A stretch of DNA of 64,000 bases from Ruminococcus sp. Lineage in GTDB: Bacteria > Bacillota > Clostridia > Oscillospirales > Ruminococcaceae. Shown here one piece after another: positions 1 through 64,000 of this stretch (positions are counted from its first letter, which is position 1; every line of letters begins with the position of its first letter). Location of the stretch: the NCBI GenBank assembly GCA_017470905.1, contig JAFUXL010000011.1, positions 62,001 through 126,000 on the forward strand, read 5' to 3'. The translations under genes were made by a program, and so were the position numbers. The notes beneath the pieces were generated by a model. That model did no database searches. It was not told the DNA's origin and was given only the letters and a program-made list of their open reading frames with translations.

Positions 1-147
1 CGCACCGACAGCAAGGCTTGAAACGCTGCTGCCCGTAAACAGCATGAGTATATATATAAATGTTATTACTATTTTAAATCTTGGGTCAAGGCGGTGGATT
101 ATGCTGCTGCTAGGAAAATACTGTCCTATTGTTATATCTTTAAGCAA
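1..147 (-). CDS. ecfT: ECF transporter transmembrane protein EcfT (5' part only)
   Basis: Only the first ~49 codons are in the window; the rest lies beyond base 1. The N-terminus reads MLKDITIGQYFPSSS followed by IIHRLDPRFK and a hydrophobic segment, the characteristic EcfT opening (short amphipathic start, HRLDPR motif, first membrane helix). The start is a TTG at 145-147, one base after the ecfA2 stop, so the two are translationally coupled. EcfT is the membrane scaffold that joins the two ATPases to interchangeable substrate-binding S components for vitamin or metal uptake. The S component is not visible here, so the substrate is unknown. Confidence 0.9.
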   Translation of the reverse strand, partial: MLKDITIGQYFPSSSIIHRLDPRFKIVITFIYILMLFTGSSVSSLAVGA

Positions 148-148
148 T

Positions 149-1009
149 TCATAAGCCCCTTTCCCTGAGATATTTAATAATCAGGTCTTTTGCATATCCT
201 ACGGTATAGACTTCCTTTCCGAAGTCAAGCCCTTGTTTTTTCAGCTTTGTGAAAACTTTTGTTATCTGCGGAACATCAAGACCGATTTCGGATATTTCCT
301 CCGACCTGCCGAAAACCTTTACCGTATCGTCAAAGCAGAAAAGCCTTGCCTTGTTCATCACGAGGATTTTATCCGCAAAGCCTGCAATATCCTCCATGCT
401 GTGCGATACTATCAGTACGGTGTTTTTGGTTCTCCTGTGATAATTTTTAATATGTGTGATAATTTTGTCTCTGCCTGCCGGGTCAAGACCTGCGGTCGGT
501 TCGTCTAAAATCAATACTTTCGGGCGCATTGCCATAACTCCTGCGATTGCAACACGTCTTTTCTGACCGCCCGAAAGCTCAAAGGGGGAGCGTTCGAGGA
601 TTTCCTCCTTAAGCCCTATATCACAGGCGGTTTCGATGACACGGAGCTTTATTTCGGACTCGTCAAGCCCCATATTCCTGCACCCGTATGCAATATCCTT
701 GTAGACGGTTTCCTCGAATATCTGGTATTCGGGGTACTGGAATACAAGTCCTACCTGAAAGCGGACATCACGTATTTTATTCTTATCCTCCCATATATCC
801 CTTCCGTCAAGGAGAACTCTGCCGGAAGAAGGCTTCAAAAGACCGTTGAAATGCTGTATCAGGGTAGATTTTCCCGAACCTGTGTGACCCATTACGCCGA
901 TAATCTGTCCGGCATCGATTTTAAGATTAACGTGGTCTACAGCAACTTTTTCAAATGGAGAGCCTGCGCTGTAGATATATGTAAGCTCCTGAGTTTCAAG
1001 AACTGCCAA
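149..1009 (-). CDS. ecfA2: ECF transporter ATPase EcfA2
   Basis: ABC ATPase of an energy-coupling-factor transporter, about 286 residues, the usual EcfA length. Visible motifs: Walker A GHTGSGKST, Q-loop in FQYPEYQIFE, signature LSGGQKRR, Walker B VLILDEPTAGLD and switch His in VSHSME. The reading frame is open to a TTG at 1022-1024. I chose the TTG at 1007-1009 because a GGGGGT ribosome binding site lies 8 bases before it; either start overlaps the end of ecfA1. The gene is second in ecfA1-ecfA2-ecfT, which supports the paired-ATPase assignment. EcfA1/EcfA2 hydrolyse ATP at the inner membrane face to drive uptake by shared S components. Confidence 0.92.
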   Translation of the reverse strand: MAVLETQELTYIYSAGSPFEKVAVDHVNLKIDAGQIIGVMGHTGSGKSTLIQHFNGLLKPSSGRVLLDGRDIWEDKNKIRDVRFQVGLVFQYPEYQIFEETVYKDIAYGCRNMGLDESEIKLRVIETACDIGLKEEILERSPFELSGGQKRRVAIAGVMAMRPKVLILDEPTAGLDPAGRDKIITHIKNYHRRTKNTVLIVSHSMEDIAGFADKILVMNKARLFCFDDTVKVFGRSEEISEIGLDVPQITKVFTKLKKQGLDFGKEVYTVGYAKDLIIKYLRERGL

Positions 1010-1862
1010 TGGTTTTACCCCCAAATAATTTTTTTATCGCCTCGACACATTCTTCTTCCGTGATAATATCATCGGGAATATCATAGCCTGCGTTTTTCAG
1101 TTCCCATGCAAGCTCAGTCACCTGCGGAACGTCAAGCCCGATTTCCTTTAACTTCTGTACATGGGAAAATACTCCTTTCGGAGTATCGTCAAGAATTATA
1201 TTCCCCCTGTCCATGACGACAACACGGTCACACTGCGCCGCCTCGTCCATATAATGCGTTATGAGTACTATGGTTATATTTTTTTCACGGTTCATCTGTC
1301 TTATGGTTGACATAACCTCTTTTCGCCCCTGCGGGTCAAGCATGGCGGTAGGCTCATCGAGGATTATGCACCTCGGCTGCATGGCGATTATTCCTGCTAT
1401 GGCTATCCGCTGTTTCTGACCGCCCGAAAGCTGTGCAGGAGAATGCAGACGGTATTCGTACATATTCACGGCTTTCAGGGAGTCGTCAACACGTCTGCGC
1501 ATTTCTTCATAGGGTACACCCAGATTTTCGAGGGCGAAAGCGACATCTTCCTCAACGACAGATGAAACTATCTGATTGTCGGGGTTCTGGAACACCATGC
1601 CCGCACACTGACGCAGCTCAAATATTCTGCTGTCGTCGGAGGTATCAATGCCGTTGACGATAACTTTGCCGTCCGTGGGTACTAAAATTGCATTGATATG
1701 CTTTGCAAGAGTTGATTTTCCGCAGCCGTTATGACCGAGTACGGCGACAAATTCGCCCTCTTTTATATTCAGGTTTATGCCCTTCAGTACCTCTGCGGAG
1801 AGATTGCCCGTGTCGTCTCTGTATGAAAAATGGAGATTTTCTATTTCTATGATATTTTTCAT
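996..1862 (-). CDS. ecfA1: ECF transporter ATPase EcfA1
   Basis: First ATPase of the ECF module, 288 residues. Motifs: Walker A GHNGCGKST near residue 43, Q-loop in VFQNPDNQIV, signature LSGGQKQR, Walker B CIILDEPTAMLDP, switch His in ITHYMDE. The FQNPDNQ Q-loop with acidic residues after it is typical of EcfA1. The ATG at 1860-1862 directly follows the stop codon of the upstream DUF6440 gene (1863-1865), and its 3' end overlaps ecfA2, so the genes form one transcription unit. Confidence 0.92.
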   Translation of the reverse strand: MKNIIEIENLHFSYRDDTGNLSAEVLKGINLNIKEGEFVAVLGHNGCGKSTLAKHINAILVPTDGKVIVNGIDTSDDSRIFELRQCAGMVFQNPDNQIVSSVVEEDVAFALENLGVPYEEMRRRVDDSLKAVNMYEYRLHSPAQLSGGQKQRIAIAGIIAMQPRCIILDEPTAMLDPQGRKEVMSTIRQMNREKNITIVLITHYMDEAAQCDRVVVMDRGNIILDDTPKGVFSHVQKLKEIGLDVPQVTELAWELKNAGYDIPDDIITEEECVEAIKKLFGGKTIGSS

Positions 1863-2042
1863 TTATTTTTTATCCTGCGGTATGGTAATAACGGGCTTGC
1901 CGTTTTCGTCAATGAGCGGAGTAAGACCGCCCTCCGCAACATAGAGATAGCTTACACCCGTCACTGTGTCCTGCAATATCTGGACGGTGTTGAGTTCCTG
2001 CGAATAGGTTTTTACAAATCTCTTGGATTTTTTTTCAGCCAT
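1863..2042 (-). CDS. DUF6440-type small protein, copy 2
   Basis: A 59-residue protein starting MAEKKSKRFVKTYSQEL and containing DTVTGVSYLYVAEGGLTPLI and DENGKPV. It matches what I know of DUF6440: a short beta-rich protein with a TGVxYL centre and a D-x-GKP end. The function is unknown. It is a tandem paralogue of the protein at 2066-2254 (same layout, roughly half the positions identical). Its stop abuts the ecfA1 start codon with no gap, so it is very likely co-translated with the transporter. It has no signal peptide or membrane segment. Confidence 0.75.
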   Translation of the reverse strand: MAEKKSKRFVKTYSQELNTVQILQDTVTGVSYLYVAEGGLTPLIDENGKPVITIPQDKK

Positions 2043-2065
2043 AAATCTTCCTCCTGCTTATACTT

Positions 2066-2254
2066 TCATTTAACCTCGGTATCTTTTGATTCGGGTACAG
2101 TGACAAGCGGTTTTCCGTTCTCATCAATAAGCACAATCATTCCCTGACCCGTCATCAGATAATTAACACCCGTAACAGTATCCTGCAAAACCTGAATTGT
2201 TTCCAAGTCCTGTGAATAAGTAACAACAAATCTTTTATTTTTCTTTCCAGCCAT
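2066..2254 (-). CDS. DUF6440-type small protein, copy 1
   Basis: A 62-residue protein, MAGKKNKRFVVTYSQDLET at the N-terminus, then DTVTGVNYLMTGQGMIVLID and ENGKPLVTVPE. A GTG three codons upstream keeps the frame open, but the AAGGTGAG ribosome binding site lies just before the ATG at 2252-2254, which decides the start. Paralogue of the downstream 59-residue protein; the two lie 23 bp apart, a recent tandem duplication by appearance. Function unknown. Position between a methyltransferase gene and the ECF ATPases suggests co-transcription but does not define a role. Confidence 0.75.
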   Translation of the reverse strand: MAGKKNKRFVVTYSQDLETIQVLQDTVTGVNYLMTGQGMIVLIDENGKPLVTVPESKDTEVK

Positions 2255-2279
2255 AATTCTCACCTTTTTATTAAAGTAA

Positions 2280-3143
2280 TCAGATATTTTCCCATATGGC
2301 GGTAGAACCGCATGGGAGGGTCATTCCCGATGATTTTACGGGCAGACCTATTTCGTCAAAGCTTACCTTTCCGCCCCTGTCTTTGAGGATACTTCCGAGG
2401 ATATATCCCATAACGGACGGCGAAAGCCCCGTTGTATAGCTGTTTATCAGGAAAAACAGCGGATTGTCGGACAATACTCCTGAACATAATTTCACAAGGT
2501 CATAGATACTGTTTTCGAGTTTCCAAACCTCTCCGCCCGGACCTCTGCCATAGCTTGGGGGGTCCATTATGACGGCATCATATTTTCTTCCACGGCGGAT
2601 TTCACGGGCTATGAATTTTTCGCAGTCATCGACAATCCACCTGACCGGCTTGTCCGAAAGCCCCGAAACAGCGGCATTATCCCTTGCCCACTGAACCATG
2701 CCTTTGGAGGCATCGACATGGCATACGGACGCTCCGGCGGCGGCACAGGCAAGTGTAGCACCGCCTGTATATGCAAACAAATTTATGACATTTATTTCTC
2801 TTCCTGCATTTTTTATTTTTTCGGACATAAAATCCCAGTTTACAGCCTGTTCGGGGAAAAGCCCCGTATGCTTGAACCCTGTCGGGCGGATATTGAATTT
2901 AAGCTCTCCATAGGATATATTCCACGATTCGGGGAGTTTTTTTGAAAAGCTCCACTGACCTCCGCCCTGGTTTGAACGGTGATAATGACCGTCTGCCTTA
3001 TTCCACAGCGGAGATTTTTTATCTGTTTTCCATATTATCTGGGGGTCGGGTCTTACGAGGCTTATGCCGCCCCATGTTTCGAGCTTTTCGCCGTCCGAGG
3101 CATCAATTATTAAATAGTCTTTCCAGTTTTCTGCGGTTCTCAA
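2280..3143 (-). CDS. Class I SAM-dependent methyltransferase (RlmI/COG1092-like)
   Basis: 287 residues. The SAM-binding motif I is VINLFAYTGGATLACAAAGA, followed by acidic motif II (VCHVDAS), and the catalytic-type loop is MDPPSYGRGPGGEVW. DPPSYG with this spacing is typical of the RlmI/RlmK-like family, which methylates 23S rRNA. The N-terminal RNA-binding PUA domain of RlmI is not obvious here, so this is a shorter relative and its substrate is uncertain. It sits 5 bp downstream of the GlmM-like gene in the same operon. Confidence 0.75.
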   Translation of the reverse strand: MRTAENWKDYLIIDASDGEKLETWGGISLVRPDPQIIWKTDKKSPLWNKADGHYHRSNQGGGQWSFSKKLPESWNISYGELKFNIRPTGFKHTGLFPEQAVNWDFMSEKIKNAGREINVINLFAYTGGATLACAAAGASVCHVDASKGMVQWARDNAAVSGLSDKPVRWIVDDCEKFIAREIRRGRKYDAVIMDPPSYGRGPGGEVWKLENSIYDLVKLCSGVLSDNPLFFLINSYTTGLSPSVMGYILGSILKDRGGKVSFDEIGLPVKSSGMTLPCGSTAIWENI

Positions 3144-3148
3144 AATTT

Positions 3149-4510
3149 TTACTCCTTAACATCGTGCGTACAGCGTTCCTTGATTTTTTCGGCGACTTCT
3201 ATGGCGATTGAATTTATCTGTGAGAAATCCTTTCCCTCTACAAGTACTTTTATTACAGGTTCTTTTCCAACTTCACGGACTAACATTCTGCCGTTGTTTC
3301 CGAGTACGCCCTCACATTTTTCAATAAGGGAGGTTATCTCCGCATCGTTTTTCCATATTTCGCTGTCAAATCTGCTTATGGGGACATTTATCATCACCTG
3401 CGGCATTTTTTTAAGCAGACCTGCGAGGACGCTCATTTTTCTTTCGGAATTTTTGAGTATTTCGAGAAGTCTTGCGCCCGTAAACTGACCGTCGCTGACG
3501 GGCGACTCGTCGGGGAGTAGGATATATCCCGAAGGATTGCCGCCTATGCTGAGATTTTCGGAGACAAGCTTTTTGATAAGGCTCCTCTCGTCCGCACCGG
3601 CAGTCTCGACATTCATATAGAAATCATATCCGAAATGCGTAAGACCGAGATTGTTTGCAGGAGTTACGACAAGGGTATTGTTTTTGAGCCTGCCAAGCTC
3701 CTTTAAATATTTCGCACAAAGAGCCGTTATGCAGTCTCCGTCAACTATCTGACCTTCCTCATCGACAGCGAGACATCTTTCGCCGCCGCCGTCAAAGGCA
3801 AGACCGCAGTCGCAGCTGTTTTCTTTGGTGAAAGACATTAAAGCCTCGATTGCCGTACACCCGCAGTCCTTGTTTATATTCGTGCCGTCGGGAGTATTTC
3901 CCATTATGGAAATCTCCGCACCAAGCTCCTTGAAAAGTCTTGCGGCAGTATATGAGGCTGCGCCGTTTCCGCAGTCGAGAGCTACTCTTATGCCCGTGAG
4001 GTCGGTTTTTATTTTTGAGGTGACATATTCTATGTAGTCATCGTCCGCACCGTCACAGCGGACAACACTTCCGTATTTTATTTTCTGAACGGGGTTGAGT
4101 TCCCACGGAGTATCGAGAACAAGGCGTTCTATTTCCTCTTCGGTTTCTGCGCTTATCCTGAAGCCTTCGGGGGAAAATACCTTGAAACCGTTATATTCAG
4201 CCTTTCTCTGCGAATATGAAATCATAACGCCTGCGCAAGCACGTTTTCTCTTTACCATGCACGAAACGACCGGGGACGGCATTTTTCCGATAGTCACGGC
4301 ATTAACTCCTGCCGAGCATATGCCGGCACAGAGAGCCGCCTCAAGCGTATCCGCCGAGCCTCTCGTATCCTTTCCGACAATTATCGAGGCATTTTCCGAA
4401 TTGTTTGCCATTACCGCAGCAACAGCACGTCCAATCTGCATTGCGATTTCACAAGTAAGTTCCGTTACGGCTAATCCTTTTAAACCGTCCTTACCGAACA
4501 GTCTGCCCAT
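3149..4510 (-). CDS. GlmM-like phosphohexomutase paralogue with degenerate active site
   Basis: 453 residues, aligning end to end with phosphoglucosamine mutase: MGRLFGKDGLKG opening, LDCGNGAASYTAARLFKELG, and a complete four-domain length. The active-site loops are altered. The phosphoserine loop ISASHNP reads ISYSQRK (Ser100 kept, HNP lost). The metal loop DGDGDR reads DGGGER at 240-245, losing two of three metal-binding Asp. The sugar loop GGEQSGH reads GGNPSGY (323-329). The phosphate loop RPSGTEP reads REVGKEP (412-418). A good AAGGAG site precedes the ATG. The open frame and preserved fold residues argue for a functional non-catalytic or re-purposed protein rather than a decaying gene. 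A normal GlmM would have to be encoded elsewhere. Confidence 0.85.
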   Translation of the reverse strand: MGRLFGKDGLKGLAVTELTCEIAMQIGRAVAAVMANNSENASIIVGKDTRGSADTLEAALCAGICSAGVNAVTIGKMPSPVVSCMVKRKRACAGVMISYSQRKAEYNGFKVFSPEGFRISAETEEEIERLVLDTPWELNPVQKIKYGSVVRCDGADDDYIEYVTSKIKTDLTGIRVALDCGNGAASYTAARLFKELGAEISIMGNTPDGTNINKDCGCTAIEALMSFTKENSCDCGLAFDGGGERCLAVDEEGQIVDGDCITALCAKYLKELGRLKNNTLVVTPANNLGLTHFGYDFYMNVETAGADERSLIKKLVSENLSIGGNPSGYILLPDESPVSDGQFTGARLLEILKNSERKMSVLAGLLKKMPQVMINVPISRFDSEIWKNDAEITSLIEKCEGVLGNNGRMLVREVGKEPVIKVLVEGKDFSQINSIAIEVAEKIKERCTHDVKE

Positions 4511-4554
4511 TACTAAATTCTCCTTTACATACTATAGGATTTTCATTCTGCCCC

Positions 4555-5091
4555 TCATGCAGAATTAATTATATATAAAATTATAATTTTGCCCTTTCCG
4601 ATAACAGATTTTATATCCGGATATAATCTGACTGTCGGACAATTGTTGTATCTGTTGTAAACCCTGATTCCGTTTCCGGATTTTGCACAGAAAACGGTAT
4701 GAATGGAGGAAAGGAATTTCCTGCCCGTCCAGAAACAGAGTATGAATTTATCCGCATTTTCAATATATTTAATATTTCTTGTTCCCGTACTGACTGTTCC
4801 GAAATAATCCAGAGCCTTTCCGACACCGAATGGAAAACAGCCGAATATACCCATGAGCGACCTGTAACGCTCCATGTACAGGGCTATATCTTGTATCGGC
4901 ACGGGTTTTCCGAGGTATACGAGGGTATTATATACGGAAATTACCTCACAGCCGTTGAAGCTCATAGGGCAGAGACCGTATCTCATGCCCGAAACATCGC
5001 CCAGAGCCTGACCGTTTATCATCGGGAAGCTATCGAAATTCTGCCATATACCGCAGTTTATTCGATAATTGTATTTTTTTGAATATTTCAT
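4555..5091 (-). CDS. Hypothetical protein with papain-like (peptidase C39-type) features
   Basis: 178 residues, not a family I can name with certainty. [18 protein letters not shown] resembles the catalytic Cys helix of C39-like proteases (Cys followed by a helix), [18 protein letters not shown] the middle segment, and [20 protein letters not shown] the His strand followed by the Asn/Asp loop. No signal peptide is apparent. The ATG overlaps the ruvB stop (ATGA), so it is translated from the ruv transcript. It could be a cytoplasmic cysteine peptidase or an inactive fold relative; the Cys-His pairing is inferred from spacing only. Confidence 0.5.
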
Positions 5092-6143
5092 TGCAGGGTC
5101 ATCTGACCGTCATCTCCGCCGCTGTCGGGCGGTCTGAAACCGAGATGTTCATATGCAAGCCTTGTGGCGCATCGTCCTCTCGGTGTGCGTCCGAGGAAAC
5201 CGAGCTGCATGAGAAAGGGTTCGCATACGTCCTCTATGGTTACAGCCTCTTCGCCTATTGCGGAGGCGAGAGTTTCAAGTCCGACAGGACCTCCGCCGTA
5301 GCCCTTTATAATCATTTCGAGCATACGTCTGTCGAGACTGTCAAGACCGAGCTTGTCTATTTCGAGGCGGCTGAGGGCGATTGAGGCTATCTGTTGAGTG
5401 ATTTCGCCATTTCCCATGACATCTGCAAAATCACGCACTCTTTTCAATAATCTGTTTGCGATACGGGGAGTACCTCTTGCCCTGCCTGCTATTTCGGCTG
5501 CGCCGTCCGTTGTGCATGGAATACTAAGAATCATGGCACTTCTGCGGACTATATCTGTAAGCTGTTCCTTTGTGTAGAGTTCAAGACGCTGTATAACTCC
5601 GAAACGGTCACGCAGAGGAGCGGAAAGCTGTCCTGCCCTCGTGGTAGCCCCAATCAGGGTAAAGGGCTTCAAATCCATTCTTATCGAACGTGCGGAGGGA
5701 CCTTTTCCTATGATTATATCAATAACTCTGTCCTCCAGTGCGGGATATAAAATCTCCTCAACGGCTCTCGAAAGTCTGTGTATCTCGTCTATGAAAAGCA
5801 CGTCATTGTCGGAAAGGCTTGTCAGGAGCGAAACCAAATCGCCTGGTCTTTCGATTGCGGGGCCTGTCGTTATCCTCAGATTAACGCCGAGTTCGTGGGC
5901 GATAATTGAAGAAAGCGTAGTCTTTCCCAGTCCGGGAGGACCGTAGAGAAGTACGTGGTCGAGGGATTCTCCTCTGCGCTTTGCGGCTTCTATATATATA
6001 GCAAGGTTTTCCTTTACTTTATCCTGACCGATATATTCATAAAGCGTCTGCGGACGGAGAGTTATTTCGCTGTCGCCGTCCTCCTGATTGAGTTCGGGGG
6101 AGATTACTCTCGGAGCAAATTCCATATCTTCTGTCTGTATCAT
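5088..6143 (-). CDS. ruvB: Holliday junction branch-migration ATPase RuvB
   Basis: 351 residues, normal RuvB length. Opening [18 protein letters not shown], Walker [10 protein letters not shown], Walker [12 protein letters not shown], sensor 1 IGATTRAG, arginine finger region APLRDRFGV, and a C-terminal winged helix ending FLGRTPRGR. RuvB hexamers drive branch migration with RuvA; RuvC cleaves the junction. All three genes are in this run, with sseB between ruvA and ruvB. A partial copy of the inverted-repeat element (6163-6212) lies just upstream of its ribosome binding site. Confidence 0.97.
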
Positions 6144-6162
6144 ATTTTCACCGCCTTTTTTA

Positions 6163-6212
6163 AATCGTCAATTCTGCCTTTTGGTGCTTGTTCTTTCGTT
6201 CACTTGGAAAAA
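6163..6212 (-). repeat. Partial copy of the 5'-UTR inverted-repeat element (family iii)
   Basis: Read on the minus strand it contains AAGTGAACGAA and then AAGGCAGAATTGACG followed by TTTAAA, closely matching the 3' half of the elements at 29278-29392 and 53092-53178. As in those copies it ends about 10-20 bases before the start-codon ribosome binding site of the next gene, here ruvB. Confidence 0.55.
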
Positions 6213-6226
6213 TATTTATTGACGAT

Positions 6227-6258
6227 AATTATGAATTATGCATTATGCATTATGAATT
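6227..6258. repeat. AT-rich palindromic repeat (family ii)
   Basis: AATTATGAATTATGCATTATG continuing as a near-palindrome. Related copies occur at 14198, 24164, 57276, 61829 and 61908, all intergenic. Confidence 0.6.
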
Positions 6259-6263
6259 AAATT

Positions 6264-6995
6264 TTATCTTTCAAAGTAGCGTTTCTTGCGGACATAGAAA
6301 GGGTCAACGGTCTGTGCGGCTTTCTTTCCCATATCCTGTTCCATGCTGATAAAACAGAGGTGTTCGTTCGGCTTTGTGATTTTTGAGAGGTATTTTGAAA
6401 GCGGAACGAATAGTTTCCTTGTGCTGCCCATCATATCGAGGACGAGCAGGAGCTGTGCCTTTTCGCAGCCCTTAATCATTTCCATTATATAAGCCCTGTC
6501 AACGTTGGGCTGTTTGGATAAAAATTTTGTTGCGGCTTTGGTGATATGCGAAACGGAGCTTTCACATGGCTTGTAGCTTATTATATCCTCCTCGTTGTAG
6601 GATATGGCTTTTATTTTGAGGTTTCGGGCTATCATGAGTATGCTCTTTATTTCCTGCGGTGAAAACTCCTTGCCGTAGGAATTGGGATTGAGTACGGCGG
6701 AGGCTGTCTGTATAAGGTCAAAAAGACGCAGACAATTTATCTTATAGCAGTCAACATATCTTTTTGCGAACTGCTGCAATGCCCTGTAGCTTGTAAAGAA
6801 AGGGATAAAAATTTCGCCGTGGGGGTTCTGCGTGGTGATAAGCTCAAGCTGTATGCCGCCCTCTTCTCTGCCACGCTCCTGTTTTACGGGGTTTTTGCAT
6901 ATCACATATACATCGCTCCTTATAAGTGTCTGAAGAAAAACGGAACGCTTTGAAGGGTCTTTTATAGCCGCCTTTAGTAATTCGTCCAGATTCAT
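6264..6995 (-). CDS. SseB family protein
   Basis: 243 residues with the N-terminal SseB layout: short helix MNLDELLKAAIKD, then DVYVICKNP and GEIFIPFFTSYRALQQFA, the conserved value-and-range core. The C-terminal half matches the SseB C-terminal domain (DRAYIMEMIKGCEKAQLLLVLD and MGSTRKLFVPLSKYL). SseB was named for serine-sensitivity enhancement in E. coli; its molecular role is not established. It lies between ruvA and ruvB, all co-directional, which suggests co-transcription without implying a recombination function. Confidence 0.75.
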   Translation of the reverse strand: MNLDELLKAAIKDPSKRSVFLQTLIRSDVYVICKNPVKQERGREEGGIQLELITTQNPHGEIFIPFFTSYRALQQFAKRYVDCYKINCLRLFDLIQTASAVLNPNSYGKEFSPQEIKSILMIARNLKIKAISYNEEDIISYKPCESSVSHITKAATKFLSKQPNVDRAYIMEMIKGCEKAQLLLVLDMMGSTRKLFVPLSKYLSKITKPNEHLCFISMEQDMGKKAAQTVDPFYVRKKRYFER

Positions 6996-7022
6996 AATAT
7001 ATAGATTCCTTTCCGTGGAGCA

Positions 7023-7634
7023 TTAATTCGGGGACATAGCCTTTAATGCTTCTCTGATTAATTCCTGAGTGCTTAAAGATGGGTCGAGCCTGCGCAGTAC
7101 CGATGCGGCTTCGCCCTGAGAATAGCCGAGAACCATGAGGGCTTCGAGGGCTTCCGATACCGCCGAGGAGCCGCCCGAAGATACTGGGCTGAAGGTTTGC
7201 AAATCGGAGACAGCCGAGCCTGTGAGCGTTTCGGAGGAGACTTTATCTTTCAGTTCAAGAACAATTCTCTGTGCGGTTTTTGCACCAACGCCCTTGGTGC
7301 GTGTGAAAGCCTTGCTGTCGCCCGATGCAACCGCAAAGGCAAAGCTCTGCACGTCCATATCGGATAATATCGAAACTGCCGCCTTCGGACCCACGCCCGA
7401 AACGCTTATGAGCATCTTGAAACAGTTAAGCTCCTGCTGTGTGAGGAATCCGAACAGCTCAACGGAGTCCTCTCTCACCTGCATGAATGTATACAGCATT
7501 ACGTCACTTCCCGTACTTCCGAGCCTTGATATTGTATTATATGAGGTTTTGCAGCCGTAACCGACACCGCCGCAGTTGATAACGACGAAATTTGTTTCTT
7601 TGAGGGCAAGCTTTCCCTTTAAACTGTATATCAT
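7023..7634 (-). CDS. ruvA: Holliday junction DNA helicase subunit RuvA
   Basis: 203 residues. MIYSLKGKLALKETNFVVIN opens the OB fold. Helix-hairpin-helix motifs follow (LISVSGVGPKAAVSIL and TRTKGVGAKTAQRIVLELKDK). A variable Ser-rich linker leads to the C-terminal RuvB-binding domain (EALEALMVLGYSQGEAASVL). RuvA tetramers bind the four-way junction and load RuvB. The gap to ruvC upstream (7635-7801) contains two GC-rich hairpins. Confidence 0.96.
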   Translation of the reverse strand: MIYSLKGKLALKETNFVVINCGGVGYGCKTSYNTISRLGSTGSDVMLYTFMQVREDSVELFGFLTQQELNCFKMLISVSGVGPKAAVSILSDMDVQSFAFAVASGDSKAFTRTKGVGAKTAQRIVLELKDKVSSETLTGSAVSDLQTFSPVSSGGSSAVSEALEALMVLGYSQGEAASVLRRLDPSLSTQELIREALKAMSPN

Positions 7635-7649
7635 CAGAACACCAGACCT

Positions 7650-7790
7650 TATTTGTGTATTTTTTTATATTTTTGTGATTCCTCCGCCGCTGGCGGAGGA
7701 GTGCAGTTTTATTGAAAATTTTAATATTCCTGCGGTTTCTCCGCCGTGTGCGGAGAAACACGGATTTTTTATGTTTTAAATCATGAATAT
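7650..7790. repeat. Two GC-rich hairpins in an AT-rich context (family i related)
   Basis: CTCCGCCGCTGGCGGAG (7683-7699) and TTTCTCCGCCGTGTGCGGAG (about 7737-7756) are hairpins 40 bp apart. The preceding TGTGTATTTTTTTATATT resembles the conserved arm of the dispersed family. They lie between ruvC and ruvA and could limit or stabilise the ruv transcript. Confidence 0.5.
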
Positions 7791-7801
7791 ATTGTCTGAA
7801 A

Positions 7802-8314
7802 TCATTTTCGGTTTTCAAATCTTGTGGAATGACCGTGACATATTGCAACGGCGAGTGCATCGGCGGCATCATCGGGCTTTGGTATCTGTGCAAGATTTAG
7901 TAATTGACGGGTCATTTCCATAACCTGATTTTTTTCAGCCCGTCCGTAGCCCGTCACGGAGATTTTGACCTGTAAGGGGGTATATTCCGTAATGGGGATA
8001 TCTCTTTTTGCGGCTGAAAGGAGCGTAACACCTCTTGCCTGAGCGACATTTATGGCTGTTTTCTGGTTTGAATTGAAATATAATTTTTCCATAGCCATGC
8101 AGTCGGGCTTGTAACGCTCAAAAATATATTCCATATCGGTATGTATAGCCTTTATTCTCTCAGAAAAGGGAGTATTCGCCTCTGTGAGAATTGCGCCGTA
8201 TTCTATGGGATTGAAATTTATGCCGTCATAGTCGAGAATACCGAAGCCGACTATCGCATAACCGGGGTCAATGCCCAGAATTCTTAATTTGTTCAATGCT
8301 TTTATCGTATTCAT
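7802..8314 (-). CDS. ruvC: Holliday junction resolvase RuvC
   Basis: 170 residues. The acidic active-site residues are visible: Asp in LGIDPGYAIVGFG, Glu in MAMEKLYFNSN, and the Asp pair in KPDDAADALAVAICH. RuvC nicks Holliday junctions symmetrically within the RuvABC complex. The ATG at 8312-8314 has no strong ribosome binding site; an in-frame TTG at codon 8 is an alternative, so the first few residues are uncertain. First gene of the minus-strand run. Confidence 0.95.
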   Translation of the reverse strand: MNTIKALNKLRILGIDPGYAIVGFGILDYDGINFNPIEYGAILTEANTPFSERIKAIHTDMEYIFERYKPDCMAMEKLYFNSNQKTAINVAQARGVTLLSAAKRDIPITEYTPLQVKISVTGYGRAEKNQVMEMTRQLLNLAQIPKPDDAADALAVAICHGHSTRFENRK

Positions 8315-8616
8315 AATTATATTTAAATTTTATGTCCTGTCTCTGTTATCCCCGACCGCAGGCGAGGAACATTGCTTTTTTTATGATTATCTATAGATTA
8401 TATGAATAATCTGTATTTATTCATCACAGCACTTTCATATTATACCACAATCAAACCCCCTTTTGCAATATATTTCAGGTTTTTTTATTGATTTTTACAA
8501 AAAAATCTGTTATAATTAATTCGGGTTATCCGTCCGTAAGGCGGTAAATCCACACCGCCGGGCTTTATTCGCAGTTTTGCGGCGGAATATGATTATTGTA
8601 CAAACGGAGGTTAAAA
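8315..8616. other. Divergent intergenic region ruvC / pheA
   Basis: About 300 bp without a gene. It holds a GC-rich hairpin-like remnant near 8350 (CCCGACCGCAGGCGAGG), an AT-rich stretch, the pheA promoter, and a ~95-nt pheA leader with short stems (GGCGGT...ACCGCC at about 8540-8560 and CGCAGTTTTGCG at about 8570-8582). I see no T-box or terminator signature in the leader. Confidence 0.5.
8488..8516 (+). promoter_or_regulatory. Sigma-A promoter of pheA
   Basis: TTGATT (8488-8493), 17-bp spacer, TATAAT (8511-8516), about 100 bp upstream of the pheA start codon. Confidence 0.75.
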
Positions 8617-9732
8617 ATGGAACTGAAAGAACTTCGTGACAGAATAGATATTACGGACAGCGAGATATTGTCACTGTTCCTCAAAAGAATGGAGCTTTGC
8701 AGGGAAGTGGCGGATTATAAGAAAATGAACAATATGCCCGTATTTCAGGGCGGCAGGGAACAGGAGGTCATAGACAGAATTAAAAAGCTCACGGACAATG
8801 CCGAACTCGAAAACGGCACGGCGGCACTTTTCACCACCATAATGGACATAAGCAAGATATTGCAGAACAGAAAAATCCTTGAGAACAACGGCGAAACGGA
8901 ATATAAAATCCCCGATTTTGCAAATGCTGAAAAAATAGGCTGTCAGGGTACTTCGGGGGCTAATTCCGAAACGGCGGCAAGACTCATATTCGGCGATAAA
9001 AAGCCGATGTTCTATAAAACTTTCGAGGACGTTTTCAAAGCCGTGCAGTCGGGCGAAATAGAATACGGAATACTCCCCGTGCATAACACCACCGCAGGAA
9101 CGGTAACAGGTACTTATGACCTTATGGCGAAATACTGCGTATATATCGTAAAGGAAACGGACGTTGAAATAAATCACTGTCTTGCGGCAAGGAAAAATAT
9201 AAGCCTTGACGAAATTAAAAAGGTATATTCCCATCCGCAGGCACTCGCACAGTGCTATGATTTTCTTACGGGCAATCATCTGAAAACAGCGGAATATCTC
9301 AATACAGCCCTTGCCGCCGAGAAGGTATCGCAGAGCGATGAGAATATCGCCGCAATATGCTCCGTTGAGTGTGCCGAAAAAATGGGACTGCATATACTGG
9401 CTGACAACATAGCCGACTGCTCCGTGAACCGCACTAAATTCGTCTGCATATCAAAGGATATACAGGCGGAGAATGATGCCGATGTTGTCTCCGTAATGCT
9501 TAAAATTCCGCACACGGAGGGAAGTCTCTACAGACTGCTTACAAAATTCTATGTAAACGGAATGAACCTTATCAGGCTTGAAAACCGCCCCATAAAGGAC
9601 GGAAGCTTTGACGTATGGTTTTATCTTGATTTCAGCGGCAGCCTGAAAGACCCGTCAGTAAAGGCTCTCATACGTGACCTTGAGGAAAATCTTGAATATT
9701 TCCGCATTCTCGGAACATTCAAGGGTAACTGA
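8617..9732 (+). CDS. pheA: Bifunctional chorismate mutase / prephenate dehydratase (P-protein)
   Basis: 371 residues from the ATG at 8617, which has GGAGG at 8606-8610; an upstream in-frame TTG is less likely. Domain order: AroQ chorismate mutase (about 1-85, LRDRIDITDSEILSLFLKRM), prephenate dehydratase (about 105-280), ACT regulatory domain (about 285-365). It converts chorismate to prephenate and on to phenylpyruvate for phenylalanine synthesis. The catalytic Thr is in SVNRTKF (usually TRF), and the usual PIENS motif reads PVHNTTAG, both departures from the common pattern. The ACT motifs EGSLYRLL and ENRP support feedback control by phenylalanine. Confidence 0.93.
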   Translation: MELKELRDRIDITDSEILSLFLKRMELCREVADYKKMNNMPVFQGGREQEVIDRIKKLTDNAELENGTAALFTTIMDISKILQNRKILENNGETEYKIPDFANAEKIGCQGTSGANSETAARLIFGDKKPMFYKTFEDVFKAVQSGEIEYGILPVHNTTAGTVTGTYDLMAKYCVYIVKETDVEINHCLAARKNISLDEIKKVYSHPQALAQCYDFLTGNHLKTAEYLNTALAAEKVSQSDENIAAICSVECAEKMGLHILADNIADCSVNRTKFVCISKDIQAENDADVVSVMLKIPHTEGSLYRLLTKFYVNGMNLIRLENRPIKDGSFDVWFYLDFSGSLKDPSVKALIRDLEENLEYFRILGTFKGN

Positions 9733-9840
9733 GTAAATTAAAAATAATGCTGTTTTCCCCCTTTAGCCTGCGGCGGAGGGAAACAAAGACAAAATATAAA
9801 AATTCTGTGCATTGCTCTAAAATGCTCATTTATATTAATT
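9731..9840 (+). repeat. GC-hairpin dispersed repeat (family i), copy A
   Basis: Left arm GAGTAAATTAAAAATAATG, core TCCCCCTTTAGCCTGCGGCGG and right arm AAACAAAGACAAAATATAAA ending in ATGCTCATTTATA. The same arms recur at 32281, 34502, 39781 (inverted), 56084 (inverted) and 59679. Confidence 0.7.
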
Positions 9841-9867
9841 GATATTTTCGTAACAGAGGTGCATTAT

Positions 9868-12237
9868 ATGAACAATAAGCTTAAAAAACTGCTTGATACA
9901 AGGGAATTTGTCTTTCTTGACGGTGCAATGGGAACTATGCTCCAGTCAACTGCTCATTATGAGGGGCATATTCCCGAACTTATAAATATTGCAGACCCGC
10001 AGTCCGTGTCAGATATACACGCAGTGTATTCGCAGGCCGGGGCGGATATAGTGTACACAAATACTTTCGGCGCAAACAAGTTAAAGCTTGCGGACAGCGG
10101 CTATACCGTAGAAGAAGTCGTGAAAGCCGCCATTAAAAATGCAAGACAGGGCGTTTCGGAAAATGTCCTCGTCGCCCTCGATATAGGTCCGGCAGGACAG
10201 CTCCTCGAACCGTCAGGTACATTCAAATTCGAGGAAGCCTATGATTTATACAAAGAGGTCGTTCTCGCAGGAGAGGACGCAGATGTGATAGTCATAGAAA
10301 CCATGACGGATTTGTACGAGGTAAAGGCGGCAGTCCTTGCTGCAAAGGAAAATTCCGACAAGCCAGTGCTTGTCACCATGACATTTGAGGAAAATATGCG
10401 TACATTCACAGGTGTTTCGCCCGAATGCATGACAGCCGTGCTGGAGGGTCTTGGTGCAGATGCGATAGGCGTAAACTGTTCGCTCGGCCCTGAACAGCTT
10501 TATCCCGTATTTGAAAAGCTATGCTCTCTCACCTCACTCCCCGTAATAGCAAAGCCCAACGCAGGACTTCCCGACCCGGCAACGAACGAATACCACATGA
10601 CACCCGAAGAATTTGCGGACTATTCCAAAAAGCTCATAAAGCTTGGCGTAAAGATGTTCGGAGGCTGCTGCGGAACTACTCCTGCACATATAGCTGCACT
10701 TTGCAGTTCGTTCAGGGATTTGAAATACTGTCCGCAGACACCTGTGCGCAGGAGCGTTGCCTGTTCCGCCGTGAACTGCGTTGAGATAAATCAGCCAAGA
10801 GTTATCGGGGAAAGAATTAACCCCACGGGCAAAAAACGCTTCAAAGAGGCTCTTATAAATCACGATATAGATTATATACTCTCTCAGGCTGTAGAACAGA
10901 TACACGCAGGTGCGGAAATCCTCGATGTGAATGTCGGACTTCCCGATATAAACGAGAAAGAAATGATGATTACTGCCGTAAAAGCCATTCAGGGCATATG
11001 CGACACACCCCTCCAGCTTGACTCAACAATCCCCGAAGTACTCGATGCAGGACTGAGGGTATACAACGGAAAGCCGATAGTGAACTCCGTCAACGGCGAG
11101 GACGAGTCCCTCGAAAATATCCTGCCGCTTGTGAAAAAATACGGCGCATCGGTAGTCGGTCTTACCCTCGATAAAAACGGAATACCCAAAACTGCAGAGG
11201 GAAGATTTGAAATAGCACGCAAAATTTTAAATAAAGCCCTCGAATACGGCATACCGAAGGAAGATGTTTTCATAGACTGTCTTACTCTCACCGCATCGGC
11301 GGAGCAGGACGGAGTTATGGAAACCATAAATGCTCTCCACCGTGTAAAAACCGAACTTGGACTTAATACTGTTCTCGGTGTATCGAATATATCATTCGGA
11401 CTTCCCAACAGGGAGACAATTACACGTACATTCCTCACAATGGCACTCCACAGCGGACTTACACTGCCGATTATAAATCCGAATATCGACTCGATAATGG
11501 GCGCAGTAAGGGCTTACAGGCTTCTCACGGGAATTGACAGAAATTCTGCAGAATTTATAGCCGTATATGCAAATGCCGACACTGCTCCGAAGCCCGTGAC
11601 GGCTGACAAGGGTACGCCCGACCTTATGTATGCGGTTGAAAACGGTCTGAAAAGCGATGCCTCAAAAGCCGCCGAGGAACTCATGAAAACCACCGACCCG
11701 ATGAAGATAATAAATGATTATCTCATTCCTGCACTCGATGCGGCAGGCGATAAATTTGAAAAGGGAAAAATTTTCCTGCCGCAGCTTATACTTACGGCAG
11801 GAGCGGCGCAGGCTTGCTTTGAGATAATAAAGACAAGGCTTTCATTAAACAATTCTGAAAGCGTATCAAAGGGCAAGGTAGTTCTTGCAACCGTAAAGGG
11901 AGATATTCACGACATAGGAAAAAATATCGTGAAAGTCCTCCTCGACAGCTACGGCTTTACCGTCATAGACCTCGGAAAAGACGTAGACCCACAGCTCATA
12001 GTCGATACTGCAATAAAGGAGCAGGTAAGTCTTGTCGGACTTTCGGCACTCATGACAACTACCCTCGGAGCTATGGCTGAAACAATAGCCCTCCTGAACG
12101 AGCAGTACCCCGAATGTAAGACCGTTGTCGGCGGAGCTGTTCTCACGGCATCTTATGCGGAACAGATAAACGCAGATTTTTACGCAAAGGACGCTAAACA
12201 GACGGTTGACATAGCCGCCAAGATATACGGAAAATAA
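9868..12237 (+). CDS. metH: Cobalamin-dependent methionine synthase lacking the reactivation domain
   Basis: 789 residues from the ATG at 9868, with AGAGGT just upstream. Domain order: homocysteine S-methyltransferase barrel (about 1-290; zinc Cys in GVNCSLGPEQ and MFGGCCGTTPAHI), pterin-binding barrel (about 310-560; RVIGERINPTGKKRFKEAL), cobalamin cap and B12-binding domain (about 590-789) with the cobalt-ligand motif GDIHDIGKNIV near residue 680. It transfers methyl from 5-methyltetrahydrofolate to homocysteine. The AdoMet reactivation domain of E. coli MetH is absent, as is usual in clostridia, where a separate protein supplies reactivation. No SAM riboswitch is apparent upstream. Confidence 0.94.
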   Translation: MNNKLKKLLDTREFVFLDGAMGTMLQSTAHYEGHIPELINIADPQSVSDIHAVYSQAGADIVYTNTFGANKLKLADSGYTVEEVVKAAIKNARQGVSENVLVALDIGPAGQLLEPSGTFKFEEAYDLYKEVVLAGEDADVIVIETMTDLYEVKAAVLAAKENSDKPVLVTMTFEENMRTFTGVSPECMTAVLEGLGADAIGVNCSLGPEQLYPVFEKLCSLTSLPVIAKPNAGLPDPATNEYHMTPEEFADYSKKLIKLGVKMFGGCCGTTPAHIAALCSSFRDLKYCPQTPVRRSVACSAVNCVEINQPRVIGERINPTGKKRFKEALINHDIDYILSQAVEQIHAGAEILDVNVGLPDINEKEMMITAVKAIQGICDTPLQLDSTIPEVLDAGLRVYNGKPIVNSVNGEDESLENILPLVKKYGASVVGLTLDKNGIPKTAEGRFEIARKILNKALEYGIPKEDVFIDCLTLTASAEQDGVMETINALHRVKTELGLNTVLGVSNISFGLPNRETITRTFLTMALHSGLTLPIINPNIDSIMGAVRAYRLLTGIDRNSAEFIAVYANADTAPKPVTADKGTPDLMYAVENGLKSDASKAAEELMKTTDPMKIINDYLIPALDAAGDKFEKGKIFLPQLILTAGAAQACFEIIKTRLSLNNSESVSKGKVVLATVKGDIHDIGKNIVKVLLDSYGFTVIDLGKDVDPQLIVDTAIKEQVSLVGLSALMTTTLGAMAETIALLNEQYPECKTVVGGAVLTASYAEQINADFYAKDAKQTVDIAAKIYGK

Positions 12238-12263
12238 TATCCGGCGGACGGGAGGCGGAAAGT

Positions 12264-12638
12264 ATAAAAAATCAGGATACAATATTATTGATACTCGGCT
12301 TTATAGTGCTGTGGATAATTTATATATCATATCCACGCAAAAAGCCGCCTCCGCCGCCCGAACCGTCAAAAAATCAGAAAGATGCGCTTGTCATAGAAAT
12401 ATTAAAGGGTGCGGATACGGCGGAAATTGCAAAGCGTGAGGGCATTGACGAGGAAAAATTAAAGCAGTGGCATGAGGAATTTCTCAACGACCTCCTGCAC
12501 TATGCAAAGCACCGCAGTGATATTGAAAAGGAGCTTGCCGAAAAAACCACTGACATAAAATGGTTTGAAAACGTCTGCAAGGAATATATCGGCGAGGACT
12601 GGAAAGAAAAAACGGAATATGATATGCGCAACAGATAG
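12264..12638 (+). CDS. Small single-pass membrane protein, start codon uncertain (possible AUA)
   Basis: The frame encodes a membrane segment (ILGFIVLWIIYISYP), a basic Pro-rich stretch, then a soluble helical domain (EIAKREGIDEEKLKQWHEEF, which resembles a transposase-like or sigma-like helix-turn-helix). The conventional start is the TTG at 12288. However, GGAGG at 12251-12255 is placed correctly for codon ATA at 12264, which would give IKNQDTILLILGF, a natural short N-terminus before the helix. No ATG, GTG or TTG lies between. It follows metH by 26 bp and is probably co-transcribed with it. Function unknown. Confidence 0.6.
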   Translation: MKNQDTILLILGFIVLWIIYISYPRKKPPPPPEPSKNQKDALVIEILKGADTAEIAKREGIDEEKLKQWHEEFLNDLLHYAKHRSDIEKELAEKTTDIKWFENVCKEYIGEDWKEKTEYDMRNR

Positions 12639-12640
12639 AT

Positions 12641-12678
12641 TTATATATCTGCCCCGTCATCGGCGGAGCAGATATGCT
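12641..12678 (+). terminator. Hairpin between convergent genes
   Basis: ATATCTGC and GCAGATAT arms around a GC-rich loop, followed by a short T-rich run, between the convergent small membrane gene and dpaB. Confidence 0.5.
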
Positions 12679-12679
12679 T

Positions 12680-13261
12680 TTAATATATTATTGGTCTTAA
12701 CTGTATGCCTTTAACAGCCGCCTCGGCAGCCTGCGGAATCATCTGAAATTCTGCTACAAGCGAGGCAGGCTTTTTTATGCAGTCGTCCTGACGCATGGGT
12801 ACAAAATAATAATTCTTTCTGTTGAATAATTCGCCGATATTTTTAGCCGAACCCATAAGGGAATCATTCGAGGCTATTGCAAGAAGTACGGGCTTTCCGC
12901 TGCGAAGATGTGATTTTACAGCCATTGTAACTGAGGAATCCGTTATGCTGCCTGCAAGCTTTGCGGCGGTATTTGAAGTACAGGGGGCGACTATCATCAA
13001 ATCCGTCATATTTTTGGGACCTATCGGCTCTGCGTCCTTTATTGAGGATATGACTTTTTTATTGCAGATATTTTCGAGATATTCTATATTCTCCCGTGCC
13101 GTGCCGAAACGGGTATCGGTGGAATATGCATTTTCTGACATTATAGGTATAAGCTCCGCACCCATATCGGCTAATATTTTCGCCTGCGCAAAGCTTTTTT
13201 CAAAGGTGCAGAATGAACCTGTCAGGGCGTAGCCGATTTTAAGACCTTTTAAATCATTCAT
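12680..13261 (-). CDS. dpaB: Dipicolinate synthase subunit B (flavoprotein)
   Basis: 193 residues. Opening LKIGYALTGSFCTFEKSFAQ is the flavodoxin-like nucleotide-binding start of DpaB/SpoVFB, followed by MIVAPCTSNTAAKLAGSITD, the family's conserved APCTGNT-like motif. With DpaA it oxidises dihydrodipicolinate to dipicolinic acid in the mother cell during sporulation. The ATG at 13259-13261 has AAGGAG 8 bases upstream and overlaps the dpaA 3' end, so translation is coupled. A GTG three codons earlier would lie inside the ribosome binding site region and is less likely. Confidence 0.93.
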   Translation of the reverse strand: MNDLKGLKIGYALTGSFCTFEKSFAQAKILADMGAELIPIMSENAYSTDTRFGTARENIEYLENICNKKVISSIKDAEPIGPKNMTDLMIVAPCTSNTAAKLAGSITDSSVTMAVKSHLRSGKPVLLAIASNDSLMGSAKNIGELFNRKNYYFVPMRQDDCIKKPASLVAEFQMIPQAAEAAVKGIQLRPIIY

Positions 13262-14114
13262 ATGCCGCACTCCTTTCCGACAGGACAGATGTTACGGTTT
13301 CGGCGATTATTTCGCCTGCCGAAACAGGGGCATTTTTTCCCGGAATACCCAGAGCCCAGATAACTTTTTTGCCGAGTTCTGCGGCGCAGTCGAAATCTAT
13401 GCCGCCCGGTTTGGAGGCAAGGTCGATGAAAAGAGTATCTCCGCTGAATTTTTTCAGTAATTCCTCATCGAATATCATAGACGGAACGGTATTGAATACA
13501 AGTCCGTAATCGTTTGTAATATCCTTTGTGCATACGGACTTTATACCTGCGATACGGGCTTTTGCCGTACCCCTTGCATTTCTGACGGCGGCGGTAACAT
13601 CTGCGCCGAAGCCCTTTAAAACAGCCGCAAGAGCCGTACCTATCCTGCCCATGCCGACTATCAGGACTTTAAGACCGTTCAGGGTCACGGGGAGTTCTTC
13701 GAGGGCGATTTTAACAGCTCCCTCCGCCGTGGGAACGGCATTTTTCAGGCTTAATTCCTCACGCTCCATATAGTCATAAATTTCAAAGCCGCTGAAAAAA
13801 TCCTTTATTCTTCCGTCAATTTTTCCTGCAAAGATTATACCGTCTTTTTTGAGACTGTTTTTAATATCCTGCAATGATATATCGCCCGAAAAGCACGGCG
13901 AGGAAACGCAGTCCTTTCCGTTCAGTGCAGGGACGGGGAGGACTATACATTCATATTTTTTATCATTTGAAAAATCATATCTTTCAAGACCGTCGGGGAT
14001 GTATTCGCTGTCAAATCCCGTGACGGATATATCGTATTTTTCAGAAAGCGCAAGAGCGCAGTAAATCTGCCTCATATCGCCGCCTGCAATAAGTATTTCC
14101 GAAATACTGTTCAT
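13254..14114 (-). CDS. dpaA: Dipicolinate synthase subunit A
   Basis: 286 residues from the ATG at 14112-14114, which follows GGAGAG; the frame stays open further upstream without a better site. The N-terminal domain (ILIAGGDMRQIYCALALSE) is the DpaA-specific part, and the C-terminal Rossmann fold (LKVLIVGMGRIGTALAAVLK) binds the dinucleotide. It makes DPA with DpaB. In Bacillus the spoVF operon is transcribed by sigma-K in the mother cell; a CATATAATG sequence lies ~65 bp upstream of the start but is too weak to call. Presence of this pair is strong evidence for spore formation. Confidence 0.93.
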   Translation of the reverse strand: MNSISEILIAGGDMRQIYCALALSEKYDISVTGFDSEYIPDGLERYDFSNDKKYECIVLPVPALNGKDCVSSPCFSGDISLQDIKNSLKKDGIIFAGKIDGRIKDFFSGFEIYDYMEREELSLKNAVPTAEGAVKIALEELPVTLNGLKVLIVGMGRIGTALAAVLKGFGADVTAAVRNARGTAKARIAGIKSVCTKDITNDYGLVFNTVPSMIFDEELLKKFSGDTLFIDLASKPGGIDFDCAAELGKKVIWALGIPGKNAPVSAGEIIAETVTSVLSERSAAYE

Positions 14115-14197
14115 TAAAACTCTCCATTCTGCCATACGGCGTAATCTGAGAATAACTCTCGGTACATTATATGCAGAATGCCCGAAAAGAGACAATT

Positions 14198-14226
14198 CAC
14201 AATTTATAATTCATAATTCATAATTT
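14198..14226. repeat. AT-rich palindromic repeat (family ii)
   Basis: CACAATTTATAATTCATAAT and TCATAATTTT, upstream of dpaA. Related to the copy at 6227-6258. Confidence 0.5.
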
Positions 14227-14249
14227 TATCGCCTGCGGCGATAACTGTA

Positions 14250-14346
14250 ATAAAAAATATTGTTCCCTCCGCCGCAGGCGGAGGGATAATTTTTAATTTC
14301 TCAATCATAGTCTATAATTAAGCAAATTTAAAGAATACGGACAAAA
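14250..14346 (+). repeat. GC-hairpin repeat (family i), divergent copy H
   Basis: TAATAAAAAATATTGTTCCC leads into the perfect hairpin CCCTCCGCCGCAGGCGGAGGG (14275-14285 region). The left junction matches the family; the right arm is diverged. Confidence 0.5.
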
Positions 14347-14353
14347 TACAAGC

Positions 14354-14392
14354 AGTCCCGAAATAATTAATATTTCGGGACTGTTATTATTA
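14354..14392 (-). terminator. Terminator hairpin downstream of the GH5 gene
   Basis: AGTCCCGAAATAATTAATAT followed by TTCGGGACT forms a perfect long stem 20 bp beyond the GH5 stop codon. The T tract is clearer on the plus strand, so it may act in both directions. Confidence 0.6.
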
Positions 14393-14410
14393 TTATCACT
14401 TTATACTTAA

Positions 14411-16627
14411 TTACTGTGCTTTAAGGGGAAGCTCTTCAGCCTTGTAAACTCCTGAATCAACCATCTGGATAACAGCGGCATCCTTACCCGAAACACCTGC
14501 ATTGCCGTCAACGTCAGCCTGTGCCATAGCATGTTCGTTCAATGCATACTTTTCACCGTTTGCAAGATACTGGAGTATTCTTACAGCATCGGAGATAGTT
14601 ACCTTTCCGTCCTCGTTCGCATCGCCGAAAACAAGACCTGTAGGTGCTTCAGCCGTGGTAGTTGTGGTAGTTACTACAATATCAGGTGCGGCAGTTGTTG
14701 TTGTAACTACGCCATCGTTTGCAAAGTAATACTGGAAACCTGTTATTTCCTCATCGCTCCACCAAACCTGCGCCTGACCCGATGTAACGCTCTCGGGAAT
14801 TTCAGACACGGGAACAGTGATTTCGAGGAATCCTCTGCCGTCAATATTCTTGAACGTGCCTTCCCATTCGATTGCTTTCCAGTCTGCGCCGTCCATGAAA
14901 CCTACACAGCCGTTTGCATAAGTACCTGCCGTGCTGTAGAAGTCAAGAACAAGTGTATCTTTTCTTGTCTCTGCTTTTGTGAAGTCGAGGTCATATTTAA
15001 CAGTCTTATCCTCGGGCTGGGTGGGGATTTCAATTTCCGATGCACCGATTATTGCTATTTCAGAAATATTGGTAACTCCGTTGGTTCTTGCAAAGAGGTG
15101 CTGAATTTCGGACAAATCGGCACTCCATGCAGCCTTTATGCTGTCAGCGGCATAGTAAGCTATACCGTTGGTTTCGTCAACATCATAGGGGCTTATCTCA
15201 GTCCAGTTGCCCCATTCGCCGTCACAAACCGCAACAATTGGAGTATCGCCCGTATATTTTACTGCGACTTCGCCGCCCTCAAGGTCAGCCCATGTCGCAT
15301 TAAGACCAGGAGTGCAGTTGCCGTCTTTTACAGATGCATCAAGAGTTGTTGAAGTATCGAGAAGCTTCTTTCCTGTGGATATATCCTCGTGCTTGATAAC
15401 GGGAGCCTTGCCCTCGCTGCCCCATTTTATGGAGCTGTCATCGAGAACTTTCATCATTGTGTCGATAACCTGACCCGAATCATCATACCAGGCAGCTTCG
15501 CCTGTGCCGTTTACGACAGCCTTTCTGTTGAGGTAGTCGTGAGCCTCGGACTGGTCGGAATTTCCTCTTGCATCGTTATCCCAGAGAACGCAGGGGATAC
15601 CGTATTTTTTGGTTGTTGTGATGTAGTCCGTAGCCCATTCGCAGCGAGCCTCTGTGTTGTTATAGTTGGAGGCACTGAATTCGCCGATTACTACGGGAAT
15701 ATCCTTATCTATGAAAGTATTGCGGATATTGTCGAGAATATTGTGAAGCTCTGCGGAATACTTCTCCGTATATGTGCTGTGGTCTATGATATTGCCGTTG
15801 TTGTCCTGATACTGCATTGCGAAAGCATAGGGCGAATAAGCGTGGATAGAAACAGCAACATAGTCATCATCGGGAACGTCTATTTTTGAATACATGGTGA
15901 TGTCGCTTGATGCGCAGTAGCCGGGAATCATAAGCAGACGGTTCTGACTGTAGGGCGAGTCAATGCTTCTGATGAGGTTTACGAAATCGTTATTGAGCTT
16001 GTTGATGGTTTCAACTTCGCTGTCCGTAGGACCCCACCATTCGTGGTCAGTACCAACGGCACGGGGTTCGTTCATTGCCTCGAATATGAGGTGCTGGTCG
16101 TAGTCCTTAAATTCATTTGCAATCTGGGTCCAGATTTTTGTGAACCTGGGCTTCATCTCGTCATAGGCTGTGCCGAGGTCTGCACGGTTTACCCATTCTT
16201 CGTGGTGTATGTTGAGAATTACATACATATCGTTGTTAAAGCAGTAGTCAACGATTTCCTTTACACGAGCCAGCCATGCAGGGTCTATGTTATTGTCGGA
16301 ATCGAGGTGCTGGTACCATGTTGTGGGTATTCTCACGGTATTGAAGCCCTTGGCCTTTACTGCATCGATAAGAGCCTGATTGGTTTTGGGGTTGCCCCAT
16401 GCGGTTTCTGTTTCAAGACCTGCTGTAGCGGAAGCGGTTGTAGCGTCCATACTGTTGCCGAGATTCCAGCCTATCTTCATATCCTCCGTAATCTCGAAAG
16501 CAGTCATCGGGTCTGCGGCATCTGCTGTAAAAATGCTTGCGGGCGTGAAATTCATTGCTGAAATCATGCACGCAGCAGCAGCCGAAAGGCTGACAAAGTG
16601 TCTGATTTTTCCTGATTTTTTTGACAT
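14411..16627 (-). CDS. Dockerin-bearing GH5 endoglucanase
   Basis: 738 residues. Signal peptide (about 1-37, cleavage near ADAAD), GH5 barrel (about 40-400; acid/base Glu187 in FEAMNEPR, nucleophile Glu316 in VVIGEFSA, also NIHHEEW), two beta-rich modules likely to bind carbohydrate (about 413-520 and 525-640), a Thr-rich linker (TTTTAAP...), and a C-terminal dockerin (about 668-738) with calcium loops DANEDGKVTISDAVRILQYL and DVDGNAGVSGKDAAVI. It is secreted, hydrolyses beta-1,4-glucan, and would plug into a cohesin scaffold (none in this window). GGGAGG precedes the ATG. The GH94 phosphorylase at 53.4 kb could use its products. Confidence 0.95.
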   Translation of the reverse strand: MSKKSGKIRHFVSLSAAAACMISAMNFTPASIFTADAADPMTAFEITEDMKIGWNLGNSMDATTASATAGLETETAWGNPKTNQALIDAVKAKGFNTVRIPTTWYQHLDSDNNIDPAWLARVKEIVDYCFNNDMYVILNIHHEEWVNRADLGTAYDEMKPRFTKIWTQIANEFKDYDQHLIFEAMNEPRAVGTDHEWWGPTDSEVETINKLNNDFVNLIRSIDSPYSQNRLLMIPGYCASSDITMYSKIDVPDDDYVAVSIHAYSPYAFAMQYQDNNGNIIDHSTYTEKYSAELHNILDNIRNTFIDKDIPVVIGEFSASNYNNTEARCEWATDYITTTKKYGIPCVLWDNDARGNSDQSEAHDYLNRKAVVNGTGEAAWYDDSGQVIDTMMKVLDDSSIKWGSEGKAPVIKHEDISTGKKLLDTSTTLDASVKDGNCTPGLNATWADLEGGEVAVKYTGDTPIVAVCDGEWGNWTEISPYDVDETNGIAYYAADSIKAAWSADLSEIQHLFARTNGVTNISEIAIIGASEIEIPTQPEDKTVKYDLDFTKAETRKDTLVLDFYSTAGTYANGCVGFMDGADWKAIEWEGTFKNIDGRGFLEITVPVSEIPESVTSGQAQVWWSDEEITGFQYYFANDGVVTTTTAAPDIVVTTTTTTAEAPTGLVFGDANEDGKVTISDAVRILQYLANGEKYALNEHAMAQADVDGNAGVSGKDAAVIQMVDSGVYKAEELPLKAQ

Positions 16628-16724
16628 GATAATATCCTCCCAAATATTATATAATATATGCGGTTCAGTGCAGAAACCGCAGATAAAGCGTTGTTATTCA
16701 CGGATAAAAAATCCTTACAGAGTT

Positions 16725-16753
16725 ATTTTAACATGAATGTAAAAAAAAGTCAA
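16725..16753 (-). promoter_or_regulatory. Sigma-A promoter of the GH5 gene
   Basis: On the minus strand: TTGACT (16748-16753), 17-bp spacer, TAAAAT (16725-16730), about 95 bp upstream of the GH5 start codon. Confidence 0.75.
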
Positions 16754-16900
16754 GGTAATTTGTGCAGATTGTATATTTCTCAGATGTAGAATTATTTTAG
16801 CTGTGTTTGTGCATATTTAACATAAAAAGTATTGTCTGATTGTTTGTTTAATCTAAAATAATTGATATTTTTTGAATTGGCTAATATATTTTTTAATCTG

Positions 16901-17000
16901 CGATAATTTTCCTCCTCTGCCGCAGACGGGGGAACATGCTTTTTTATTACAATTTTTTGTATATTATCACAAAAAATTTCAGATTTGTTCAATCATAGAT
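16901..17000 (-). repeat. GC-hairpin repeat (family i), copy G
   Basis: Core CCTCTGCCGCAGACGGGGGAAC, then an arm (TTATTACAATTTTTTGTATA ... AAAAATTTCAGATTTGTTCAATCA) matching the 39850-39912 arm of copy E almost base for base. A 66-codon minus frame over this region is an artefact of the repeat. The remainder of 16754-16900 is AT-rich with no gene seen. Confidence 0.65.
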
Positions 17001-17004
17001 TTTG

Positions 17005-17033
17005 TTGACTGATATGCAGTTTTGTGATATAAT
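17005..17033 (+). promoter_or_regulatory. Sigma-A promoter of the 17055 operon
   Basis: TTGACT (17005-17010), 17-bp spacer, TATAAT (17028-17033), 22 bp before the start codon. Confidence 0.85.
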
Positions 17034-17054
17034 TGTGAAGAGGGGGTATGTCTT

Positions 17055-17507
17055 TTGGAGTTTGTTCTTGTGATAGCCGTTATTTTCGTGCTGTGCAAAA
17101 TATTCGGAGTAAATGACTTCTATCTTTACATGGGGGCATTGGGCTTGGTGGAGCTTATGATAGTGGGAATGGCTCTGCTTTTCATATATTTCTGCATAAG
17201 GCTGATGTTTTCAAAGGGCAGAAAGGCGGAATTTACGCATTTCGACAAGAGAGAGAGCGAAAAAATGCCCTTTACCGTTGCATATTATAAAATAGACGGA
17301 GAGGAATATCCCTGTGTTTTTCCGAGTGAAATAGTGTTCACCGACAAAATGTACAGACAGAATAAAAAATGCACCGTTATGTATAACAAAAGAATGAACG
17401 CAGTATTCGACATATGGGCAATAATTACCTGTCTTGTCGGACTGGTTTGCAGTAATTTGGCTGTAATAGAAACGGTTTATATATTTTTCATGATGCAGAT
17501 TGAATGA
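17055..17507 (+). CDS. Hypothetical membrane protein
   Basis: 150 residues from a TTG start preceded by AGGGGG 8 bases away. Two N-terminal membrane segments (residues 2-20 and about 28-52), a soluble middle with charged residues and paired Tyr (YKIDGEEYPCVFPSEIVFTD), and a third hydrophobic segment at the C-terminus (IWAIITCLVGLVCSNLAVIE). No family is recognised. It ends 14 bp before the ArsR gene and shares its promoter, so the two may be functionally linked, for example as a metal-responsive membrane protein; that link is only an inference. Confidence 0.7.
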   Translation: MEFVLVIAVIFVLCKIFGVNDFYLYMGALGLVELMIVGMALLFIYFCIRLMFSKGRKAEFTHFDKRESEKMPFTVAYYKIDGEEYPCVFPSEIVFTDKMYRQNKKCTVMYNKRMNAVFDIWAIITCLVGLVCSNLAVIETVYIFFMMQIE

Positions 17508-17520
17508 ACGGGAGGATAAA

Positions 17521-17871
17521 ATGGAAGAACATATATGCGGAGGCTGCGGTGTACATCAGGATATTGTCACCAAGGTATCAAAGGTAATGCCCGATGAGGC
17601 GGTACTCTACGATGCGGCTGAATTGCTGAAGGTATTCGGCGACCCGACAAGAATAAGAATAATTTTTGTGCTTTGTCAGAGCGAAATGTGCGTGTGCGAC
17701 ATAGCAAGGCTTTTGAATATGACACAGTCGGCAATATCGCACCAGTTGAGAGTTCTCAAACAGGCAAGGCTTGTAAGCACAAGGAGAGAGGGAAAAACCA
17801 TTTTCTATTCCCTCTGCGATGACCACGTTCAGAAAATATTCTATTCGGCAATGGAACACGTTATGGAGTAA
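17521..17871 (+). CDS. ArsR/SmtB-family metal sensor repressor, CadC-like
   Basis: 116 residues from the ATG at 17521 (GGGAGG upstream). Winged helix: LLKVFGDPTRIRIIFVLCQS, then ARLLNMTQSAISHQLRVLKQ. The metal site of CadC/CmtR-type sensors is apparent: N-terminal Cys pair in HICGGCG (residues 6 and 9) and the alpha-3 motif EMCVCDIA. Such proteins release DNA on binding Cd, Pb or Zn. No efflux ATPase is adjacent; the operon partners are a membrane protein and an amidohydrolase, so the regulated genes are not evident here. Confidence 0.85.
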   Translation: MEEHICGGCGVHQDIVTKVSKVMPDEAVLYDAAELLKVFGDPTRIRIIFVLCQSEMCVCDIARLLNMTQSAISHQLRVLKQARLVSTRREGKTIFYSLCDDHVQKIFYSAMEHVME

Positions 17872-17874
17872 ATT

Positions 17875-18690
17875 ATGAGATATTTTGATTTTCATGCGCA
17901 CGCTTTTGCGGACAGCATAGCGGAAAGGGCTGTGTCGGGTCTTGAAAATACAAGCGGAATTTCCCCCACAACGGACGGAACACTCGGCGGTCTTAAAAGA
18001 ATAATGACGGAAAATAATATAGATTCCGCGATGGTACTCCCGATTGCCACAAAGCCCTCTCAGCAGACTACCATAAATAACTGGGCTGCCGAAATCATGG
18101 GGGAGGGGATATATTGCTGCGGAACGGTTCACCCCGATGCGGAGAATGCCTTGCAGGAGATTGAGAGAATTAAGAAGCTGGGTCTTTACGGGCTTAAATT
18201 TCATTCGGAATATCAGTACTTCCGCCCCGACGAGGAGAGAATGTTCCCGATATACAGAAAAGCGGCGGAGCTTGGATTGTTTGTGGTATTCCACGGCGGC
18301 TGGGACCCTTTCGGCAAGGGAGATATTCTTGCAAAACCGAAAAGCTTTGCAAATATTGCGGAAAAATTCCCCGATTTGGTCATAATCGCCGCACATATGG
18401 GCGGAATGAAATTATTCGATGATGTTGAAGACTGTCTTGCAGGGAGATTTGAAAACGTGTATCTCGATACGGGCGTTGTCGCAAGATATATAAGCGATGA
18501 ACAGGCTTTCAGGATAATAAAAATGCAGGGCAGCGAAAAAATCCTTTACGGCAGCGACTGTCCGTGGGATAATCCGATAAACGAGATAAATATGCTCAAA
18601 AGACTCGACCTCGGCGAAAATGAGCTTGAAAATATTTTTCATCTCAATGCGGAGAGAATTATAGAAAATGTTAATAAAAAATTTACATGA
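17875..18690 (+). CDS. Amidohydrolase (metal-dependent hydrolase, amidohydrolase_2 type)
   Basis: 271 residues; starts 3 bp after the ArsR stop. Metal-ligand motifs in order: FDFHAHAFADS, YGLKFHSEYQ, VVFHGGWDP, IIAAHMGG, and the Asp in ILYGSDCPW. These fit a TIM-barrel amidohydrolase of the family 2 kind, acting in the cytoplasm. The substrate cannot be deduced. Co-transcription with a metal-sensing repressor is intriguing because the enzyme needs a divalent metal. Confidence 0.8.
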   Translation: MRYFDFHAHAFADSIAERAVSGLENTSGISPTTDGTLGGLKRIMTENNIDSAMVLPIATKPSQQTTINNWAAEIMGEGIYCCGTVHPDAENALQEIERIKKLGLYGLKFHSEYQYFRPDEERMFPIYRKAAELGLFVVFHGGWDPFGKGDILAKPKSFANIAEKFPDLVIIAAHMGGMKLFDDVEDCLAGRFENVYLDTGVVARYISDEQAFRIIKMQGSEKILYGSDCPWDNPINEINMLKRLDLGENELENIFHLNAERIIENVNKKFT

Positions 18691-18775
18691 TATAGAGAAA
18701 ATAATAACAAAAAGCATAAAAAATTATGATATAATCAACGGAGAGAGTGTCGGTTTTGATATGATATAATAAAAT

Positions 18776-18800
18776 CTCCGCCGCAGACAGCGGAGATAAA
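18776..18800. repeat. GC-rich hairpin (family i core)
   Basis: ATCTCCGCCGCAGACAGCGG and AGAT form a hairpin 33 bp upstream of the CPBP start. TATAAT-like sequences lie at about 18728 and 18762 but no convincing -35. Confidence 0.45.
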
Positions 18801-18832
18801 TATAAATTTTTTCGGGATTGGAGGTAGTCATA

Positions 18833-19996
18833 TTGAGTAAAGCTGCTCAACGCTCCGAAAATAAAATAATCAACGTTATAGATGAATTTGACTACTCCAC
18901 ACAAAACGATTCATATAACGAGCAGTTCAGAAAATGGCGCAGACACAAGGAGAATAAATTCTCGTTCAGCTTTTCGTCAAATAAAAACGAAAGTATTTTC
19001 ATAGACGGAAAGGGCTTCATCGAGGAAAATGCCGTAAATGCGGAAAAGGAAATTATAACCAAAATATTCTATGTCATAGGAAATGCAATGCTGATGTGGC
19101 TTGTCACCGATACGATAATAGTAAAATTTCTGATAAAATTTCTGAGCATAATCGGCGTTGATGTGCATAACAATTTCTTCAATACATCTGTATACGGCGG
19201 AAGTATGGAAATAGTCATCGTGCTTGTTGCCGTTTCGGTGATAAAAGTCCTTGCGTCCATGATTTACATACGCAAGCGTTTCAAGGTTCCGCTTAAGGTT
19301 GAATTTATGCACACCATGAACCACCCATCGGGGCTTTTGACGGCAATATCCCTTGTTCTCCTCGTCTGTACCGCCGTTAATATCCCCTCTGCATTTTCGG
19401 GCGAGACAAAGGAGATATACAGCTTTTTCCGCAGCATAGACACTGATGTCTCCGTATGGGGTCAGGCTGAATTTGTGATATATACCGTTTTTGACATAAT
19501 AGTAATGTCGATACTGAATGAAATGATGTTCCGTGGGGCGATGTTTGCAGTATGCAGACAGTTCGGCGATGCCTTTGCGATAATAATGACCTCCCTGACG
19601 GCGGCACTCCTTACGCACGATTTCAGCGATATGGGCGCAGTTTTCCTTATATCCGCAATAGGCTCATACGGTATGCTCAGAAGCGGCAGCATATTCACGC
19701 CGATTGCTGTGAATATAGTATATAAGATGTATTCCCTTGCACTTGCGATAATAGAGGTAGACCCCTCGGTAAATATGAGCATCACAAGGGGAATGTTCAT
19801 GGCGGCGGTATTCCTTTCGGGTGCTTTCGGATTTATAGTCTGTTATCTGCACAACAGAAAGAAAAATATAAAGCTTGCCGTTTATGAATCGGAATTTTCT
19901 CAGGGCGGCAGGATACTGTTTGCCGTAAAGGTATTTCCCTACATAGCAGTAGGAATTATATGTATTGTCTATGCAATTGTGGGGGCGATGTTCTGA
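18833..19996 (+). CDS. CPBP (Abi)-like intramembrane protease homologue with altered motif
   Basis: 387 residues from a TTG start with GGAGG 8 bases upstream. A ~75-residue cytoplasmic N-terminus is followed by about eight hydrophobic segments. The CPBP core is seen in SILNEMMFRGAMFAVCRQF, where the usual EExxxR reads NEMMFR: the first Glu is Asn. The second motif has a His (ALLTHD) without the usual Phe four residues before, and PIAVNIVYK lacks the usual third-motif His. It may be a non-catalytic family member. Its stop overlaps the tadA start (TGATG), so they are co-translated. Confidence 0.7.
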   Translation: MSKAAQRSENKIINVIDEFDYSTQNDSYNEQFRKWRRHKENKFSFSFSSNKNESIFIDGKGFIEENAVNAEKEIITKIFYVIGNAMLMWLVTDTIIVKFLIKFLSIIGVDVHNNFFNTSVYGGSMEIVIVLVAVSVIKVLASMIYIRKRFKVPLKVEFMHTMNHPSGLLTAISLVLLVCTAVNIPSAFSGETKEIYSFFRSIDTDVSVWGQAEFVIYTVFDIIVMSILNEMMFRGAMFAVCRQFGDAFAIIMTSLTAALLTHDFSDMGAVFLISAIGSYGMLRSGSIFTPIAVNIVYKMYSLALAIIEVDPSVNMSITRGMFMAAVFLSGAFGFIVCYLHNRKKNIKLAVYESEFSQGGRILFAVKVFPYIAVGIICIVYAIVGAMF

Positions 19997-20457
19997 TGAC
20001 GGATTATATGAAAAAAGCTCTTGAACTTGCGCAGGAATCAGCCGCAGAGGGTGAAGTCCCCGTCGGGGCTGTGATTGTCAGGAAAACAGACGGCGAAATA
20101 GTCGGAATGGGCAGAAACAGACGGGAGCTTTCAAAAAATGCCCTCGCCCATGCCGAGATAGAGGCGATTGACGAGGCTTGCCGCACTCTCGGCGGCTGGA
20201 GACTTCCCGAATGTGCCATGTATGTAACGCTTGAACCGTGTCCCATGTGCTGCGGTGCAATAATAAATTCAAGGATAGATGATGTTTATTTCGGAGCATA
20301 TGACAGAAAAAGCGGTTCTGTGGTTTCCGTACAGAATATGTTTCAGCTTCCATATAATCACAAGCCGCAGGTTTACGGAGGAATAATGGAGGAGGAATGT
20401 TCGCATATACTCTCCGATTTCTTCTCACAGCTAAGAAAAAAACCAAAGCCGCAATGA
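19996..20457 (+). CDS. tadA: tRNA-specific adenosine deaminase TadA
   Basis: 153 residues, from the ATG overlapping the upstream stop. Zinc/catalytic motifs: HAEIEAID (His and Glu) and PCPMCCGA (two Cys). EVPVGAVIV and NALAHAE are typical of TadA rather than other CDA-fold deaminases. It converts A34 to inosine in tRNA-Arg(ACG). The terminator begins inside the last codons, and the tRNA-Leu gene follows 130 bp downstream with its own promoter. Confidence 0.95.
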   Translation: MTDYMKKALELAQESAAEGEVPVGAVIVRKTDGEIVGMGRNRRELSKNALAHAEIEAIDEACRTLGGWRLPECAMYVTLEPCPMCCGAIINSRIDDVYFGAYDRKSGSVVSVQNMFQLPYNHKPQVYGGIMEEECSHILSDFFSQLRKKPKPQ

Positions 20458-20476
20458 CCGTATATTGCGGCTTTTT
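20448..20476 (+). terminator. Terminator of tadA
   Basis: AAGCCGCAAT and ATTGCGGCTT arms followed by T5, overlapping the tadA stop codon. Confidence 0.9.
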
Positions 20477-20517
20477 TAATTTTCATAAATTTTTTTTGAA
20501 TTTTTTTGAAAAAACCC

Positions 20518-20546
20518 TTGACAAATCGGAATCCCTGTGATATAAT
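20518..20546 (+). promoter_or_regulatory. Sigma-A promoter of tRNA-Leu
   Basis: Consensus TTGACA (20518-20523), 17-bp spacer, consensus TATAAT (20541-20546), about 40 bp before the tRNA. Confidence 0.9.
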
Positions 20547-20586
20547 ATTAAAGTACTCACGAAAGGGAGCAGTTAATAAAATCTTT

Positions 20587-20673
20587 GCGAGTGTGCTGGA
20601 ATAGGCAGACAGGCTAGCTTGAGGTGCTAGTGTTGGAAACGACGTGTGGGTTCAAGTCCCGTCACTCGCACCA
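20587..20673 (+). tRNA. tRNA-Leu(GAG)
   Basis: Acceptor stem GCGAGTG pairs with CACTCGC, and CCA is encoded (20671-20673). Anticodon arm CTAGC-TTGAGGT-GCTAG gives anticodon GAG. A long variable arm (TGTTGGAAACGACG) and a GGTTCAAGTCC T-loop complete the class II leucine pattern. Confidence 0.97.
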
Positions 20674-20676
20674 TTT

Positions 20677-20705
20677 AAGTCTTACCGTATGGTAAGACTT
20701 TTTTA
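20677..20705 (+). terminator. Terminator of tRNA-Leu
   Basis: AAGTCTTACC and GGTAAGACTT stem with a 4-base loop, followed by T4ATT. The 3' edge meets the end of spoVAE on the other strand. Confidence 0.9.
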
Positions 20706-21065
20706 TTATGTCTTGTCCTTCTGCGGAAAAACAAGAGATGCCGCAAGTCCGAAAAGCAATGCCGCAGTAACTCCTCCCGCAGCCGCCGTAAGTCCGCCCG
20801 TCAGTATACCGATAAAGCCGTCCCTGTCGATGGCTTTTCTTATGCCGTCCGCAAGCAGATGTCCGAAGCCCGTCAGCGGAACGCTTGCCCCTGCGCCTGC
20901 GAAATCAGCTATGGGCTGATATATGCCCAGTGCAGAGAGTATCACTCCCGCAACAACATAACCCGTGAGAATGCGTGCGGGCGTGAGCTTTGTATAGTCA
21001 ATGAGAACCTGACCTATGGCGCATATCGTCCCGCCTATGAGAAAAGCCCTTATTATCTCGCTCAT
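20706..21065 (-). CDS. spoVAE: Stage V sporulation protein AE
   Basis: 119 residues, all hydrophobic helices typical of SpoVAEb: FLIGGTICAIGQVLIDYTKL, ILTGYVVAGVILSALGIY, GAGASVPLTGFGHLLADG. SpoVA proteins form the inner-membrane channel that moves Ca-DPA into the forespore and releases it at germination. Its ATG overlaps the spoVAD stop. The dpaAB genes that make the cargo are 7 kb away. Confidence 0.95.
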   Translation of the reverse strand: MSEIIRAFLIGGTICAIGQVLIDYTKLTPARILTGYVVAGVILSALGIYQPIADFAGAGASVPLTGFGHLLADGIRKAIDRDGFIGILTGGLTAAAGGVTAALLFGLAASLVFPQKDKT

Positions 21066-22075
21066 TCTTCAATCCTCCTTATGTTTACCAGATGTGCGGC
21101 TGACGGGATAGACTCCCCCTGCTGCAATGACATGGGAGACATCAGCGCACCCGTTGCGATGAATAATATATTCTGTGCTATGCCCTTTTCGAGTATGGGT
21201 AGAAAATATCCGCACAGCACGCTTGCACTGCACCCGCAGCCAGAACCGCCGCAGTGAGTATCCTGCGACTCGTTGTCGAAAATCATAACGCCGCAGTCCT
21301 TGTGATTTTTGACATCTCTGCCCATATTCTGCATGAGTTCAAGGAATAAAGTACTTCCGACCGTGCCGAGGTCACCCGTAATTATATAGTCATAATTTTC
21401 GGGCTGTGTATTTGTGGCATCAAGATAGCGTCTTAAGGTTTCGGCAGCCGCAGGAGCCATAGCACCGCCCATATTGGTCATATCGCTTATGCCCATATCG
21501 GCGATTTTTCCTATACAGCAGCCCGTGACGGCTGATTTTCCCGTATCTGACGATAATATTACAGCACCCGACGCAGTACACGTCCACTGAGAGGTAGGTG
21601 TCCGCTGTCCGCCGTATGAAAGCGGCGCACGGAACTGACGCTCCGCCGTTGAAAAATGCGAGGAAGTAACTGCCGCAGTCCGCTTTGCAGCTCCCGAATT
21701 TATGAATACAGATGATGCTATGAGACCCTCCGCCATTGTCGAGCAAGCCCCGTAAATTCCCATGAAGGGTATTTCAAGCTCACGAAGACCGTATGAAGAG
21801 CCTATGCACTGATTTATAAGGTCGCCCGAAAATATTATATCTATATCTTCCTTTGTAAGACCCGATTTTCTTACAGCAAGGCTTACTGCCTCAAGCTGAA
21901 ACTGACTTTCAGCCTGTTCCCATGTCTGACGACCGAAATGGCTGTCCTGAATTATTTCATCGAAGCAGCCGCCGAGAGGCCCCTCCGATTCTTTTTTGCC
22001 CGCAACTGCGGCATAGCTTTCTATTCTGACGGGATTTGCAAAAGTGAAAACCCCCTGCCCGATATATTCAGCCAT
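21062..22075 (-). CDS. spoVAD: Stage V sporulation protein AD
   Basis: 337 residues, thiolase-fold protein of the SpoVA complex: GQGVFTFANPVRIESYAAVA at the start, SGDLINQCIGSSYGLREL, GIYGACSTMAEGLIASSVF, and NIRRIEE near the end. SpoVAD binds DPA directly. AGGAGGTGAATT precedes the ATG. The usual operon order in clostridia is spoVAC-spoVAD-spoVAE, but the 164 bp upstream of this gene lead into a divergent LRR gene, so spoVAC is missing at this locus. Confidence 0.95.
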   Translation of the reverse strand: MAEYIGQGVFTFANPVRIESYAAVAGKKESEGPLGGCFDEIIQDSHFGRQTWEQAESQFQLEAVSLAVRKSGLTKEDIDIIFSGDLINQCIGSSYGLRELEIPFMGIYGACSTMAEGLIASSVFINSGAAKRTAAVTSSHFSTAERQFRAPLSYGGQRTPTSQWTCTASGAVILSSDTGKSAVTGCCIGKIADMGISDMTNMGGAMAPAAAETLRRYLDATNTQPENYDYIITGDLGTVGSTLFLELMQNMGRDVKNHKDCGVMIFDNESQDTHCGGSGCGCSASVLCGYFLPILEKGIAQNILFIATGALMSPMSLQQGESIPSAAHLVNIRRIEE

Positions 22076-22179
22076 AATTCACCTCCTGAATAATACTCCG
22101 TGAATATATAAAATCTGCGGAGCAATAATATTATTGCATATTTTTTCTGTTATATTCCTGATTTTTATAAACATATATG

Positions 22180-22208
22180 TTGACATTTACCTGCGGATAT
22201 GCTACAAT
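22180..22208 (+). promoter_or_regulatory. Sigma-A promoter of the LRR gene
   Basis: TTGACA (22180-22185), 17-bp spacer, TACAAT (22203-22208). Confidence 0.8.
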
Positions 22209-22239
22209 ATTAAAAATATTTTCATGCAGGAGGTAAATT

Positions 22240-22959
22240 ATGGGCTTTGAAATTGAAAACGGTGTACTTGAAAGATACACAGAGGAGCAGGGTATTACAA
22301 AGGTTGCTATTCCTGACGGTGTTACAAGTATAGGAGACAGGGCTTTTTATGAGTGTGACATCCTTAAAGAGATAAAAATACCGGATAGCGTTACAAATAT
22401 CGGAAACGAGGCTTTTTATTGGTGTGAACAACTTATCAGGATAAATATACCTGACAGTGTAACAAGTATCGGAGACGGAGCTTTTTATTGGTGTGAAAGC
22501 CTTGAAGAGGTAAATATACCTGACAGTGTAACAAGCATCGGAAACGGGGCTTTTTATTGGTGCATATGCCTTACTGAGGTAACATTCAAAAATATTACAG
22601 TTCCTTTTCGTGGAATACATGAAGATAGAACAAGAGATTTAAAAGGTGTTATCAATATGATTGAAAATAAAGATTTTTCCGCAAAAATTCCTGCCAAATC
22701 AAAATATGCAGCCGCCTGTGGCGTATTTAATCAAAATCCTGATGATGAGGAAGTTTTTGCTTATATAAAGAGAAATTTCACCAAAGTTTTTAAATTTGCC
22801 ATTGACAGTGATAACATGCAATTTGCCATAAAGGTCGCAGAACAGGGAAAACTCCTCACAAAACGAAATATTGACAGTCTTATTGAATATTCCGTTGCAA
22901 AGAAAAAATCTGAAATTTCCGGTATTCTCACAAAATATAAAAATGAAAACCTCTTCTGA
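22240..22959 (+). CDS. BspA-type leucine-rich repeat protein, cytoplasmic
   Basis: 239 residues, GGAGG upstream of the ATG. Four LRR_5 repeats of 23 residues (about residues 20-115) with consensus IPDSVTSIGDGAFYWCESL; the 69-bp period is also plain in the DNA (about 22311-22580), so recombination could change copy number. A helical C-terminal region follows (AIKVAEQGKLLTKRNIDSLI, ankyrin-like). There is no signal peptide, unlike many surface BspA proteins, so it probably acts inside the cell. Role unknown; such repeats generally bind proteins. Confidence 0.8.
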   Translation: MGFEIENGVLERYTEEQGITKVAIPDGVTSIGDRAFYECDILKEIKIPDSVTNIGNEAFYWCEQLIRINIPDSVTSIGDGAFYWCESLEEVNIPDSVTSIGNGAFYWCICLTEVTFKNITVPFRGIHEDRTRDLKGVINMIENKDFSAKIPAKSKYAAACGVFNQNPDDEEVFAYIKRNFTKVFKFAIDSDNMQFAIKVAEQGKLLTKRNIDSLIEYSVAKKKSEISGILTKYKNENLF

Positions 22960-23102
22960 CCCGTTTTTACAGTACGGAAAATATTGCACTGCGGAAAAAT
23001 AGTAGTAAAAAAACGATAACAAATCAGCAGGTTTATGCCGTTTTTCGGCAATATTACATAATTCGGGAAAATTTATTTAATAAAGTTTGTGGATTAAATA
23101 TC

Positions 23103-23131
23103 TTGAAATAAATTTTATAATTGTGTATGAT
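23103..23131 (+). promoter_or_regulatory. Promoter of the lipoprotein gene
   Basis: TTGAAA (23103-23108), 17-bp spacer, TATGAT (23126-23131). Confidence 0.65.
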
Positions 23132-23210
23132 AATACTATAGGAAAGGCGCATTACCCCTCTCGTTTCAGTGCGCCGAAAAATTGTTCCAATCAGGAAAGA
23201 GGTTTTATTT

Positions 23211-24044
23211 ATGAGAAAATTAATTTCATGTCTCCTTGCATCTGCACTCATATGCTCCGCTTTTGTATCCTGCGGCGAGGCAGCGACAGAAAGCAGCAGC
23301 TCTTCTTCATCTTCGACAGCCTCCTCAAAGGCTGAAGAGCCGTCAGCCGAGGAAGCAACCACCGGGGAAATAACAGAGGAGGCTTCCGAAGAGGCTGAAA
23401 CTGTCGCAGATGAAGAAACTGAAACAGCCGCAGATGAAGAGGAAGATGTTCCCATTGCCGTTGCTGATGATGAGGTTGAATTTGAAGATGCCGTTGTCGC
23501 AGAGTCGGGCGATGCATATCTGGCCATCAACGAGGAGCAGGGCTGGATACAGTACTGGGGCGCAAACGATACAATGCTCACATATAACGCAGGTGTTCCG
23601 CATATCGAGGGCAACGGCAGCTATACCGTAAGCGTAACGGCAGACACAAACGGTTTCCGTTATGATACCGCAGGTGATGCCAATGATGCAAGCGCAGTAC
23701 CGTCGGGTCTTATGTTCGCAGCCGTAATGATTAAGGACGGAAAGACCTTGTTCCCTGATGCGATTATAACAATCGACTCGATAAAGGTTGACGGAAACGA
23801 AATCGCCATGACCGCAAAGAATTACACTTCCTCCGATGACGGAAAGGAACTCAGGTCGAATATTTATAACGGCTGGGTCAATCAGCTTCCCGAAGATGCG
23901 GCATCTACGGAGGGCGCACTCGTAGTTGACGGCACTCCCACGGAGGCGGCTGCGGCATATTCGCCCGTAATCGTTGACAAGGCTGATTTTGCAACATGGA
24001 AAGAAGTAGAGGTTAATTTCACCATTTCGGGCATACCCGAATGA
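23211..24044 (+). CDS. Lipoprotein with Ser/acidic linker and beta-rich domain
   Basis: 277 residues from the ATG at 23211 (AAAGAGG upstream). Signal peptide with lipobox FVSC at about residues 19-22, then a Ser-rich run, then an acidic Glu/Ala/Thr linker (to about residue 95). The C-terminal ~180 residues look beta-rich: YLAINEEQGWIQYWGANDTM and GNGSYTVSVTADTNG, reminiscent of a carbohydrate-binding jelly roll. Likely anchored outside the membrane. It could be a solute- or polysaccharide-binding protein; the family is not certain. Confidence 0.75.
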   Translation: MRKLISCLLASALICSAFVSCGEAATESSSSSSSSTASSKAEEPSAEEATTGEITEEASEEAETVADEETETAADEEEDVPIAVADDEVEFEDAVVAESGDAYLAINEEQGWIQYWGANDTMLTYNAGVPHIEGNGSYTVSVTADTNGFRYDTAGDANDASAVPSGLMFAAVMIKDGKTLFPDAIITIDSIKVDGNEIAMTAKNYTSSDDGKELRSNIYNGWVNQLPEDAASTEGALVVDGTPTEAAAAYSPVIVDKADFATWKEVEVNFTISGIPE

Positions 24045-24111
24045 TTTTTTAATTCGGAATTATGATTTCCGAAAATATTTCGCTTTATCGTTGTTGCTCA
24101 AATATTAAAAA

Positions 24112-24144
24112 ACTGCCGCCCATGCGAAACGGGCGGCAGTTTAT
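24112..24144 (+). terminator. Terminator of the lipoprotein gene
   Basis: ACTGCCGCCC and GGGCGGCAGT arms with a 10-base loop followed by TTATG. Confidence 0.75.
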
Positions 24145-24163
24145 GTCGTGTTAAAAACTTTAG

Positions 24164-24199
24164 TTAATTCATAATGCATAATTCATAATTAAGAATTAT
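24164..24199. repeat. AT-rich palindromic repeat (family ii)
   Basis: TTAATTCATAATGCATAATT continuing CATAATTAAGAATT, upstream of the 24232 gene. Confidence 0.55.
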
Positions 24200-24231
24200 T
24201 AAATTAAATCAGAATTTAGAGGTGAAATATA

Positions 24232-24582
24232 ATGAGCGTAAGTTCTAAAGGTAAAAGAAAAATCAATGTTTGTAATAAAAATTACTTATGGAATATTGCT
24301 TTAGATGATGATAGTGCATACTACACTTTGAATATAGTATCCGATGATAAATACTTGATTATATCTTGTCCGCTCCAAGTCAAAACGGAATATGTAATTA
24401 GCAAAGGTAGAATATTCCAAGGAAAAGAAACAAATGGCTGCTGGAACAGATATTTCCTGCCGTTTCATATTCCGGAAATTATCACACCAAAATTTGTTGA
24501 ACAATTGATAGTCTGGTCTACTCAAAATACCGGTGCAATCAAAGTAAATTGGAATGGTGGCGAACATGGCATTCCTATTTAA
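24232..24582 (+). CDS. Hypothetical protein, AT-rich gene
   Basis: 116 residues; AGAGGTG is well placed before the ATG. The protein is beta-rich, starting SVSSKGKRKINVCNKNYLWN and ending near TPKFVEQLIVWSTQN. The pattern (basic start, Tyr-x-Trp strand, TPKxVxxLI end) resembles small conserved hypothetical proteins in scattered bacteria that I cannot name. The gene is visibly richer in A/T than its neighbours and has a terminator after it, which suggests an independently acquired cassette. Confidence 0.65.
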   Translation: MSVSSKGKRKINVCNKNYLWNIALDDDSAYYTLNIVSDDKYLIISCPLQVKTEYVISKGRIFQGKETNGCWNRYFLPFHIPEIITPKFVEQLIVWSTQNTGAIKVNWNGGEHGIPI

Positions 24583-24629
24583 CAAATTCTGATTTATCTT
24601 GGAAACACTTTAATAAATAGTTATCATAA

Positions 24630-24656
24630 AAATCCCTTTGACGGGGATTTTTTTAT
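24630..24656 (+). terminator. Terminator
   Basis: AAATCCC-TTTGAC-GGGGATTT followed by T5, after the 24232 gene. Confidence 0.85.
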
Positions 24657-24661
24657 ATTGC

Positions 24662-24690
24662 TTGCATTTTATGAAAAAACCTGATATAAT
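24662..24690 (+). promoter_or_regulatory. Promoter of the XRE regulator
   Basis: TTGCAT (24662-24667), 17-bp spacer, TATAAT (24685-24690). Nearly the same sequence drives the Wzm gene at 32437-32465. Confidence 0.75.
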
Positions 24691-24745
24691 ATAGCAGGAT
24701 ATGATATAATTTCATTATATTAAACAATAGAAAAGAGCGTTATTT

Positions 24746-25075
24746 ATGGGATATTACCAAAGACTTAAAGATTTAAAAGAAGATGCCGACCTCACGCAAA
24801 AGGACGTTGCCGAAATAATAGGCGTATCTGTAAATCATTACGGAAAATATGAGCGTGGGGAAACGGATATTCCCTTTGAGAAAGTAATAGCACTCGCCGA
24901 TTTTTACGGAGTATCTCTTGACTATATCGCAGGAAGAACGAACCGCAAGGGCTGTTCAGGCTCTGCAATTGAGAAAAAGGCTGATATTTCGGATATATAC
25001 CGCCGTCTGAACGAAAAGGACAAGGGCAGGCTTGAGCTTTTTGCGGAAATGCTCATAAACAAACAGTTAATATAA
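24746..25075 (+). CDS. XRE-family transcriptional regulator
   Basis: 109 residues. Helix-turn-helix: YYQRLKDLKEDADLTQKDVA then GVSVNHYGKYERGETDIPFE, followed by LADFYGVSLDYIAGRTN, the standard Cro/CI type ending. A short C-terminal helical tail (DISDIYRRLNEKDKGRLELF) may dimerise. It is monocistronic with its own promoter and terminator; no obvious target adjacent. Confidence 0.85.
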   Translation: MGYYQRLKDLKEDADLTQKDVAEIIGVSVNHYGKYERGETDIPFEKVIALADFYGVSLDYIAGRTNRKGCSGSAIEKKADISDIYRRLNEKDKGRLELFAEMLINKQLI

Positions 25076-25077
25076 AA

Positions 25078-25102
25078 AATCCCCCTTTCGGGGGATTTTT
25101 TC
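25078..25102. terminator. Bidirectional terminator
   Basis: AAATCCCCC-TTTC-GGGGGATTT with T and A tracts on both sides, between the convergent XRE and ABC exporter genes. Confidence 0.9.
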
Positions 25103-26990
25103 AGCTTAATTCAAACATACCGGTATAGAGCTGATAATATTTGCCCTTTTGTTCGATAAGCTGATTATGATTTCCACGCTCGATAATCTTACCGTGTTCA
25201 AGAACCATAATAGCCTGTGAATTGCGGACTGTCGAGAGCCTGTGTGCGATTACGAAAACCGTTCTGCCCTCCATGAGACTGTCCATGCCCTTTTCGATAA
25301 GTGCCTCGGTACGTGTATCAATTGAGCTTGTCGCCTCATCGAGAATAAGCACGGGAGGGTCTGCGATTGCCGCTCTTGCGATTGCGAGAAGCTGTCTCTG
25401 TCCCTGCGAAAGATTTGAGCCGTCTGCCGTGAGCATGGTATTATAGCCGTTTTCGAGGTGAGTTATGAAATTGTCGGCATTTGCAAGCTTTGCGGCTGCA
25501 TATACCTCCTCGTCCGTTGCATCAAGCTTTCCGTATCTTATATTATCCATTACAGTACCCGTAAATAAATGAGTATCCTGCAAGACTATCGACTGCGAAT
25601 GGCGGAGGTCGTCTTTTTTTATTTTGTTGATATTTATTCCGTCATAGCGTATTTTTCCGTCCGGAACATCATAGAAACGGTTTATGAGATTGGTTATAGT
25701 TGTCTTTCCTGCACCCGTTGAGCCGACAAAGGCTATTTTCTGACCCTGTTTCGCATAGAGACTTATGCCGTTGAGGACGATTTTTTCGGGTTCATAGCCG
25801 AATACAACGTTATCAAGCTGGACTTCTCCCTTAACCTCGGTATAAGTTACAGTGCCGTCAGCCTTATGGGGGTGTTTCCATGCCCAGCGACCTGTACGCT
25901 TGTCGGTTTCTTTTATATTGCCATTTTCGTCAATTTCGGCATTTACGAGGGTAACATAACCGTCATCTGTTTCGGGGGTTTCGTCAATTACCTTGAATAT
26001 TCTCTCCGCACCTGCAAGAGCCGTAAGAACGGAATTTAACTGCTGTGATACCTGCGTTATGGGCTGTGAGAATGAACGTGTGAACTGGAGATATGAAACC
26101 ACCGTTCCGACAGTCATTCCGCCTATGCCCTTTACCGTCATGATACCTCCTATTATTGCGGTTATGGCATAGTGGAGATATGAAAGATTATTCATGATAG
26201 GCATGAGGATATTTGCGAAAGTATTCGCACGGGTAGCGGCTTCGCAGAGTTCATCGTTGAGTTTTTCAAATTCTTCGTTCGCTATGTCCTCATGACAGAA
26301 AACCTTTACGACCTTCTGACCGTCTATCATCTCTTCGATATAGCCGTTAGCCCTGCCGATAGCTTTCTGCTGTGCGATAAATCCCTTGCTGCTCCTTGCG
26401 CCTATGAAGCCGATAACTCTTATTATTACGAACAGGACGAGGATAACTATAATGGTGAGCTGCCAGCTGTATATAAGCATAGCCGTAAATACTCCGACTA
26501 TCGAGATTGCGGAGCTTATGACCTGTGCAATGCTGTTGCTCAGCATTTCACGGAGGGTATCGGTATCATTTGTGTAAAGGCTCATAAGTTCGCCGTGCGT
26601 GTGAGTGTCGAAAAATTTTATCGGCAGAGCTTCCATTTTGGTAAAGAGGTCGTTTCTTATTCTCATAAGGGTAGTTGTGGAGATTTTAAGCATTATGCGT
26701 GAATACAAAAAGCTTGAAAATGCGCCGAGTATATATATTCCAGCCATTATGCCGAGGATAGACACGAATTTTGTCTTGTCCCACGAGCCTGATTTTATTG
26801 CCTCCTCGATATTGTCTATGAGGGGCTTTAAGAGGTAATTTCCCGCAATTCCTGCAAATGCGCTGATTATAACGCCTATGACAACGAATGCAAACTGCGC
26901 TTTAAATCCGTACATATAGCTGAAAATACGCTTTACTGTAGATTTTACGTCTGCTGGTTTCTGAGGGGCTTTCTGACTTCTCGGAGGCAT
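25101..26990 (-). CDS. ABC exporter subunit with canonical ATP site (heterodimer partner 2)
   Basis: 629 residues: six membrane helices (about 20-320) then the ATPase. Walker A GSTGAGKTT, signature NLSQGQRQ (second Gly of LSGGQ replaced), Walker B PVLILDEATSSID with catalytic Glu, switch His in IAHRLST. An insertion before the ATPase (about 355-390, rich in Asp/Lys) is unusual. The start ATG overlaps the upstream subunit stop by one base. With the 26990-28723 product it forms a heterodimer of the BmrCD/LmrCD multidrug type, under the MarR regulator. Confidence 0.92.
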   Translation of the reverse strand: MPPRSQKAPQKPADVKSTVKRIFSYMYGFKAQFAFVVIGVIISAFAGIAGNYLLKPLIDNIEEAIKSGSWDKTKFVSILGIMAGIYILGAFSSFLYSRIMLKISTTTLMRIRNDLFTKMEALPIKFFDTHTHGELMSLYTNDTDTLREMLSNSIAQVISSAISIVGVFTAMLIYSWQLTIIVILVLFVIIRVIGFIGARSSKGFIAQQKAIGRANGYIEEMIDGQKVVKVFCHEDIANEEFEKLNDELCEAATRANTFANILMPIMNNLSYLHYAITAIIGGIMTVKGIGGMTVGTVVSYLQFTRSFSQPITQVSQQLNSVLTALAGAERIFKVIDETPETDDGYVTLVNAEIDENGNIKETDKRTGRWAWKHPHKADGTVTYTEVKGEVQLDNVVFGYEPEKIVLNGISLYAKQGQKIAFVGSTGAGKTTITNLINRFYDVPDGKIRYDGININKIKKDDLRHSQSIVLQDTHLFTGTVMDNIRYGKLDATDEEVYAAAKLANADNFITHLENGYNTMLTADGSNLSQGQRQLLAIARAAIADPPVLILDEATSSIDTRTEALIEKGMDSLMEGRTVFVIAHRLSTVRNSQAIMVLEHGKIIERGNHNQLIEQKGKYYQLYTGMFELS

Positions 26991-28723
26991 TATTCGTCAG
27001 CTCCTTTCTGCTGGGAGTCATAGACCTCCCTGTATATGGTATTATTTTTAAGCAATTCTTCGTGAGTGCCTACGGCATTGATTTTTCCATCGTCCATGAC
27101 AACAATTCTGTCTGCGTCCTGAACGGAGGAAATTCTCTGTGCTATTATAAATGTAGTCGTATCGGAGAGTTTTTCACGGAAAGCCTTTCTGATATTGCCG
27201 TCCGTGGCAGTATCGACTGCGCTTGTCGAGTCATCGAGGATAATTATTTTCGGCTTTTTGAGCAAGGCACGGGCGATACATATTCTCTGTTTCTGACCGC
27301 CCGAAACATTTACACCGCCCTGACCCAAATCCGTTTCGTAGCCGTCAGGGAATGTCATTATGAAGTCATGGGCGCAGGCGGATTTGCAGGCATCAATAAT
27401 TTCCTCGTCCGTTGTGTCCTTGTTGCCCCATTTGAGGTTTTCCTTTATTGTACCCGAAAAGAGGACATTTTTCTGCAATACCATGGCAACCTGATTTCTC
27501 AGTGTTCCGAGGTCATAGTCCTTTACGTTGTGACCGCCGACAATTACATCTCCCTTCGTTGCATCGTAAAGCCGGGGGATAAGCTGGACGAGAGAGGTTT
27601 TAGATGAACCGGTACCGCCTATAACGCCGATAGTTTCGCCTGATTTTATGCTCAGGTCTATTTTTTCGAGGGCGAGATTTTTCATGTCGTTGAAATAGCT
27701 GAAGCTTACATTTCTGAACACAACAGAGCCGTCCTCACACTGTACATTTGCGTTTTCGGGGGAGGATATAGTCGGTTCTTCCGTGAGTACTTCATATATA
27801 CGCTGCAATGATGCCCTTGAAACTATGAACATCATGAACATGAAGGAAAGCATCATAAGTGCCATGAGTATCTGTGTTACGTATGAGATAAAGCTTGAAA
27901 GCTCGCCAGTTTCCATAGTGCCGCCGACAGCCATGCTTCCGCCGAACCAGAGTATTGCAACGATGCTTGAATACATAATCAACTGCATGGAGGGCATTGT
28001 CATGATTACAAGCTTTTCGGCTTTAACCTGTGCATGACGAACCTGCTCGGTGTTGTCGGTGAATTTTTTCTTTTCGTATTCCTCACGGACAAAGGCTTTT
28101 ACGGTTCTTATTCCGACAAGGTTTTCCTGAACGCTGGAGTTCATATTGTCGTAATGCGTGAGCATAGCCTTGAAACGGGGGTGAGCCTTTGTCATTATGC
28201 TTGCAACGATTACCGCAAGGACGGGTACTGCACATAAGAATACCATTGAAAGCCTTGAATTCATTCTCAGTGCCGCAATCAATGCACATATGAGCATTAT
28301 GGGCGCACGGAATGCTGTTCTTATGAACATCATGAATGCATTCTGTATATTTGTTACGTCCGTGGTAAGTCTTGTTGTGAGAGATGCCGTTGAAAATTTA
28401 TCAACATTTGCGAATGAAAAATCCTGCACCTTTCTGAAAAGCGCACGTCTTAAATTCTTGGCAAATCCCATAGCGGCAACTGCGCTCAGCCGTCCCGCAA
28501 GTGCGCCGAAAAACAATGATACAAGTGCCATTCCGACCATTAGCAGACCCATGCCAGCAACATAGCTTATATTGCCCTTTTTAATGCCGTTGTCGATTAT
28601 GGCTGCCATTACAGTCGGTATAAGCACCTCCATGAGAACCTCTCCGATTATGGAAACAGGGGAGAGTATAGCCTGTTTTTTGTATTCGCCAACATTAGAA
28701 AATATAGTTTTGAACAAATACAA
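26990..28723 (-). CDS. ABC exporter subunit with degenerate ATP site (heterodimer partner 1)
   Basis: 577 residues, membrane domain then ATPase. Walker A reads GGTGSSKTS (Gly to Ser before Lys), Walker B reads IIILDDSTSAVD with Asp in place of the catalytic Glu, and the signature VSGGQKQR is canonical. The switch His of the H-loop is replaced (FIIAQRISS, Gln). These changes create the usual pairing of one degenerate and one active site in heterodimeric exporters. Gene order MarR - this - partner on the minus strand, 17 bp after the marR stop. Confidence 0.92.
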   Translation of the reverse strand: MYLFKTIFSNVGEYKKQAILSPVSIIGEVLMEVLIPTVMAAIIDNGIKKGNISYVAGMGLLMVGMALVSLFFGALAGRLSAVAAMGFAKNLRRALFRKVQDFSFANVDKFSTASLTTRLTTDVTNIQNAFMMFIRTAFRAPIMLICALIAALRMNSRLSMVFLCAVPVLAVIVASIMTKAHPRFKAMLTHYDNMNSSVQENLVGIRTVKAFVREEYEKKKFTDNTEQVRHAQVKAEKLVIMTMPSMQLIMYSSIVAILWFGGSMAVGGTMETGELSSFISYVTQILMALMMLSFMFMMFIVSRASLQRIYEVLTEEPTISSPENANVQCEDGSVVFRNVSFSYFNDMKNLALEKIDLSIKSGETIGVIGGTGSSKTSLVQLIPRLYDATKGDVIVGGHNVKDYDLGTLRNQVAMVLQKNVLFSGTIKENLKWGNKDTTDEEIIDACKSACAHDFIMTFPDGYETDLGQGGVNVSGGQKQRICIARALLKKPKIIILDDSTSAVDTATDGNIRKAFREKLSDTTTFIIAQRISSVQDADRIVVMDDGKINAVGTHEELLKNNTIYREVYDSQQKGADE

Positions 28724-28740
28724 AACCTCCTTTCAGATAA

Positions 28741-29259
28741 TTATTCTTTTTTGTCCTGACACAAGTCGTCTACTTTTTTGCGCAAAAGACAGGAAAGCTC
28801 CATAGGATTTGAAAATTCCCCGTCAATGCCTTCAATGCGGCGCATTTTTCCAACTATCCTGCTCAGATACTCGAGGAGGTTTTCTTTTTCTTCATCGGAA
28901 AAATCGGAAAATATAAGCTCATCGTATTCCGTGAACTGCTGAATGCATTTATCCGCCGCCTCCCTGCCTGCATCTGTCAGGGCAAGTCTTTTGCAGCGGA
29001 GATTGTCCTCATCTACAGTTTTTGTGATAAGACCTGCTTTTTGCAGTCTCTTTGTCGATACCGCAACGGAAGCAGGGGTGACATTAAGCTGCTCGGCGAT
29101 TGTATTCTGAGTGCAGTTTTCGTTCATGCCTATAGTTTTAATAATGGCAATCTGTCCGAAATGCAGCGGAGAATTTTCGCTTACTCTCTTGTGGAAAAGC
29201 TTTCTCAGCAGGTGGATATTTTCGAGCATACCGACAAGCTGTTTGTTATGAACCATCAT
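28741..29259 (-). CDS. MarR-family regulator of the ABC exporter
   Basis: 172 residues; AAGGAGGG sits just before the double ATG at 29254-29259. Winged helix: FGQIAIIKTIGMNENCTQNT, AEQLNVTPASVAVSTKRLQK, and the wing VDEDNLRCKRLALTDAG. It probably represses its own operon: a perfect palindrome overlaps the transcription start region (29410-29435). Drug-like ligands usually relieve such repressors. The C-terminal ~30 residues extend beyond the common MarR length. Confidence 0.9.
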   Translation of the reverse strand: MMVHNKQLVGMLENIHLLRKLFHKRVSENSPLHFGQIAIIKTIGMNENCTQNTIAEQLNVTPASVAVSTKRLQKAGLITKTVDEDNLRCKRLALTDAGREAADKCIQQFTEYDELIFSDFSDEEKENLLEYLSRIVGKMRRIEGIDGEFSNPMELSCLLRKKVDDLCQDKKE

Positions 29260-29277
29260 ATTCCCTCCTTATTAAAA

Positions 29278-29392
29278 CCGTCAGATTTTCGCCTTCCACA
29301 GCTTGTCATTCAGTTCATCCCCAAAGGGACTTCCTTCGGTCGCTTCACTTGGTTTCGTTCACTTTCATGACAAGGGCGAAAATTTTCCTGAT
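29278..29392 (-). repeat. Inverted-repeat element in the marR 5' UTR (family iii)
   Basis: On the minus strand it runs from GGAAAATTTTCGCCCTTGTC through AAGTGAACGAA to GACAAG and AAGGCGAAAATCTGACGG, ending about 10 bp before the marR ribosome binding site. Both ends share AAATTTTCGCC in inverted orientation. The 53092-53178 copy has the same ends, internal AAGTGAACGAA and position. Confidence 0.75.
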
Positions 29393-29409
29393 TTGAAAAT
29401 ATCAAATTT

Positions 29410-29435
29410 TAAACAATTAAACGTTTAATTGTTTA
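29410..29435. promoter_or_regulatory. Perfect 26-bp palindromic operator for the MarR regulator
   Basis: TAAACAATTAAAC followed by its exact reverse complement. It lies 12 bp downstream of the -10, across the expected start of transcription, a position where a bound repressor blocks RNA polymerase. Confidence 0.85.
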
Positions 29436-29446
29436 GTGCGCAAAGA

Positions 29447-29475
29447 ATTATATCATATATATTCTTATTTGTCAA
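29447..29475 (-). promoter_or_regulatory. Sigma-A promoter of the marR-ABC operon
   Basis: On the minus strand TTGACA (29470-29475), 17-bp spacer, TATAAT (29447-29452); both boxes match consensus. Confidence 0.9.
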
Positions 29476-29542
29476 TAGGTATTCCGAAATTTTCACATAA
29501 TTTATACATTTCAATATCTCCTGCCGGTGGCGGAGGATAAGG

Positions 29543-29575
29543 AAAAAATTGACGGACAGCCTTAACTGTCCGTCA
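29543..29575 (-). terminator. Terminator of prfB
   Basis: GACGGACAG-CCTTAA-CTGTCCGTC stem (29551-29574) followed on the minus strand by AATTTTTTCC, just beyond the prfB stop. A GC-rich hairpin (TCCTGCCGGTGGCGGAGGA, family i core) lies at 29520-29538. Confidence 0.85.
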
Positions 29576-29580
29576 TTATA

Positions 29581-30699
29581 TTATTTTTCGAGAGTGCCGT
29601 GGGAGAGCGATTTGAGATAGGCATTTATAAATCCGTCAATATCGCCGTCCATGACCGCCTGGATATTGCCGTTTTCAAAGCCTGTTCTATGGTCCTTTGC
29701 GAGAGTATAGGGCATGAATACATATGAGCGTATCTGCGAACCCCATGCAATCTGGTTCTGAACTCCCTTTATGTCCTCAATTTTTTCGAGGTGTTCACGT
29801 TCTTTTATTTCGACAAGCTTTGCACGGAGCATTTTCATTGCATAGTCCTTGTTCTGGTACTGGCTTCTCTGTGTCTGGCATGAAACGACTATTCCCGTGG
29901 GCTTGTGAATGAGACGGACTGCGGAGCTTGTCTTGTTGACCTTCTGACCGCCTGCGCCGCTTGAACGGTATACCTCCATTTCAATATCTTCGGGGCGTAT
30001 GTCAACCTCGATTGAGTCGTCAATTTCGGGCATTACTTCGAGGGCTGCAAAAGATGTATGTCTCCTGCCCGATGCATCAAAGGGCGAAATTCTTACAAGG
30101 CGGTGTACTCCCGATTCGGATTTCATATAGCCGTAGGCATTGTCGCCCTCTATGAGTATAGATGCGGATTTCATTCCGGCATCATCGCCGTCAAGATAAT
30201 CAAGGAGTGTTACCTTATAGTCATGCCTTTCAGCCCAGCGGTTGTACATTCTGTAGAGCATTTCAGCCCAGTCCTGAGCCTCCGTGCCGCCTGCTCCCGC
30301 ATGGAAAGTGAGAATTGCGTTTGAATTGTCATATTCTCCGTTGAGGAGTGTTGCAAGCTTTTCCTCTTCAAGCTTTGATTTGAAAGCATTTGACTCGGAG
30401 GTTATCTCATCGAGCGAGCTTTCGTCATCTTCCTCGATGGATAATTCGATAAGGGTGATAATATCCTCAAGGCTTTCGTTGAGTCTGTTATATTTTTCAA
30501 TTTTCTTTTCAAGGGATTTGGTTTCCTGAAGTACCTTCTGTGAATTTTCGAGGTCGTCCCAGAAACCCTCCTTTGCGGTTTCCTCATTGAGTTCGGCGAT
30601 TCTTTTTTTTGCGCCTTTTATGTCAAGAACATCGGCAAGCTCTTCCATTTCCTTGCGGTAGCCTACCATTTCGACACGCAGTTCATCAAGAATAATCAT
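29581..30699 (-). CDS. prfB: Peptide chain release factor 2 (no programmed frameshift)
   Basis: 372 residues. PCRF domain, then HAGAGGTEAQDWAEMLYRMY, RISPFDA (the SPF tripeptide that reads UGA/UAA), and SSGAGGQKVNKTSSAVRL with the catalytic GGQ. Most bacterial prfB genes carry an in-frame UGA near codon 25 bypassed by +1 frameshifting at CTT-TGA-C. Here the corresponding position reads GTT CTT GAC ATA (VLDI), so the gene is continuous and autoregulation by frameshift is absent. The ATG has AAAGGA about 10 bases upstream. Confidence 0.96.
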   Translation of the reverse strand: MIILDELRVEMVGYRKEMEELADVLDIKGAKKRIAELNEETAKEGFWDDLENSQKVLQETKSLEKKIEKYNRLNESLEDIITLIELSIEEDDESSLDEITSESNAFKSKLEEEKLATLLNGEYDNSNAILTFHAGAGGTEAQDWAEMLYRMYNRWAERHDYKVTLLDYLDGDDAGMKSASILIEGDNAYGYMKSESGVHRLVRISPFDASGRRHTSFAALEVMPEIDDSIEVDIRPEDIEMEVYRSSGAGGQKVNKTSSAVRLIHKPTGIVVSCQTQRSQYQNKDYAMKMLRAKLVEIKEREHLEKIEDIKGVQNQIAWGSQIRSYVFMPYTLAKDHRTGFENGNIQAVMDGDIDGFINAYLKSLSHGTLEK

Positions 30700-30752
30700 A
30701 ATAACAAATCCTTTCGTATTGGTTTTAATATATTATAGCATAAATTTCCTTA

Positions 30753-32075
30753 TTAATCAAGCTTTGGCATAATTTTTGTGACACGACTTATTTCTACACG
30801 GCGGTGTTTAAATTCCGTTATGTCTATATGGAGAATATCGGTATCGAGGGAAATTTTGCTGCCGTCCTTCGGAATTTCTCCGAGCAGGGAGGCTGCATAT
30901 CCGCCGAATGTGTCGTATTTGTCGGCAGGAAGCTTTATTTCAAGCTCTTCGGCTACCTCGCTCAGAGGGGTTATGCCGGGGATAAGCCATGTATTCACAC
31001 CTGTTTTTTCAAATTTCCTTTCCGGTTCGTCGAGTTCATCGTCGTCAAAATCCCCGACAAGCTGTTCAACGAGGTCGGTAACGGTGATTATTCCGCTCAT
31101 TCCGCCGTATTCATCGACAACTACTGCGAAACGTGCTGCGCCGTATTTTTTCATCTGTGCGAAAAGTCTGTCGGCTTTCATGTTTTCATGTACGAAATAA
31201 GGCTCTCTCACGGCATTGGACATTATATTTTCACGGCTTTTGTCCTCAAGGCGGAAATAGTCCTTTGCGTTCAGTATACCTATTATATTGTCTATACTCT
31301 CGCCGCATATTGGGAAAGACGAATGTCTTGTGCGGTGAATGGTTTCCTCCCAGACTTCAATGCTGTCCTTTTCCCATAATATGGAAGCGTCTGTGCGGTG
31401 CGTGCATATCTGACCTGCCGTCATGTCATCGAATGCAAATACATTCTTGATTATTCGGTTTTCGTCCTCGTCAATAGTGCCGTTTTCCGCACCTGCATCG
31501 GACATCATGAGGATTTCCTCTTCTGTGACCGAATTATTTCCCTTGTCGGGGTTAATGCCGACAAGCTTAAGCAAAATCCTTGCCGTTATTTCGGACAAAA
31601 ACGAAAACGGCACGAATATGACATACACAAATCCTATAAATCCAGAAAGCCGTAGGGCGGTTTTTTCGGGGTGCATTGCTGCGGTTTTTTCGGGGATTAT
31701 CTTTCCGAAAACCGTATTTAAAAATGCAAATATCAGTGAAAAGGCTGTTACTGCGGCAGGACGCAGCCATTCGGCAGCATTTTCATATATTTCGGTACTT
31801 ACCGAATAGAGAGGTACAGAAATATATGCGGCAATATATGATGATGTGATAATGCTTATTATGAAAAATGCCGAACTTACCGAAGAAAGAAATTTTGACG
31901 GTTTATCTGTCAGCTTTTTCAGTTTTTCGGCTTTTTTATTACCGCTTGCCGCCATTTCCGCAAGCTTTGAGTCGTTAATTGATATTACAGCCGTTTGTGC
32001 GGCAGAAATCAGTGCATTGACGGCAATAAGAACTATCGGCAGAAAAATATACATATATAACTCACTAAAGAGCAT
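30753..32075 (-). CDS. CNNM/CorC-type (HlyC) membrane protein with CBS pair
   Basis: 440 residues from the ATG at 32073-32075; an earlier in-frame ATG overlaps the GGAGG that serves this one. Domains: DUF21/CNNM membrane region (about 1-185, four helices, GKIIPEKTAAMHPEKTA), CBS pair (about 205-325; HRTDASILWE, RHSSFPICGESIDNIIGILN, VVVDEYGGMSGIITVTDLVE), and the C-terminal CorC_HlyC domain (about 345-435). Relatives handle Mg2+ or Co2+ export (MpfA, CorC). It has a dedicated promoter and a ~160-nt leader holding a small ORF and a hairpin. Confidence 0.9.
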   Translation of the reverse strand: MLFSELYMYIFLPIVLIAVNALISAAQTAVISINDSKLAEMAASGNKKAEKLKKLTDKPSKFLSSVSSAFFIISIITSSYIAAYISVPLYSVSTEIYENAAEWLRPAAVTAFSLIFAFLNTVFGKIIPEKTAAMHPEKTALRLSGFIGFVYVIFVPFSFLSEITARILLKLVGINPDKGNNSVTEEEILMMSDAGAENGTIDEDENRIIKNVFAFDDMTAGQICTHRTDASILWEKDSIEVWEETIHRTRHSSFPICGESIDNIIGILNAKDYFRLEDKSRENIMSNAVREPYFVHENMKADRLFAQMKKYGAARFAVVVDEYGGMSGIITVTDLVEQLVGDFDDDELDEPERKFEKTGVNTWLIPGITPLSEVAEELEIKLPADKYDTFGGYAASLLGEIPKDGSKISLDTDILHIDITEFKHRRVEISRVTKIMPKLD

Positions 32076-32118
32076 TAAAATATCCTCCATTTAAAATAGT
32101 AATCCATAATCTCCAAAA

Positions 32119-32155
32119 GGCACAGTCGTCACCGCAAAAAGGAGCAGACTGTGCC
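32119..32155 (-). terminator. Leader hairpin overlapping the leader peptide 3' end (attenuator candidate)
   Basis: On the minus strand GGCACAGTC (32155-32147) pairs perfectly with GACTGTGCC (32127-32119), a 9-bp stem with a 19-nt loop, then TTTTGG. The 5' arm is formed by codons 20-22 of the leader ORF and the ORF stop lies in the loop, so a ribosome at the end of the ORF would prevent the stem forming. Confidence 0.65.
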
Positions 32156-32212
32156 GTATAATCGGTATAGAGTACATTTATGGGGAATACTGCCGTCAGG
32201 GGCATTGTCCAT
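32129..32212 (-). CDS. 27-residue leader peptide upstream of the CNNM gene
   Basis: ATG at 32210-32212 with GGAGGTGA 8 bases upstream, a near-ideal ribosome binding site, about 25 nt after the predicted transcription start. The peptide begins MDNAPDGSIPHKCTLYRLYG and ends with a Cys/Phe/Arg tail; it has two Pro and two Cys. It is neither a signal peptide nor a membrane helix. Its last third overlaps the hairpin described separately. A regulatory role (ribosome stalling or coupling) is inferred from this layout; in other bacteria, Mg2+ transporter leaders use Pro-containing peptides. Confidence 0.65.
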   Translation of the reverse strand: MDNAPDGSIPHKCTLYRLYGTVCSFLR

Positions 32213-32243
32213 TAAAAATCTCACCTCCGCAATAATATACTAT

Positions 32244-32272
32244 ATTATACATTATAATATTGTCTTTGTCAA
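32244..32272 (-). promoter_or_regulatory. Sigma-A promoter of the leader-CNNM unit
   Basis: On the minus strand TTGACA (32267-32272), 17-bp spacer, TATAAT (32244-32249); both consensus. Confidence 0.9.
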
Positions 32273-32280
32273 GAAAAAAT

Positions 32281-32398
32281 TATTGATATAAAAAACAACA
32301 CTATGCATTTTTTGCATTCCCCTCTACAGGAGGGAGGAAACCGGGAAAAATATAAAAATTTCTGTGCATTATTTTAAAGCACTCATTTATAGTTAATT
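32281..32398 (+). repeat. GC-hairpin repeat (family i), copy B
   Basis: Core CCCCTCTACAGGAGGG with right arm AAAAATATAAAAATTTCTGT continuing GCATTATTTTAAAG and ACTCATTTATA, close to copies A and D. Confidence 0.65.
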
Positions 32399-32436
32399 AT
32401 TTAAAATAATCTGCAGTCCTGAATTTTTTATAGTGC

Positions 32437-32465
32437 TTGCATTTTGAAAAAAAATCTGATATAAT
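32437..32465 (+). promoter_or_regulatory. Promoter of the Wzm-Wzt unit
   Basis: TTGCAT (32437-32442), 17-bp spacer, TATAAT (32460-32465). Confidence 0.75.
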
Positions 32466-32505
32466 ATATCCATGGATATAATTTGTTGAATAAGGCGGTT
32501 TTAAG

Positions 32506-33282
32506 ATGCAGCTTATCAGAGAACTATATATGTACAGAACCATGACGGCATCTCTTGTAAAAAAAGATTTAAAGGGCAGATATAAAGGCTCTGTACTGGG
32601 ATTCCTCTGGACCTTTATAAATCCGCTTCTTCAACTTGGGGTATATACCCTCGTCTTTCAGGTAATACTCAAAAATCCCATGCCGAATTATTATATGCAT
32701 TTGTTTGTTGCGCTCGTCCCCTGGATATTTTTTTCCTCATCTCTCACAACAGGCTCAAAAGCCGTACTCGGACAAGCCAATATGCTCAAAAAGATATATT
32801 TCCCCCGTGAAGTCCTTCCTCTTTCCTATACTCTCAGCAGCTTTGTGAATATGGTTCTTTCGTTCATCGTAATCTTTGCGGTATATATCATATCTCCCCT
32901 TAAAATGCACTTGCCGCCGCTTATTATGCTCCCCGTGGTAATGCTCATACAGCTCGTTCTCGTTGCAGGAGTTACCATGATAACATCATCGCTGACGGTA
33001 TATCTGCGTGACCTTGAACACATCATGAGCATTCTGAATATGGCGTGGATGTATCTTTCGCCCGTGGTATATCCTATTGATTATATCCCCGAAAAATACA
33101 TGATGCTTTATCTTATTAATCCCATGTCGCCCGTGATAATAGCATACAGGGATATATTATACTACGGAAATTTCCCCGAACCGAAAATAATTCTGCTTGC
33201 ACTGTGCGAAAGCCTTATAATATTTTTCGCAGGGATTCTGATATTCGGAAAATTAAAAAGACACTTTGCGGAGGAACTGTAA
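32506..33282 (+). CDS. Polysaccharide ABC exporter permease (Wzm/TagG type)
   Basis: 258 residues with six predicted membrane helices. LVKKDLKGRYKGSVLGFLWT is the standard opening of Wzm/TagG/RfbA permeases, and PIDYIPEKYMMLYLINPMSP is the conserved late segment. It forms the channel that flips undecaprenyl-linked glycan with the ATPase encoded next (stop and start overlap, TAATG). Exports a surface polysaccharide or teichoic-acid-like polymer; polymer identity unknown. Confidence 0.92.
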   Translation: MQLIRELYMYRTMTASLVKKDLKGRYKGSVLGFLWTFINPLLQLGVYTLVFQVILKNPMPNYYMHLFVALVPWIFFSSSLTTGSKAVLGQANMLKKIYFPREVLPLSYTLSSFVNMVLSFIVIFAVYIISPLKMHLPPLIMLPVVMLIQLVLVAGVTMITSSLTVYLRDLEHIMSILNMAWMYLSPVVYPIDYIPEKYMMLYLINPMSPVIIAYRDILYYGNFPEPKIILLALCESLIIFFAGILIFGKLKRHFAEEL

Positions 33283-34487
33283 TGGCAATTATAGAAGTCA
33301 GAGATGTTAAAAAAAGCTTCAGGGTATATTTCGACAAGGGGCATACCATGAAGGAAAAACTGCTTTTCGGCAGCCGCAGAAGATACGATGAGAGAGTTGT
33401 ACTTGACGGCATATCCTTCGATATAGAAAAGGGCGAGGCTGTCGGACTCGTGGGGCATAACGGCTGTGGAAAAAGCACACTTCTTAAACTTCTGACAAAA
33501 ATAATCTACCCCGACAGCGGAACTGTAAAGACGTATGGGAGAGTTTCCAGCCTGCTCGAACTCGGCGCAGGCTTTCACCCCGATATGACGGGCAGAGAGA
33601 ATATATATACAAATGCCTCGATATTCGGACTTACAAAGAAAGAGATAGAAAGCCGCATTGATGATATAATAGAATTTTCCGAACTTGAAGAATTTATAGA
33701 CAACCCCGTGAGGACGTATTCATCGGGAATGTATACAAGGCTTGCGTTTTCGGTCGCCATAAACGTAGATGCGGATATTTTACTGGTTGATGAGATACTT
33801 GCCGTGGGCGATGCGGCTTTTCAGGCTAAATGCCTCGAAAAAATGCTCGATATAAAATCCAGAGGCACTACAATAGCGATTGTTTCGCATTCTCTGTCGC
33901 AGGTTGAACAGATATGCGGCAGAACTATATGGATTGACGGCGGCAAGATAAGAATGGACGGCAGTCCGAATGAAGTACATCCGCAGTATCTCGAATATAT
34001 GGGGCTTAAACGCAGAAGCCCGAAGCAAGCCCCCGAAAATAAGGATATTAAACGGGAAAACCCCGAAAATAAAGAATTTTTCGCCGAAATCACAAAAGCC
34101 GAAATCATAGGCGAGGACGGCACGGCATCGTGCAGATACAGAACTGGCGAAAGGGTTACGCTTAAAATACATTACAAAGCCGACCCGTCAAAGCTTGACG
34201 GTGTGCTGATAGGTCTTGCATTCTACAGGAGCGATAAATTAAACTGCTACGGCACGAATACGATACGTGAGAGAATAGACTATATAAAGCTTAAAGAACA
34301 GGGAGAAATAACCTGCGAAATAGACAGGCTTAATTTCGTAAGGGGTTCATACTGGCTTGACATAGCCATAAGGTCAAGGGATATGTTCGCATATGATTAT
34401 AAGGCGAAAGCCGTTGAATTTACGGTATATTCGACCGTTGACGAGGTTGGCGTTGCAAGGCTTGACCATAGATGGATATTTGATTAA
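33282..34487 (+). CDS. Polysaccharide ABC exporter ATPase with C-terminal glycan-recognition domain (Wzt)
   Basis: 401 residues from the ATG overlapping the permease stop. ATPase (about 1-240): Walker A GHNGCGKST, LELGAGFHPDMTGRENIY (the TagH/Wzt hallmark), signature YSSGMYTRLAF, Walker B ILLVDEILAVGD. The extra domain (about 265-401) is beta-rich (YRTGERVTLKIHYKADPSKL, RGSYWLDIAIRSRD) and corresponds to the Wzt C-terminal carbohydrate-binding domain, which in E. coli O8/O9a recognises the capped chain end. The adjacent fusion gene could provide such a cap. Confidence 0.93.
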   Translation: MAIIEVRDVKKSFRVYFDKGHTMKEKLLFGSRRRYDERVVLDGISFDIEKGEAVGLVGHNGCGKSTLLKLLTKIIYPDSGTVKTYGRVSSLLELGAGFHPDMTGRENIYTNASIFGLTKKEIESRIDDIIEFSELEEFIDNPVRTYSSGMYTRLAFSVAINVDADILLVDEILAVGDAAFQAKCLEKMLDIKSRGTTIAIVSHSLSQVEQICGRTIWIDGGKIRMDGSPNEVHPQYLEYMGLKRRSPKQAPENKDIKRENPENKEFFAEITKAEIIGEDGTASCRYRTGERVTLKIHYKADPSKLDGVLIGLAFYRSDKLNCYGTNTIRERIDYIKLKEQGEITCEIDRLNFVRGSYWLDIAIRSRDMFAYDYKAKAVEFTVYSTVDEVGVARLDHRWIFD

Positions 34488-34501
34488 CTTTGTATAAACC
34501 A

Positions 34502-34628
34502 TGATTGGGATATTTAAAATCGTTCTTGATAATATATAATAAAAAGCATTGTTTCCCCCACCTGCGGCGGGGGAAACAATGACAGAATATAAAATTTTTT
34601 GTGAATTATTTTTAAATGATTATTTACG
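34502..34628 (+). repeat. GC-hairpin repeat (family i), copy C
   Basis: Left arm TGATTGGGATATTTAAAAT through AATATATAATAAAAAGCATT, perfect hairpin TTTCCCCCACCTGCGGCGGG closing GGAAA, right arm AATGACAGAATATAAAATTT. It separates wzt from the fusion gene. Confidence 0.75.
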
Positions 34629-34659
34629 ATATAAAATTAATACAAACCGGAGGAATATT

Positions 34660-36933
34660 ATGGGTGAATATGACAGGATAAATCAGAACGCACAGTCCTA
34701 CAATCAGGGAGAACTCCCCGAAAACGGCGGTATTAAAAATTTCTTCCGCAGGCTCGGCAGAAAACTCACTTTCTGGTATATAAATCCGTTCGGCGAAAAA
34801 CAGAACAGCTTCAACAGGGAAAGTGCAGGCATGATAACAGAACTTTCCGAAAGAATTGACGCAAATGACGATGTAACAAAATATATTGCGGAAGTCCTAA
34901 AAAACGAAGTCAGTGCGCTGAACAGCAAGATAGATGCAACAGCGGATAATTTAAACAAATATATCCGCCTTTCCGAACCTGAACTAAGAAAGAAAATATC
35001 CCCGACGCTAAAGGGCGAAATTGACAGCTTCGTAACCGCAGGACTTACGAAAAGTATATCCTCCGTGGACGATGAAAGCCTTGAACAGTGGGGAATAGAA
35101 TACAAAAAGAAAATACTTGCCGAAATTTCCGCAAATGCCGAGAGAAAAGGCACTGTCGCAATAGTTTGCATGAATTTCCTCATGAGCCGGGGCATAGATG
35201 CCGTGAGGAACGAGGCACTTGAACTTTATAAATTGCTTAAAAGAACCTGTTCGTATAATCTGAAATTCATCTCTATCGAGAAGAATATAACGGAAATGCA
35301 GATAAAGGGCGGTCTTATGCTCATACCCGAAAAGGGTGCTGGGGAGATAATAAAATCACTTAATCTTTCGCTGTGTATATTGTGCGAAACCACCCCGAAT
35401 ATAGTACTTCAGGACAACTGCTCGCTCCTTGCGGAGCATATAATATTTAAATTAAGCGGTCAGAATCCGCTTAACAACCTGAGCGAAAATACGCTCAGGG
35501 AGCTTATACATTTCAACGATTTCGGACAGCACAAATATCTTGTTCAGTCCTCGAAAGCCGCCGATATAATGGAGGAAAAGGGCTTCCGCAGACCCGAAAT
35601 TTCATATCCCCTTACATCAGACGGAAAAATATACATAAGAAAAAGAATTTTCTCCACGGAGAAATTTACTGTCGGCTTTGCGTCCTCTCCCATGAAGCTT
35701 GAACAGTCCGAGGCAAGGGGAGTAAATCTCCTTTGCAGCGTGATAAAATCCAACCCCGACATAAAATTCAAAATACTCTGGAGATATGAAAATGTTGACC
35801 TGCCCTATATAATGAAAATGGCGAGAAACTGCACGGTAATCAGCGGCGCATATGATATGGGAAAATTTTATTCCGAGATAGACTGCATAATAATACCGTA
35901 TCAGTCTATAAATTACAATCATGCATGTTCGCTTTCTGCAATCGAGGCTATGAGGAATTTCATACCCGTGGTATGTACTTCTGTTTCGGGAGTTTCCGAG
36001 GTAGTGGCGGAGTGCGGAATGGGCGAGGTATCGGGAATTGATGAACCGTCCGTATCCTCCGCACTGCGCAGAGTTAAAAACCGTTACCGTGATTACCTCA
36101 CGCCCATGACCAAACAGCGGCTTGAGGATATGATATGCAGCAGGAATATAACGGATATAATAGAAAGCGAAGCCGATAAAAACCGAAGTGCAAAGCCAGT
36201 TTCCCTATATGAATGGGACAGGCGGCTCAGACTTGACAATAAATACCTCGTAATGGGTCACAAGGCCATGAAGGAATATTACAGCCGTCTCGAAATTGCG
36301 GAAAATTACACGCAGGAGAGATTTACTTCACCTGCGCTTAAATATTTTGATTTTATCGAAAGGCAGAATGTCGGGGTAATATTCGATAATTATTTCGGCG
36401 CAGTCTCTCTGCTGATACTCGATGCCGCCTGCGGTGACGGGAGAATTACGGCTGAATGCATAAGGCACGGAAAATGTATCTCCGCCGATGCAAGTGCCGA
36501 AATGCTCAGAGTTGTAAAGAACCGTTTCGCAGAATACAGAAACGGCCCCGATGTTGCCGTGATTGATATTATCGCAGACAATATAAGGGGAAAATACGAT
36601 GCCGTTACCTGTTTCAGATATATAAGGCATTTTGAATATTCGTCAAGAAAGCTTATATACAATAAATTCAGGGATATTCTCACGGAGGACGGAATACTGA
36701 TATTCGATGTTCCGAATATAGATTTTGAAGTACCGCTGAAAAATATAAAGGGCTGGGAAAAATATAATATATACGATGTATTTTTCGACAGGGAAAGCAT
36801 TGAAAGAGAGTTGAAACTAAGCGGTTTCCGCATAAAATACATAATCCCGACAGGTCAGGGGCTTATGACCGACCTCCCTGCAAATATCAGAAACCGACCC
36901 ATGACATGGACTGTCGGTGCGGTCAAGCTTTGA
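34660..36933 (+). CDS. Glycosyltransferase - SAM methyltransferase fusion
   Basis: 757 residues from the ATG at 34660 (CGGAGG upstream). Residues ~1-160: a membrane-proximal motif (RLGRKLTFWYINPFGEKQNSF) and helical coiled-coil region. Residues ~165-530: GT-B-like glycosyltransferase, ending with CIIIPYQSINYNHACSLSAI and IPVVCTSVSGVSEVV, the nucleotide-sugar-binding end of GT4-like enzymes. Residues ~560-757: class I methyltransferase with motif I LILDAACGDGRITAE and YDAVTCFRYIRHFEY. Following Wzm/Wzt, the fusion suggests an enzyme that adds and methylates a terminal sugar. The order of reactions and sugar are unknown. Confidence 0.82.
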   Translation: MGEYDRINQNAQSYNQGELPENGGIKNFFRRLGRKLTFWYINPFGEKQNSFNRESAGMITELSERIDANDDVTKYIAEVLKNEVSALNSKIDATADNLNKYIRLSEPELRKKISPTLKGEIDSFVTAGLTKSISSVDDESLEQWGIEYKKKILAEISANAERKGTVAIVCMNFLMSRGIDAVRNEALELYKLLKRTCSYNLKFISIEKNITEMQIKGGLMLIPEKGAGEIIKSLNLSLCILCETTPNIVLQDNCSLLAEHIIFKLSGQNPLNNLSENTLRELIHFNDFGQHKYLVQSSKAADIMEEKGFRRPEISYPLTSDGKIYIRKRIFSTEKFTVGFASSPMKLEQSEARGVNLLCSVIKSNPDIKFKILWRYENVDLPYIMKMARNCTVISGAYDMGKFYSEIDCIIIPYQSINYNHACSLSAIEAMRNFIPVVCTSVSGVSEVVAECGMGEVSGIDEPSVSSALRRVKNRYRDYLTPMTKQRLEDMICSRNITDIIESEADKNRSAKPVSLYEWDRRLRLDNKYLVMGHKAMKEYYSRLEIAENYTQERFTSPALKYFDFIERQNVGVIFDNYFGAVSLLILDAACGDGRITAECIRHGKCISADASAEMLRVVKNRFAEYRNGPDVAVIDIIADNIRGKYDAVTCFRYIRHFEYSSRKLIYNKFRDILTEDGILIFDVPNIDFEVPLKNIKGWEKYNIYDVFFDRESIERELKLSGFRIKYIIPTGQGLMTDLPANIRNRPMTWTVGAVKL

Positions 36934-36946
36934 TAAAATTCATATC

Positions 36947-36964
36947 CCCCGGATGTCGGGGGAG
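36947..36964. repeat. Short GC hairpin between convergent genes
   Basis: TCCCCCG-GATGT-CGGGGGA between the GT-MT fusion and feoB. The flanking T tract is weak, so terminator function is uncertain. Confidence 0.45.
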
Positions 36965-36971
36965 GTGAATT

Positions 36972-39002
36972 TCAGAAGATTAAATTTATTGTCATACACA
37001 AAATTATACCCGTCAGAAGCGGAAGAATAAAGCTCACGGCAGTCCATTTGAGACTGCCTGTTTCTTTTTTTATCGTCATGCAGGATGTCGCACACGGAAA
37101 ATGAAAAAGCATGAATATAAGCGTACATATTGCCGTTTTCAAGGTCCAGCCGTTCTGTATGAAAATATCTCTCAGTGCTGATATGTCGGGAATTTCCACG
37201 GGGCTGCCCTCCGCAAGATATGTCATTAAAATAACGGGCAGCACTGTTTCGTTCGCAGGAAATCCAAGTATAAATCCCAGAATTATAACACCGTCCATTC
37301 CCGTTAAATTTCCGAAAGGCTCAAGAAAATCGGCAATATATTGAAGTACTGCGGTGTCGTGTATTTTTATGTTCGCAAGCAGCCATATGATAAGACCGCA
37401 CGGAGCGGCGGCGGTGCAGGCTCTTCCGAGTACGAACAGTGTCCTGTCAAGGAGCGAACGCACAAGGATTTTCCCAATCTGCGGCATTCTGTAAGGCGGA
37501 AGTTCAAGTGTATAAGCCGATGTCTCGCCCTTTAGCAAGGTGCATGAGAGAATTTTTGACATGATAAGCGTCATAATTATTCCGAGAAGTATCGCCGTAA
37601 GCAGATACAATGCCGCAGCAATCCCCCCTGATGACGCAAGGAATATCGAAATTATTGCGATTATCGCAGGAAATTTTCCGTTGCACGGCACAAAGCTGTT
37701 TGTTATTACCGCAATCAGCCTTTCACGGGGAGAGTCTATAATCCTGCACCCTGTAATTCCGCAGGCATTGCATCCGAAACCCATTGACATGGTAACAGCC
37801 TGTTTTCCGCAGCTCCCGGAGCATTTGAAGCAGCGGTCGAGATTAAAGGCTATTCTCGGAAGATAGCCCAAATCCTCCAGAAATGTGAAGAAGGGGAAAA
37901 ATATCGCCATCGGCGGCAGCATTACCGATACTACCCATGCGAGGACTTTGTATATTCCGTCAATCAGTGCGCCCGTCAGCCATGAGGGGGAGTTAAGGTT
38001 TTCAAGACCCGATTTCAGAATATCCCCGAACGAGAATAAAATATTTCCCAGTATATCGGATATATAATTAGCCCCCGTCATGGTTATCCAAAGTATAATA
38101 CCAAGGAGCAGGAGCATAATCGGTATTCCGTATATTCTGCTTAAAACTATTTTATCAATTTTTCTGTCGGAGGCATGAGGGGAAAAGTTTGAGAATTTAA
38201 CGGACTCCGCCGTTATCTCGCCTGATTTTTTCATGATTACAGCGGATTCCTCATCGCAGAGGTCATCGCTTTTTATATTATATTTTTCCATAATACGGCA
38301 TACAGTATCACGGTTTATAAAATTCCCCTCGATATTTTCGGCTTTTTCGATATAATTCAAGTCGTTTTCCATGAGCCTCAAAGCGGCGGTGCGCACGGGG
38401 ATATATTTAATTTTATCTTTAATGTCTGCGGATATTTCCTCTATGGCTTTTTCGGTATTTTCCGAAAATTTCAGGGGCGGTGGAGGAGGTGGATTATTTT
38501 TCAGGGTATCGCAGAGTACTTCGCAGAGTTTATCCAGGCCAATGCCGCTTCTTGCTGTAATTCCGACCGCAGGAATACCGACTGATTTTGAAAGACGGCG
38601 GATATTTACGGATATGCCTTTTTTTTCAGCCTCATCGAGAAGATTTACACAAAGGATTACATTCCTTGAATTATCCCTTATCTGAATGGCAAGTGCAAGA
38701 TTTCTTTCAAGGCATGAGGCATCGCACACGACTATTACGGCATCGGCATTTCCGAAACATATAAAATCCCTTGCGGATTCCTCCTCGGCGGTGTCAGCAC
38801 GGAGGGAATACATTCCGGCAATATCGGTCAGCGTGAAATTTATGCTGTTGTATTCAAAAGCTCCCTCGGCATTTGAAACGGTTTTGCCTGCCCAGTTTCC
38901 CGTATGTTGTTTCAGACCGGTAAGGCTGTTGAAAACAGTGGATTTTCCGACATTCGGGCTGCCTGCGAGGGCTATCAGATATTCTTTTTTCATATCGGGC
39001 AT
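36972..39002 (-). CDS. feoB: Ferrous iron transporter FeoB, Cys-rich clostridial variant
   Basis: 676 residues. N-terminal GTPase: G1 GSPNVGKST, G3 DIAGMYSL (usually DxPGxYSL), G4 NLLDEAEKKG. Membrane domain with gate segments carrying unusual clustered Cys (FKCSGSCGKQAVTMSMGFGC and NACGITGCRIID, then VPCNGKFP). It imports Fe2+ across the inner membrane. No feoA lies next to it: upstream is a TetR gene with its own terminator. AGAGGTG precedes the ATG. The Cys-rich form appears in other anaerobic Firmicutes as I recall, and may have a different metal preference. Confidence 0.92.
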   Translation of the reverse strand: MPDMKKEYLIALAGSPNVGKSTVFNSLTGLKQHTGNWAGKTVSNAEGAFEYNSINFTLTDIAGMYSLRADTAEEESARDFICFGNADAVIVVCDASCLERNLALAIQIRDNSRNVILCVNLLDEAEKKGISVNIRRLSKSVGIPAVGITARSGIGLDKLCEVLCDTLKNNPPPPPPLKFSENTEKAIEEISADIKDKIKYIPVRTAALRLMENDLNYIEKAENIEGNFINRDTVCRIMEKYNIKSDDLCDEESAVIMKKSGEITAESVKFSNFSPHASDRKIDKIVLSRIYGIPIMLLLLGIILWITMTGANYISDILGNILFSFGDILKSGLENLNSPSWLTGALIDGIYKVLAWVVSVMLPPMAIFFPFFTFLEDLGYLPRIAFNLDRCFKCSGSCGKQAVTMSMGFGCNACGITGCRIIDSPRERLIAVITNSFVPCNGKFPAIIAIISIFLASSGGIAAALYLLTAILLGIIMTLIMSKILSCTLLKGETSAYTLELPPYRMPQIGKILVRSLLDRTLFVLGRACTAAAPCGLIIWLLANIKIHDTAVLQYIADFLEPFGNLTGMDGVIILGFILGFPANETVLPVILMTYLAEGSPVEIPDISALRDIFIQNGWTLKTAICTLIFMLFHFPCATSCMTIKKETGSLKWTAVSFILPLLTGIILCMTINLIF

Positions 39003-39086
39003 ATCAGCACCTCTTCCGATAGATTACGGGGAATTTATCACCCGTTTTTTTATTATATTTTAATTATCGTGCCGATATGACAAAAA

Positions 39087-39112
39087 ATATCCCCGCACAC
39101 GGCGGGGAAATA
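39087..39112 (-). terminator. Terminator of tetR
   Basis: CCCCGCACACGGCGGGG hairpin followed on the minus strand by ATATTTTTTG, just after the tetR stop. Confidence 0.8.
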
Positions 39113-39113
39113 C

Positions 39114-39716
39114 TCATTGTTTGTTCTGTTCTATAATATTTCTGATTGCATCGTAGAGATATGGCTTCATATCGCCGATGGAGCATGGTTCGCTGTACAA
39201 TATCGAGGAATAACAGACTCCCGAAACGAGTTCTATTATCATGAAGAGCATTATTTCGGGGTTTTTAAGACCGAAAGGAGCTTCCTCTATGAGTTCGTAG
39301 TATATGTTGAGAAAGTTTATATCCTCGTCTGCCGGCGGTGCGGTGAGTGCGGATTTGAAAACACCCCAGCTGAGATTTTTGGAAATAAATGTCATAAGCG
39401 ACTGGTTTTCCGTGAGCTGGTCAATTATATTGTCGATAATTGCTATAATTTTTTCGTCAAATGGTATGCCCTGTGTTTTTTCCTTTGTCTCTTCGAGTGC
39501 CGTGCGGAATATCTGGCTGGACTTATGAGCGATAAGGCGGTTGCGTATATCATACTTGTCCTTGAAATAGAGATAGAATGTTCCCTTTGCAACGCCTGCC
39601 TTGTTCACGATGTCGGAAATAGATGTCTTGCTGAAGCCCTTTGTCGTAAAAAATTCAAAAGCGGTTTTCAGCAGAGAATTTTCTTTAAGCTGTTTGTTGA
39701 TGTCAATTTTTCCCAT
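39114..39716 (-). CDS. TetR/AcrR-family repressor of the MMPL operon
   Basis: 200 residues; GAGGTGA precedes the ATG. HTH: LLKTAFEFFTTKGFSKTSIS, DIVNKAGVAKGTFYLYFKDK YDI. The C-terminal ligand domain is variable. It is divergent from the MMPL transporter gene, and three copies of a 13-bp palindrome lie in the shared promoter region, one on each of the two promoters' flanks, consistent with repression of both directions. Confidence 0.9.
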   Translation of the reverse strand: MGKIDINKQLKENSLLKTAFEFFTTKGFSKTSISDIVNKAGVAKGTFYLYFKDKYDIRNRLIAHKSSQIFRTALEETKEKTQGIPFDEKIIAIIDNIIDQLTENQSLMTFISKNLSWGVFKSALTAPPADEDINFLNIYYELIEEAPFGLKNPEIMLFMIIELVSGVCYSSILYSEPCSIGDMKPYLYDAIRNIIEQNKQ

Positions 39717-39780
39717 AATAAATCACCTCATGAAAGCTTTAAATTACAGTTTTTGTATGAATATTTTTATATTTTGTCCT

Positions 39781-39912
39781 GTAAATGAGCATTTTTAAAT
39801 AATACACAAAAATTTTTATATTTCGTCTTTGTTCCCCCGCCTACGGCGGGGGAACATTTTTTATTATACTTTTTTGTATATATCAGGAAAAATTTCAAAT
39901 TTGCTCAATCAC
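39781..39912 (-). repeat. GC-hairpin repeat (family i), copy E (most complete)
   Basis: Arm GTAAATGAGCATTTTTAAAT with AATACACAAAAATTTTTATA, core GTTCCCCCGCCTACGGCGGG closing GGAAC, other arm ATTATACTTTTTTGTATATA with ATTTCAAATTTGCTCAATCA. Both arms match copy D (inverted), defining a ~135-bp unit. Confidence 0.8.
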
Positions 39913-39976
39913 AATTTTGTCTTTGTTCCGTATGCAGGGAGATATCTTTTCGGCACAAAATTATTATCCTGTTTTT

Positions 39977-40005
39977 ATTATATATCATATTATAGTAAGT
40001 GTCAA
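39977..40005 (-). promoter_or_regulatory. Sigma-A promoter of tetR
   Basis: On the minus strand TTGACA (40000-40005), 17-bp spacer, TATAAT (39977-39982). Confidence 0.85.
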
Positions 40006-40016
40006 GAAGATAAAAC

Positions 40017-40029
40017 TGACTATCAGTCA
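40017..40029. promoter_or_regulatory. TetR operator site 1
   Basis: TGACTATCAGTCA, a palindrome of the form TGACTnnnAGTCA, 11 bp upstream of the tetR -35. Confidence 0.75.
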
Positions 40030-40069
40030 TAAAAAACCTTGTTTGAAATTGTGCAGGTCTACAAAAATA

Positions 40070-40082
40070 TGACTGAAAGTCA
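40070..40082. promoter_or_regulatory. TetR operator site 2
   Basis: TGACTGAAAGTCA (extends to ATGACTGAAAGTCAT), midway between the two promoters. Confidence 0.75.
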
Positions 40083-40101
40083 TTTTTTCTTCGATTTGAT
40101 A

Positions 40102-40130
40102 TTGACTGCCGGTCATTTATGTAATATAAT
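40102..40130 (+). promoter_or_regulatory. Sigma-A promoter of the MMPL operon, overlapping operator 3
   Basis: TTGACT (40102-40107), 17-bp spacer, TATAAT (40125-40130). The third palindrome, TGACTGCCGGTCA (40103-40115), covers the -35, so a bound regulator would exclude RNA polymerase. Confidence 0.85.
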
Positions 40131-40199
40131 ATATCATGTACCGTGGATGAGTAAATTAAAAGTCATTCATAAAAATAAACCGGATGACAAAAAGCCGTA

Positions 40200-40216
40200 A
40201 ATCACCGCCTGCGGCG
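40200..40216. repeat. GC-rich hairpin (family i core) in the MMPL 5' UTR
   Basis: CACCGCCTGCGGCGGAG, about 45 bp upstream of the MMPL start, within the transcribed leader. Confidence 0.45.
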
Positions 40217-40260
40217 GAGACCTGCGGACAAAATACATATTAATGAAAGGAATGGTTTAT

Positions 40261-42366
40261 ATGCTTAAATTCGGCGAATTTGTATCAAAGCACCGTGTCA
40301 TGATACTCGTTATCGGAATCCTGCTCCTGATACCCTCGGCGATAGGATACCTCAACACAAGAGTAAATTATGATATTCTCTCCTACTTGCCCAAGGATAT
40401 AGATACAATGGCAGGTCAGGATATTTTAAAGGACGAATTTGGTCAGGGCGGCTTTTCATTCGTTATGGTGGAGGGCATGACCGAAAAACAGATAAAGGAT
40501 ACTGCCAATAAGATTTCTGAGATAGAACACGTTTCGGATGTTGTATGCTATGAGTCCCTCACGGATTTAAATATCCCGAAGGAGATACTTCCGCAGAAAA
40601 TATACGATTTCTTCAACAAGGACGATACCACACTTATGGCTGTATTCTTTGATGATACAACATCTGCGGACGGCACTCTTGCGGCTGTTGACAAGATGAG
40701 AGAAATAACCGGCAAAGAATGCTTCATAAGCGGTATGTCGGCAATAACCCTTGATATGAAAAATCTTTCCGACAGTGAGTCGGTAATATATGCCGTAATC
40801 GCAGTAATACTCACAAGCATAGTACTTGTAATCTCAATGGATTCTTTCCTCATACCCGTATTTTTCATGCTCAGCATAGGTCTTGCGATAGTATGGAATT
40901 TGGGTACAAACTTCGTAATGGGCGAAATTTCGTTTCTTACACAGGCACTTGCACTCGTTTTGCAGCTCGGTGTTACTATGGACTATTCCATATTCCTCTG
41001 GCACAGCTACAAGGAACAGCAGCGCACATATTCCGACAAGAAAGAGGCTATGGCTCATGCAATTGCAGTTACCATAACTTCGGTAGTCAGCAGCTCGTTC
41101 ACAACGGTTGCCGGATTCCTTGCAATGTGCTTTATGAGCTTCACGCTCGGACTTGACCTCGGAATTGTAATGGCAAAGGGTGTTGTATGCGGAGTTATCG
41201 CCTGCGTAACGGTTCTGCCCTCGATGATACTTATATTTGACAAAGCAATAGAAAAAACCTCGCACAGAGATTTTCTGCCGTCTTTCCGTCATACTTCTCT
41301 TTTTATCGTAAAGAACGCAGTAATATTTATTACAGCCGCAGTTGTACTTCTTATTCCTGCATTTTACGGTTACAACCACTATGACGTTTACTATAAGCTT
41401 GACAGCACGCTCCCGAAAAGCCTTGAAAGTGTTGTCGCAAACACAAAATTAGCCGAAGATTTCAATATGAACAGCACGCACATTCTCCTCGCCGATGCGG
41501 ATATGGATTCAAAACAAGCCAAGAAAATGATAAGCGAAATTGAGGACGTTGACGGCGTTAAATTCGCAATGGGATTTGATTCACTCGTAGGCTCGGCAAT
41601 CCCGGATGAGATTATCCCCGATGATGTAAAGGAGATACTCAAGAGCGGCGAATGGCAGCTTATGCTCATAGGCTCCGAATACGAAGTAGCCTCCGATGAA
41701 GTCAACGAACAGGTCGCACAGCTTAATGATATAGTCGGAAAATATGACGAAAATTCAATGCTCATAGGCGAAGCACCTGCAACCAAAGACCTGATTGAAA
41801 TAACCAACCACGACTTCAAGGTCGTAAGCATACTCTCGATAGCGGCGATATTTATTATCATAGCACTTACATTCCGTTCAATATCGCTCCCGATAATACT
41901 TGTATCGGTTATTGAGCTTGCAATAATGATAAACCTCGGAATATCCTGCTACACAAATACGTCACTTCCGTTTATAGCCTCTGTTGTAATCGGTACTATC
42001 CAGCTCGGAGCAACGGTTGACTATGCTATCCTCATGACAACAAGATACAGAACCGAACGCTCATCGGGCAAGGACAAAAAAGAAAGCATAGGCATAGCGG
42101 TAAGCACCTCGATAAAATCAATATTTACATCTGCACTCGGATTCTTTGCGGCTACGGTAGGAGTTGCGTTCTATTCCGAGATAGGAATGATTTCTTCACT
42201 CTGTGTACTTCTTTCAAGGGGCGCACTCATATCAATGGCAGTGGTACTGACCGTACTGCCCTCGATGTTCATGCTTTTTGACAAGATAATATGCAAAACC
42301 AGCGCAGGCTTTCTTCCGCAGGAGGATACGGAGGAAAATCGCCGCAGACTTCATTTTGCACACTGA
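40261..42366 (+). CDS. MMPL-family RND transporter
   Basis: 701 residues from the ATG at 40261 (AAAGGA upstream; earlier ATG codons lack a site). Two homologous halves, each with a first helix (MILVIGILLLIPSAIGYLNT; NAVIFITAAVVLLIPAFYGY), a ~140-residue extracellular loop and five more helices. Conserved segments LQLGVTMDYSIFLWHSYKEQ and IQLGATVDYAILMTTRYRTE contain the Asp-Tyr pair of the proton relay. Such transporters export lipids, glycolipids or hydrophobic compounds. It is followed 21 bp later by a huge heptad-repeat protein, its usual partner in Firmicutes. Confidence 0.92.
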   Translation: MLKFGEFVSKHRVMILVIGILLLIPSAIGYLNTRVNYDILSYLPKDIDTMAGQDILKDEFGQGGFSFVMVEGMTEKQIKDTANKISEIEHVSDVVCYESLTDLNIPKEILPQKIYDFFNKDDTTLMAVFFDDTTSADGTLAAVDKMREITGKECFISGMSAITLDMKNLSDSESVIYAVIAVILTSIVLVISMDSFLIPVFFMLSIGLAIVWNLGTNFVMGEISFLTQALALVLQLGVTMDYSIFLWHSYKEQQRTYSDKKEAMAHAIAVTITSVVSSSFTTVAGFLAMCFMSFTLGLDLGIVMAKGVVCGVIACVTVLPSMILIFDKAIEKTSHRDFLPSFRHTSLFIVKNAVIFITAAVVLLIPAFYGYNHYDVYYKLDSTLPKSLESVVANTKLAEDFNMNSTHILLADADMDSKQAKKMISEIEDVDGVKFAMGFDSLVGSAIPDEIIPDDVKEILKSGEWQLMLIGSEYEVASDEVNEQVAQLNDIVGKYDENSMLIGEAPATKDLIEITNHDFKVVSILSIAAIFIIIALTFRSISLPIILVSVIELAIMINLGISCYTNTSLPFIASVVIGTIQLGATVDYAILMTTRYRTERSSGKDKKESIGIAVSTSIKSIFTSALGFFAATVGVAFYSEIGMISSLCVLLSRGALISMAVVLTVLPSMFMLFDKIICKTSAGFLPQEDTEENRRRLHFAH

Positions 42367-42387
42367 AGATAGAAAGGGAGTTATTTT

Positions 42388-45021
42388 ATGAAAAATTCTA
42401 AGAAAATAATCGCAGCCATTGCCGCAATTTCCATATCCGCAGCCGCAACGGGCGCAATCACATATGCAAACAATGACGAACCCGAAGAGGATATTATCGA
42501 GAATGCGGAGGAAATAAAAGAGGATTCCTCGCAGGAAAGAGTATCGAACGGAGAAAATGCCGAAAAGGACGAGACAGTCTATGTACTCTGCAATAATGAT
42601 TCGTCCGTTAAAAACGTAATCGTCAGCGACTGGCTCAAAAATGCTCCTGCATCGGGAGAAATTACGGACGTTTCCTCGCTTGCCGATATAATCAACGTAA
42701 AGGGCGATGAGGATTTTGTTCAGGACGGCGAAAATCTCAAATGGAACGCTGACGGAAATGATATATATTACAGAGGAACGACCGACAAGGAACTCCCTGT
42801 TGATGTGACTATAACATATTATCTTGACGGAAATGAAATATCCCCCGATAATTTAAAGGGAAAAAGCGGTCATATAACCATCCGCTGGGACTATACAAAC
42901 CATGCGCAGGTGACAAAGACCGTAAACGGCGAAAAAAGAGATATGTATGTGCCTTTCATGACGGCAAGTGCGGCAGTCCTCGACACGGGCAGATTTCTCA
43001 ATGTTGAAGTAACGAACGGAAAAGTAATATCCGACGGCGAAAGAATTATAGCCGTAGGTGTCGGATTCCCCGGACTTCATGAAAGTCTCGGACTTGATGA
43101 GATAAGTGAATTTGATGTTTCGCTCCCAGATTATTTTGAAATATCCGCAGATGTAAGCGATTTTGAGATGAGCAGCTCCGTAACCGTGGTATCAAATGAG
43201 ATATTCTCCGATATGGATATGGACGGCAGCTTCGATTTCGGAGAACTTACGGATAAGATAAAGGAACTCAGTGACGGAGCAAATAAACTCGCTGACGGTA
43301 CGGCGGAGTTATATGACGGAATAAGTCAGCTCTCCGATAAGTCAAAGGATTTGGCGGACGGTGTGAATAAGCTTGCGGACGGCTCTTCAAAGCTTAAAAG
43401 CGGCGCAGACGAACTCAGCAGCGGTGCGGCACAGATAGCTGACGGCGCAAAGACACTTTCGGATTCAACAGTAACCCTCACGAGCGGCGTACAGACCGCA
43501 AAGGACGGCTCTTCACAGCTAAGTGAGGGAGTGGTCAAGGCTAATGAAGGCGCAAAGACACTTTCGGGCGGTGCGGTAAAGGTCAATGACGGCGCAAATT
43601 CCCTTTCGGACGGTATCACAGAGGCTAAAAAAGGCTCTGATGCACTCGTTGACGGCTTCGCACAGCTTGATGACGGAATAGCACAGTTTTCGGGCGGTAC
43701 GGATGCCCTCACGGACGGTGTATCAAAAATTTCGGCAGGCAGCTCACAGGTAAAGGACGGTGCGGCACAGCTTTCCGAAAATATGAATACATTCTCTGTT
43801 GGAACAGATACCCTTAACAAGTCCGCACAGCAGCTTTCACAGGGCATAAGCTCCGCAAAGGACGGTGCGGATAGTCTCTCCGCAGGAATAAATCAGGTAA
43901 AGGACGGTGCGGATTCGCTTACGGCAGGCGCACAGTCACTTTCGGACGGCGCAGACCAGCTTGCCGGCGGTCTTGCATATGCAGGAGCAAGCCTCGATGC
44001 AACGATAGCCGCAAATGAACAGGCATTATCAGCTTTGCAGGCTCTCTATCAGCAGAACCCCTCGCAGGAAATGGCAGTCGCTGTAGGAACTTTACAGCAG
44101 ACAATAGATTCCCAGAAACAGATAGCTGCATCAATGAAAGACGGCGGTCAGCTTAAAGACGGTGCGGCGGCTCTCTCCGCTGGCGCACAGCAGATAAATG
44201 CCGGCGCAGGTCAGCTTTCCGCAGGTCTTGAAGCCGCTGCGGACGGCTCACAGTCCTTGCAGCAGGGTCTTTCGGCACTCGATGACGGCGGCAAACAGCT
44301 TTCCGCAGGAACACAGAAGGTTTCCGACTCCGCAGGACTTCTCTCACAGGGAGCAGGCAGTCTTTCGGACGGTGCATCGGCTCTCGACAGCGGCATATCG
44401 GAATTTGCACAGGGCAGCGGTACTCTCGTGGGCGGTCTTGACAGTCTTGTTAATGCAATAAAACAGCTTTCGGGCGGCAATGCGGCACTCAATGCAGGAC
44501 TTGCAAAGCTTCAGGCAGGTGCGGTTGACCTCAAAAACGGAACAGGTGAACTCTCAACAGGTGCGGCATCTCTGAGCGAGGGTCTTGGTCAGCTTAATTC
44601 GGGTGCGGGAACTCTCGAAAGCGGTCTGTCACAGATACTTTCGGGCAGCAGTCAGCTTTCGGACGGCGCAGGAACTCTCTATAATTCGATACTTAAACTT
44701 AGTGACGGCGCAGGAACTCTTTCAAGCGGTGCGTCCGAACTCGATACGGGAATAGTTACTCTTAAAGACAATATGCCTGCACTTATGGACGGTGTAAGCA
44801 AGCTTAAAGACGGCTCAAAGGAACTCAATGACGGAATGATTGAATTTAACAATGAGGGCATATCCAAAATATCCGAGGTGGTTGACGAAAAACTTCCCGA
44901 CATAGCCGACAGGTTCAGGGCTCTCGGCGAAGTATCAAGGGATTACGGAACATTCAGCGGAAAATCGGGAGATATGGACGGCAGCGTAAAATTCATATAT
45001 ATGTTTGACGGCGTTGAATAA
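42388..45021 (+). CDS. Exported heptad-repeat (YhgE-like) partner of the MMPL transporter
   Basis: 877 residues, AAAGGGAG before the ATG. N-terminal signal or anchor (AAIAAISISAAATGAITYA), an acidic stretch, a beta-rich domain (about 50-275), then from ~285 to ~835 dozens of heptads of the form LSDGAxxLxxG that predict a very long coiled coil. The C-terminus (VKFIYMFDGVE) lacks the membrane helices of full YhgE proteins, unusual for the family, so it may be secreted or tethered only by its N-terminus. It likely forms a wall-spanning rod working with the MMPL pump. Confidence 0.85.
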   Translation: MKNSKKIIAAIAAISISAAATGAITYANNDEPEEDIIENAEEIKEDSSQERVSNGENAEKDETVYVLCNNDSSVKNVIVSDWLKNAPASGEITDVSSLADIINVKGDEDFVQDGENLKWNADGNDIYYRGTTDKELPVDVTITYYLDGNEISPDNLKGKSGHITIRWDYTNHAQVTKTVNGEKRDMYVPFMTASAAVLDTGRFLNVEVTNGKVISDGERIIAVGVGFPGLHESLGLDEISEFDVSLPDYFEISADVSDFEMSSSVTVVSNEIFSDMDMDGSFDFGELTDKIKELSDGANKLADGTAELYDGISQLSDKSKDLADGVNKLADGSSKLKSGADELSSGAAQIADGAKTLSDSTVTLTSGVQTAKDGSSQLSEGVVKANEGAKTLSGGAVKVNDGANSLSDGITEAKKGSDALVDGFAQLDDGIAQFSGGTDALTDGVSKISAGSSQVKDGAAQLSENMNTFSVGTDTLNKSAQQLSQGISSAKDGADSLSAGINQVKDGADSLTAGAQSLSDGADQLAGGLAYAGASLDATIAANEQALSALQALYQQNPSQEMAVAVGTLQQTIDSQKQIAASMKDGGQLKDGAAALSAGAQQINAGAGQLSAGLEAAADGSQSLQQGLSALDDGGKQLSAGTQKVSDSAGLLSQGAGSLSDGASALDSGISEFAQGSGTLVGGLDSLVNAIKQLSGGNAALNAGLAKLQAGAVDLKNGTGELSTGAASLSEGLGQLNSGAGTLESGLSQILSGSSQLSDGAGTLYNSILKLSDGAGTLSSGASELDTGIVTLKDNMPALMDGVSKLKDGSKELNDGMIEFNNEGISKISEVVDEKLPDIADRFRALGEVSRDYGTFSGKSGDMDGSVKFIYMFDGVE

Positions 45022-45031
45022 TTTATTTTAT

Positions 45032-45074
45032 TAAGCCCGAAAATGGCTGTATACCGTTTTCGGGCTTATTTTTT
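45032..45074 (+). terminator. Terminator of the MMPL operon
   Basis: AAGCCCGAAAATGG and CCGTTTTCGGGCTT arms then ATTTTTT. Confidence 0.92.
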
Positions 45075-45164
45075 CAGCTCTGTTTCCCTGCCGCCGTACA
45101 GAATATTTATATAAGTTAAAATAAAATTTTAATATTCCGCCCCCGAAATCTGCACGAAATACTA

Positions 45165-45193
45165 TTGACATTATCCAAAAAAAAGTGTATAAT
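45165..45193 (+). promoter_or_regulatory. Sigma-A promoter of rny
   Basis: TTGACA (45165-45170), 17-bp spacer, TATAAT (45188-45193), both consensus; it leaves a ~220-nt leader. Confidence 0.85.
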
Positions 45194-45418
45194 TAGAGTG
45201 TTGTATTATTTACAAAAATATTACTGTGGCAGTAATGCAGCCTTGTTTTACATCTTTATCTTCATACGGTCAGCAGCTCCGTGTGAATTGTTTTTTTGCA
45301 GTCCGCTTTGCGGATTTTTAATATATGAAAAGTTAATAAAATAATGCGGCATTTACCGCCTTTGTAATAAGATTTATGAATACAAACTCATTATTCTTGA
45401 AAAGGAGGTATGCACTGA
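45194..45418 (+). other. Long 5' leader of rny with a terminator-like hairpin
   Basis: 225 bp without a coding frame. It holds ACGG-TCAGCAGCT-CCGT followed by a T7 run (about 45267-45298) and TCCGC-TTT-GCGGA followed by T5 (45302-45319), both resembling short intrinsic terminators between the promoter and the start codon. This could be an attenuator or give a separate ~130-nt small RNA. Confidence 0.5.
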
Positions 45419-46996
45419 ATGGAAACGATTGTCGCAGTTATTCTTATCATTGTCGCCCTCGCCGCAGGTCTTGCAATAGGCTATTCCGCCGCCTATAAAA
45501 AAGGTGTCGAGGCAGGCGTTGAAAAACGCAGGCAGGAAGCCGAAGCCATTACAGGCTCTGCCGAGGAAAAAGCCAAGCGTATTATCGAGGATGCCGAGAA
45601 AGATGCCGATAATAAAAAGAAAAGCGCACTTATCGAGGCTAAGGACGAAATACATAAGCTCCGTGCCGAAGCCGACAAGGAAATAAAAGACCGCCGCTCC
45701 GAGCTTTCCCGTCAGGAAAGACGTATGCAGCAGAAAGAAGAAAATCTCGATAAGAAAAACGATAACCTTGAGAAAAAAGACGAAATCCTCAGCAATAAAA
45801 TCAAGTCCGCTGACGAAAAACTCAAGGAAGCCGAAGCTATCAAAAAAAGCGAAATGGACGTTCTCGAAAGAATTTCCGAATTTACCAGAGAACAGGCTAA
45901 AGAATATATCATTTCCAAGCTTGAGGACGACCTTGTACACGAAAAAGCTGTCAAGATTGCCTCGTATGAACAGCAGCTTAAGGACGAATGCAGTGAAAAG
46001 GCAAGAAGCTATATATCCCTCGCTATTGCCAAGGTAGCCGCAGACCAGGTGTCCGAGGCGGCTGTATCCGTTGTACCCCTGCCGAATGACGAAATGAAGG
46101 GCAGAATTATCGGCAGAGAGGGAAGAAATATCCGTACCCTTGAAACACTCACGGGTGTTGACCTTATCATTGACGACACCCCCGAGGCTATCACTCTTTC
46201 GTGCTTTGACCAGATAAGACGCGAAGTCGCAAGGATTGCCCTCGAAAAACTTATCGCCGACGGACGTATCCACCCCACACGCATAGAGGAAATGGTCGAT
46301 AAAGCCCGCCGTGAGGTAGAATACCGCATTAAGCAGGAGGGCGAAAGAGCTGTTATCGAAACGAATGTTCATGGTCTTAATCATGAGCTTATCAAGCTGC
46401 TCGGTCGCCTTAAATTCCGTACAAGCTACAGACAGAATGTACTCGACCACTCAATCGAAGTCGCAAAGCTCTGCGGAGTGCTTGCGTCCGAACTCGGTGT
46501 CGATGCAAATGTGGCAAGACGTGCCGGTCTGCTCCACGATATAGGAAAGGCTCTGACCTCAGAAATCGAAGGCTCTCATGTGCAGATAGGTGTTGACGTG
46601 TGTAAAAAATATAATGAAAGCCCCGTGGTCATTCACGCTGTCGAGGCTCACCACAACGACGTTGAACCAAGAACCGTCATTGCCTGTATCGTTCAGGCGG
46701 CTGACGCAATATCCGCCGCAAGACCTGCTGCAAGGAGCGAAAATTACGAAAGCTATATCAAGCGTCTCCAGAAGCTTGAGGAAATCTGTAATTCCTATGA
46801 TGGCGTTGAAAAATGTTTCGCTGTCCAGGCAGGACGTGAAGTCAGAATTATGGTCGTACCCGAAGTTATCAACGATGAAAAAATGGTTCTCGTTGCAAGG
46901 CAGATTGCCCAGCAGATTGAAACCGAAATGGACTACCCCGGACAAATCAAAGTCAATCTTATCCGTGAAAGCCGTGTCACCGACTACGCTAAATAA
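45419..46996 (+). CDS. rny: Ribonuclease Y
   Basis: 525 residues, AAGGAGG before the ATG. N-terminal membrane anchor ([20 protein letters not shown]), a long charged coiled coil (about 30-200), KH domain ([20 protein letters not shown]), and HD domain ([33 protein letters not shown]) with metal-binding His-Asp. RNase Y is the main endonuclease starting mRNA decay in Firmicutes, bound to the membrane. It has its own promoter and terminator. Confidence 0.97.
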
Positions 46997-47002
46997 GCAA
47001 AT

Positions 47003-47039
47003 GACTGCGGACGGCATATCGCTGTCCGCAGTTTTTTAA
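47003..47039 (+). terminator. Terminator of rny
   Basis: ACTGCGGAC and GTCCGCAGT arms around a small loop followed by T6. Confidence 0.92.
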
Positions 47040-47113
47040 ATACACGCTTCAGAATATATAAACCGTGTATGTTATATACTGTGAATCATGTATTTACCGA
47101 AAGGAGCTTTTCT

Positions 47114-48802
47114 ATGAAACCGACAAATGTGATTAAAAATTTCGTGAATGTCGCTGCGGCTTTTGTTGTTTCAGCAGTGTCCGTGGCAACAGCCTCATAT
47201 GCCGACTGGCAGCAGATAGGCGTTATGGGCGATTTGAACAATGACGGAAGCGCAAGCGTTGCAGACCTCGTTATCATGACACAGCACCTCAACAATCAGA
47301 AAAAACTTACAAATCAGAATATGTACCGTGTGAACAACGCCTATCTCGGCATAAACGGCGAAAGCTTTCAGGGGGAGCAGTATTTCTGCACTGCGGATAT
47401 TAATTCCGACAACAAGGTAGATGTATTTGACCTCATACTGCTCAGAAATTATGTAGCAAATTCGTGGGCTGAACCCTTATGGCAGTGGTTTGATGAAACT
47501 CCGCAGGAAACCACAGCCACATCAGAAATTGCAACAACAACGACTACAGAGACTGTTTCTGCCGAAACGACTGCAACTACAGTCGCAAATTCCCCGGACG
47601 ACACGCTCATATCTCCTCCGATAGATGATTTGACAAAGAATATCCCCTCACAGGGCGAGGCTGATATAGTTATATTCTATGTGGATTTTCCCGACTGCAA
47701 GTATGAGACCGATTTTTCGGCGGAACAGGTTGAAGAAATTGCCTTCGGTGCGGAAAATGCGGACAGCAGCAGCTATCCCTTTGAAAGTATTTCCGCATTT
47801 TACAGCCGTTCCTCAATGGGTGTATCACAGATAAAGGGCAAGGCTTTCAGATATACCGCAAAGGAGAATATATCCTCATACGACAACGACAAGCAGAAGC
47901 TCCTGAAAGAATGCTGCAAGGCATTCGAGGACTCCGCCGACTTTACGCAGTTTGACGGCGATAAGAACGGTGTTATAGATGCAACAATTATAACCGTTCC
48001 AAAGGAATCGGACGATGATGCCTGGTGGGCTTGTGCAGGGCCGAGCGGTCTTGACGGCTTCAAGGTTGACGGAATGAAAGTCGGTCATCTCATAACGGGC
48101 GACTGCGAAATAACATCTGCAAGCGACTGCTCAGGCTTCGTCAGCAGCTATTCGCACGAAATCGGTCACGGAATGGGTCTGCCCGATTATTACAGATATA
48201 ATTCCGGCAGTGATTTTGAGGGACTTCACGGTCTTGCCGGAATTGAACTCATGGACGATGCACTCAGCGATTTTGGCGCAGTTTCAAAGCTTCATCTCGG
48301 CTGGTATACGAAAAATCAAATCAATGTCTATGATTCCTCTCTCGGAAAGCAGACGTATACTCTCGGCGGCTCGCAGACCGAAAACGCAAACTGTCTCTTA
48401 ATTCCCTGCGGTGAACTTGACAGCAAGTATCATTCGGAATATTTCGTTGTTGAATACAATACAAACGATGTGAATAACTCCTATATGCGTGATGTGTACT
48501 ATAACAACGGCAGCGGCATCAGAGTTTATCACGTCAGTGCGGAAACCTACGACAACGGTTATTGGGTTGCTTTCAAGTACGAAAGCGGCGGCAGCTTTGA
48601 CAACGGAAGAAGATTTATAAGAATAACCAACGACACCGAGGGATATGACAATTATTATCATACGGGCGATGTTATAGACAGCTCTGTTTCGGGGTTCTGC
48701 TGGTATGACGAAAATCAGTCCGAAACCGTTGACCCCAAGGTAAAGATAACCGTTGGCGAACTCACCGAAAACGGCTATTCAATAACGGTCGAAAATACAT
48801 AA
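47114..48802 (+). CDS. Dockerin-bearing M6-like metalloprotease
   Basis: 562 residues from the ATG at 47114 (AAGGAG upstream). Signal peptide (about 1-34), N-terminal dockerin (about 40-130) with calcium loops GDLNNDGSASVADLVIMTQH and ADINSDNKVDVFDLILLRNY, a Thr-rich linker, then the protease domain with the zinc motif HEIGHGMGLPD (HExxHxxGxxD), preceded by an insertion carrying a further calcium-loop-like DGDKNGVIDA. The dockerin at the N-terminus is less common than C-terminal. The protease would be docked to a cellulosome, where it may trim components or degrade dietary protein. Confidence 0.9.
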   Translation: MKPTNVIKNFVNVAAAFVVSAVSVATASYADWQQIGVMGDLNNDGSASVADLVIMTQHLNNQKKLTNQNMYRVNNAYLGINGESFQGEQYFCTADINSDNKVDVFDLILLRNYVANSWAEPLWQWFDETPQETTATSEIATTTTTETVSAETTATTVANSPDDTLISPPIDDLTKNIPSQGEADIVIFYVDFPDCKYETDFSAEQVEEIAFGAENADSSSYPFESISAFYSRSSMGVSQIKGKAFRYTAKENISSYDNDKQKLLKECCKAFEDSADFTQFDGDKNGVIDATIITVPKESDDDAWWACAGPSGLDGFKVDGMKVGHLITGDCEITSASDCSGFVSSYSHEIGHGMGLPDYYRYNSGSDFEGLHGLAGIELMDDALSDFGAVSKLHLGWYTKNQINVYDSSLGKQTYTLGGSQTENANCLLIPCGELDSKYHSEYFVVEYNTNDVNNSYMRDVYYNNGSGIRVYHVSAETYDNGYWVAFKYESGGSFDNGRRFIRITNDTEGYDNYYHTGDVIDSSVSGFCWYDENQSETVDPKVKITVGELTENGYSITVENT

Positions 48803-48815
48803 GGAAGGCTTTTAT

Positions 48816-50222
48816 ATGGCTAAAACAATATTCAATTCAACCGAAAAATCGAATTTTATCCTTAATATGACTGAGGAAAAATATTCGCAGATAGCATCAT
48901 GGGGACTTCTTGCAGCCTGCTTCGGGGTGTCTCTCTTTACGATGATACCCGAAATCACCAAGAACAGGGGATTTTATGCCATGTCAACCGCAGGACTTGC
49001 AATATCGGGTGTTATCTGTCTTGTGCTTGCGCTGATAGCTGTTATCAAGAAATATATCAGGAATATTATTTTCCCCGTATGTGCGTTCGGCGCAATGGTT
49101 CTCTGGTGCGTCATATCGCTGATAAATTCCTATGATGTGAATATCTCCCTGAACGGCTATCCTGGAAGGGGAGAGGGCTTTCTTGCAATATTGTTTTATT
49201 TCAGCTTTTTCGTGACAGCCGCCTCGATAAAAAAAGAAAAGGCATTGGAGACTTTTCTGTACGGCATAACAGGTGCAGGACTTCTCAATTCGGCATGGAG
49301 TCTGATACAGATACTCGCCGCAGCCTTCAGCCATTACGTAAATATTTCAATCGGCACGGAGGTAAATGCCGCATCGGGACTTATGCAGTCGCCGCTGTTT
49401 CTTGCCATGCTGCTGACGGTATGCCTTGTCACGGCACTTGTCGGATATGCCTTGTCGGGAGACAAAAAGAAACGAATATTCTCTATAATATGCGCCTGTC
49501 TGTATTCATTCGTTATGATGTTTACTTATTCGCTGATAGGAATATGCGGTGCTTTAATCGGAATAATATCCGTCATAATTGCCGTGATAAGGGAAAAATC
49601 TCCGAAAATAAGGCTTTTGTCGGTGCTTTCCGTGATAATTCCTGCCGCTGTTTCGATACTCCTCGTAAACGGCGGAATTATCGGAAATGCCGGAAAATAT
49701 CAGCTCCATGACGGTCAGCTTTTATGGTGGGCTGACGGCTATATGCGCATATCCGCCTGCGGTATGCCCGACTCAAAAGTAGTTGACATCAATGATACAT
49801 ATGATGTTTATTATACGCTTAACAGTAAAACTATCAACATAATCAGGGACAGAGTACTCACGGGAACGGGTCCCGACCAGCTTGTATATCCTCAGCTTTA
49901 TACCACTGCCGACCTTGATATTGAAAATTCCGATATAAGCGATATAATTTCGAGAAATAAAGGAACATTCGACAAGGTATACAATGAGTATCTCAACACA
50001 GCTGCCACAAGGGGAGTTCCCTCGCTTATTGCGATGATATGTGTTATCGTCTCCGTGATTTTCATAGGACTGAAAAATATTAAGCGTTCAGAGACCGCCC
50101 CTGTCTTTTTCTTTGCATATATAAGCGGAGTGCTTATATTCCTCATAGGGTGCAGCAATATCGGATTTTCTTCGATATTCTGGGCAATTGCGGGTGCGCT
50201 TTGCGCCGATTTGAAAAAATAA
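48816..50222 (+). CDS. O-antigen ligase/polymerase-like membrane protein
   Basis: 468 residues, about 11 membrane helices. GYPGRGEGFLAILFYFSFF in an outer loop and LTGTGPDQLVYPQ followed by YNEYLNTAATRGVPSLIAM are Wzy/WaaL-like motifs (Arg in the first, NEYL in the second). Such proteins polymerise or transfer lipid-linked glycans at the outer membrane face. AAGGAAGG precedes the ATG, 14 bp after the protease stop. It could act on the polymer exported by Wzm/Wzt (14 kb away) or glycosylate exported proteins such as the preceding protease; neither is shown. Confidence 0.78.
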   Translation: MAKTIFNSTEKSNFILNMTEEKYSQIASWGLLAACFGVSLFTMIPEITKNRGFYAMSTAGLAISGVICLVLALIAVIKKYIRNIIFPVCAFGAMVLWCVISLINSYDVNISLNGYPGRGEGFLAILFYFSFFVTAASIKKEKALETFLYGITGAGLLNSAWSLIQILAAAFSHYVNISIGTEVNAASGLMQSPLFLAMLLTVCLVTALVGYALSGDKKKRIFSIICACLYSFVMMFTYSLIGICGALIGIISVIIAVIREKSPKIRLLSVLSVIIPAAVSILLVNGGIIGNAGKYQLHDGQLLWWADGYMRISACGMPDSKVVDINDTYDVYYTLNSKTINIIRDRVLTGTGPDQLVYPQLYTTADLDIENSDISDIISRNKGTFDKVYNEYLNTAATRGVPSLIAMICVIVSVIFIGLKNIKRSETAPVFFFAYISGVLIFLIGCSNIGFSSIFWAIAGALCADLKK

Positions 50223-50227
50223 CAGAA

Positions 50228-50257
50228 ACTCTCCCCGATATACGGGGAGTTTTTTTG
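50228..50257 (+). terminator. Terminator
   Basis: ACTCTCCCCG-ATATA-CGGGGAGT followed by T7, after the ligase-like gene. Confidence 0.92.
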
Positions 50258-50288
50258 TCATATAAAGCACAATTTTGTGAAAACACTC

Positions 50289-50317
50289 TTGACAAAAACA
50301 CTTATTTGTGTTATAAT
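50289..50317 (+). promoter_or_regulatory. Sigma-A promoter of the DUF4230 gene
   Basis: TTGACA (50289-50294), 17-bp spacer, TATAAT (50312-50317). Confidence 0.88.
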
Positions 50318-50334
50318 TACGCAGAGGTGATATT

Positions 50335-51000
50335 ATGAACGAATACAAATCTTCGGGCAAAAACAGGGCTTTATTTATTATAATTGCTGTGTTAATTGCC
50401 GCAGTTGCTGTACTTTCAATTATTATTGTCAAGGGAAGAAAGCCAAAGGAAACCATTGCGGATAAGGCAATAAGTGCTGTTTCGGATGCTGTGCAGGGAG
50501 AGCATACGGTCACAGAGCTTGACATAAGAGGAAAAATCGAAAACGCAAGCGAACTGACAACGCTGAAATATTTATACCATTCCGCCGATATTTACGAAAG
50601 CTCAAAAAAAATAAAGGGTGTTAAAATCCCCCTTACTACTGATATGGTGGTGTTTTCCTACGACGGCATTATAAATATCGGGTTTGATTTGAAAGCTATT
50701 GATATAGACGTTGACAGCGATAAAAAAGAGATTGATGTAGTCCTGCCAGAGCCGAAAATATTATCCCATGAGCTTGACGAAAAAAGCTTTGAGTTTCGTG
50801 ATGCAAAAAATTCCATACTGAATGATACATCTCTCGGCGATTATTCTCAGCTTATGTCAACCCAGAAAGAAAAAGAAGAAAAAAGATTTATGGAGAATGA
50901 AGAATATCTCAAAACAGTAACTGCAAATGCAAGGACTATATTCAAGGATTTAATAGGCATGATTGACGGTACGGACGGATATACGGTTATATTTGAATAA
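50335..51000 (+). CDS. DUF4230 membrane-anchored protein
   Basis: 221 residues with AGAGGTGA before the ATG. One N-terminal membrane helix (ALFIIIAVLIAAVAVLSIII), then an extracytoplasmic domain with the DUF4230 pattern: ELTTLKYLYHSADIYESSKK, FSYDGIINIGFDLKAIDIDV, EIDVVLPEPKILSHELDEKS, and a C-terminal helix. The function of the family is not known. It stands alone with its own promoter and terminator. Confidence 0.85.
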   Translation: MNEYKSSGKNRALFIIIAVLIAAVAVLSIIIVKGRKPKETIADKAISAVSDAVQGEHTVTELDIRGKIENASELTTLKYLYHSADIYESSKKIKGVKIPLTTDMVVFSYDGIINIGFDLKAIDIDVDSDKKEIDVVLPEPKILSHELDEKSFEFRDAKNSILNDTSLGDYSQLMSTQKEKEEKRFMENEEYLKTVTANARTIFKDLIGMIDGTDGYTVIFE

Positions 51001-51001
51001 A

Positions 51002-51034
51002 AAAATCGGACTTGAAAAAAGTCCGTTTTTTATT
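51002..51034. terminator. Bidirectional terminator
   Basis: CGGACTTGAAAAAAGTCCG flanked by A6 and T6, between the convergent DUF4230 and HEPN-like genes. Confidence 0.88.
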
Positions 51035-51482
51035 GCTTTGCATTTTCTTTTTTCTTTTCAAGTCTTTCATAGTGAGCCTTTATGGACTTTACCTTATTGT
51101 CAAGGAGTTTCTGGAGGTCATTTCCGTCCTTGGCGATTTTCTCGAAATCCGTATCCGTTGTCGTTGCCTTAAATAAAGCGTGAACGGTTTCGTTTCTTGC
51201 AATTCTCCATTCATGAGGCTCCTCAACAAACGCTATGGTTATTCTGTCACGGACGAATTTATTGTTCGTGAATATCGGATTTGACCGCATTTTGTTGAGG
51301 TTTCTGCAAAGGCTGTTTGAAAGCTTGCAGCCAACCGTGCGGAAAAGAGAATCAATTCTGTCCTCTATTATTGCATATTCTATGAGCAGAGCCTCGAAAT
51401 AAAATTCATTATTCATAGCCTTGGAAAGTTTAGCCTTATTCTGCTTGTAAAGCTCATATTTCAGATAATTTTTCTCTGCCAT
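51030..51482 (-). CDS. HEPN-like hypothetical protein
   Basis: 150 residues from the ATG at 51480-51482 (AGAGGAG upstream). All-helical: EFYFEALLIEYAIIEDRIDS, then IARNETVHALF, which carries an R-N-x3-H (Rx4H) motif, the catalytic pattern of HEPN RNases found in toxins and defence proteins. No nucleotidyltransferase antitoxin of the MNT type is adjacent; a frameshifted RHH gene and a XRE gene follow upstream. It may instead be a non-toxic helical-bundle protein; the assignment is by motif only. Confidence 0.55.
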   Translation of the reverse strand: MAEKNYLKYELYKQNKAKLSKAMNNEFYFEALLIEYAIIEDRIDSLFRTVGCKLSNSLCRNLNKMRSNPIFTNNKFVRDRITIAFVEEPHEWRIARNETVHALFKATTTDTDFEKIAKDGNDLQKLLDNKVKSIKAHYERLEKKKENAKQ

Positions 51483-51555
51483 AATTACTCCTCTTTCGGT
51501 CAATGTTCATTATGTAAATAATTTCCGCAGCCGGAAATATCATATTATATTATTT

Positions 51556-51584
51556 ATTATATCATATAACAACAAAAATGTCAA
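51556..51584 (-). promoter_or_regulatory. Sigma-A promoter of the HEPN-like gene
   Basis: On the minus strand TTGACA (51579-51584), 17-bp spacer, TATAAT (51556-51561). Confidence 0.85.
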
Positions 51585-51821
51585 GCTTTTTCAGAAAAAT
51601 ATATAAACTGTTCATAATTTAATGAACCGTTTTTAGATTCGTTTTTTATGCGAAAACTACCTCTATACTTTTTCTGTGGGAAATGTTATAATGTTACTAT
51701 AAAAGAAAATATCCCCAAAATTTCATATTATCGCAGGTTTTCGGAAAAAATCGCAGACCGTTCAGAGCATATCTCCCTTTGCGGGCGATATAAAGTAAAA
51801 TATTTAAATTTCCGAAAAATA

Positions 51822-51850
51822 TTGACAAATTGTTATATATAGTGTATAAT
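51822..51850 (+). promoter_or_regulatory. Sigma-A promoter of the RHH locus
   Basis: TTGACA (51822-51827), 17-bp spacer, TATAAT (51845-51850). The stretch 51590-51820 upstream is AT-rich and shows no convincing gene. Confidence 0.85.
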
Positions 51851-51965
51851 ATAAAGTTACGGAGAATATTTTTTAAGAAAGGAGGCACTTTGATATAAAA
51901 TGCAGTTAAACCATAACTCCATAATCAATAAGGATGTGTCCTTCTGCATTTGCTCTGAGGAGATT

Positions 51966-52156
51966 ATGTTTAAAATTTCAAAGGGATACATACCGTTTCC
52001 AAGACAATCAGGCTTTCTGAAGATAAAGCCGAGCTGCTCGAAAAGCTTGCGGCGGAGTATAATATTTCATTCAACCAGCTCGTCAATCAGTGCATTGAAT
52101 TTGCAATGAAACACTTTTGCTCCGACAGCCCGGAAGAAACCGAAGACGAAAAATGA
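51966..52156 (+). pseudogene. Ribbon-helix-helix (Arc/CopG-like) gene with a -1 frameshift
   Basis: The first six codons from the ATG at 51966 give MFKISK; the frame then must move back one base at 51983 to read GIHTVSKTIRLSEDKAELLE and on through NISFNQLVNQCIEFAM to a TGA at 52154-52156. The second part is a clear ribbon-helix-helix domain (TIRLSEDK strand, NISFNQLVNQCI helix) but has no start codon of its own and is preceded by an in-frame TAA. The junction reads A-AAG-GGA, an X_XXY_YYZ slippery pattern. Promoter and strong terminator are intact. It is either a one-base deletion (MFKISKRIHTVSK ancestral) or programmed frameshifting. An ATG at 51900 extends the first frame. Confidence 0.7.
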
Positions 52157-52157
52157 C

Positions 52158-52194
52158 AAAAGAGCCGTCCCCCGAAAGGGGCGGCTCTTTTTTG
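52158..52194 (+). terminator. Terminator of the RHH locus
   Basis: AAAGAGCCG and CGGCTCTTT arms with internal CCCC/GGGG pairing, followed by T6. Confidence 0.92.
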
Positions 52195-52313
52195 TATTCG
52201 GTTTTGTGTTCAAAAACGATGCACATTTTGCCTCTTTTTTAACTCTATACTTTTGAAAATATATGTGTTACAATAGAATTGCAGTAAGGTTTAAGGCGGT
52301 TTGGGGTTTATGA

Positions 52314-52547
52314 TTAAATGGCTCTTTCTATTTCGCTGACAATTTCACTCATGTTTACATCGAGGGCAACGGATATACGGTAAAGCGTTTCAAGTGTGGG
52401 CTTGCGTTCTCCCCGTTCTATTGCGCTCAGATGAGTTCTTCCTATATCGGCGAAGCCGCTGAGAACCTCCTGCGAAATGCCCTTTCTTTTACGGAAGTCT
52501 GCGATTACCCTGCCGACAATTCTGGAGTCAAGTGTCGGATTGTACAT
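52314..52547 (-). CDS. XRE-family regulator (small)
   Basis: 77 residues from the ATG at 52545-52547. HTH: RVIADFRKRKGISQEVLSGF, ADIGRTHLSAIERGERKPTL, then LYRISVALDVNMSEIVSEIE. It is a single-domain Cro-like protein. The ribosome binding site is weak (AGGCGTGAT). It diverges from the small genes at 52.7-53.4 kb and could regulate them. Confidence 0.85.
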   Translation of the reverse strand: MYNPTLDSRIVGRVIADFRKRKGISQEVLSGFADIGRTHLSAIERGERKPTLETLYRISVALDVNMSEIVSEIERAI

Positions 52548-52603
52548 ATTATCACGCCTGATAATATGATATACCAACAAAATAAAAATTTTGAATACAT
52601 ATG

Positions 52604-52632
52604 TTGACATTTTGGCTTTTTTGTGATGTAAT
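52604..52632 (+). promoter_or_regulatory. Promoter of the 52.7-53.1 kb small genes
   Basis: TTGACA (52604-52609), 17-bp spacer, TGTAAT (52627-52632). Confidence 0.7.
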
Positions 52633-52707
52633 GCAGTTGTAATAAATTATGGTAGTGGTGCTTTTGAAAACGACTGTTACATTTAACGAAGGGAAAGAGA
52701 CAGGGAA

Positions 52708-52803
52708 TTGGTAAGAAAAATTGACAAGTACAAGAAAAGCAAGAAAATCAGCCGTGTTGAGACTGCCTTAGCTGTCGAAAATGCGGTGAACGGAAAGGAG
52801 TGA
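52708..52803 (+). CDS. Possible 31-residue basic peptide
   Basis: TTG start, reading VRKIDKYKKSKKISRVETAL and ending NAVNGKE. Very basic at its N-terminus. The start has only a loosely placed purine run (GGGAAAGAGA) upstream. Its last codons form the GGAAAGGAG ribosome binding site of the next gene, so its translation could be coupled. It may not be a true gene. Confidence 0.35.
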   Translation: MVRKIDKYKKSKKISRVETALAVENAVNGKE

Positions 52804-52809
52804 AAATAA

Positions 52810-53082
52810 ATGGTAACTACAATTAAAATTGACACCGTTGAAAAGGGCGCAGTTCCCGAAGTGTATGCAAGAGCAATCGAGGAGTTTGAAAAGCTTACCC
52901 GTGAGGAAAACTGTCAGATTTTAAGCGTCACGGCATCGGAGGTTCAACATTCGTTTGCCGCACACAAGCAGGTAATTACAATTGTCTGGACAGGTACTTC
53001 CAACAAGATAAAATCGTCCTATCGTGCCAGCCACGGAGTAGGACTTTTCCCCGGAACTGTTTCATGGGTAGAGCTTGTATAA
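52810..53082 (+). CDS. Hypothetical protein, 90 residues
   Basis: Strong GGAAAGGAG ribosome binding site before the ATG. Predicted alpha/beta: MVTTIKIDTVEKGAVPEVYA, EFEKLTREENCQILSVTASE, then strands with His and Trp. No signal peptide or membrane segment, and no family recognised. It is followed by a family iii inverted-repeat element and a small lipoprotein gene. Confidence 0.65.
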   Translation: MVTTIKIDTVEKGAVPEVYARAIEEFEKLTREENCQILSVTASEVQHSFAAHKQVITIVWTGTSNKIKSSYRASHGVGLFPGTVSWVELV

Positions 53083-53091
53083 GCTGAGGAA

Positions 53092-53178
53092 AATTTTCGC
53101 CCTTGCACTGAGAGTGAACGGAGCGTAGTGAAGTGAACGAAAGTGCAAGATTATAAAGGCGAAAATTTGACGATTTTA
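53092..53178 (+). repeat. Inverted-repeat element before the lipoprotein gene (family iii)
   Basis: From AGGAAAATTTTCGCCCTTGC through AGTGAACG and AAGTGAACGAA to AAGGCGAAAATTTGACG. Ends AAATTTTCGCC are inverted; CTTGCACT/AGTGCAAG pair inside them. It ends 6 bp before the GGAGG of the lipoprotein gene, the same placement as at 29278-29392 and 6163-6212. Confidence 0.75.
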
Positions 53179-53194
53179 AATGGAGGATTATTAT

Positions 53195-53356
53195 GAAGAA
53201 GAGAATTTTTGCGCTGATACTTGCAGTTCTTTCATGTTTTTCAATGCTTGCCCTCACAGGCTGCGGCGGAGGTTCATCATCAACAAGAGACCCCGAGGTT
53301 GAAGCATATGACAGAGAATATATCATAACACATGATATGTTCGGAAATCCCAGATA
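53195..53356 (+). CDS. Small lipoprotein, 53 residues
   Basis: ATG with GGAGG 6 bases upstream. MKKRIFALILAVLSCFSMLA is a signal peptide and LTGC the lipobox, leaving a mature peptide of ~30 residues (CGGG, Ser run, then DREYIITHDMFGN and a short end). It would be anchored to the outer face of the membrane. Role unknown. A strong terminator follows. Confidence 0.8.
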
Positions 53357-53368
53357 ATGAAACAAAAA

Positions 53369-53400
53369 AAGGGCAGACCCGAAGGTCTGCTCTTTTTTTA
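53369..53400. terminator. Bidirectional terminator
   Basis: GGGCAGACC-CGAA-GGTCTGCTC flanked by A and T tracts, between the convergent lipoprotein and cellobiose phosphorylase genes. Confidence 0.92.
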
Positions 53401-53415
53401 TATAAAGAGGAGGAA

Positions 53416-55872
53416 TTAGCCCATTGTAATCTCAACCTCGTGAACGCCGCCCTCACAAGCAGGGATAACATTTCCGTCAACGGCATTTCCGTCAACAGTC
53501 ATGGATTTAACACCCTTGCAAACGTGGTCGGGGTTCTTTACGGTTATATTGAATGCTGCACCACGGAACTTACGCACAGCGGTGAAGCCGTCCCATTCGT
53601 GGGGGATAGACGGGTCAACTTTAAGACCGTCAAATACGGGCTGTACACCGAGGATATACTGCGAAATAGCAACCATATTCCAAGCGGCAGTACCCGTAAG
53701 CCATGAGTTCTTGCCCTCACCGAAACGGCTTGCGTCCTTGCCTGCAATCATCTGACCATAAACGTAGGGTTCAGTCTTGTGAAGCTCGGATATATCCTCA
53801 TTGAAAGCAGGAGCAATCTTGCTGTAATACTCGAAAGCCTTGTCGCCGCGTCCTGCGTAAGCCTCCGCACAGATTATCCATGCGTTGTTATGTGTGAAGA
53901 TACCTGCATTTTCCTTGTAGCCGCCGGGGTATGTGGAGATTTCGCCGTACTGGATATAGTACTTTGTGAATGCGGGATTGTTGAGGACAAGACCGTATTT
54001 CGTATTGAGGTACTTGTCGATAGAATTGAGGGTCTTGATGTCTGCGCCCTCGTCCTTGCCGATTTCAGACATAACGGCAAATCCCTGCGGCTCGATGAAG
54101 ATTTTGCCCTCTTCACATTCCTTGCTGCCCATTTTTTCGCCGTTAGCGTCATAAGCTCTGATGAACCAGTCGCCGTCAAAAGCAGACTCCATGACATTCT
54201 TCTTCATCTTGTCTATTTCAGCCTGAGCCTTTTCAGCTCCTTCGGTTTTGCCGAGATGTTCGAGGATACCTACATAAGCGGGTCCTGCATAAGTAAAGAG
54301 TGCGGCAACCATAACGGACTCTGCAACCTTTGAATATCCGCCCTCTTCGGCGAATTTGGGATTTGTATATGTCTGGAAGCTCTCGCCGGGCTTGTCCGAG
54401 AAGCATGAGAGATTTATGCAGTCGTTCCAGTCGGCACGCATAGCAAGCGGAAGTCCGTGAGGTCCGAGATTATTAACGATATGATAGAATGAAACCGTGA
54501 GGTGGTCGAGCATGGTCTGAGCCTTTGACTCGTCATTGTCATAGGGTACTTTTTCGTCAAGGATAGTCCAGTCGCCTGTCTCCTTGATGTATGCGCCCAC
54601 GGAAAGTATCATCCACAGCGGGTCGTCCGAGAAGTCTCCGCCTATATCGGAATTGCCCTTCTTTGTAAGAGGCTGATACTGGTGGTAGCAGCCGCCGTCC
54701 TCAAGCTGAGTTGCTGCGAGGTCGATAAGTCTCTCTCTTGCCCTGTCGGGAATCTGATGAACAAAGCCGAGAATATCCTGATTGGAGTCACGGAAGCCCA
54801 TGCCTCTGCCGATACCGCTTTCAAAATACGATGCGGAACGTGAGAGGTTGAATGTTACCATACACTGATACTGGTTCCAGATATTTACCATGCGGTTTAC
54901 TTTTTCATCGGGAGTATTTACGTTGAATATGCTGAGAAGCTCGTCCCATGTAGCTTTAAGCTCTGCAAGACCTGCCGCAACCTTTTCGGGGGTGTTGTAC
55001 TTTTCAATCATTGCATAAGCCTTTTCCTTGTTGATAGTCTGACCGTCAGCGAGGAATTTCTTATCTTCGGGATTTTCAACGTAGCCGAGAACGAATATGA
55101 GGGTTTTGCTTTCGCCTGCGCCGAGGGTAATTTCCTTGTAGTGAGAAGCAATGGGCGACCAGCCGTCGGCAAAGGAATTGTTTGCTTTTCCGTTGATTAC
55201 AGCCTGCGGGTCATTGAAGCCGTTGTAAAGACCGATGAAAGAGTCACGGTCTGTATCGTATCCGTCAATTGTATCGTTTACGGTATAGAAAGCATAGTGA
55301 TTTCTTCTGTCTCTGTATTCGGTTTTGTGGTAAATGGTGCTGTCCTCTACTTCAACACGACCTGTCGAGAAATTTCTCTGGAAGTTGGTGCAGTCGTCCT
55401 GAGCGTCCCAGAGACACCATTCAGCGAAAGAGAAGAGCTTGAAGGTCTTTTCGCTGCTGCCCTCGTTCGTGAGGACAAGCTGCTGAACCTCGCCGTCATA
55501 ATTCTGGGGAACGAAGAAAGTAACTTCAGCCTTTAAGTCATTCTTTTTGCCTGTGATGACGGTATAGCCCATACCGTGGCGGCATTCATAGGAATCAAGC
55601 TCTGTCTTGCAGGGCGACCAGCCGGGGTTCCATACTGTGCCGTTGTCGTTTATATAGAAATAGCGTCCGCCCATATCTATCGGAACATTGTTGTAGCGGT
55701 AACGTGTTATTCTTCTGAGACGTGCGTCCTTATAGAAGCAGTAGCCGCCTGCGGTGTTTGAGATGAGCGAGAAAAATCCCTGATTTCCGAGGTAGTTTAT
55801 CCAAGGGTAGGGGGTTTTTGGGGAATTGATGACATATTCCTTATTAGCATCGTCAAAAAATCCGAACTTCAT
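53416..55872 (-). CDS. Cellobiose phosphorylase (GH94)
   Basis: 818 residues, the usual length. [20 protein letters not shown] and [20 protein letters not shown] are the family opening; the catalytic Asp is in [38 protein letters not shown] and [16 protein letters not shown] are further conserved segments. It splits cellobiose with phosphate into glucose 1-phosphate and glucose in the cytoplasm, saving ATP. AAGGAG precedes the ATG. No signal peptide. A mutarotase-like gene lies upstream on the same strand but a promoter and repeat separate them. Cellobiose is favoured over other beta-glucoses by overall similarity only. Confidence 0.93.
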
Positions 55873-55903
55873 AATTTGTACTCCTTTGTCTTATACATTA
55901 CAT

Positions 55904-55931
55904 CAGTTTATCTGAAAACGCAGATAAACTG
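55904..55931 (-). promoter_or_regulatory. Stem-loop or operator at the 5' end of the GH94 transcript
   Basis: CAGTTTATCTG and CAGATAAACTG, perfect 11-bp arms with a 6-base loop, starting within a few bases of the predicted transcription start. It could be a repressor site or a stabilising 5' hairpin. Confidence 0.65.
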
Positions 55932-55941
55932 CACTGAAAAT

Positions 55942-55970
55942 ATTATACCACATATACAAAAATATTACAA
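55942..55970 (-). promoter_or_regulatory. Promoter of the GH94 gene
   Basis: On the minus strand TTGTAA (55965-55970), 17-bp spacer, TATAAT (55942-55947). Confidence 0.7.
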
Positions 55971-56083
55971 TAGATAATTGAAAATTCAAAGTGTAGGTAT
56001 TTCGGGCGATTTTTTGTGCATTTCTTACAAAATATATATTTTTTGTAAAATTAAGGAAAATTTTAACAAAAATTATAAACCAA

Positions 56084-56155
56084 TATTTCAAAATAATACA
56101 CAAAAATTTTTATATTTTGTTCCCCCACCACAGGCAGGGGGAACGATATTTTTTA
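56084..56155 (-). repeat. GC-hairpin repeat (family i), copy F
   Basis: Arm AAAATAATACACAAAAATTT matching copy E, hairpin GTTCCCCCACCACAGGCAGG closing GGGAAC, then ATATTTTTTATA. The last bases overlap the stop codon of the mutarotase-like gene. Confidence 0.7.
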
Positions 56156-57166
56156 TATTTTCGTAAAGAACCTCTGATGTGTGTGGAAAGTCTCCGAGGG
56201 CTTTACCTCTCTGTAGCCCGTCATTTCTGCCGGGAGAGAGAGATTGGGCGCATCAATCATGGCTGTCATCGGTTCGGGACAGAAATAATGATTAAAGCCT
56301 CTGTCGTTCCAGATTATCCAGAAATTGTACTCCTTTGAAACCTCGTAGCACAATTTCTTTCCGCTTGCGGTATCCTCTGCAATGACACCGTGGAATTTTT
56401 CGCCGCCGATGTCGATGTATTCTCCGAAATACATATCATTGTCAACAATCTGCAAAACGGGGCATTTCGTGCCGTTTTTGTATTCCAAATCCCATTCTTC
56501 GGGTTCCTTGAATTTTTCTGTGGGCAGACAGCGTTCGTTAAGCTCGCATTTGTCTCCAATCGGGACGGTAAGACGGATATTTTCTTCCTTTCCGCCGTCC
56601 GCAAAGGGAGCGTTTATAGTTGTGTGCGATGCAAGCGACATGGGGAGGACTTTGCTGTCCGAATTGTTCGTGAAAGTAATATCCTGCTCCAGACCCTCCG
56701 CCGAAAGCGTGAATGTATATTCAGCCGTGAAAGGTACGGGGAGATATTTAAAAAATTCGTCTCTTTCGTCATAGACATATCTTGTCTTTACCCATGCGCA
56801 GTTGCTGTCGGCATTGTATTCAACGACCTCATGCTCTCTTTTGTGGAGAAAGCCGTGAATATGATTGTTATAGGGGGCTTTTTCGTTCACGGGGAGCTGA
56901 TAGACCGCATCGGAGGTCTTTAAAACTCCGTCAGCGAACCTGTTGGGCAGATAGAGCGTAGGCAGTCCCCAGACCTCTGCGGACTGTTTAATGACATCTG
57001 CGGTGTTTCCGCTGTTGAAACGGAAAAATTCCATGCCGTTCTTAATGTCCCTAAGCCTGATTACATTCGAGCCGATACCATAGGCGATGAGAGCCTCGTA
57101 TCCGCCTGCGGCAAGCCGTATGCAGGGAATATCGTTGAATTTAATTTCCTGTGCAGAACTGTTCAT
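56153..57166 (-). CDS. Aldose 1-epimerase-like protein
   Basis: 337 residues of the galactose mutarotase-like fold. NNHIHGFLHKREHEVVEY carries the first His, LASHTTINAPF the second, and HYFCPEPMTAMIDAPNLSLP the Glu region at the substrate site. It probably interconverts alpha and beta anomers of a sugar, perhaps the glucose or cellobiose handled by the neighbouring GH94 phosphorylase. Not a close match to classical GalM, so the sugar is uncertain. Start ATG has AAAAGGA ~10 bases upstream. Its 3' end overlaps a family i repeat. Confidence 0.78.
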   Translation of the reverse strand: MNSSAQEIKFNDIPCIRLAAGGYEALIAYGIGSNVIRLRDIKNGMEFFRFNSGNTADVIKQSAEVWGLPTLYLPNRFADGVLKTSDAVYQLPVNEKAPYNNHIHGFLHKREHEVVEYNADSNCAWVKTRYVYDERDEFFKYLPVPFTAEYTFTLSAEGLEQDITFTNNSDSKVLPMSLASHTTINAPFADGGKEENIRLTVPIGDKCELNERCLPTEKFKEPEEWDLEYKNGTKCPVLQIVDNDMYFGEYIDIGGEKFHGVIAEDTASGKKLCYEVSKEYNFWIIWNDRGFNHYFCPEPMTAMIDAPNLSLPAEMTGYREVKPSETFHTHQRFFTKI

Positions 57167-57186
57167 TTATATCATTCCTTTTTGTA

Positions 57187-57315
57187 TCTCTCCGCCTGCA
57201 GCGGAGAGATATATTTTATATTTTATATCTTTTGTATTGTCTTTTGCTGAATCACAGTTATGTATTTTATTTAATTATGAATTATGCATTGATTACGCAT
57301 TAGTTACGCATTATT
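57187..57315. repeat. GC hairpin and AT-rich palindrome
   Basis: CTCTCCGCCTGCAGCGGAGAG (57187-57207) is a perfect hairpin of the family i core. TTAATTATGAATTATGCATT (57272 on) is the family ii repeat. Confidence 0.5.
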
Positions 57316-57973
57316 TCATGGGGGATCTGCCGTATTGGTTTTCCGTGGGAACGCTCGGCTGACAGAGTATCACGATATTATATATTGCCACTGCCAGGGT
57401 TGCAATTGTGGCGAGTACAAAAAGTATAACCAGTCCGCCTGCTGCATTGGCTGCACTCCTTGAGCCTCCGAAGCCTGCGGCAAATGCCGAGCCGAATGCG
57501 GCAACGCCGAGTATGGCAAGGACAAAGTAAGCGGCATACATGATTATAAGGGGGGTAACATTTTTTCCTGCATCATGAAACCTTCTGAAGCATATCGAGA
57601 GTGAGGGAATAAATGTTGCAAGCTGCCAGACAGTGGTGAGAGCTTTGACTCTTTCGCCCATAAGACCGAGAACGAATCCGATGATAAACATAAAAAGCAC
57701 GGTGTACCAGTATTCGCTCCTTGTGGAACGTCCCGAAAAATTGACATAGTTCTTGAAGTAAAGCTGTATAGCCTCTCCGAAGTTTACATATTTCGGCGAA
57801 CCGTCCGTATTTGCAGTATTCATGTTTATACTGCTGTTAATGCTTCTGTCGATGCTGCTGTCACCGGGCTTGCTGAGATTGACACCGCCGCCGCCTATCG
57901 GCACGGCACTTCCGCAGGCATTGCAGAATTTTGCGTTATCCGAGATTTCGTTTCCGCAGTTGATACATTTCAT
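57311..57973 (-). CDS. Zinc-ribbon DUF805 membrane protein
   Basis: 220 residues from the ATG at 57971-57973 (GAGGTGA upstream). N-terminal zinc ribbon MKCINCGNEISDNAKFCNAC (four Cys), a Gly/Ser linker, then DUF805: FKNYVNFSGRSTRSEYWYTV, four membrane helices, and PSLSICFRRFHDAGKNVTPL. DUF805 proteins are common inner-membrane proteins of unknown role. Stands alone between mutarotase and citrate synthase genes. Confidence 0.88.
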   Translation of the reverse strand: MKCINCGNEISDNAKFCNACGSAVPIGGGGVNLSKPGDSSIDRSINSSINMNTANTDGSPKYVNFGEAIQLYFKNYVNFSGRSTRSEYWYTVLFMFIIGFVLGLMGERVKALTTVWQLATFIPSLSICFRRFHDAGKNVTPLIIMYAAYFVLAILGVAAFGSAFAAGFGGSRSAANAAGGLVILFVLATIATLAVAIYNIVILCQPSVPTENQYGRSPMK

Positions 57974-57992
57974 ATAAATCACCTCATAAATT

Positions 57993-58045
57993 ATTTAATT
58001 CATAATTATCCGCAGTGCATAAGAATATGCACTGTGAATTATGAA
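57993..58045. repeat. AT-rich palindrome with inner stem (family ii)
   Basis: AATTCATAATTATCCGCAGT, GTGCATAAGAATATGCAC and TGAATTATGAAT form a nested inverted repeat downstream of citrate synthase; it may serve as its terminator. Confidence 0.5.
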
Positions 58046-58051
58046 TCGGTT

Positions 58052-59467
58052 TCAGTCCATTCTGTTTTCCATGTCGGTATATTCACGCATGGGAGATATT
58101 GCCTTGTACGCCGGACGTATTATCTTGTTTGAATTGATAAGCTCCTCAATTCTGTGAGCCGACCAGCCTGCAATACGTGATATTGCAAAGAGCGGTGTGA
58201 ACAGCTCATCGGGTATGCCCAGCATTCTGTAGACAAAGCCGCTGTAGAAATCAACATTTGCGCATACACCCTTGTAGATTTTTCTTTCCTCGGCAATAAC
58301 CTCGGGGGCAAGCTTTTCAACGAGGGAGTAAAGTGCAAATTCATCGTGTCTGTTCTTTTCCGAGCTTAATTTCTCGACAAAGCCCTTGAAAACCTTTGCC
58401 CTCGGGTCGGAATGTGAATAAACAGCGTGTCCCATGCCGTAGATAAGCCCTGCCTTGTCAAAAGCCTCTTTGTGGAGAAGTCTTTTCAGGTAGTTTCTTA
58501 CCTCGTCCTCGTCAGTCCAGTCGCTTACATTGTGCTTCATATCCTCGAACATTTTCGCTACCTTGATATTCGCACCGCCGTGCTTGGGACCTTTGAGAGA
58601 GCCGAGAGCCGCAGCGATTGCGGAATAGGTATCCGTTCCAGATGATGATACAACGTGTACGGTGAATGTCGAGTTGTTGCCTCCGCCGTGTTCGGCATGG
58701 AGTACGAGAGCAAGGTCAAGTATTCTTGCCTCAAGCTCGGTAAACTGCTTGTTCGGGCGGAGCATATAGAGAAGATTTTCCGCTATCGAAAGCTCGGGCT
58801 TGGGGTCGTGAATGAATATGCTTCCGCCGTATTTTGAGTATCTGTGAATGTGATAGCCGTATACGGCAAGCTGAGGGAAGAGCGTTATAAGCTCAATGCT
58901 CTGCCGGAGGATATTCGGTATTGTGATGAGGTTGGCTTTGTCATCGTATGAATAGAGTGCGAGGACACTTTTTGCAAGCGTGTTCATCATATTGTCGCTG
59001 GGGGCTTTCATGATTACATCACGGTTGAATGTCGGGGGCAGACAGCGGAAGTCGGCAAGAATTTTCTTGAAAGAAGAAAGCTCGTGGAACGAGGGCATAT
59101 TTCCGAAGAGAAGAAGATAGACGGTTTCTTCAAATCCGAAACGCTTTTCGTTAATGAAGCCCTGAACTATGTCTTCGACATCAATTCCCCTGTAGTAGAG
59201 CTTTCCGTCGCCCGTTTCGGGGTCTACCTGAATGGTGCTTATATTGGTAAGGCCTGCAACAACCCCCTTTCCGTTAATATCACGCAGACCTCTCTTAACG
59301 TCGTACTGCGTATAGAGTGAGGGGTCTATCTTGTAGCCCTCGACAGATTTTTCGGCAAGCTCCGAAATTTCGTCTGTAATGTTTGAAAATTTATAGTTCA
59401 CTATATCGTCATCCCTTTCTTTTTTAATATCCGCATATGTTTCGTTCTGCAAATGAGCATTCAGCAC
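58052..59467 (-). CDS. gltA: Citrate synthase
   Basis: 471 residues. Catalytic residues: His in LVLHAEHGGGNNSTFTVHVV, His in YGMGHAVYSHSDPRAKVF, Asp in GVCANVDFYSGFVYRMLG. Condenses acetyl-CoA and oxaloacetate; in fermentative anaerobes it mainly supplies 2-oxoglutarate for glutamate. The ATG at 59465-59467 has no good ribosome binding site; an in-frame GTG at VNYKFSN, ~22 codons on, follows AAAGGGATG and is a possible alternative start. Confidence 0.94.
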   Translation of the reverse strand: MLNAHLQNETYADIKKERDDDIVNYKFSNITDEISELAEKSVEGYKIDPSLYTQYDVKRGLRDINGKGVVAGLTNISTIQVDPETGDGKLYYRGIDVEDIVQGFINEKRFGFEETVYLLLFGNMPSFHELSSFKKILADFRCLPPTFNRDVIMKAPSDNMMNTLAKSVLALYSYDDKANLITIPNILRQSIELITLFPQLAVYGYHIHRYSKYGGSIFIHDPKPELSIAENLLYMLRPNKQFTELEARILDLALVLHAEHGGGNNSTFTVHVVSSSGTDTYSAIAAALGSLKGPKHGGANIKVAKMFEDMKHNVSDWTDEDEVRNYLKRLLHKEAFDKAGLIYGMGHAVYSHSDPRAKVFKGFVEKLSSEKNRHDEFALYSLVEKLAPEVIAEERKIYKGVCANVDFYSGFVYRMLGIPDELFTPLFAISRIAGWSAHRIEELINSNKIIRPAYKAISPMREYTDMENRMD

Positions 59468-59518
59468 ACATCAGCCGCAGACCTGTCTTTTCCGGACATT
59501 GAAACAGACACTGTATAT

Positions 59519-59547
59519 ATTATACATTATTTTACAAAAATTGTCAA
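59519..59547 (-). promoter_or_regulatory. Sigma-A promoter of gltA
   Basis: On the minus strand TTGACA (59542-59547), 17-bp spacer, TATAAT (59519-59524). Confidence 0.88.
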
Positions 59548-59678
59548 GCATTAAAAAATACTCAATGCATATTATATAAAAATATTTGTCCGGGTGAGAT
59601 ATTTTGTAAATTTCTCTTGCAAATGAGAGCAGAATGTGATATTATATATAATGTGGAGTTTTCAGTTTATCATACTAT

Positions 59679-59816
59679 GATCGAGCAAATTTAAAATTGT
59701 TTGTTATGATATACAAAAAACATAATAAAAAACCCTGTTTCCCACGCCAATGGCGTGGGAAACAAAGACAGAATATGAAAATTTTTGTATATTATTTTAA
59801 AATGTTCATTTATAGA
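59679..59816 (+). repeat. GC-hairpin repeat (family i), copy D (complete)
   Basis: Left arm GATCGAGCAAATTTAAAATT through GATATACAAAAAACATAATA, perfect hairpin GTTTCCCACGCCAATGGCGT closing GGGAAAC, right arm AAAGACAGAATATGAAAATT through TTATTTTAAAATGTTCATTT. With copy E it defines the full unit. It occupies most of the gap before the zinc-ribbon gene. Confidence 0.8.
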
Positions 59817-59839
59817 TACATGAAAAGGGAGTGGTTTTA

Positions 59840-60901
59840 TTGGATGCTGCGGAGTATAAATGTCCGAACTGCAATGCGGATTTGAAATTTGACCTGGCAA
59901 CGCAGAAGGTAAGCTGCGAATACTGCATGAGCAGTTTTACAATTGACGAAATAAAGGAAATATATGCCGATATTCAGCCGCAGGAAAATTCGGCGGAGCA
60001 GGCTGCCGCAGAGGACGATTTTGCAGAGCATACAAATCTCTATCACTGCGCAAGCTGCGGTGCGGATATAATGGCGGAGGACGGTCAGACGGCTCTTTTC
60101 TGCTATTACTGCCACAATCCCGTAATACTTTCGGGAAAACTCACGGGCAGCTATAAGCCCGATAAGGTGATAGGCTTCAAAATAACAAGAGACAGGGCAT
60201 TGGATATGTTCAGGCAGTGGTGCGGAGACAGAAAATTTCTCCCCAAGGATTTCAAATCCGAACAGCAGCTTGAAAAAATGACGGGGCTTTATGTGCCTTT
60301 CTGGGTCGCTGACTGCGATTTGAAAGCCGATTTTTCGGGAATAGGAAGAAGTATCCGCACATGGACTTCCGGCGGATACAGATATACCGAGACAAAGGAA
60401 TTTCAGGTTGAGCGTCACGGCAATATCTACGTCAGCGGAGTCCCGGCAGACGGCGAAAGCAAGATAGAGGATTTGCTCATGGAGTCAATCGAGCCTTTTG
60501 ACTACGGCGAGCTTAAAAATTTTGATATGTCGTATTTAAGCGGTTTCTATGCGGATAAGTACGATGTTGACAAGGCGGCTGTCTTTCCGAGAGTAAAGGA
60601 GCGTGTCACAAAGGCAGGCAGGGACGAAATGCAGAAAACTTTTTCGGAATACACCAGCGTTTCCCCGAATGCCGAAAACTATAACGTGAGAAGTACAAAG
60701 TGGCAGTACATGATGCTCCCCGTGTGGTTCATGTCGTATAAATACGATGATAAGATATATGAATTTGCCCTCAACGGTCAGACGGGAAAGCTTGCCGGTA
60801 CTCCTCCGCTTGACAAGAAAAAATTAAATCTTTTCTGCGTTGGATTATGTGCGGCGATAACATTTCTTGGATTTATTCTGGGAGGGACGGGTATAATATG
60901 A
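59840..60901 (+). CDS. Double zinc-ribbon membrane protein
   Basis: 353 residues from a TTG start preceded by GGGAG. Two N-terminal Cys4 ribbons: YKCPNCNADLKFD ... VSCEYCMSSF and YHCASCGADIM ... LFCYYCHNPVIL. A beta-rich middle (LYVPFWVADCDLKADFSGIG) follows, and one C-terminal membrane helix (VGLCAAITFLGFILGGTGII). Resembles TFIIB-type zinc-ribbon proteins common in Firmicutes; function unknown. ATGA overlap with the next gene indicates they act together. Confidence 0.82.
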   Translation: MDAAEYKCPNCNADLKFDLATQKVSCEYCMSSFTIDEIKEIYADIQPQENSAEQAAAEDDFAEHTNLYHCASCGADIMAEDGQTALFCYYCHNPVILSGKLTGSYKPDKVIGFKITRDRALDMFRQWCGDRKFLPKDFKSEQQLEKMTGLYVPFWVADCDLKADFSGIGRSIRTWTSGGYRYTETKEFQVERHGNIYVSGVPADGESKIEDLLMESIEPFDYGELKNFDMSYLSGFYADKYDVDKAAVFPRVKERVTKAGRDEMQKTFSEYTSVSPNAENYNVRSTKWQYMMLPVWFMSYKYDDKIYEFALNGQTGKLAGTPPLDKKKLNLFCVGLCAAITFLGFILGGTGII

Positions 60902-61818
60902 AGAGATTTATATTTTCCGCCGTTCTTGCAGTGATGTTTCTTTTCGTCATGCCGCTGAATGCTCTGAATGCCGATGCTGCTTACAATTACGCAAAGGGCT
61001 ATGACGGCGATATGGAGAAAATCGGTCTTTATGATGAATACGGGCTTTTCGGCGGAGACGAATTTGAAGAGATTGATACAATGATAGATACATACGCTGA
61101 ACTGCTCGAAATGAATATAGCCGTATTTCTTGCGGACAGCTCATACGCATATTTTTCCGATTATCAGACGGAAATTTTCGCAGACGACAGCTATGACGAA
61201 ATCTTCGGGGAGGATACGGACGGAGTATTCTATTATCTCGATTTGTCGGGAAAACGTCCTGCATATGATTATCTTTCCACAAGCGGAAAGTCTGTGCTTT
61301 ACTATCAGGACAAAATAGACAGCAGAGAATTTGAAAGAACCATGATAAGCCACCTCCCCTCATCGGGCGAGGAAATAAGAGCCGAACAGATACACGATGC
61401 AATAACGGCTTTCTGCGATTTTCTCATGAACAGAAAAAACGAAAGCACAAGCTTTTCAAGGCATTACAAAGACAGCTCTTCGGGAAAGGTTTTCTATTAC
61501 AAGAACGGTGAGCTTTTCATAACCAGGGGAAATGCCCCCTCTACCGTGCTTTTCATCACGTTCATATTCTTTCTCATAGGGCTTGTGACTTCACTGATAA
61601 CAAAAGCCTGCGTAAAGAGCCATTACAAATTCAAGGCATCGGCAAATCCCGGTACTTATGTTTCGCAGCAAAATTCAAGGCTTAATATCCGAACCGATAC
61701 GTTCCTGCGCACACATACATCAAGGGCAAAAATAGAGTCAAGCAGCGGCGGCAGAAGCGGCGGCGGAGGAGGTCATTCGCACGGTGGCGGTCACGGCGGC
61801 GGAGGCTACCACAGATAG
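60898..61818 (+). CDS. TPM-domain membrane protein with Gly/His-rich tail
   Basis: 306 residues from the ATG overlapping the upstream stop. Signal peptide (FIFSAVLAVMFLFVMPLNA), extracytoplasmic TPM-like domain (about 35-190; IGLYDEYGLFGGDEFEEIDT and MNIAVFLADSS), one membrane helix (STVLFITFIFFLIGLVTSLI), then a cytoplasmic tail ending in Ser/Gly/His repeats (GGGGGHSHGGGHGGGG) that could bind metal. TPM domains have been linked to phosphatase activity and photosystem repair elsewhere. Forms an operon with the zinc-ribbon protein. Confidence 0.82.
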   Translation: MKRFIFSAVLAVMFLFVMPLNALNADAAYNYAKGYDGDMEKIGLYDEYGLFGGDEFEEIDTMIDTYAELLEMNIAVFLADSSYAYFSDYQTEIFADDSYDEIFGEDTDGVFYYLDLSGKRPAYDYLSTSGKSVLYYQDKIDSREFERTMISHLPSSGEEIRAEQIHDAITAFCDFLMNRKNESTSFSRHYKDSSSGKVFYYKNGELFITRGNAPSTVLFITFIFFLIGLVTSLITKACVKSHYKFKASANPGTYVSQQNSRLNIRTDTFLRTHTSRAKIESSSGGRSGGGGGHSHGGGHGGGGYHR

Positions 61819-61828
61819 TAAGTAATTA

Positions 61829-61926
61829 ATAATTCATAATGCATAATGCATAATTTGCAGGGCTTTCAGCCTTGCAGTTAAAGCATTGCCACAGGCAATA
61901 ATATAATTATGAATTATGCATTAAAT
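61829..61926. repeat. Pair of AT-rich palindromic repeats (family ii)
   Basis: AATTCATAATGCATAATGCA (61829 on) and, in inverted orientation, AATTATGAATTATGCATTAA (61907 on), flanking GGCTTTCAGCCTTGCAG and GCATTGCC, so the ~100-bp gap is itself a large inverted repeat upstream of trpB2. Confidence 0.6.
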
Positions 61927-61942
61927 AAATGGAGGTTTTTAT

Positions 61943-63313
61943 ATGTCAAACGAAAAAATACCCTACAAAATTTATCTCTCGGAGGAGGAACTCCCCAAAC
62001 AGTGGTACAACGTGAGGGCGGATATGAAGAAAAAGCCTGCACCTCTCCTCAATCCTGCAACATTAAAGCCCGTAACGGCTGAGGAACTCGGTCATGTTTT
62101 CTGCGATGAGCTTGTCGCACAGGAGCTTGACGACACTACACCCTATATCGACATTCCCGATGAGATACAGAGCTTCTACAGAATGTACCGTCCGTCACCC
62201 CTCGTAAGAGCTTACTGCCTTGAAAAATATCTCGGCACTCCTGCAAAGATATACTACAAATTCGAGGGAAACAACACAAGCGGAAGCCATAAGCTCAATT
62301 CCGCAATCGCACAGGCTTATTATGCGAAAAAACAGGGTCTTAAAGGCGTTACCACCGAAACAGGAGCAGGTCAGTGGGGTACTGCGCTTTCAATGGCTTG
62401 TTCGTATTTCAACCTCGACTGCAAGGTATATATGGTAAAGGTATCCTACGAGCAGAAGCCCTTCAGACGTGAGGTAATGCGCACATACGGAGCGTCCGTT
62501 ACTCCCTCGCCCTCGGATACGACAGAGGTCGGAAGAAAGATTTTATCCGAATTTCCCGACACTAACGGAAGTCTCGGCTGTGCAATATCCGAGGCTGTCG
62601 AGGCTGCAACTTCACAGGAAGGCTACCGTTATGTCCTCGGAAGTGTTCTCTCACAGGTACTTCTCCACCAGACAGTTATAGGCCTTGAAACCAAGGCTGC
62701 AATGGACAAATACGGCATAAAACCCGATGTTATCATAGGCTGTGCAGGCGGCGGCTCAAATCTTGGCGGACTTATCGCACCTTTCATGGGCGAAAAGCTC
62801 AGAGGCGAGGCGGATTATAAAATAATTGCCGTTGAACCTGCATCATGCCCCAGCTTTACAAGAGGTATCTATGCATATGATTTCTGCGATACCGGAAAGG
62901 TATGCCCCTTGCAGAAGATGTATACACTCGGCAGCGGATTTATGCCCTCGCCCAATCACGCAGGCGGTCTCAGATACCACGGTATGAGTGCCATTCTCTC
63001 GGAGCTTTACGACCAGAAATTAATGGACGCAATATCGGCTGAACAGACGGCAGTATTTGATGCCGCACAGCAGTTTGCAAGAGTTGAGGGAATACTCCCG
63101 GCACCCGAAAGCAGCCACGCAATACGTGCGGCAATCGACGAGGCTGTCAGATGCAAGGAAACGGGCGAGGAGAAAACCATACTCTTCGGTCTTACCGGTA
63201 CGGGATATTTTGATATGTATGCTTATGCGGCATATAATGACGGAAAAATGAGCGACTATATCCCGACTGATGACGAGCTTAAAAAATCCTTTGCTTCTCT
63301 CCCCAAGGTTTGA
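61943..63313 (+). CDS. trpB: TrpB2-type tryptophan synthase beta chain
   Basis: 456 residues, longer than classical TrpB (~400) as is typical of TrpB2. PLP Lys in NNTSGSHKLNSAIAQAYYAK, TTETGAGQWGTALSMAC, and the phosphate-binding GCAGGGSNLGG. It joins indole and serine to tryptophan. No trpA or other trp gene is next to it; TrpB2 forms often stand alone as indole salvage enzymes, which fits. GGAGG before the ATG. Confidence 0.9.
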   Translation: MSNEKIPYKIYLSEEELPKQWYNVRADMKKKPAPLLNPATLKPVTAEELGHVFCDELVAQELDDTTPYIDIPDEIQSFYRMYRPSPLVRAYCLEKYLGTPAKIYYKFEGNNTSGSHKLNSAIAQAYYAKKQGLKGVTTETGAGQWGTALSMACSYFNLDCKVYMVKVSYEQKPFRREVMRTYGASVTPSPSDTTEVGRKILSEFPDTNGSLGCAISEAVEAATSQEGYRYVLGSVLSQVLLHQTVIGLETKAAMDKYGIKPDVIIGCAGGGSNLGGLIAPFMGEKLRGEADYKIIAVEPASCPSFTRGIYAYDFCDTGKVCPLQKMYTLGSGFMPSPNHAGGLRYHGMSAILSELYDQKLMDAISAEQTAVFDAAQQFARVEGILPAPESSHAIRAAIDEAVRCKETGEEKTILFGLTGTGYFDMYAYAAYNDGKMSDYIPTDDELKKSFASLPKV

Positions 63314-63329
63314 TTCAGTTCTGAATATT

Positions 63330-63362
63330 AAGTATCCCCCGTTTTGCAGCGGGGGATTTTTT
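63330..63362. terminator. Bidirectional terminator
   Basis: ATCCCCCG-TTTTGCAG-CGGGGGAT followed by T6, between trpB2 and the convergent XRE gene. Confidence 0.88.
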
Positions 63363-63603
63363 AGTATAATTCCTGTTCAAGATTTCTGAAATTTTCCGTA
63401 TTGAAAAAATCGGTTATTGTTATATTAAGCCCGTCACATAATTTTTTGATTGTCACTATGCCTATATTTTTAACATGATGATTGACAATGCAGTTTACGG
63501 TTGATTGTGTAATGCCTGAAATATTGCAAAGTTTATTGACAGTGATATTGCGTTCATCACAAAGCTCCAGTATACGTTCCGCAACGACTTCTGAAATTCC
63601 CAT
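63361..63603 (-). CDS. XRE-family regulator, divergent from a 25-codon peptide gene
   Basis: 80 residues, single HTH domain: GISEVVAERILELCDERNIT, VNKLCNISGITQSTVNCIVN, then NIGIVTIKKLCDGLNITITD. Little else is present. The intergenic region to its right (63604-63886) holds a GC hairpin (CTCCCCCGCATCGGGCGGGGGAG, about 63639-63661), three related AACGATAAATCGTT-like sites and a strong plus-strand promoter for the peptide gene. Autoregulation and control of the peptide are inferred from this arrangement. Confidence 0.85.
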   Translation of the reverse strand: MGISEVVAERILELCDERNITVNKLCNISGITQSTVNCIVNHHVKNIGIVTIKKLCDGLNITITDFFNTENFRNLEQELY

Positions 63604-63802
63604 AGTATCACACTCCGTTGATTTTATAATGTTTGTATCTCCCCCGCATCGGGCGGGGGAGATACGGCTTTTATGGTTATGATACCATTTTTAAAAGAAA
63701 ATACTTGTTGATAAATCGTTGATTTTCGACAAATTTCGACAAAAAAGTGTCTTATTGTGTATAATGCACAAATCGGACGTTTAAACTTTGTGCATAAAAA
63801 TT

Positions 63803-63816
63803 AACGATAAATCGTT
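63803..63816. promoter_or_regulatory. Operator-like palindrome 1 of the XRE-peptide locus
   Basis: AACGATAAATCGTT, arms AACGAT/ATCGTT, overlapping the first bases of the -35 (63815-63820). A weaker relative, GTTGATAAATCGTT, is at 63707-63720. Confidence 0.7.
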
Positions 63817-63843
63817 GACATTTTAGAAAACTTGTGATATAAT
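63815..63843 (+). promoter_or_regulatory. Sigma-A promoter of the 25-codon peptide gene
   Basis: TTGACA (63815-63820), 17-bp spacer, TATAAT (63838-63843), both consensus. A second possible promoter (TCGACA 63736, 18 bp, TATAAT 63760) lies upstream. Confidence 0.88.
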
Positions 63844-63848
63844 ACATA

Positions 63849-63864
63849 TAACGATAAAACGTTA
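63849..63864. promoter_or_regulatory. Operator-like palindrome 2 of the XRE-peptide locus
   Basis: TAACGATAAAACGTTA at about +1 to +15 of the peptide transcript; with site 1 it brackets the promoter. Confidence 0.65.
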
Positions 63865-63886
63865 ATAAATATACGGAGGTGGAATT

Positions 63887-63964
63887 ATGATATTGGGATG
63901 GATTCTTCCGATAATCTGCACTCCTGTATTGCCTGCTCCTTATTTTTGGAGATGGTTAAGGTAA
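63887..63964 (+). CDS. 25-residue hydrophobic Pro/Trp-rich peptide
   Basis: ATG preceded by a near-perfect GGAGGTGGAATT site. The peptide begins MILGWILPIICTPVLPAPYF and ends W-R-W-L-R before TAA. Fourteen or so hydrophobic residues with four Pro and three Trp, then a basic-aromatic tail: the make-up of membrane-active peptides (type I toxin-like, holin-like or signalling). It has a consensus promoter framed by two operator-like sites and a divergent XRE gene. Too short for ordinary gene finders. The plus strand runs to the window end 36 bp later, so a longer operon cannot be excluded. Confidence 0.65.
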   Translation: MILGWILPIICTPVLPAPYFWRWLR

Positions 63965-64000
63965 TCAGTTTATAGTGTTAATCTGCGGTAATGCAACTGT

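Follow-up and report, generated by a model that had tools for sequence, protein, structure and literature searches.

A putative XRE-controlled membrane-peptide message in Ruminococcus with complementary leader and terminator loops

Introduction

The closest described relatives, in layout, of the locus reported here are bacterial self-toxin genes. In the AapA1/AapA3 and hok systems a short mRNA encodes a tiny membrane peptide and its upstream region pairs with the 3' end (PMC6733600, PMC8167048), and the full-length AapA3 mRNA is described as inert through this 5'-3' interaction until its 3' end is trimmed (PMC6733600). The tisB gene of the tisB/istR1 system is repressed by LexA and its mRNA is controlled by structure (PMC8167048), a pseudoknot near the 5' end activating translation (PMC7708055); such a pseudoknot is also described as needed for translation of timP. 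The Fst/Ldr (par) toxins are tiny peptides that combine a single membrane helix with a charged tail (PMC8167048).

The unit described here, as far as sequence comparison can tell, resembles these genes in layout and appears to match no named system among those compared. It shares with AapA1/AapA3 and hok the short mRNA, the tiny predicted membrane peptide and an upstream region able to pair with the 3' end, but differs in that the predicted contact is between loops and involves the terminator, the Shine-Dalgarno (SD) sequence itself is unpaired, a probable protein repressor is encoded divergently and no convincing antisense RNA was found. The presumptive protein repressor at the promoter of a tiny-membrane-peptide gene, and the higher-order mRNA structure upstream of the ribosome site, recall tisB/istR1, although here the regulator is an XRE protein encoded next door instead of LexA, the partner loop lies in the terminator, and the tisB structure is an activating one. 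The peptides are also Fst-like in size, single predicted helix and charged tail, unlike Fst/Ldr in that they have no Pfam or NCBIfam match and that neither direct repeats nor a bidirectional antisense arrangement is shown here. A literature search found no paper describing this system among the titles and abstract openings listed, and we claim its absence from print no more widely than that; a term search of the text of a review on clostridial type I systems found no occurrence of the words Ruminococcus, Xre, kissing or terminator.

Results and Discussion

Organization of the locus

The window, that is the whole 64,000-nucleotide stretch analysed, comprises positions 62001-126000 of its contig, in a genome of 2.04 Mb (74% complete, 32 contigs). 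The original prediction, made from the letters of the window, had placed near its end a 25-codon ORF with a ribosome site and a consensus promoter of 17-nt spacing, two palindromes, one over the -35 and the other at the transcript start, and an XRE gene divergent from the peptide gene. All of these parts are there (Table 1), the XRE gene as an 80-aa ORF that matches Pfam HTH_26 (E 2.3e-12; 47.4 bits, above the curated cut-off of 22). This picture was incomplete, because the end of the window cuts the operon. Reading on past 64 kb, as had been proposed, revealed a second peptide gene, a hairpin and a terminator across or just beyond position 64000, with peptide 2 beginning 68 bases past the stop of peptide 1 (end at 63964).

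Table 1. Features of the XRE-peptide locus in window coordinates; numbers above 64000 lie beyond the window.
Feature	Position	Strand	Details
XRE (HTH_26) regulator	63361-63603	-	80 aa; ORF and Pfam
Third operator-like site, TTGATAAATCGTT	63707-63720	.	half-matching, XRE side; by eye
Operator palindrome, AACGATAAATCGTT	63803-63816	.	overlaps -35; predicted, read from sequence
Sigma-70 promoter, peptide operon	63815-63843	+	TTGACA-17-TATAAT, TG before -10
Second operator palindrome, TAACGATAAAACGTTA	63849-63864	.	transcript start; predicted, read from sequence
Shine-Dalgarno of peptide 1, GGAGGTGG	63875-63882	+	read from sequence
Peptide 1 ORF, MILGWILPIICTPVLPAPYFWRWLR	63887-63964	+	25 codons; read from sequence
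Hairpin A, loop ACTGTAC	63984-64014	+	5' part (63984-64000) inside window; loop matches terminator loop
Peptide 2 ORF, MGFLIYSGAVGISTAIYSIWVLRHR	64033-64110	+	25 codons, hydrophobic; AGGAGG SD
Terminator, loop GTACAGT	64151-64181	+	read past window end
ABC promoter	64200-64228	+	12/12 promoter match
ABC ATPase gene	from 64335	+	read past window end

The promoter scan gave the peptide operon 12/12 consensus bases together with the 17-nt spacing and TG extension (L003 4815-4843, equivalent to window 63815-63843). A second promoter-like site (63736-63765; 11/12, 18-nt spacer) lies upstream of the operator promoter, and the related locus L004 has a 10/12 site at a similar position. The XRE leader of the window contains a strong GC-rich 15-bp hairpin (63633-63667) that was not seen in L004, a close relative.

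The predicted GRAVY values of the two window peptides are 1.04 and 0.89, and those of the window's peptide 1 together with peptide 2 from the window and loci L004, L005 and L051 span 0.85-1.04; peptide 2 has a charge of +2 in these four loci, for which it was computed with L195 left out. Six peptides and peptide 1 gave no significant match in Pfam (best 0.16, to an unrelated profile) and the two window peptides none in NCBIfam. By this predicted hydrophobicity the locus has the small hydrophobic peptide gene expected of a type I toxin-antitoxin system; we do not class it as one, since both an antitoxin RNA and toxicity would be hypothetical. We considered whether peptide 1 could be a Trp-rich leader of the trpB-like gene nearby and rejected this on orientation, the trpB-like gene lying beyond XRE, upstream, on the + strand.

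The XRE regulator and its operators

The XRE protein matches prophage Lp1 protein 11 (3b7h; E 8.6e-17) and the controller protein C.BclI (2b5a; E 0.0014), HTH proteins that are likewise of about 80 aa; this is a similarity of sequence only, and cargo and operators differ at the XRE locus. Its relatives align in 20 rows with a mean column identity of 86%, and the nearest named loci are in Ruminococcus MAGs from rumen and gut. In the same genus, 53 of 100 genomes have an XRE match at E <= 0.001, 25 of them, own genome included, at >= 68% identity. The upstream regions carry palindromes of the ACGGTAAACCGT type that overlap a TTGAC -35, with a second copy past the -10 in most loci, not all, and it is the recurrence of this XRE/operator/-35/-10 cassette in relatives that makes the locus more than a chance assembly. 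The upstream region of L004 is identical to that of L026. Matches to XRE were also found in viral contigs (8 loci, 51-56% identity) and in a Subdoligranulum plasmid record (66% identity).

Residue 38 of XRE, which from the usual HTH layout we take to lie in the recognition helix, follows the fourth operator base in the loci with a promoter match. With D38, 52 of 56 operator-like matches have G at this base, three A and one T, some of the matches being chance ones, and with C38 (window and L004) the base is A in 4/4; against this stand D38 proteins with ACGA operators at L078 and at one half-site of L011. The G38 protein of L048 goes with ACGT, outside the count as its promoter expression is unmatched, and the Y38 protein of L040 with an operator that by eye is ACGA-like. 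The strict D38-type operator-promoter pattern occurs in 13 of 125 genus genomes, once in each, and the own genome falls outside these 13 because its operator is of the A type. In that genome, 74% complete, there are two exact copies of the operator pattern, both at this locus (63803 and 63849). A wider regulon was considered and rejected, as the own-genome sites with two mismatches (3 forward) are no more than those of the backward control (4 forward, 1 reverse).

That XRE and operator covary, and that exact copies of the operator are confined to this locus, speaks for local control, and XRE is probably a local repressor. The proposal that the adjoining XRE represses the peptide thus gains, as regards its local nature, from the overlap of operator and promoter, from the residue-38 covariation and from operator confinement, while the repression itself is what we infer from these. 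With its variation at residue 38, the cassette also gives a natural series of changes in operator recognition.

Complementary hairpin and terminator loops

We read ten XRE loci whose first cargo is an SD-preceded ORF of <= 35 aa (window, L004, L005, L051, L195, L060, L073, L043, L013 and L201). In the first five, a hairpin before the SD has a 7-nt loop complementary to the 7-nt loop of the terminator; no complementary loop pair was found in the other five. The pairs are ACTGTAC/GTACAGT in the window, L004 and L005, AGGATGC/GCATCCT in L051 and ACCATAC/GTGTGGT, with one G-U, in L195. Among the seven loop base pairs, four have changed on both sides, one on one side and two are invariant. The loop ends 19, 19, 19, 18 and 21 nt before the SD of peptide 2 in the window, L004, L005, L051 and L195, respectively, and 144-181 nt separate hairpin loop and terminator loop. 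In L004, L051 and L195 the hairpin loop starts some 30-41 nt from the predicted 5' end of a message of about 200-230 nt, whereas in the window and L005, where peptide 1 comes first, the message measures about 340 nt.

Peptide 1 had been put at the centre of the unit, a position it does not keep: it is carried by only two of the five loci with the RNA design (window and L005), its two orthologues being divergent (24 and 25 codons), and is absent from L004, L051 and L195. The second peptide, of 20-33 aa across the five loci, is for this reason regarded as the core of the unit.

In order to judge the pairs against chance, it must be considered how they were found. A first scan required 7 T of 12 and returned, among real candidates, only the three GTACAGT loci and missed L051; the pairs of L051 and L195 had initially been spotted by eye, and the criteria were relaxed afterwards so as to take in both, by a weaker T run and by allowing one G-U. 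There are 24 terminators with a seven-nt loop in 65 XRE-type transcripts, and for five of them an upstream hairpin has a complementary loop. Counting the three GTACAGT loci as one gives 3/22, against shuffled means of 0.23 (3/5000 reach 3) and 0.10 (0/5000). Over all loci collected at that stage, 6 of 456 distinct hairpins have such a partner, where shuffling gives a mean of 0.42 (0/2000 shuffles). The shuffles somewhat understate the chance level, since two pairs had been picked out by eye and the rule relaxed afterwards. The widened scan gave seven distinct matches, two of which were judged to be chance (L132, inside ABC coding sequence, and a second one in L195); the counts of the loose weaker-T-run scan include overlapping duplicates, and its control, at 4.45 and 17.2 per round, indicates many chance matches.

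The hairpin/SD pattern, with <= 3 mismatches, occurs in 3 of 125 genus genomes. A covariance model of the upstream hairpin (R1) was tried and set aside: 41 of 396 family genomes matched at E <= 0.01, the own genome at 86 bits and others at <= 28 bits, with exact-type matches only in the three source loci, and the loci viewed looked SD-driven. An order-wide search (6/394 genomes at E <= 1e-36) and a search of the genus of L051 (9/38 at E <= 1e-20) added no kissing pair in the loci that were read. No match at gathering score was found for the five loci in Rfam 15. The kissing design is based on only five loci with three independent loop pairs.

A model for control of the message

In light of these data, the best explanation, in which we have moderate confidence on sequence grounds, is a membrane-peptide message of type-I-toxin-like design that is repressed by XRE and carries its own kissing loop. 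The local XRE repressor would shut the very strong divergent promoter through the operators over the -35 and the transcript start. When repression is lifted, a short mRNA would be made that encodes peptide 2, a putative one-helix membrane peptide of 20-33 aa, rich in small residues and with an aromatic/basic tail, preceded on the mRNA in the window and L005 by another tiny hydrophobic peptide, peptide 1. The hairpin upstream of the peptide-2 ribosome site would kiss the terminator hairpin and close the message on itself, and this closed form may be the off, or delayed-on, state, hindering ribosome entry either up to the point at which the 3' end is altered or during the period after termination. 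We read the closed form as off because it would place a bulky RNA structure beside ribosome entry, as do the 5'-3' interactions of type I toxin messages. Once translated, peptide 2 would insert and act in the membrane; a toxin-like or membrane-active role is plausible, and any toxicity would presumably be directed at the producing cell. If this is true, leader-terminator kissing would be a simple means of making translation of a dangerous peptide depend on whether the message 3' end has been completed or lost, without an antisense RNA, and the loop pairs lend themselves to a clean test by compensatory mutation. We suggest only tentatively, and think it rather unlikely, that the unit is a new class of control element, in which a dedicated XRE is combined with an mRNA locked on itself by 7-nt kissing of its ribosome-entry hairpin and its own terminator, the loops being free to diversify between species and no antisense antitoxin being needed.

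The sign of the interaction may be the opposite. The pseudoknots that activate tisB and timP make a serious rival of the proposal that the kissing complex activates or stabilizes the message, as a standby-like entry site or by 3'-end protection, and that all control is exerted by XRE. Folded on their own, the hairpins of the window, L004 and L005 leave the SD itself unpaired, as this would have it; nothing speaks directly against it, but the placement 18-21 nt before the SD would suit an inhibitor equally well, and we consider it possible, if unlikely. Whole-message minimum-energy folds count against kissing of either sign in that they do not keep the upstream hairpin intact in L004, L005 and L051, the program being unable to model kissing.

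The small hydrophobic peptide and structured mRNA would also fit a type I toxin-antitoxin locus of the classical kind with an antisense RNA that has been missed, for instance a convergent RNA that shares the terminator as in Fst/par. Weak promoter-like sites are present on the opposite strand near the ABC start (10/12 in the window, 9/12 in L004 and 9/12 in L005), and the window terminator scores weakly on that strand as well. These sites, however, share neither hexamers nor position and are no better than expected by chance, the scanned stretches of L051 and L195 have no opposite-strand site past the terminator, and the Rfam result gives no support, which makes a missed antisense RNA improbable.

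The adjacent ABC transporter

The peptides are leaderless, tiny and cationic-hydrophobic, and an ABC gene comes next in the window, L004, L005, L051 and, with a different ABC, L073, as would be expected if a leaderless bacteriocin or secreted signal were exported by the adjacent transporter. The ABC ATPase, however, is shared by 116 of 125 genus genomes, and a separate 12/12 promoter precedes it in the window, L004, L005 and L051; L195 has the kissing design without this gene in the stretch read. The transporter belongs to the core of the genus and is separately promoted, and is probably not a partner. It does not qualify as the dedicated export or immunity gene of a leaderless bacteriocin cluster, the secreted signal put forward in the original prediction draws no support from it, and export of this kind seems most improbable.

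Cargo of the XRE cassette

To describe what the cassette controls, 51 of 92 distinct upstream regions were kept; the 41 dropped were 37 that lack a match to the promoter expression and four that match but whose XRE has < 70% identity to the consensus. An SD-ORF lies within 250 nt of 40 of the 51 promoters, and 30 of these 40 ORFs pass the hydrophobicity threshold. The cargo is varied and mostly membrane or secreted, with secreted proteins, membrane proteins and tiny peptides, and few Pfam matches. The remaining 11 promoters, which have no SD-ORF in that range, and the poor conservation of peptide sequence between loci could indicate that XRE is a promiscuous regulator with incidental tiny ORFs, the transcript acting as RNA or not at all. 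We give this very little credence, since start, stop, strong SD and similar size and hydrophobicity are kept despite the change in sequence, and since, among ORFs of >= 60 aa, 26 of 33 cargo ORFs are hydrophobic versus 21 of 70 control SD-ORFs taken from other parts of these loci (Fisher p 5e-6). The cassette may be a route to unannotated membrane micropeptides in gut Ruminococcus and relatives.

Several other features were seen among the relatives. Five loci (L006, L019, L009, L016 and L057) keep promoter and operators upstream of XRE with no clear SD-ORF; their short transcripts leave a GGGGGG or AAGGAGG stretch free, end in a terminator and are possibly small RNAs. The cargo proteins of L007, L011, L027, L031, L043 and L153 have in common a signal-peptide-like start and a V/IQ-x-I/M-x-A-x-AA region in otherwise different bodies, and one of them has a sub-threshold Peptidase_C39_2 match. 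L060 has, upstream of XRE, two tandem Trp-rich tiny ORFs of 19 and 22 aa and no 7-nt kissing pair. Finally, XRE paralogues with 45-58% identity to the consensus XRE (L198, L200, L202-L204, L206-L211 and L213) have as divergent neighbour another gene, about 126-131 aa long (MTCTIISTGEEL...) and presumably SLOG-like by its appearance, and have other palindromes, for example of the TATATCG and TAGTCTATATATAGACTA types.
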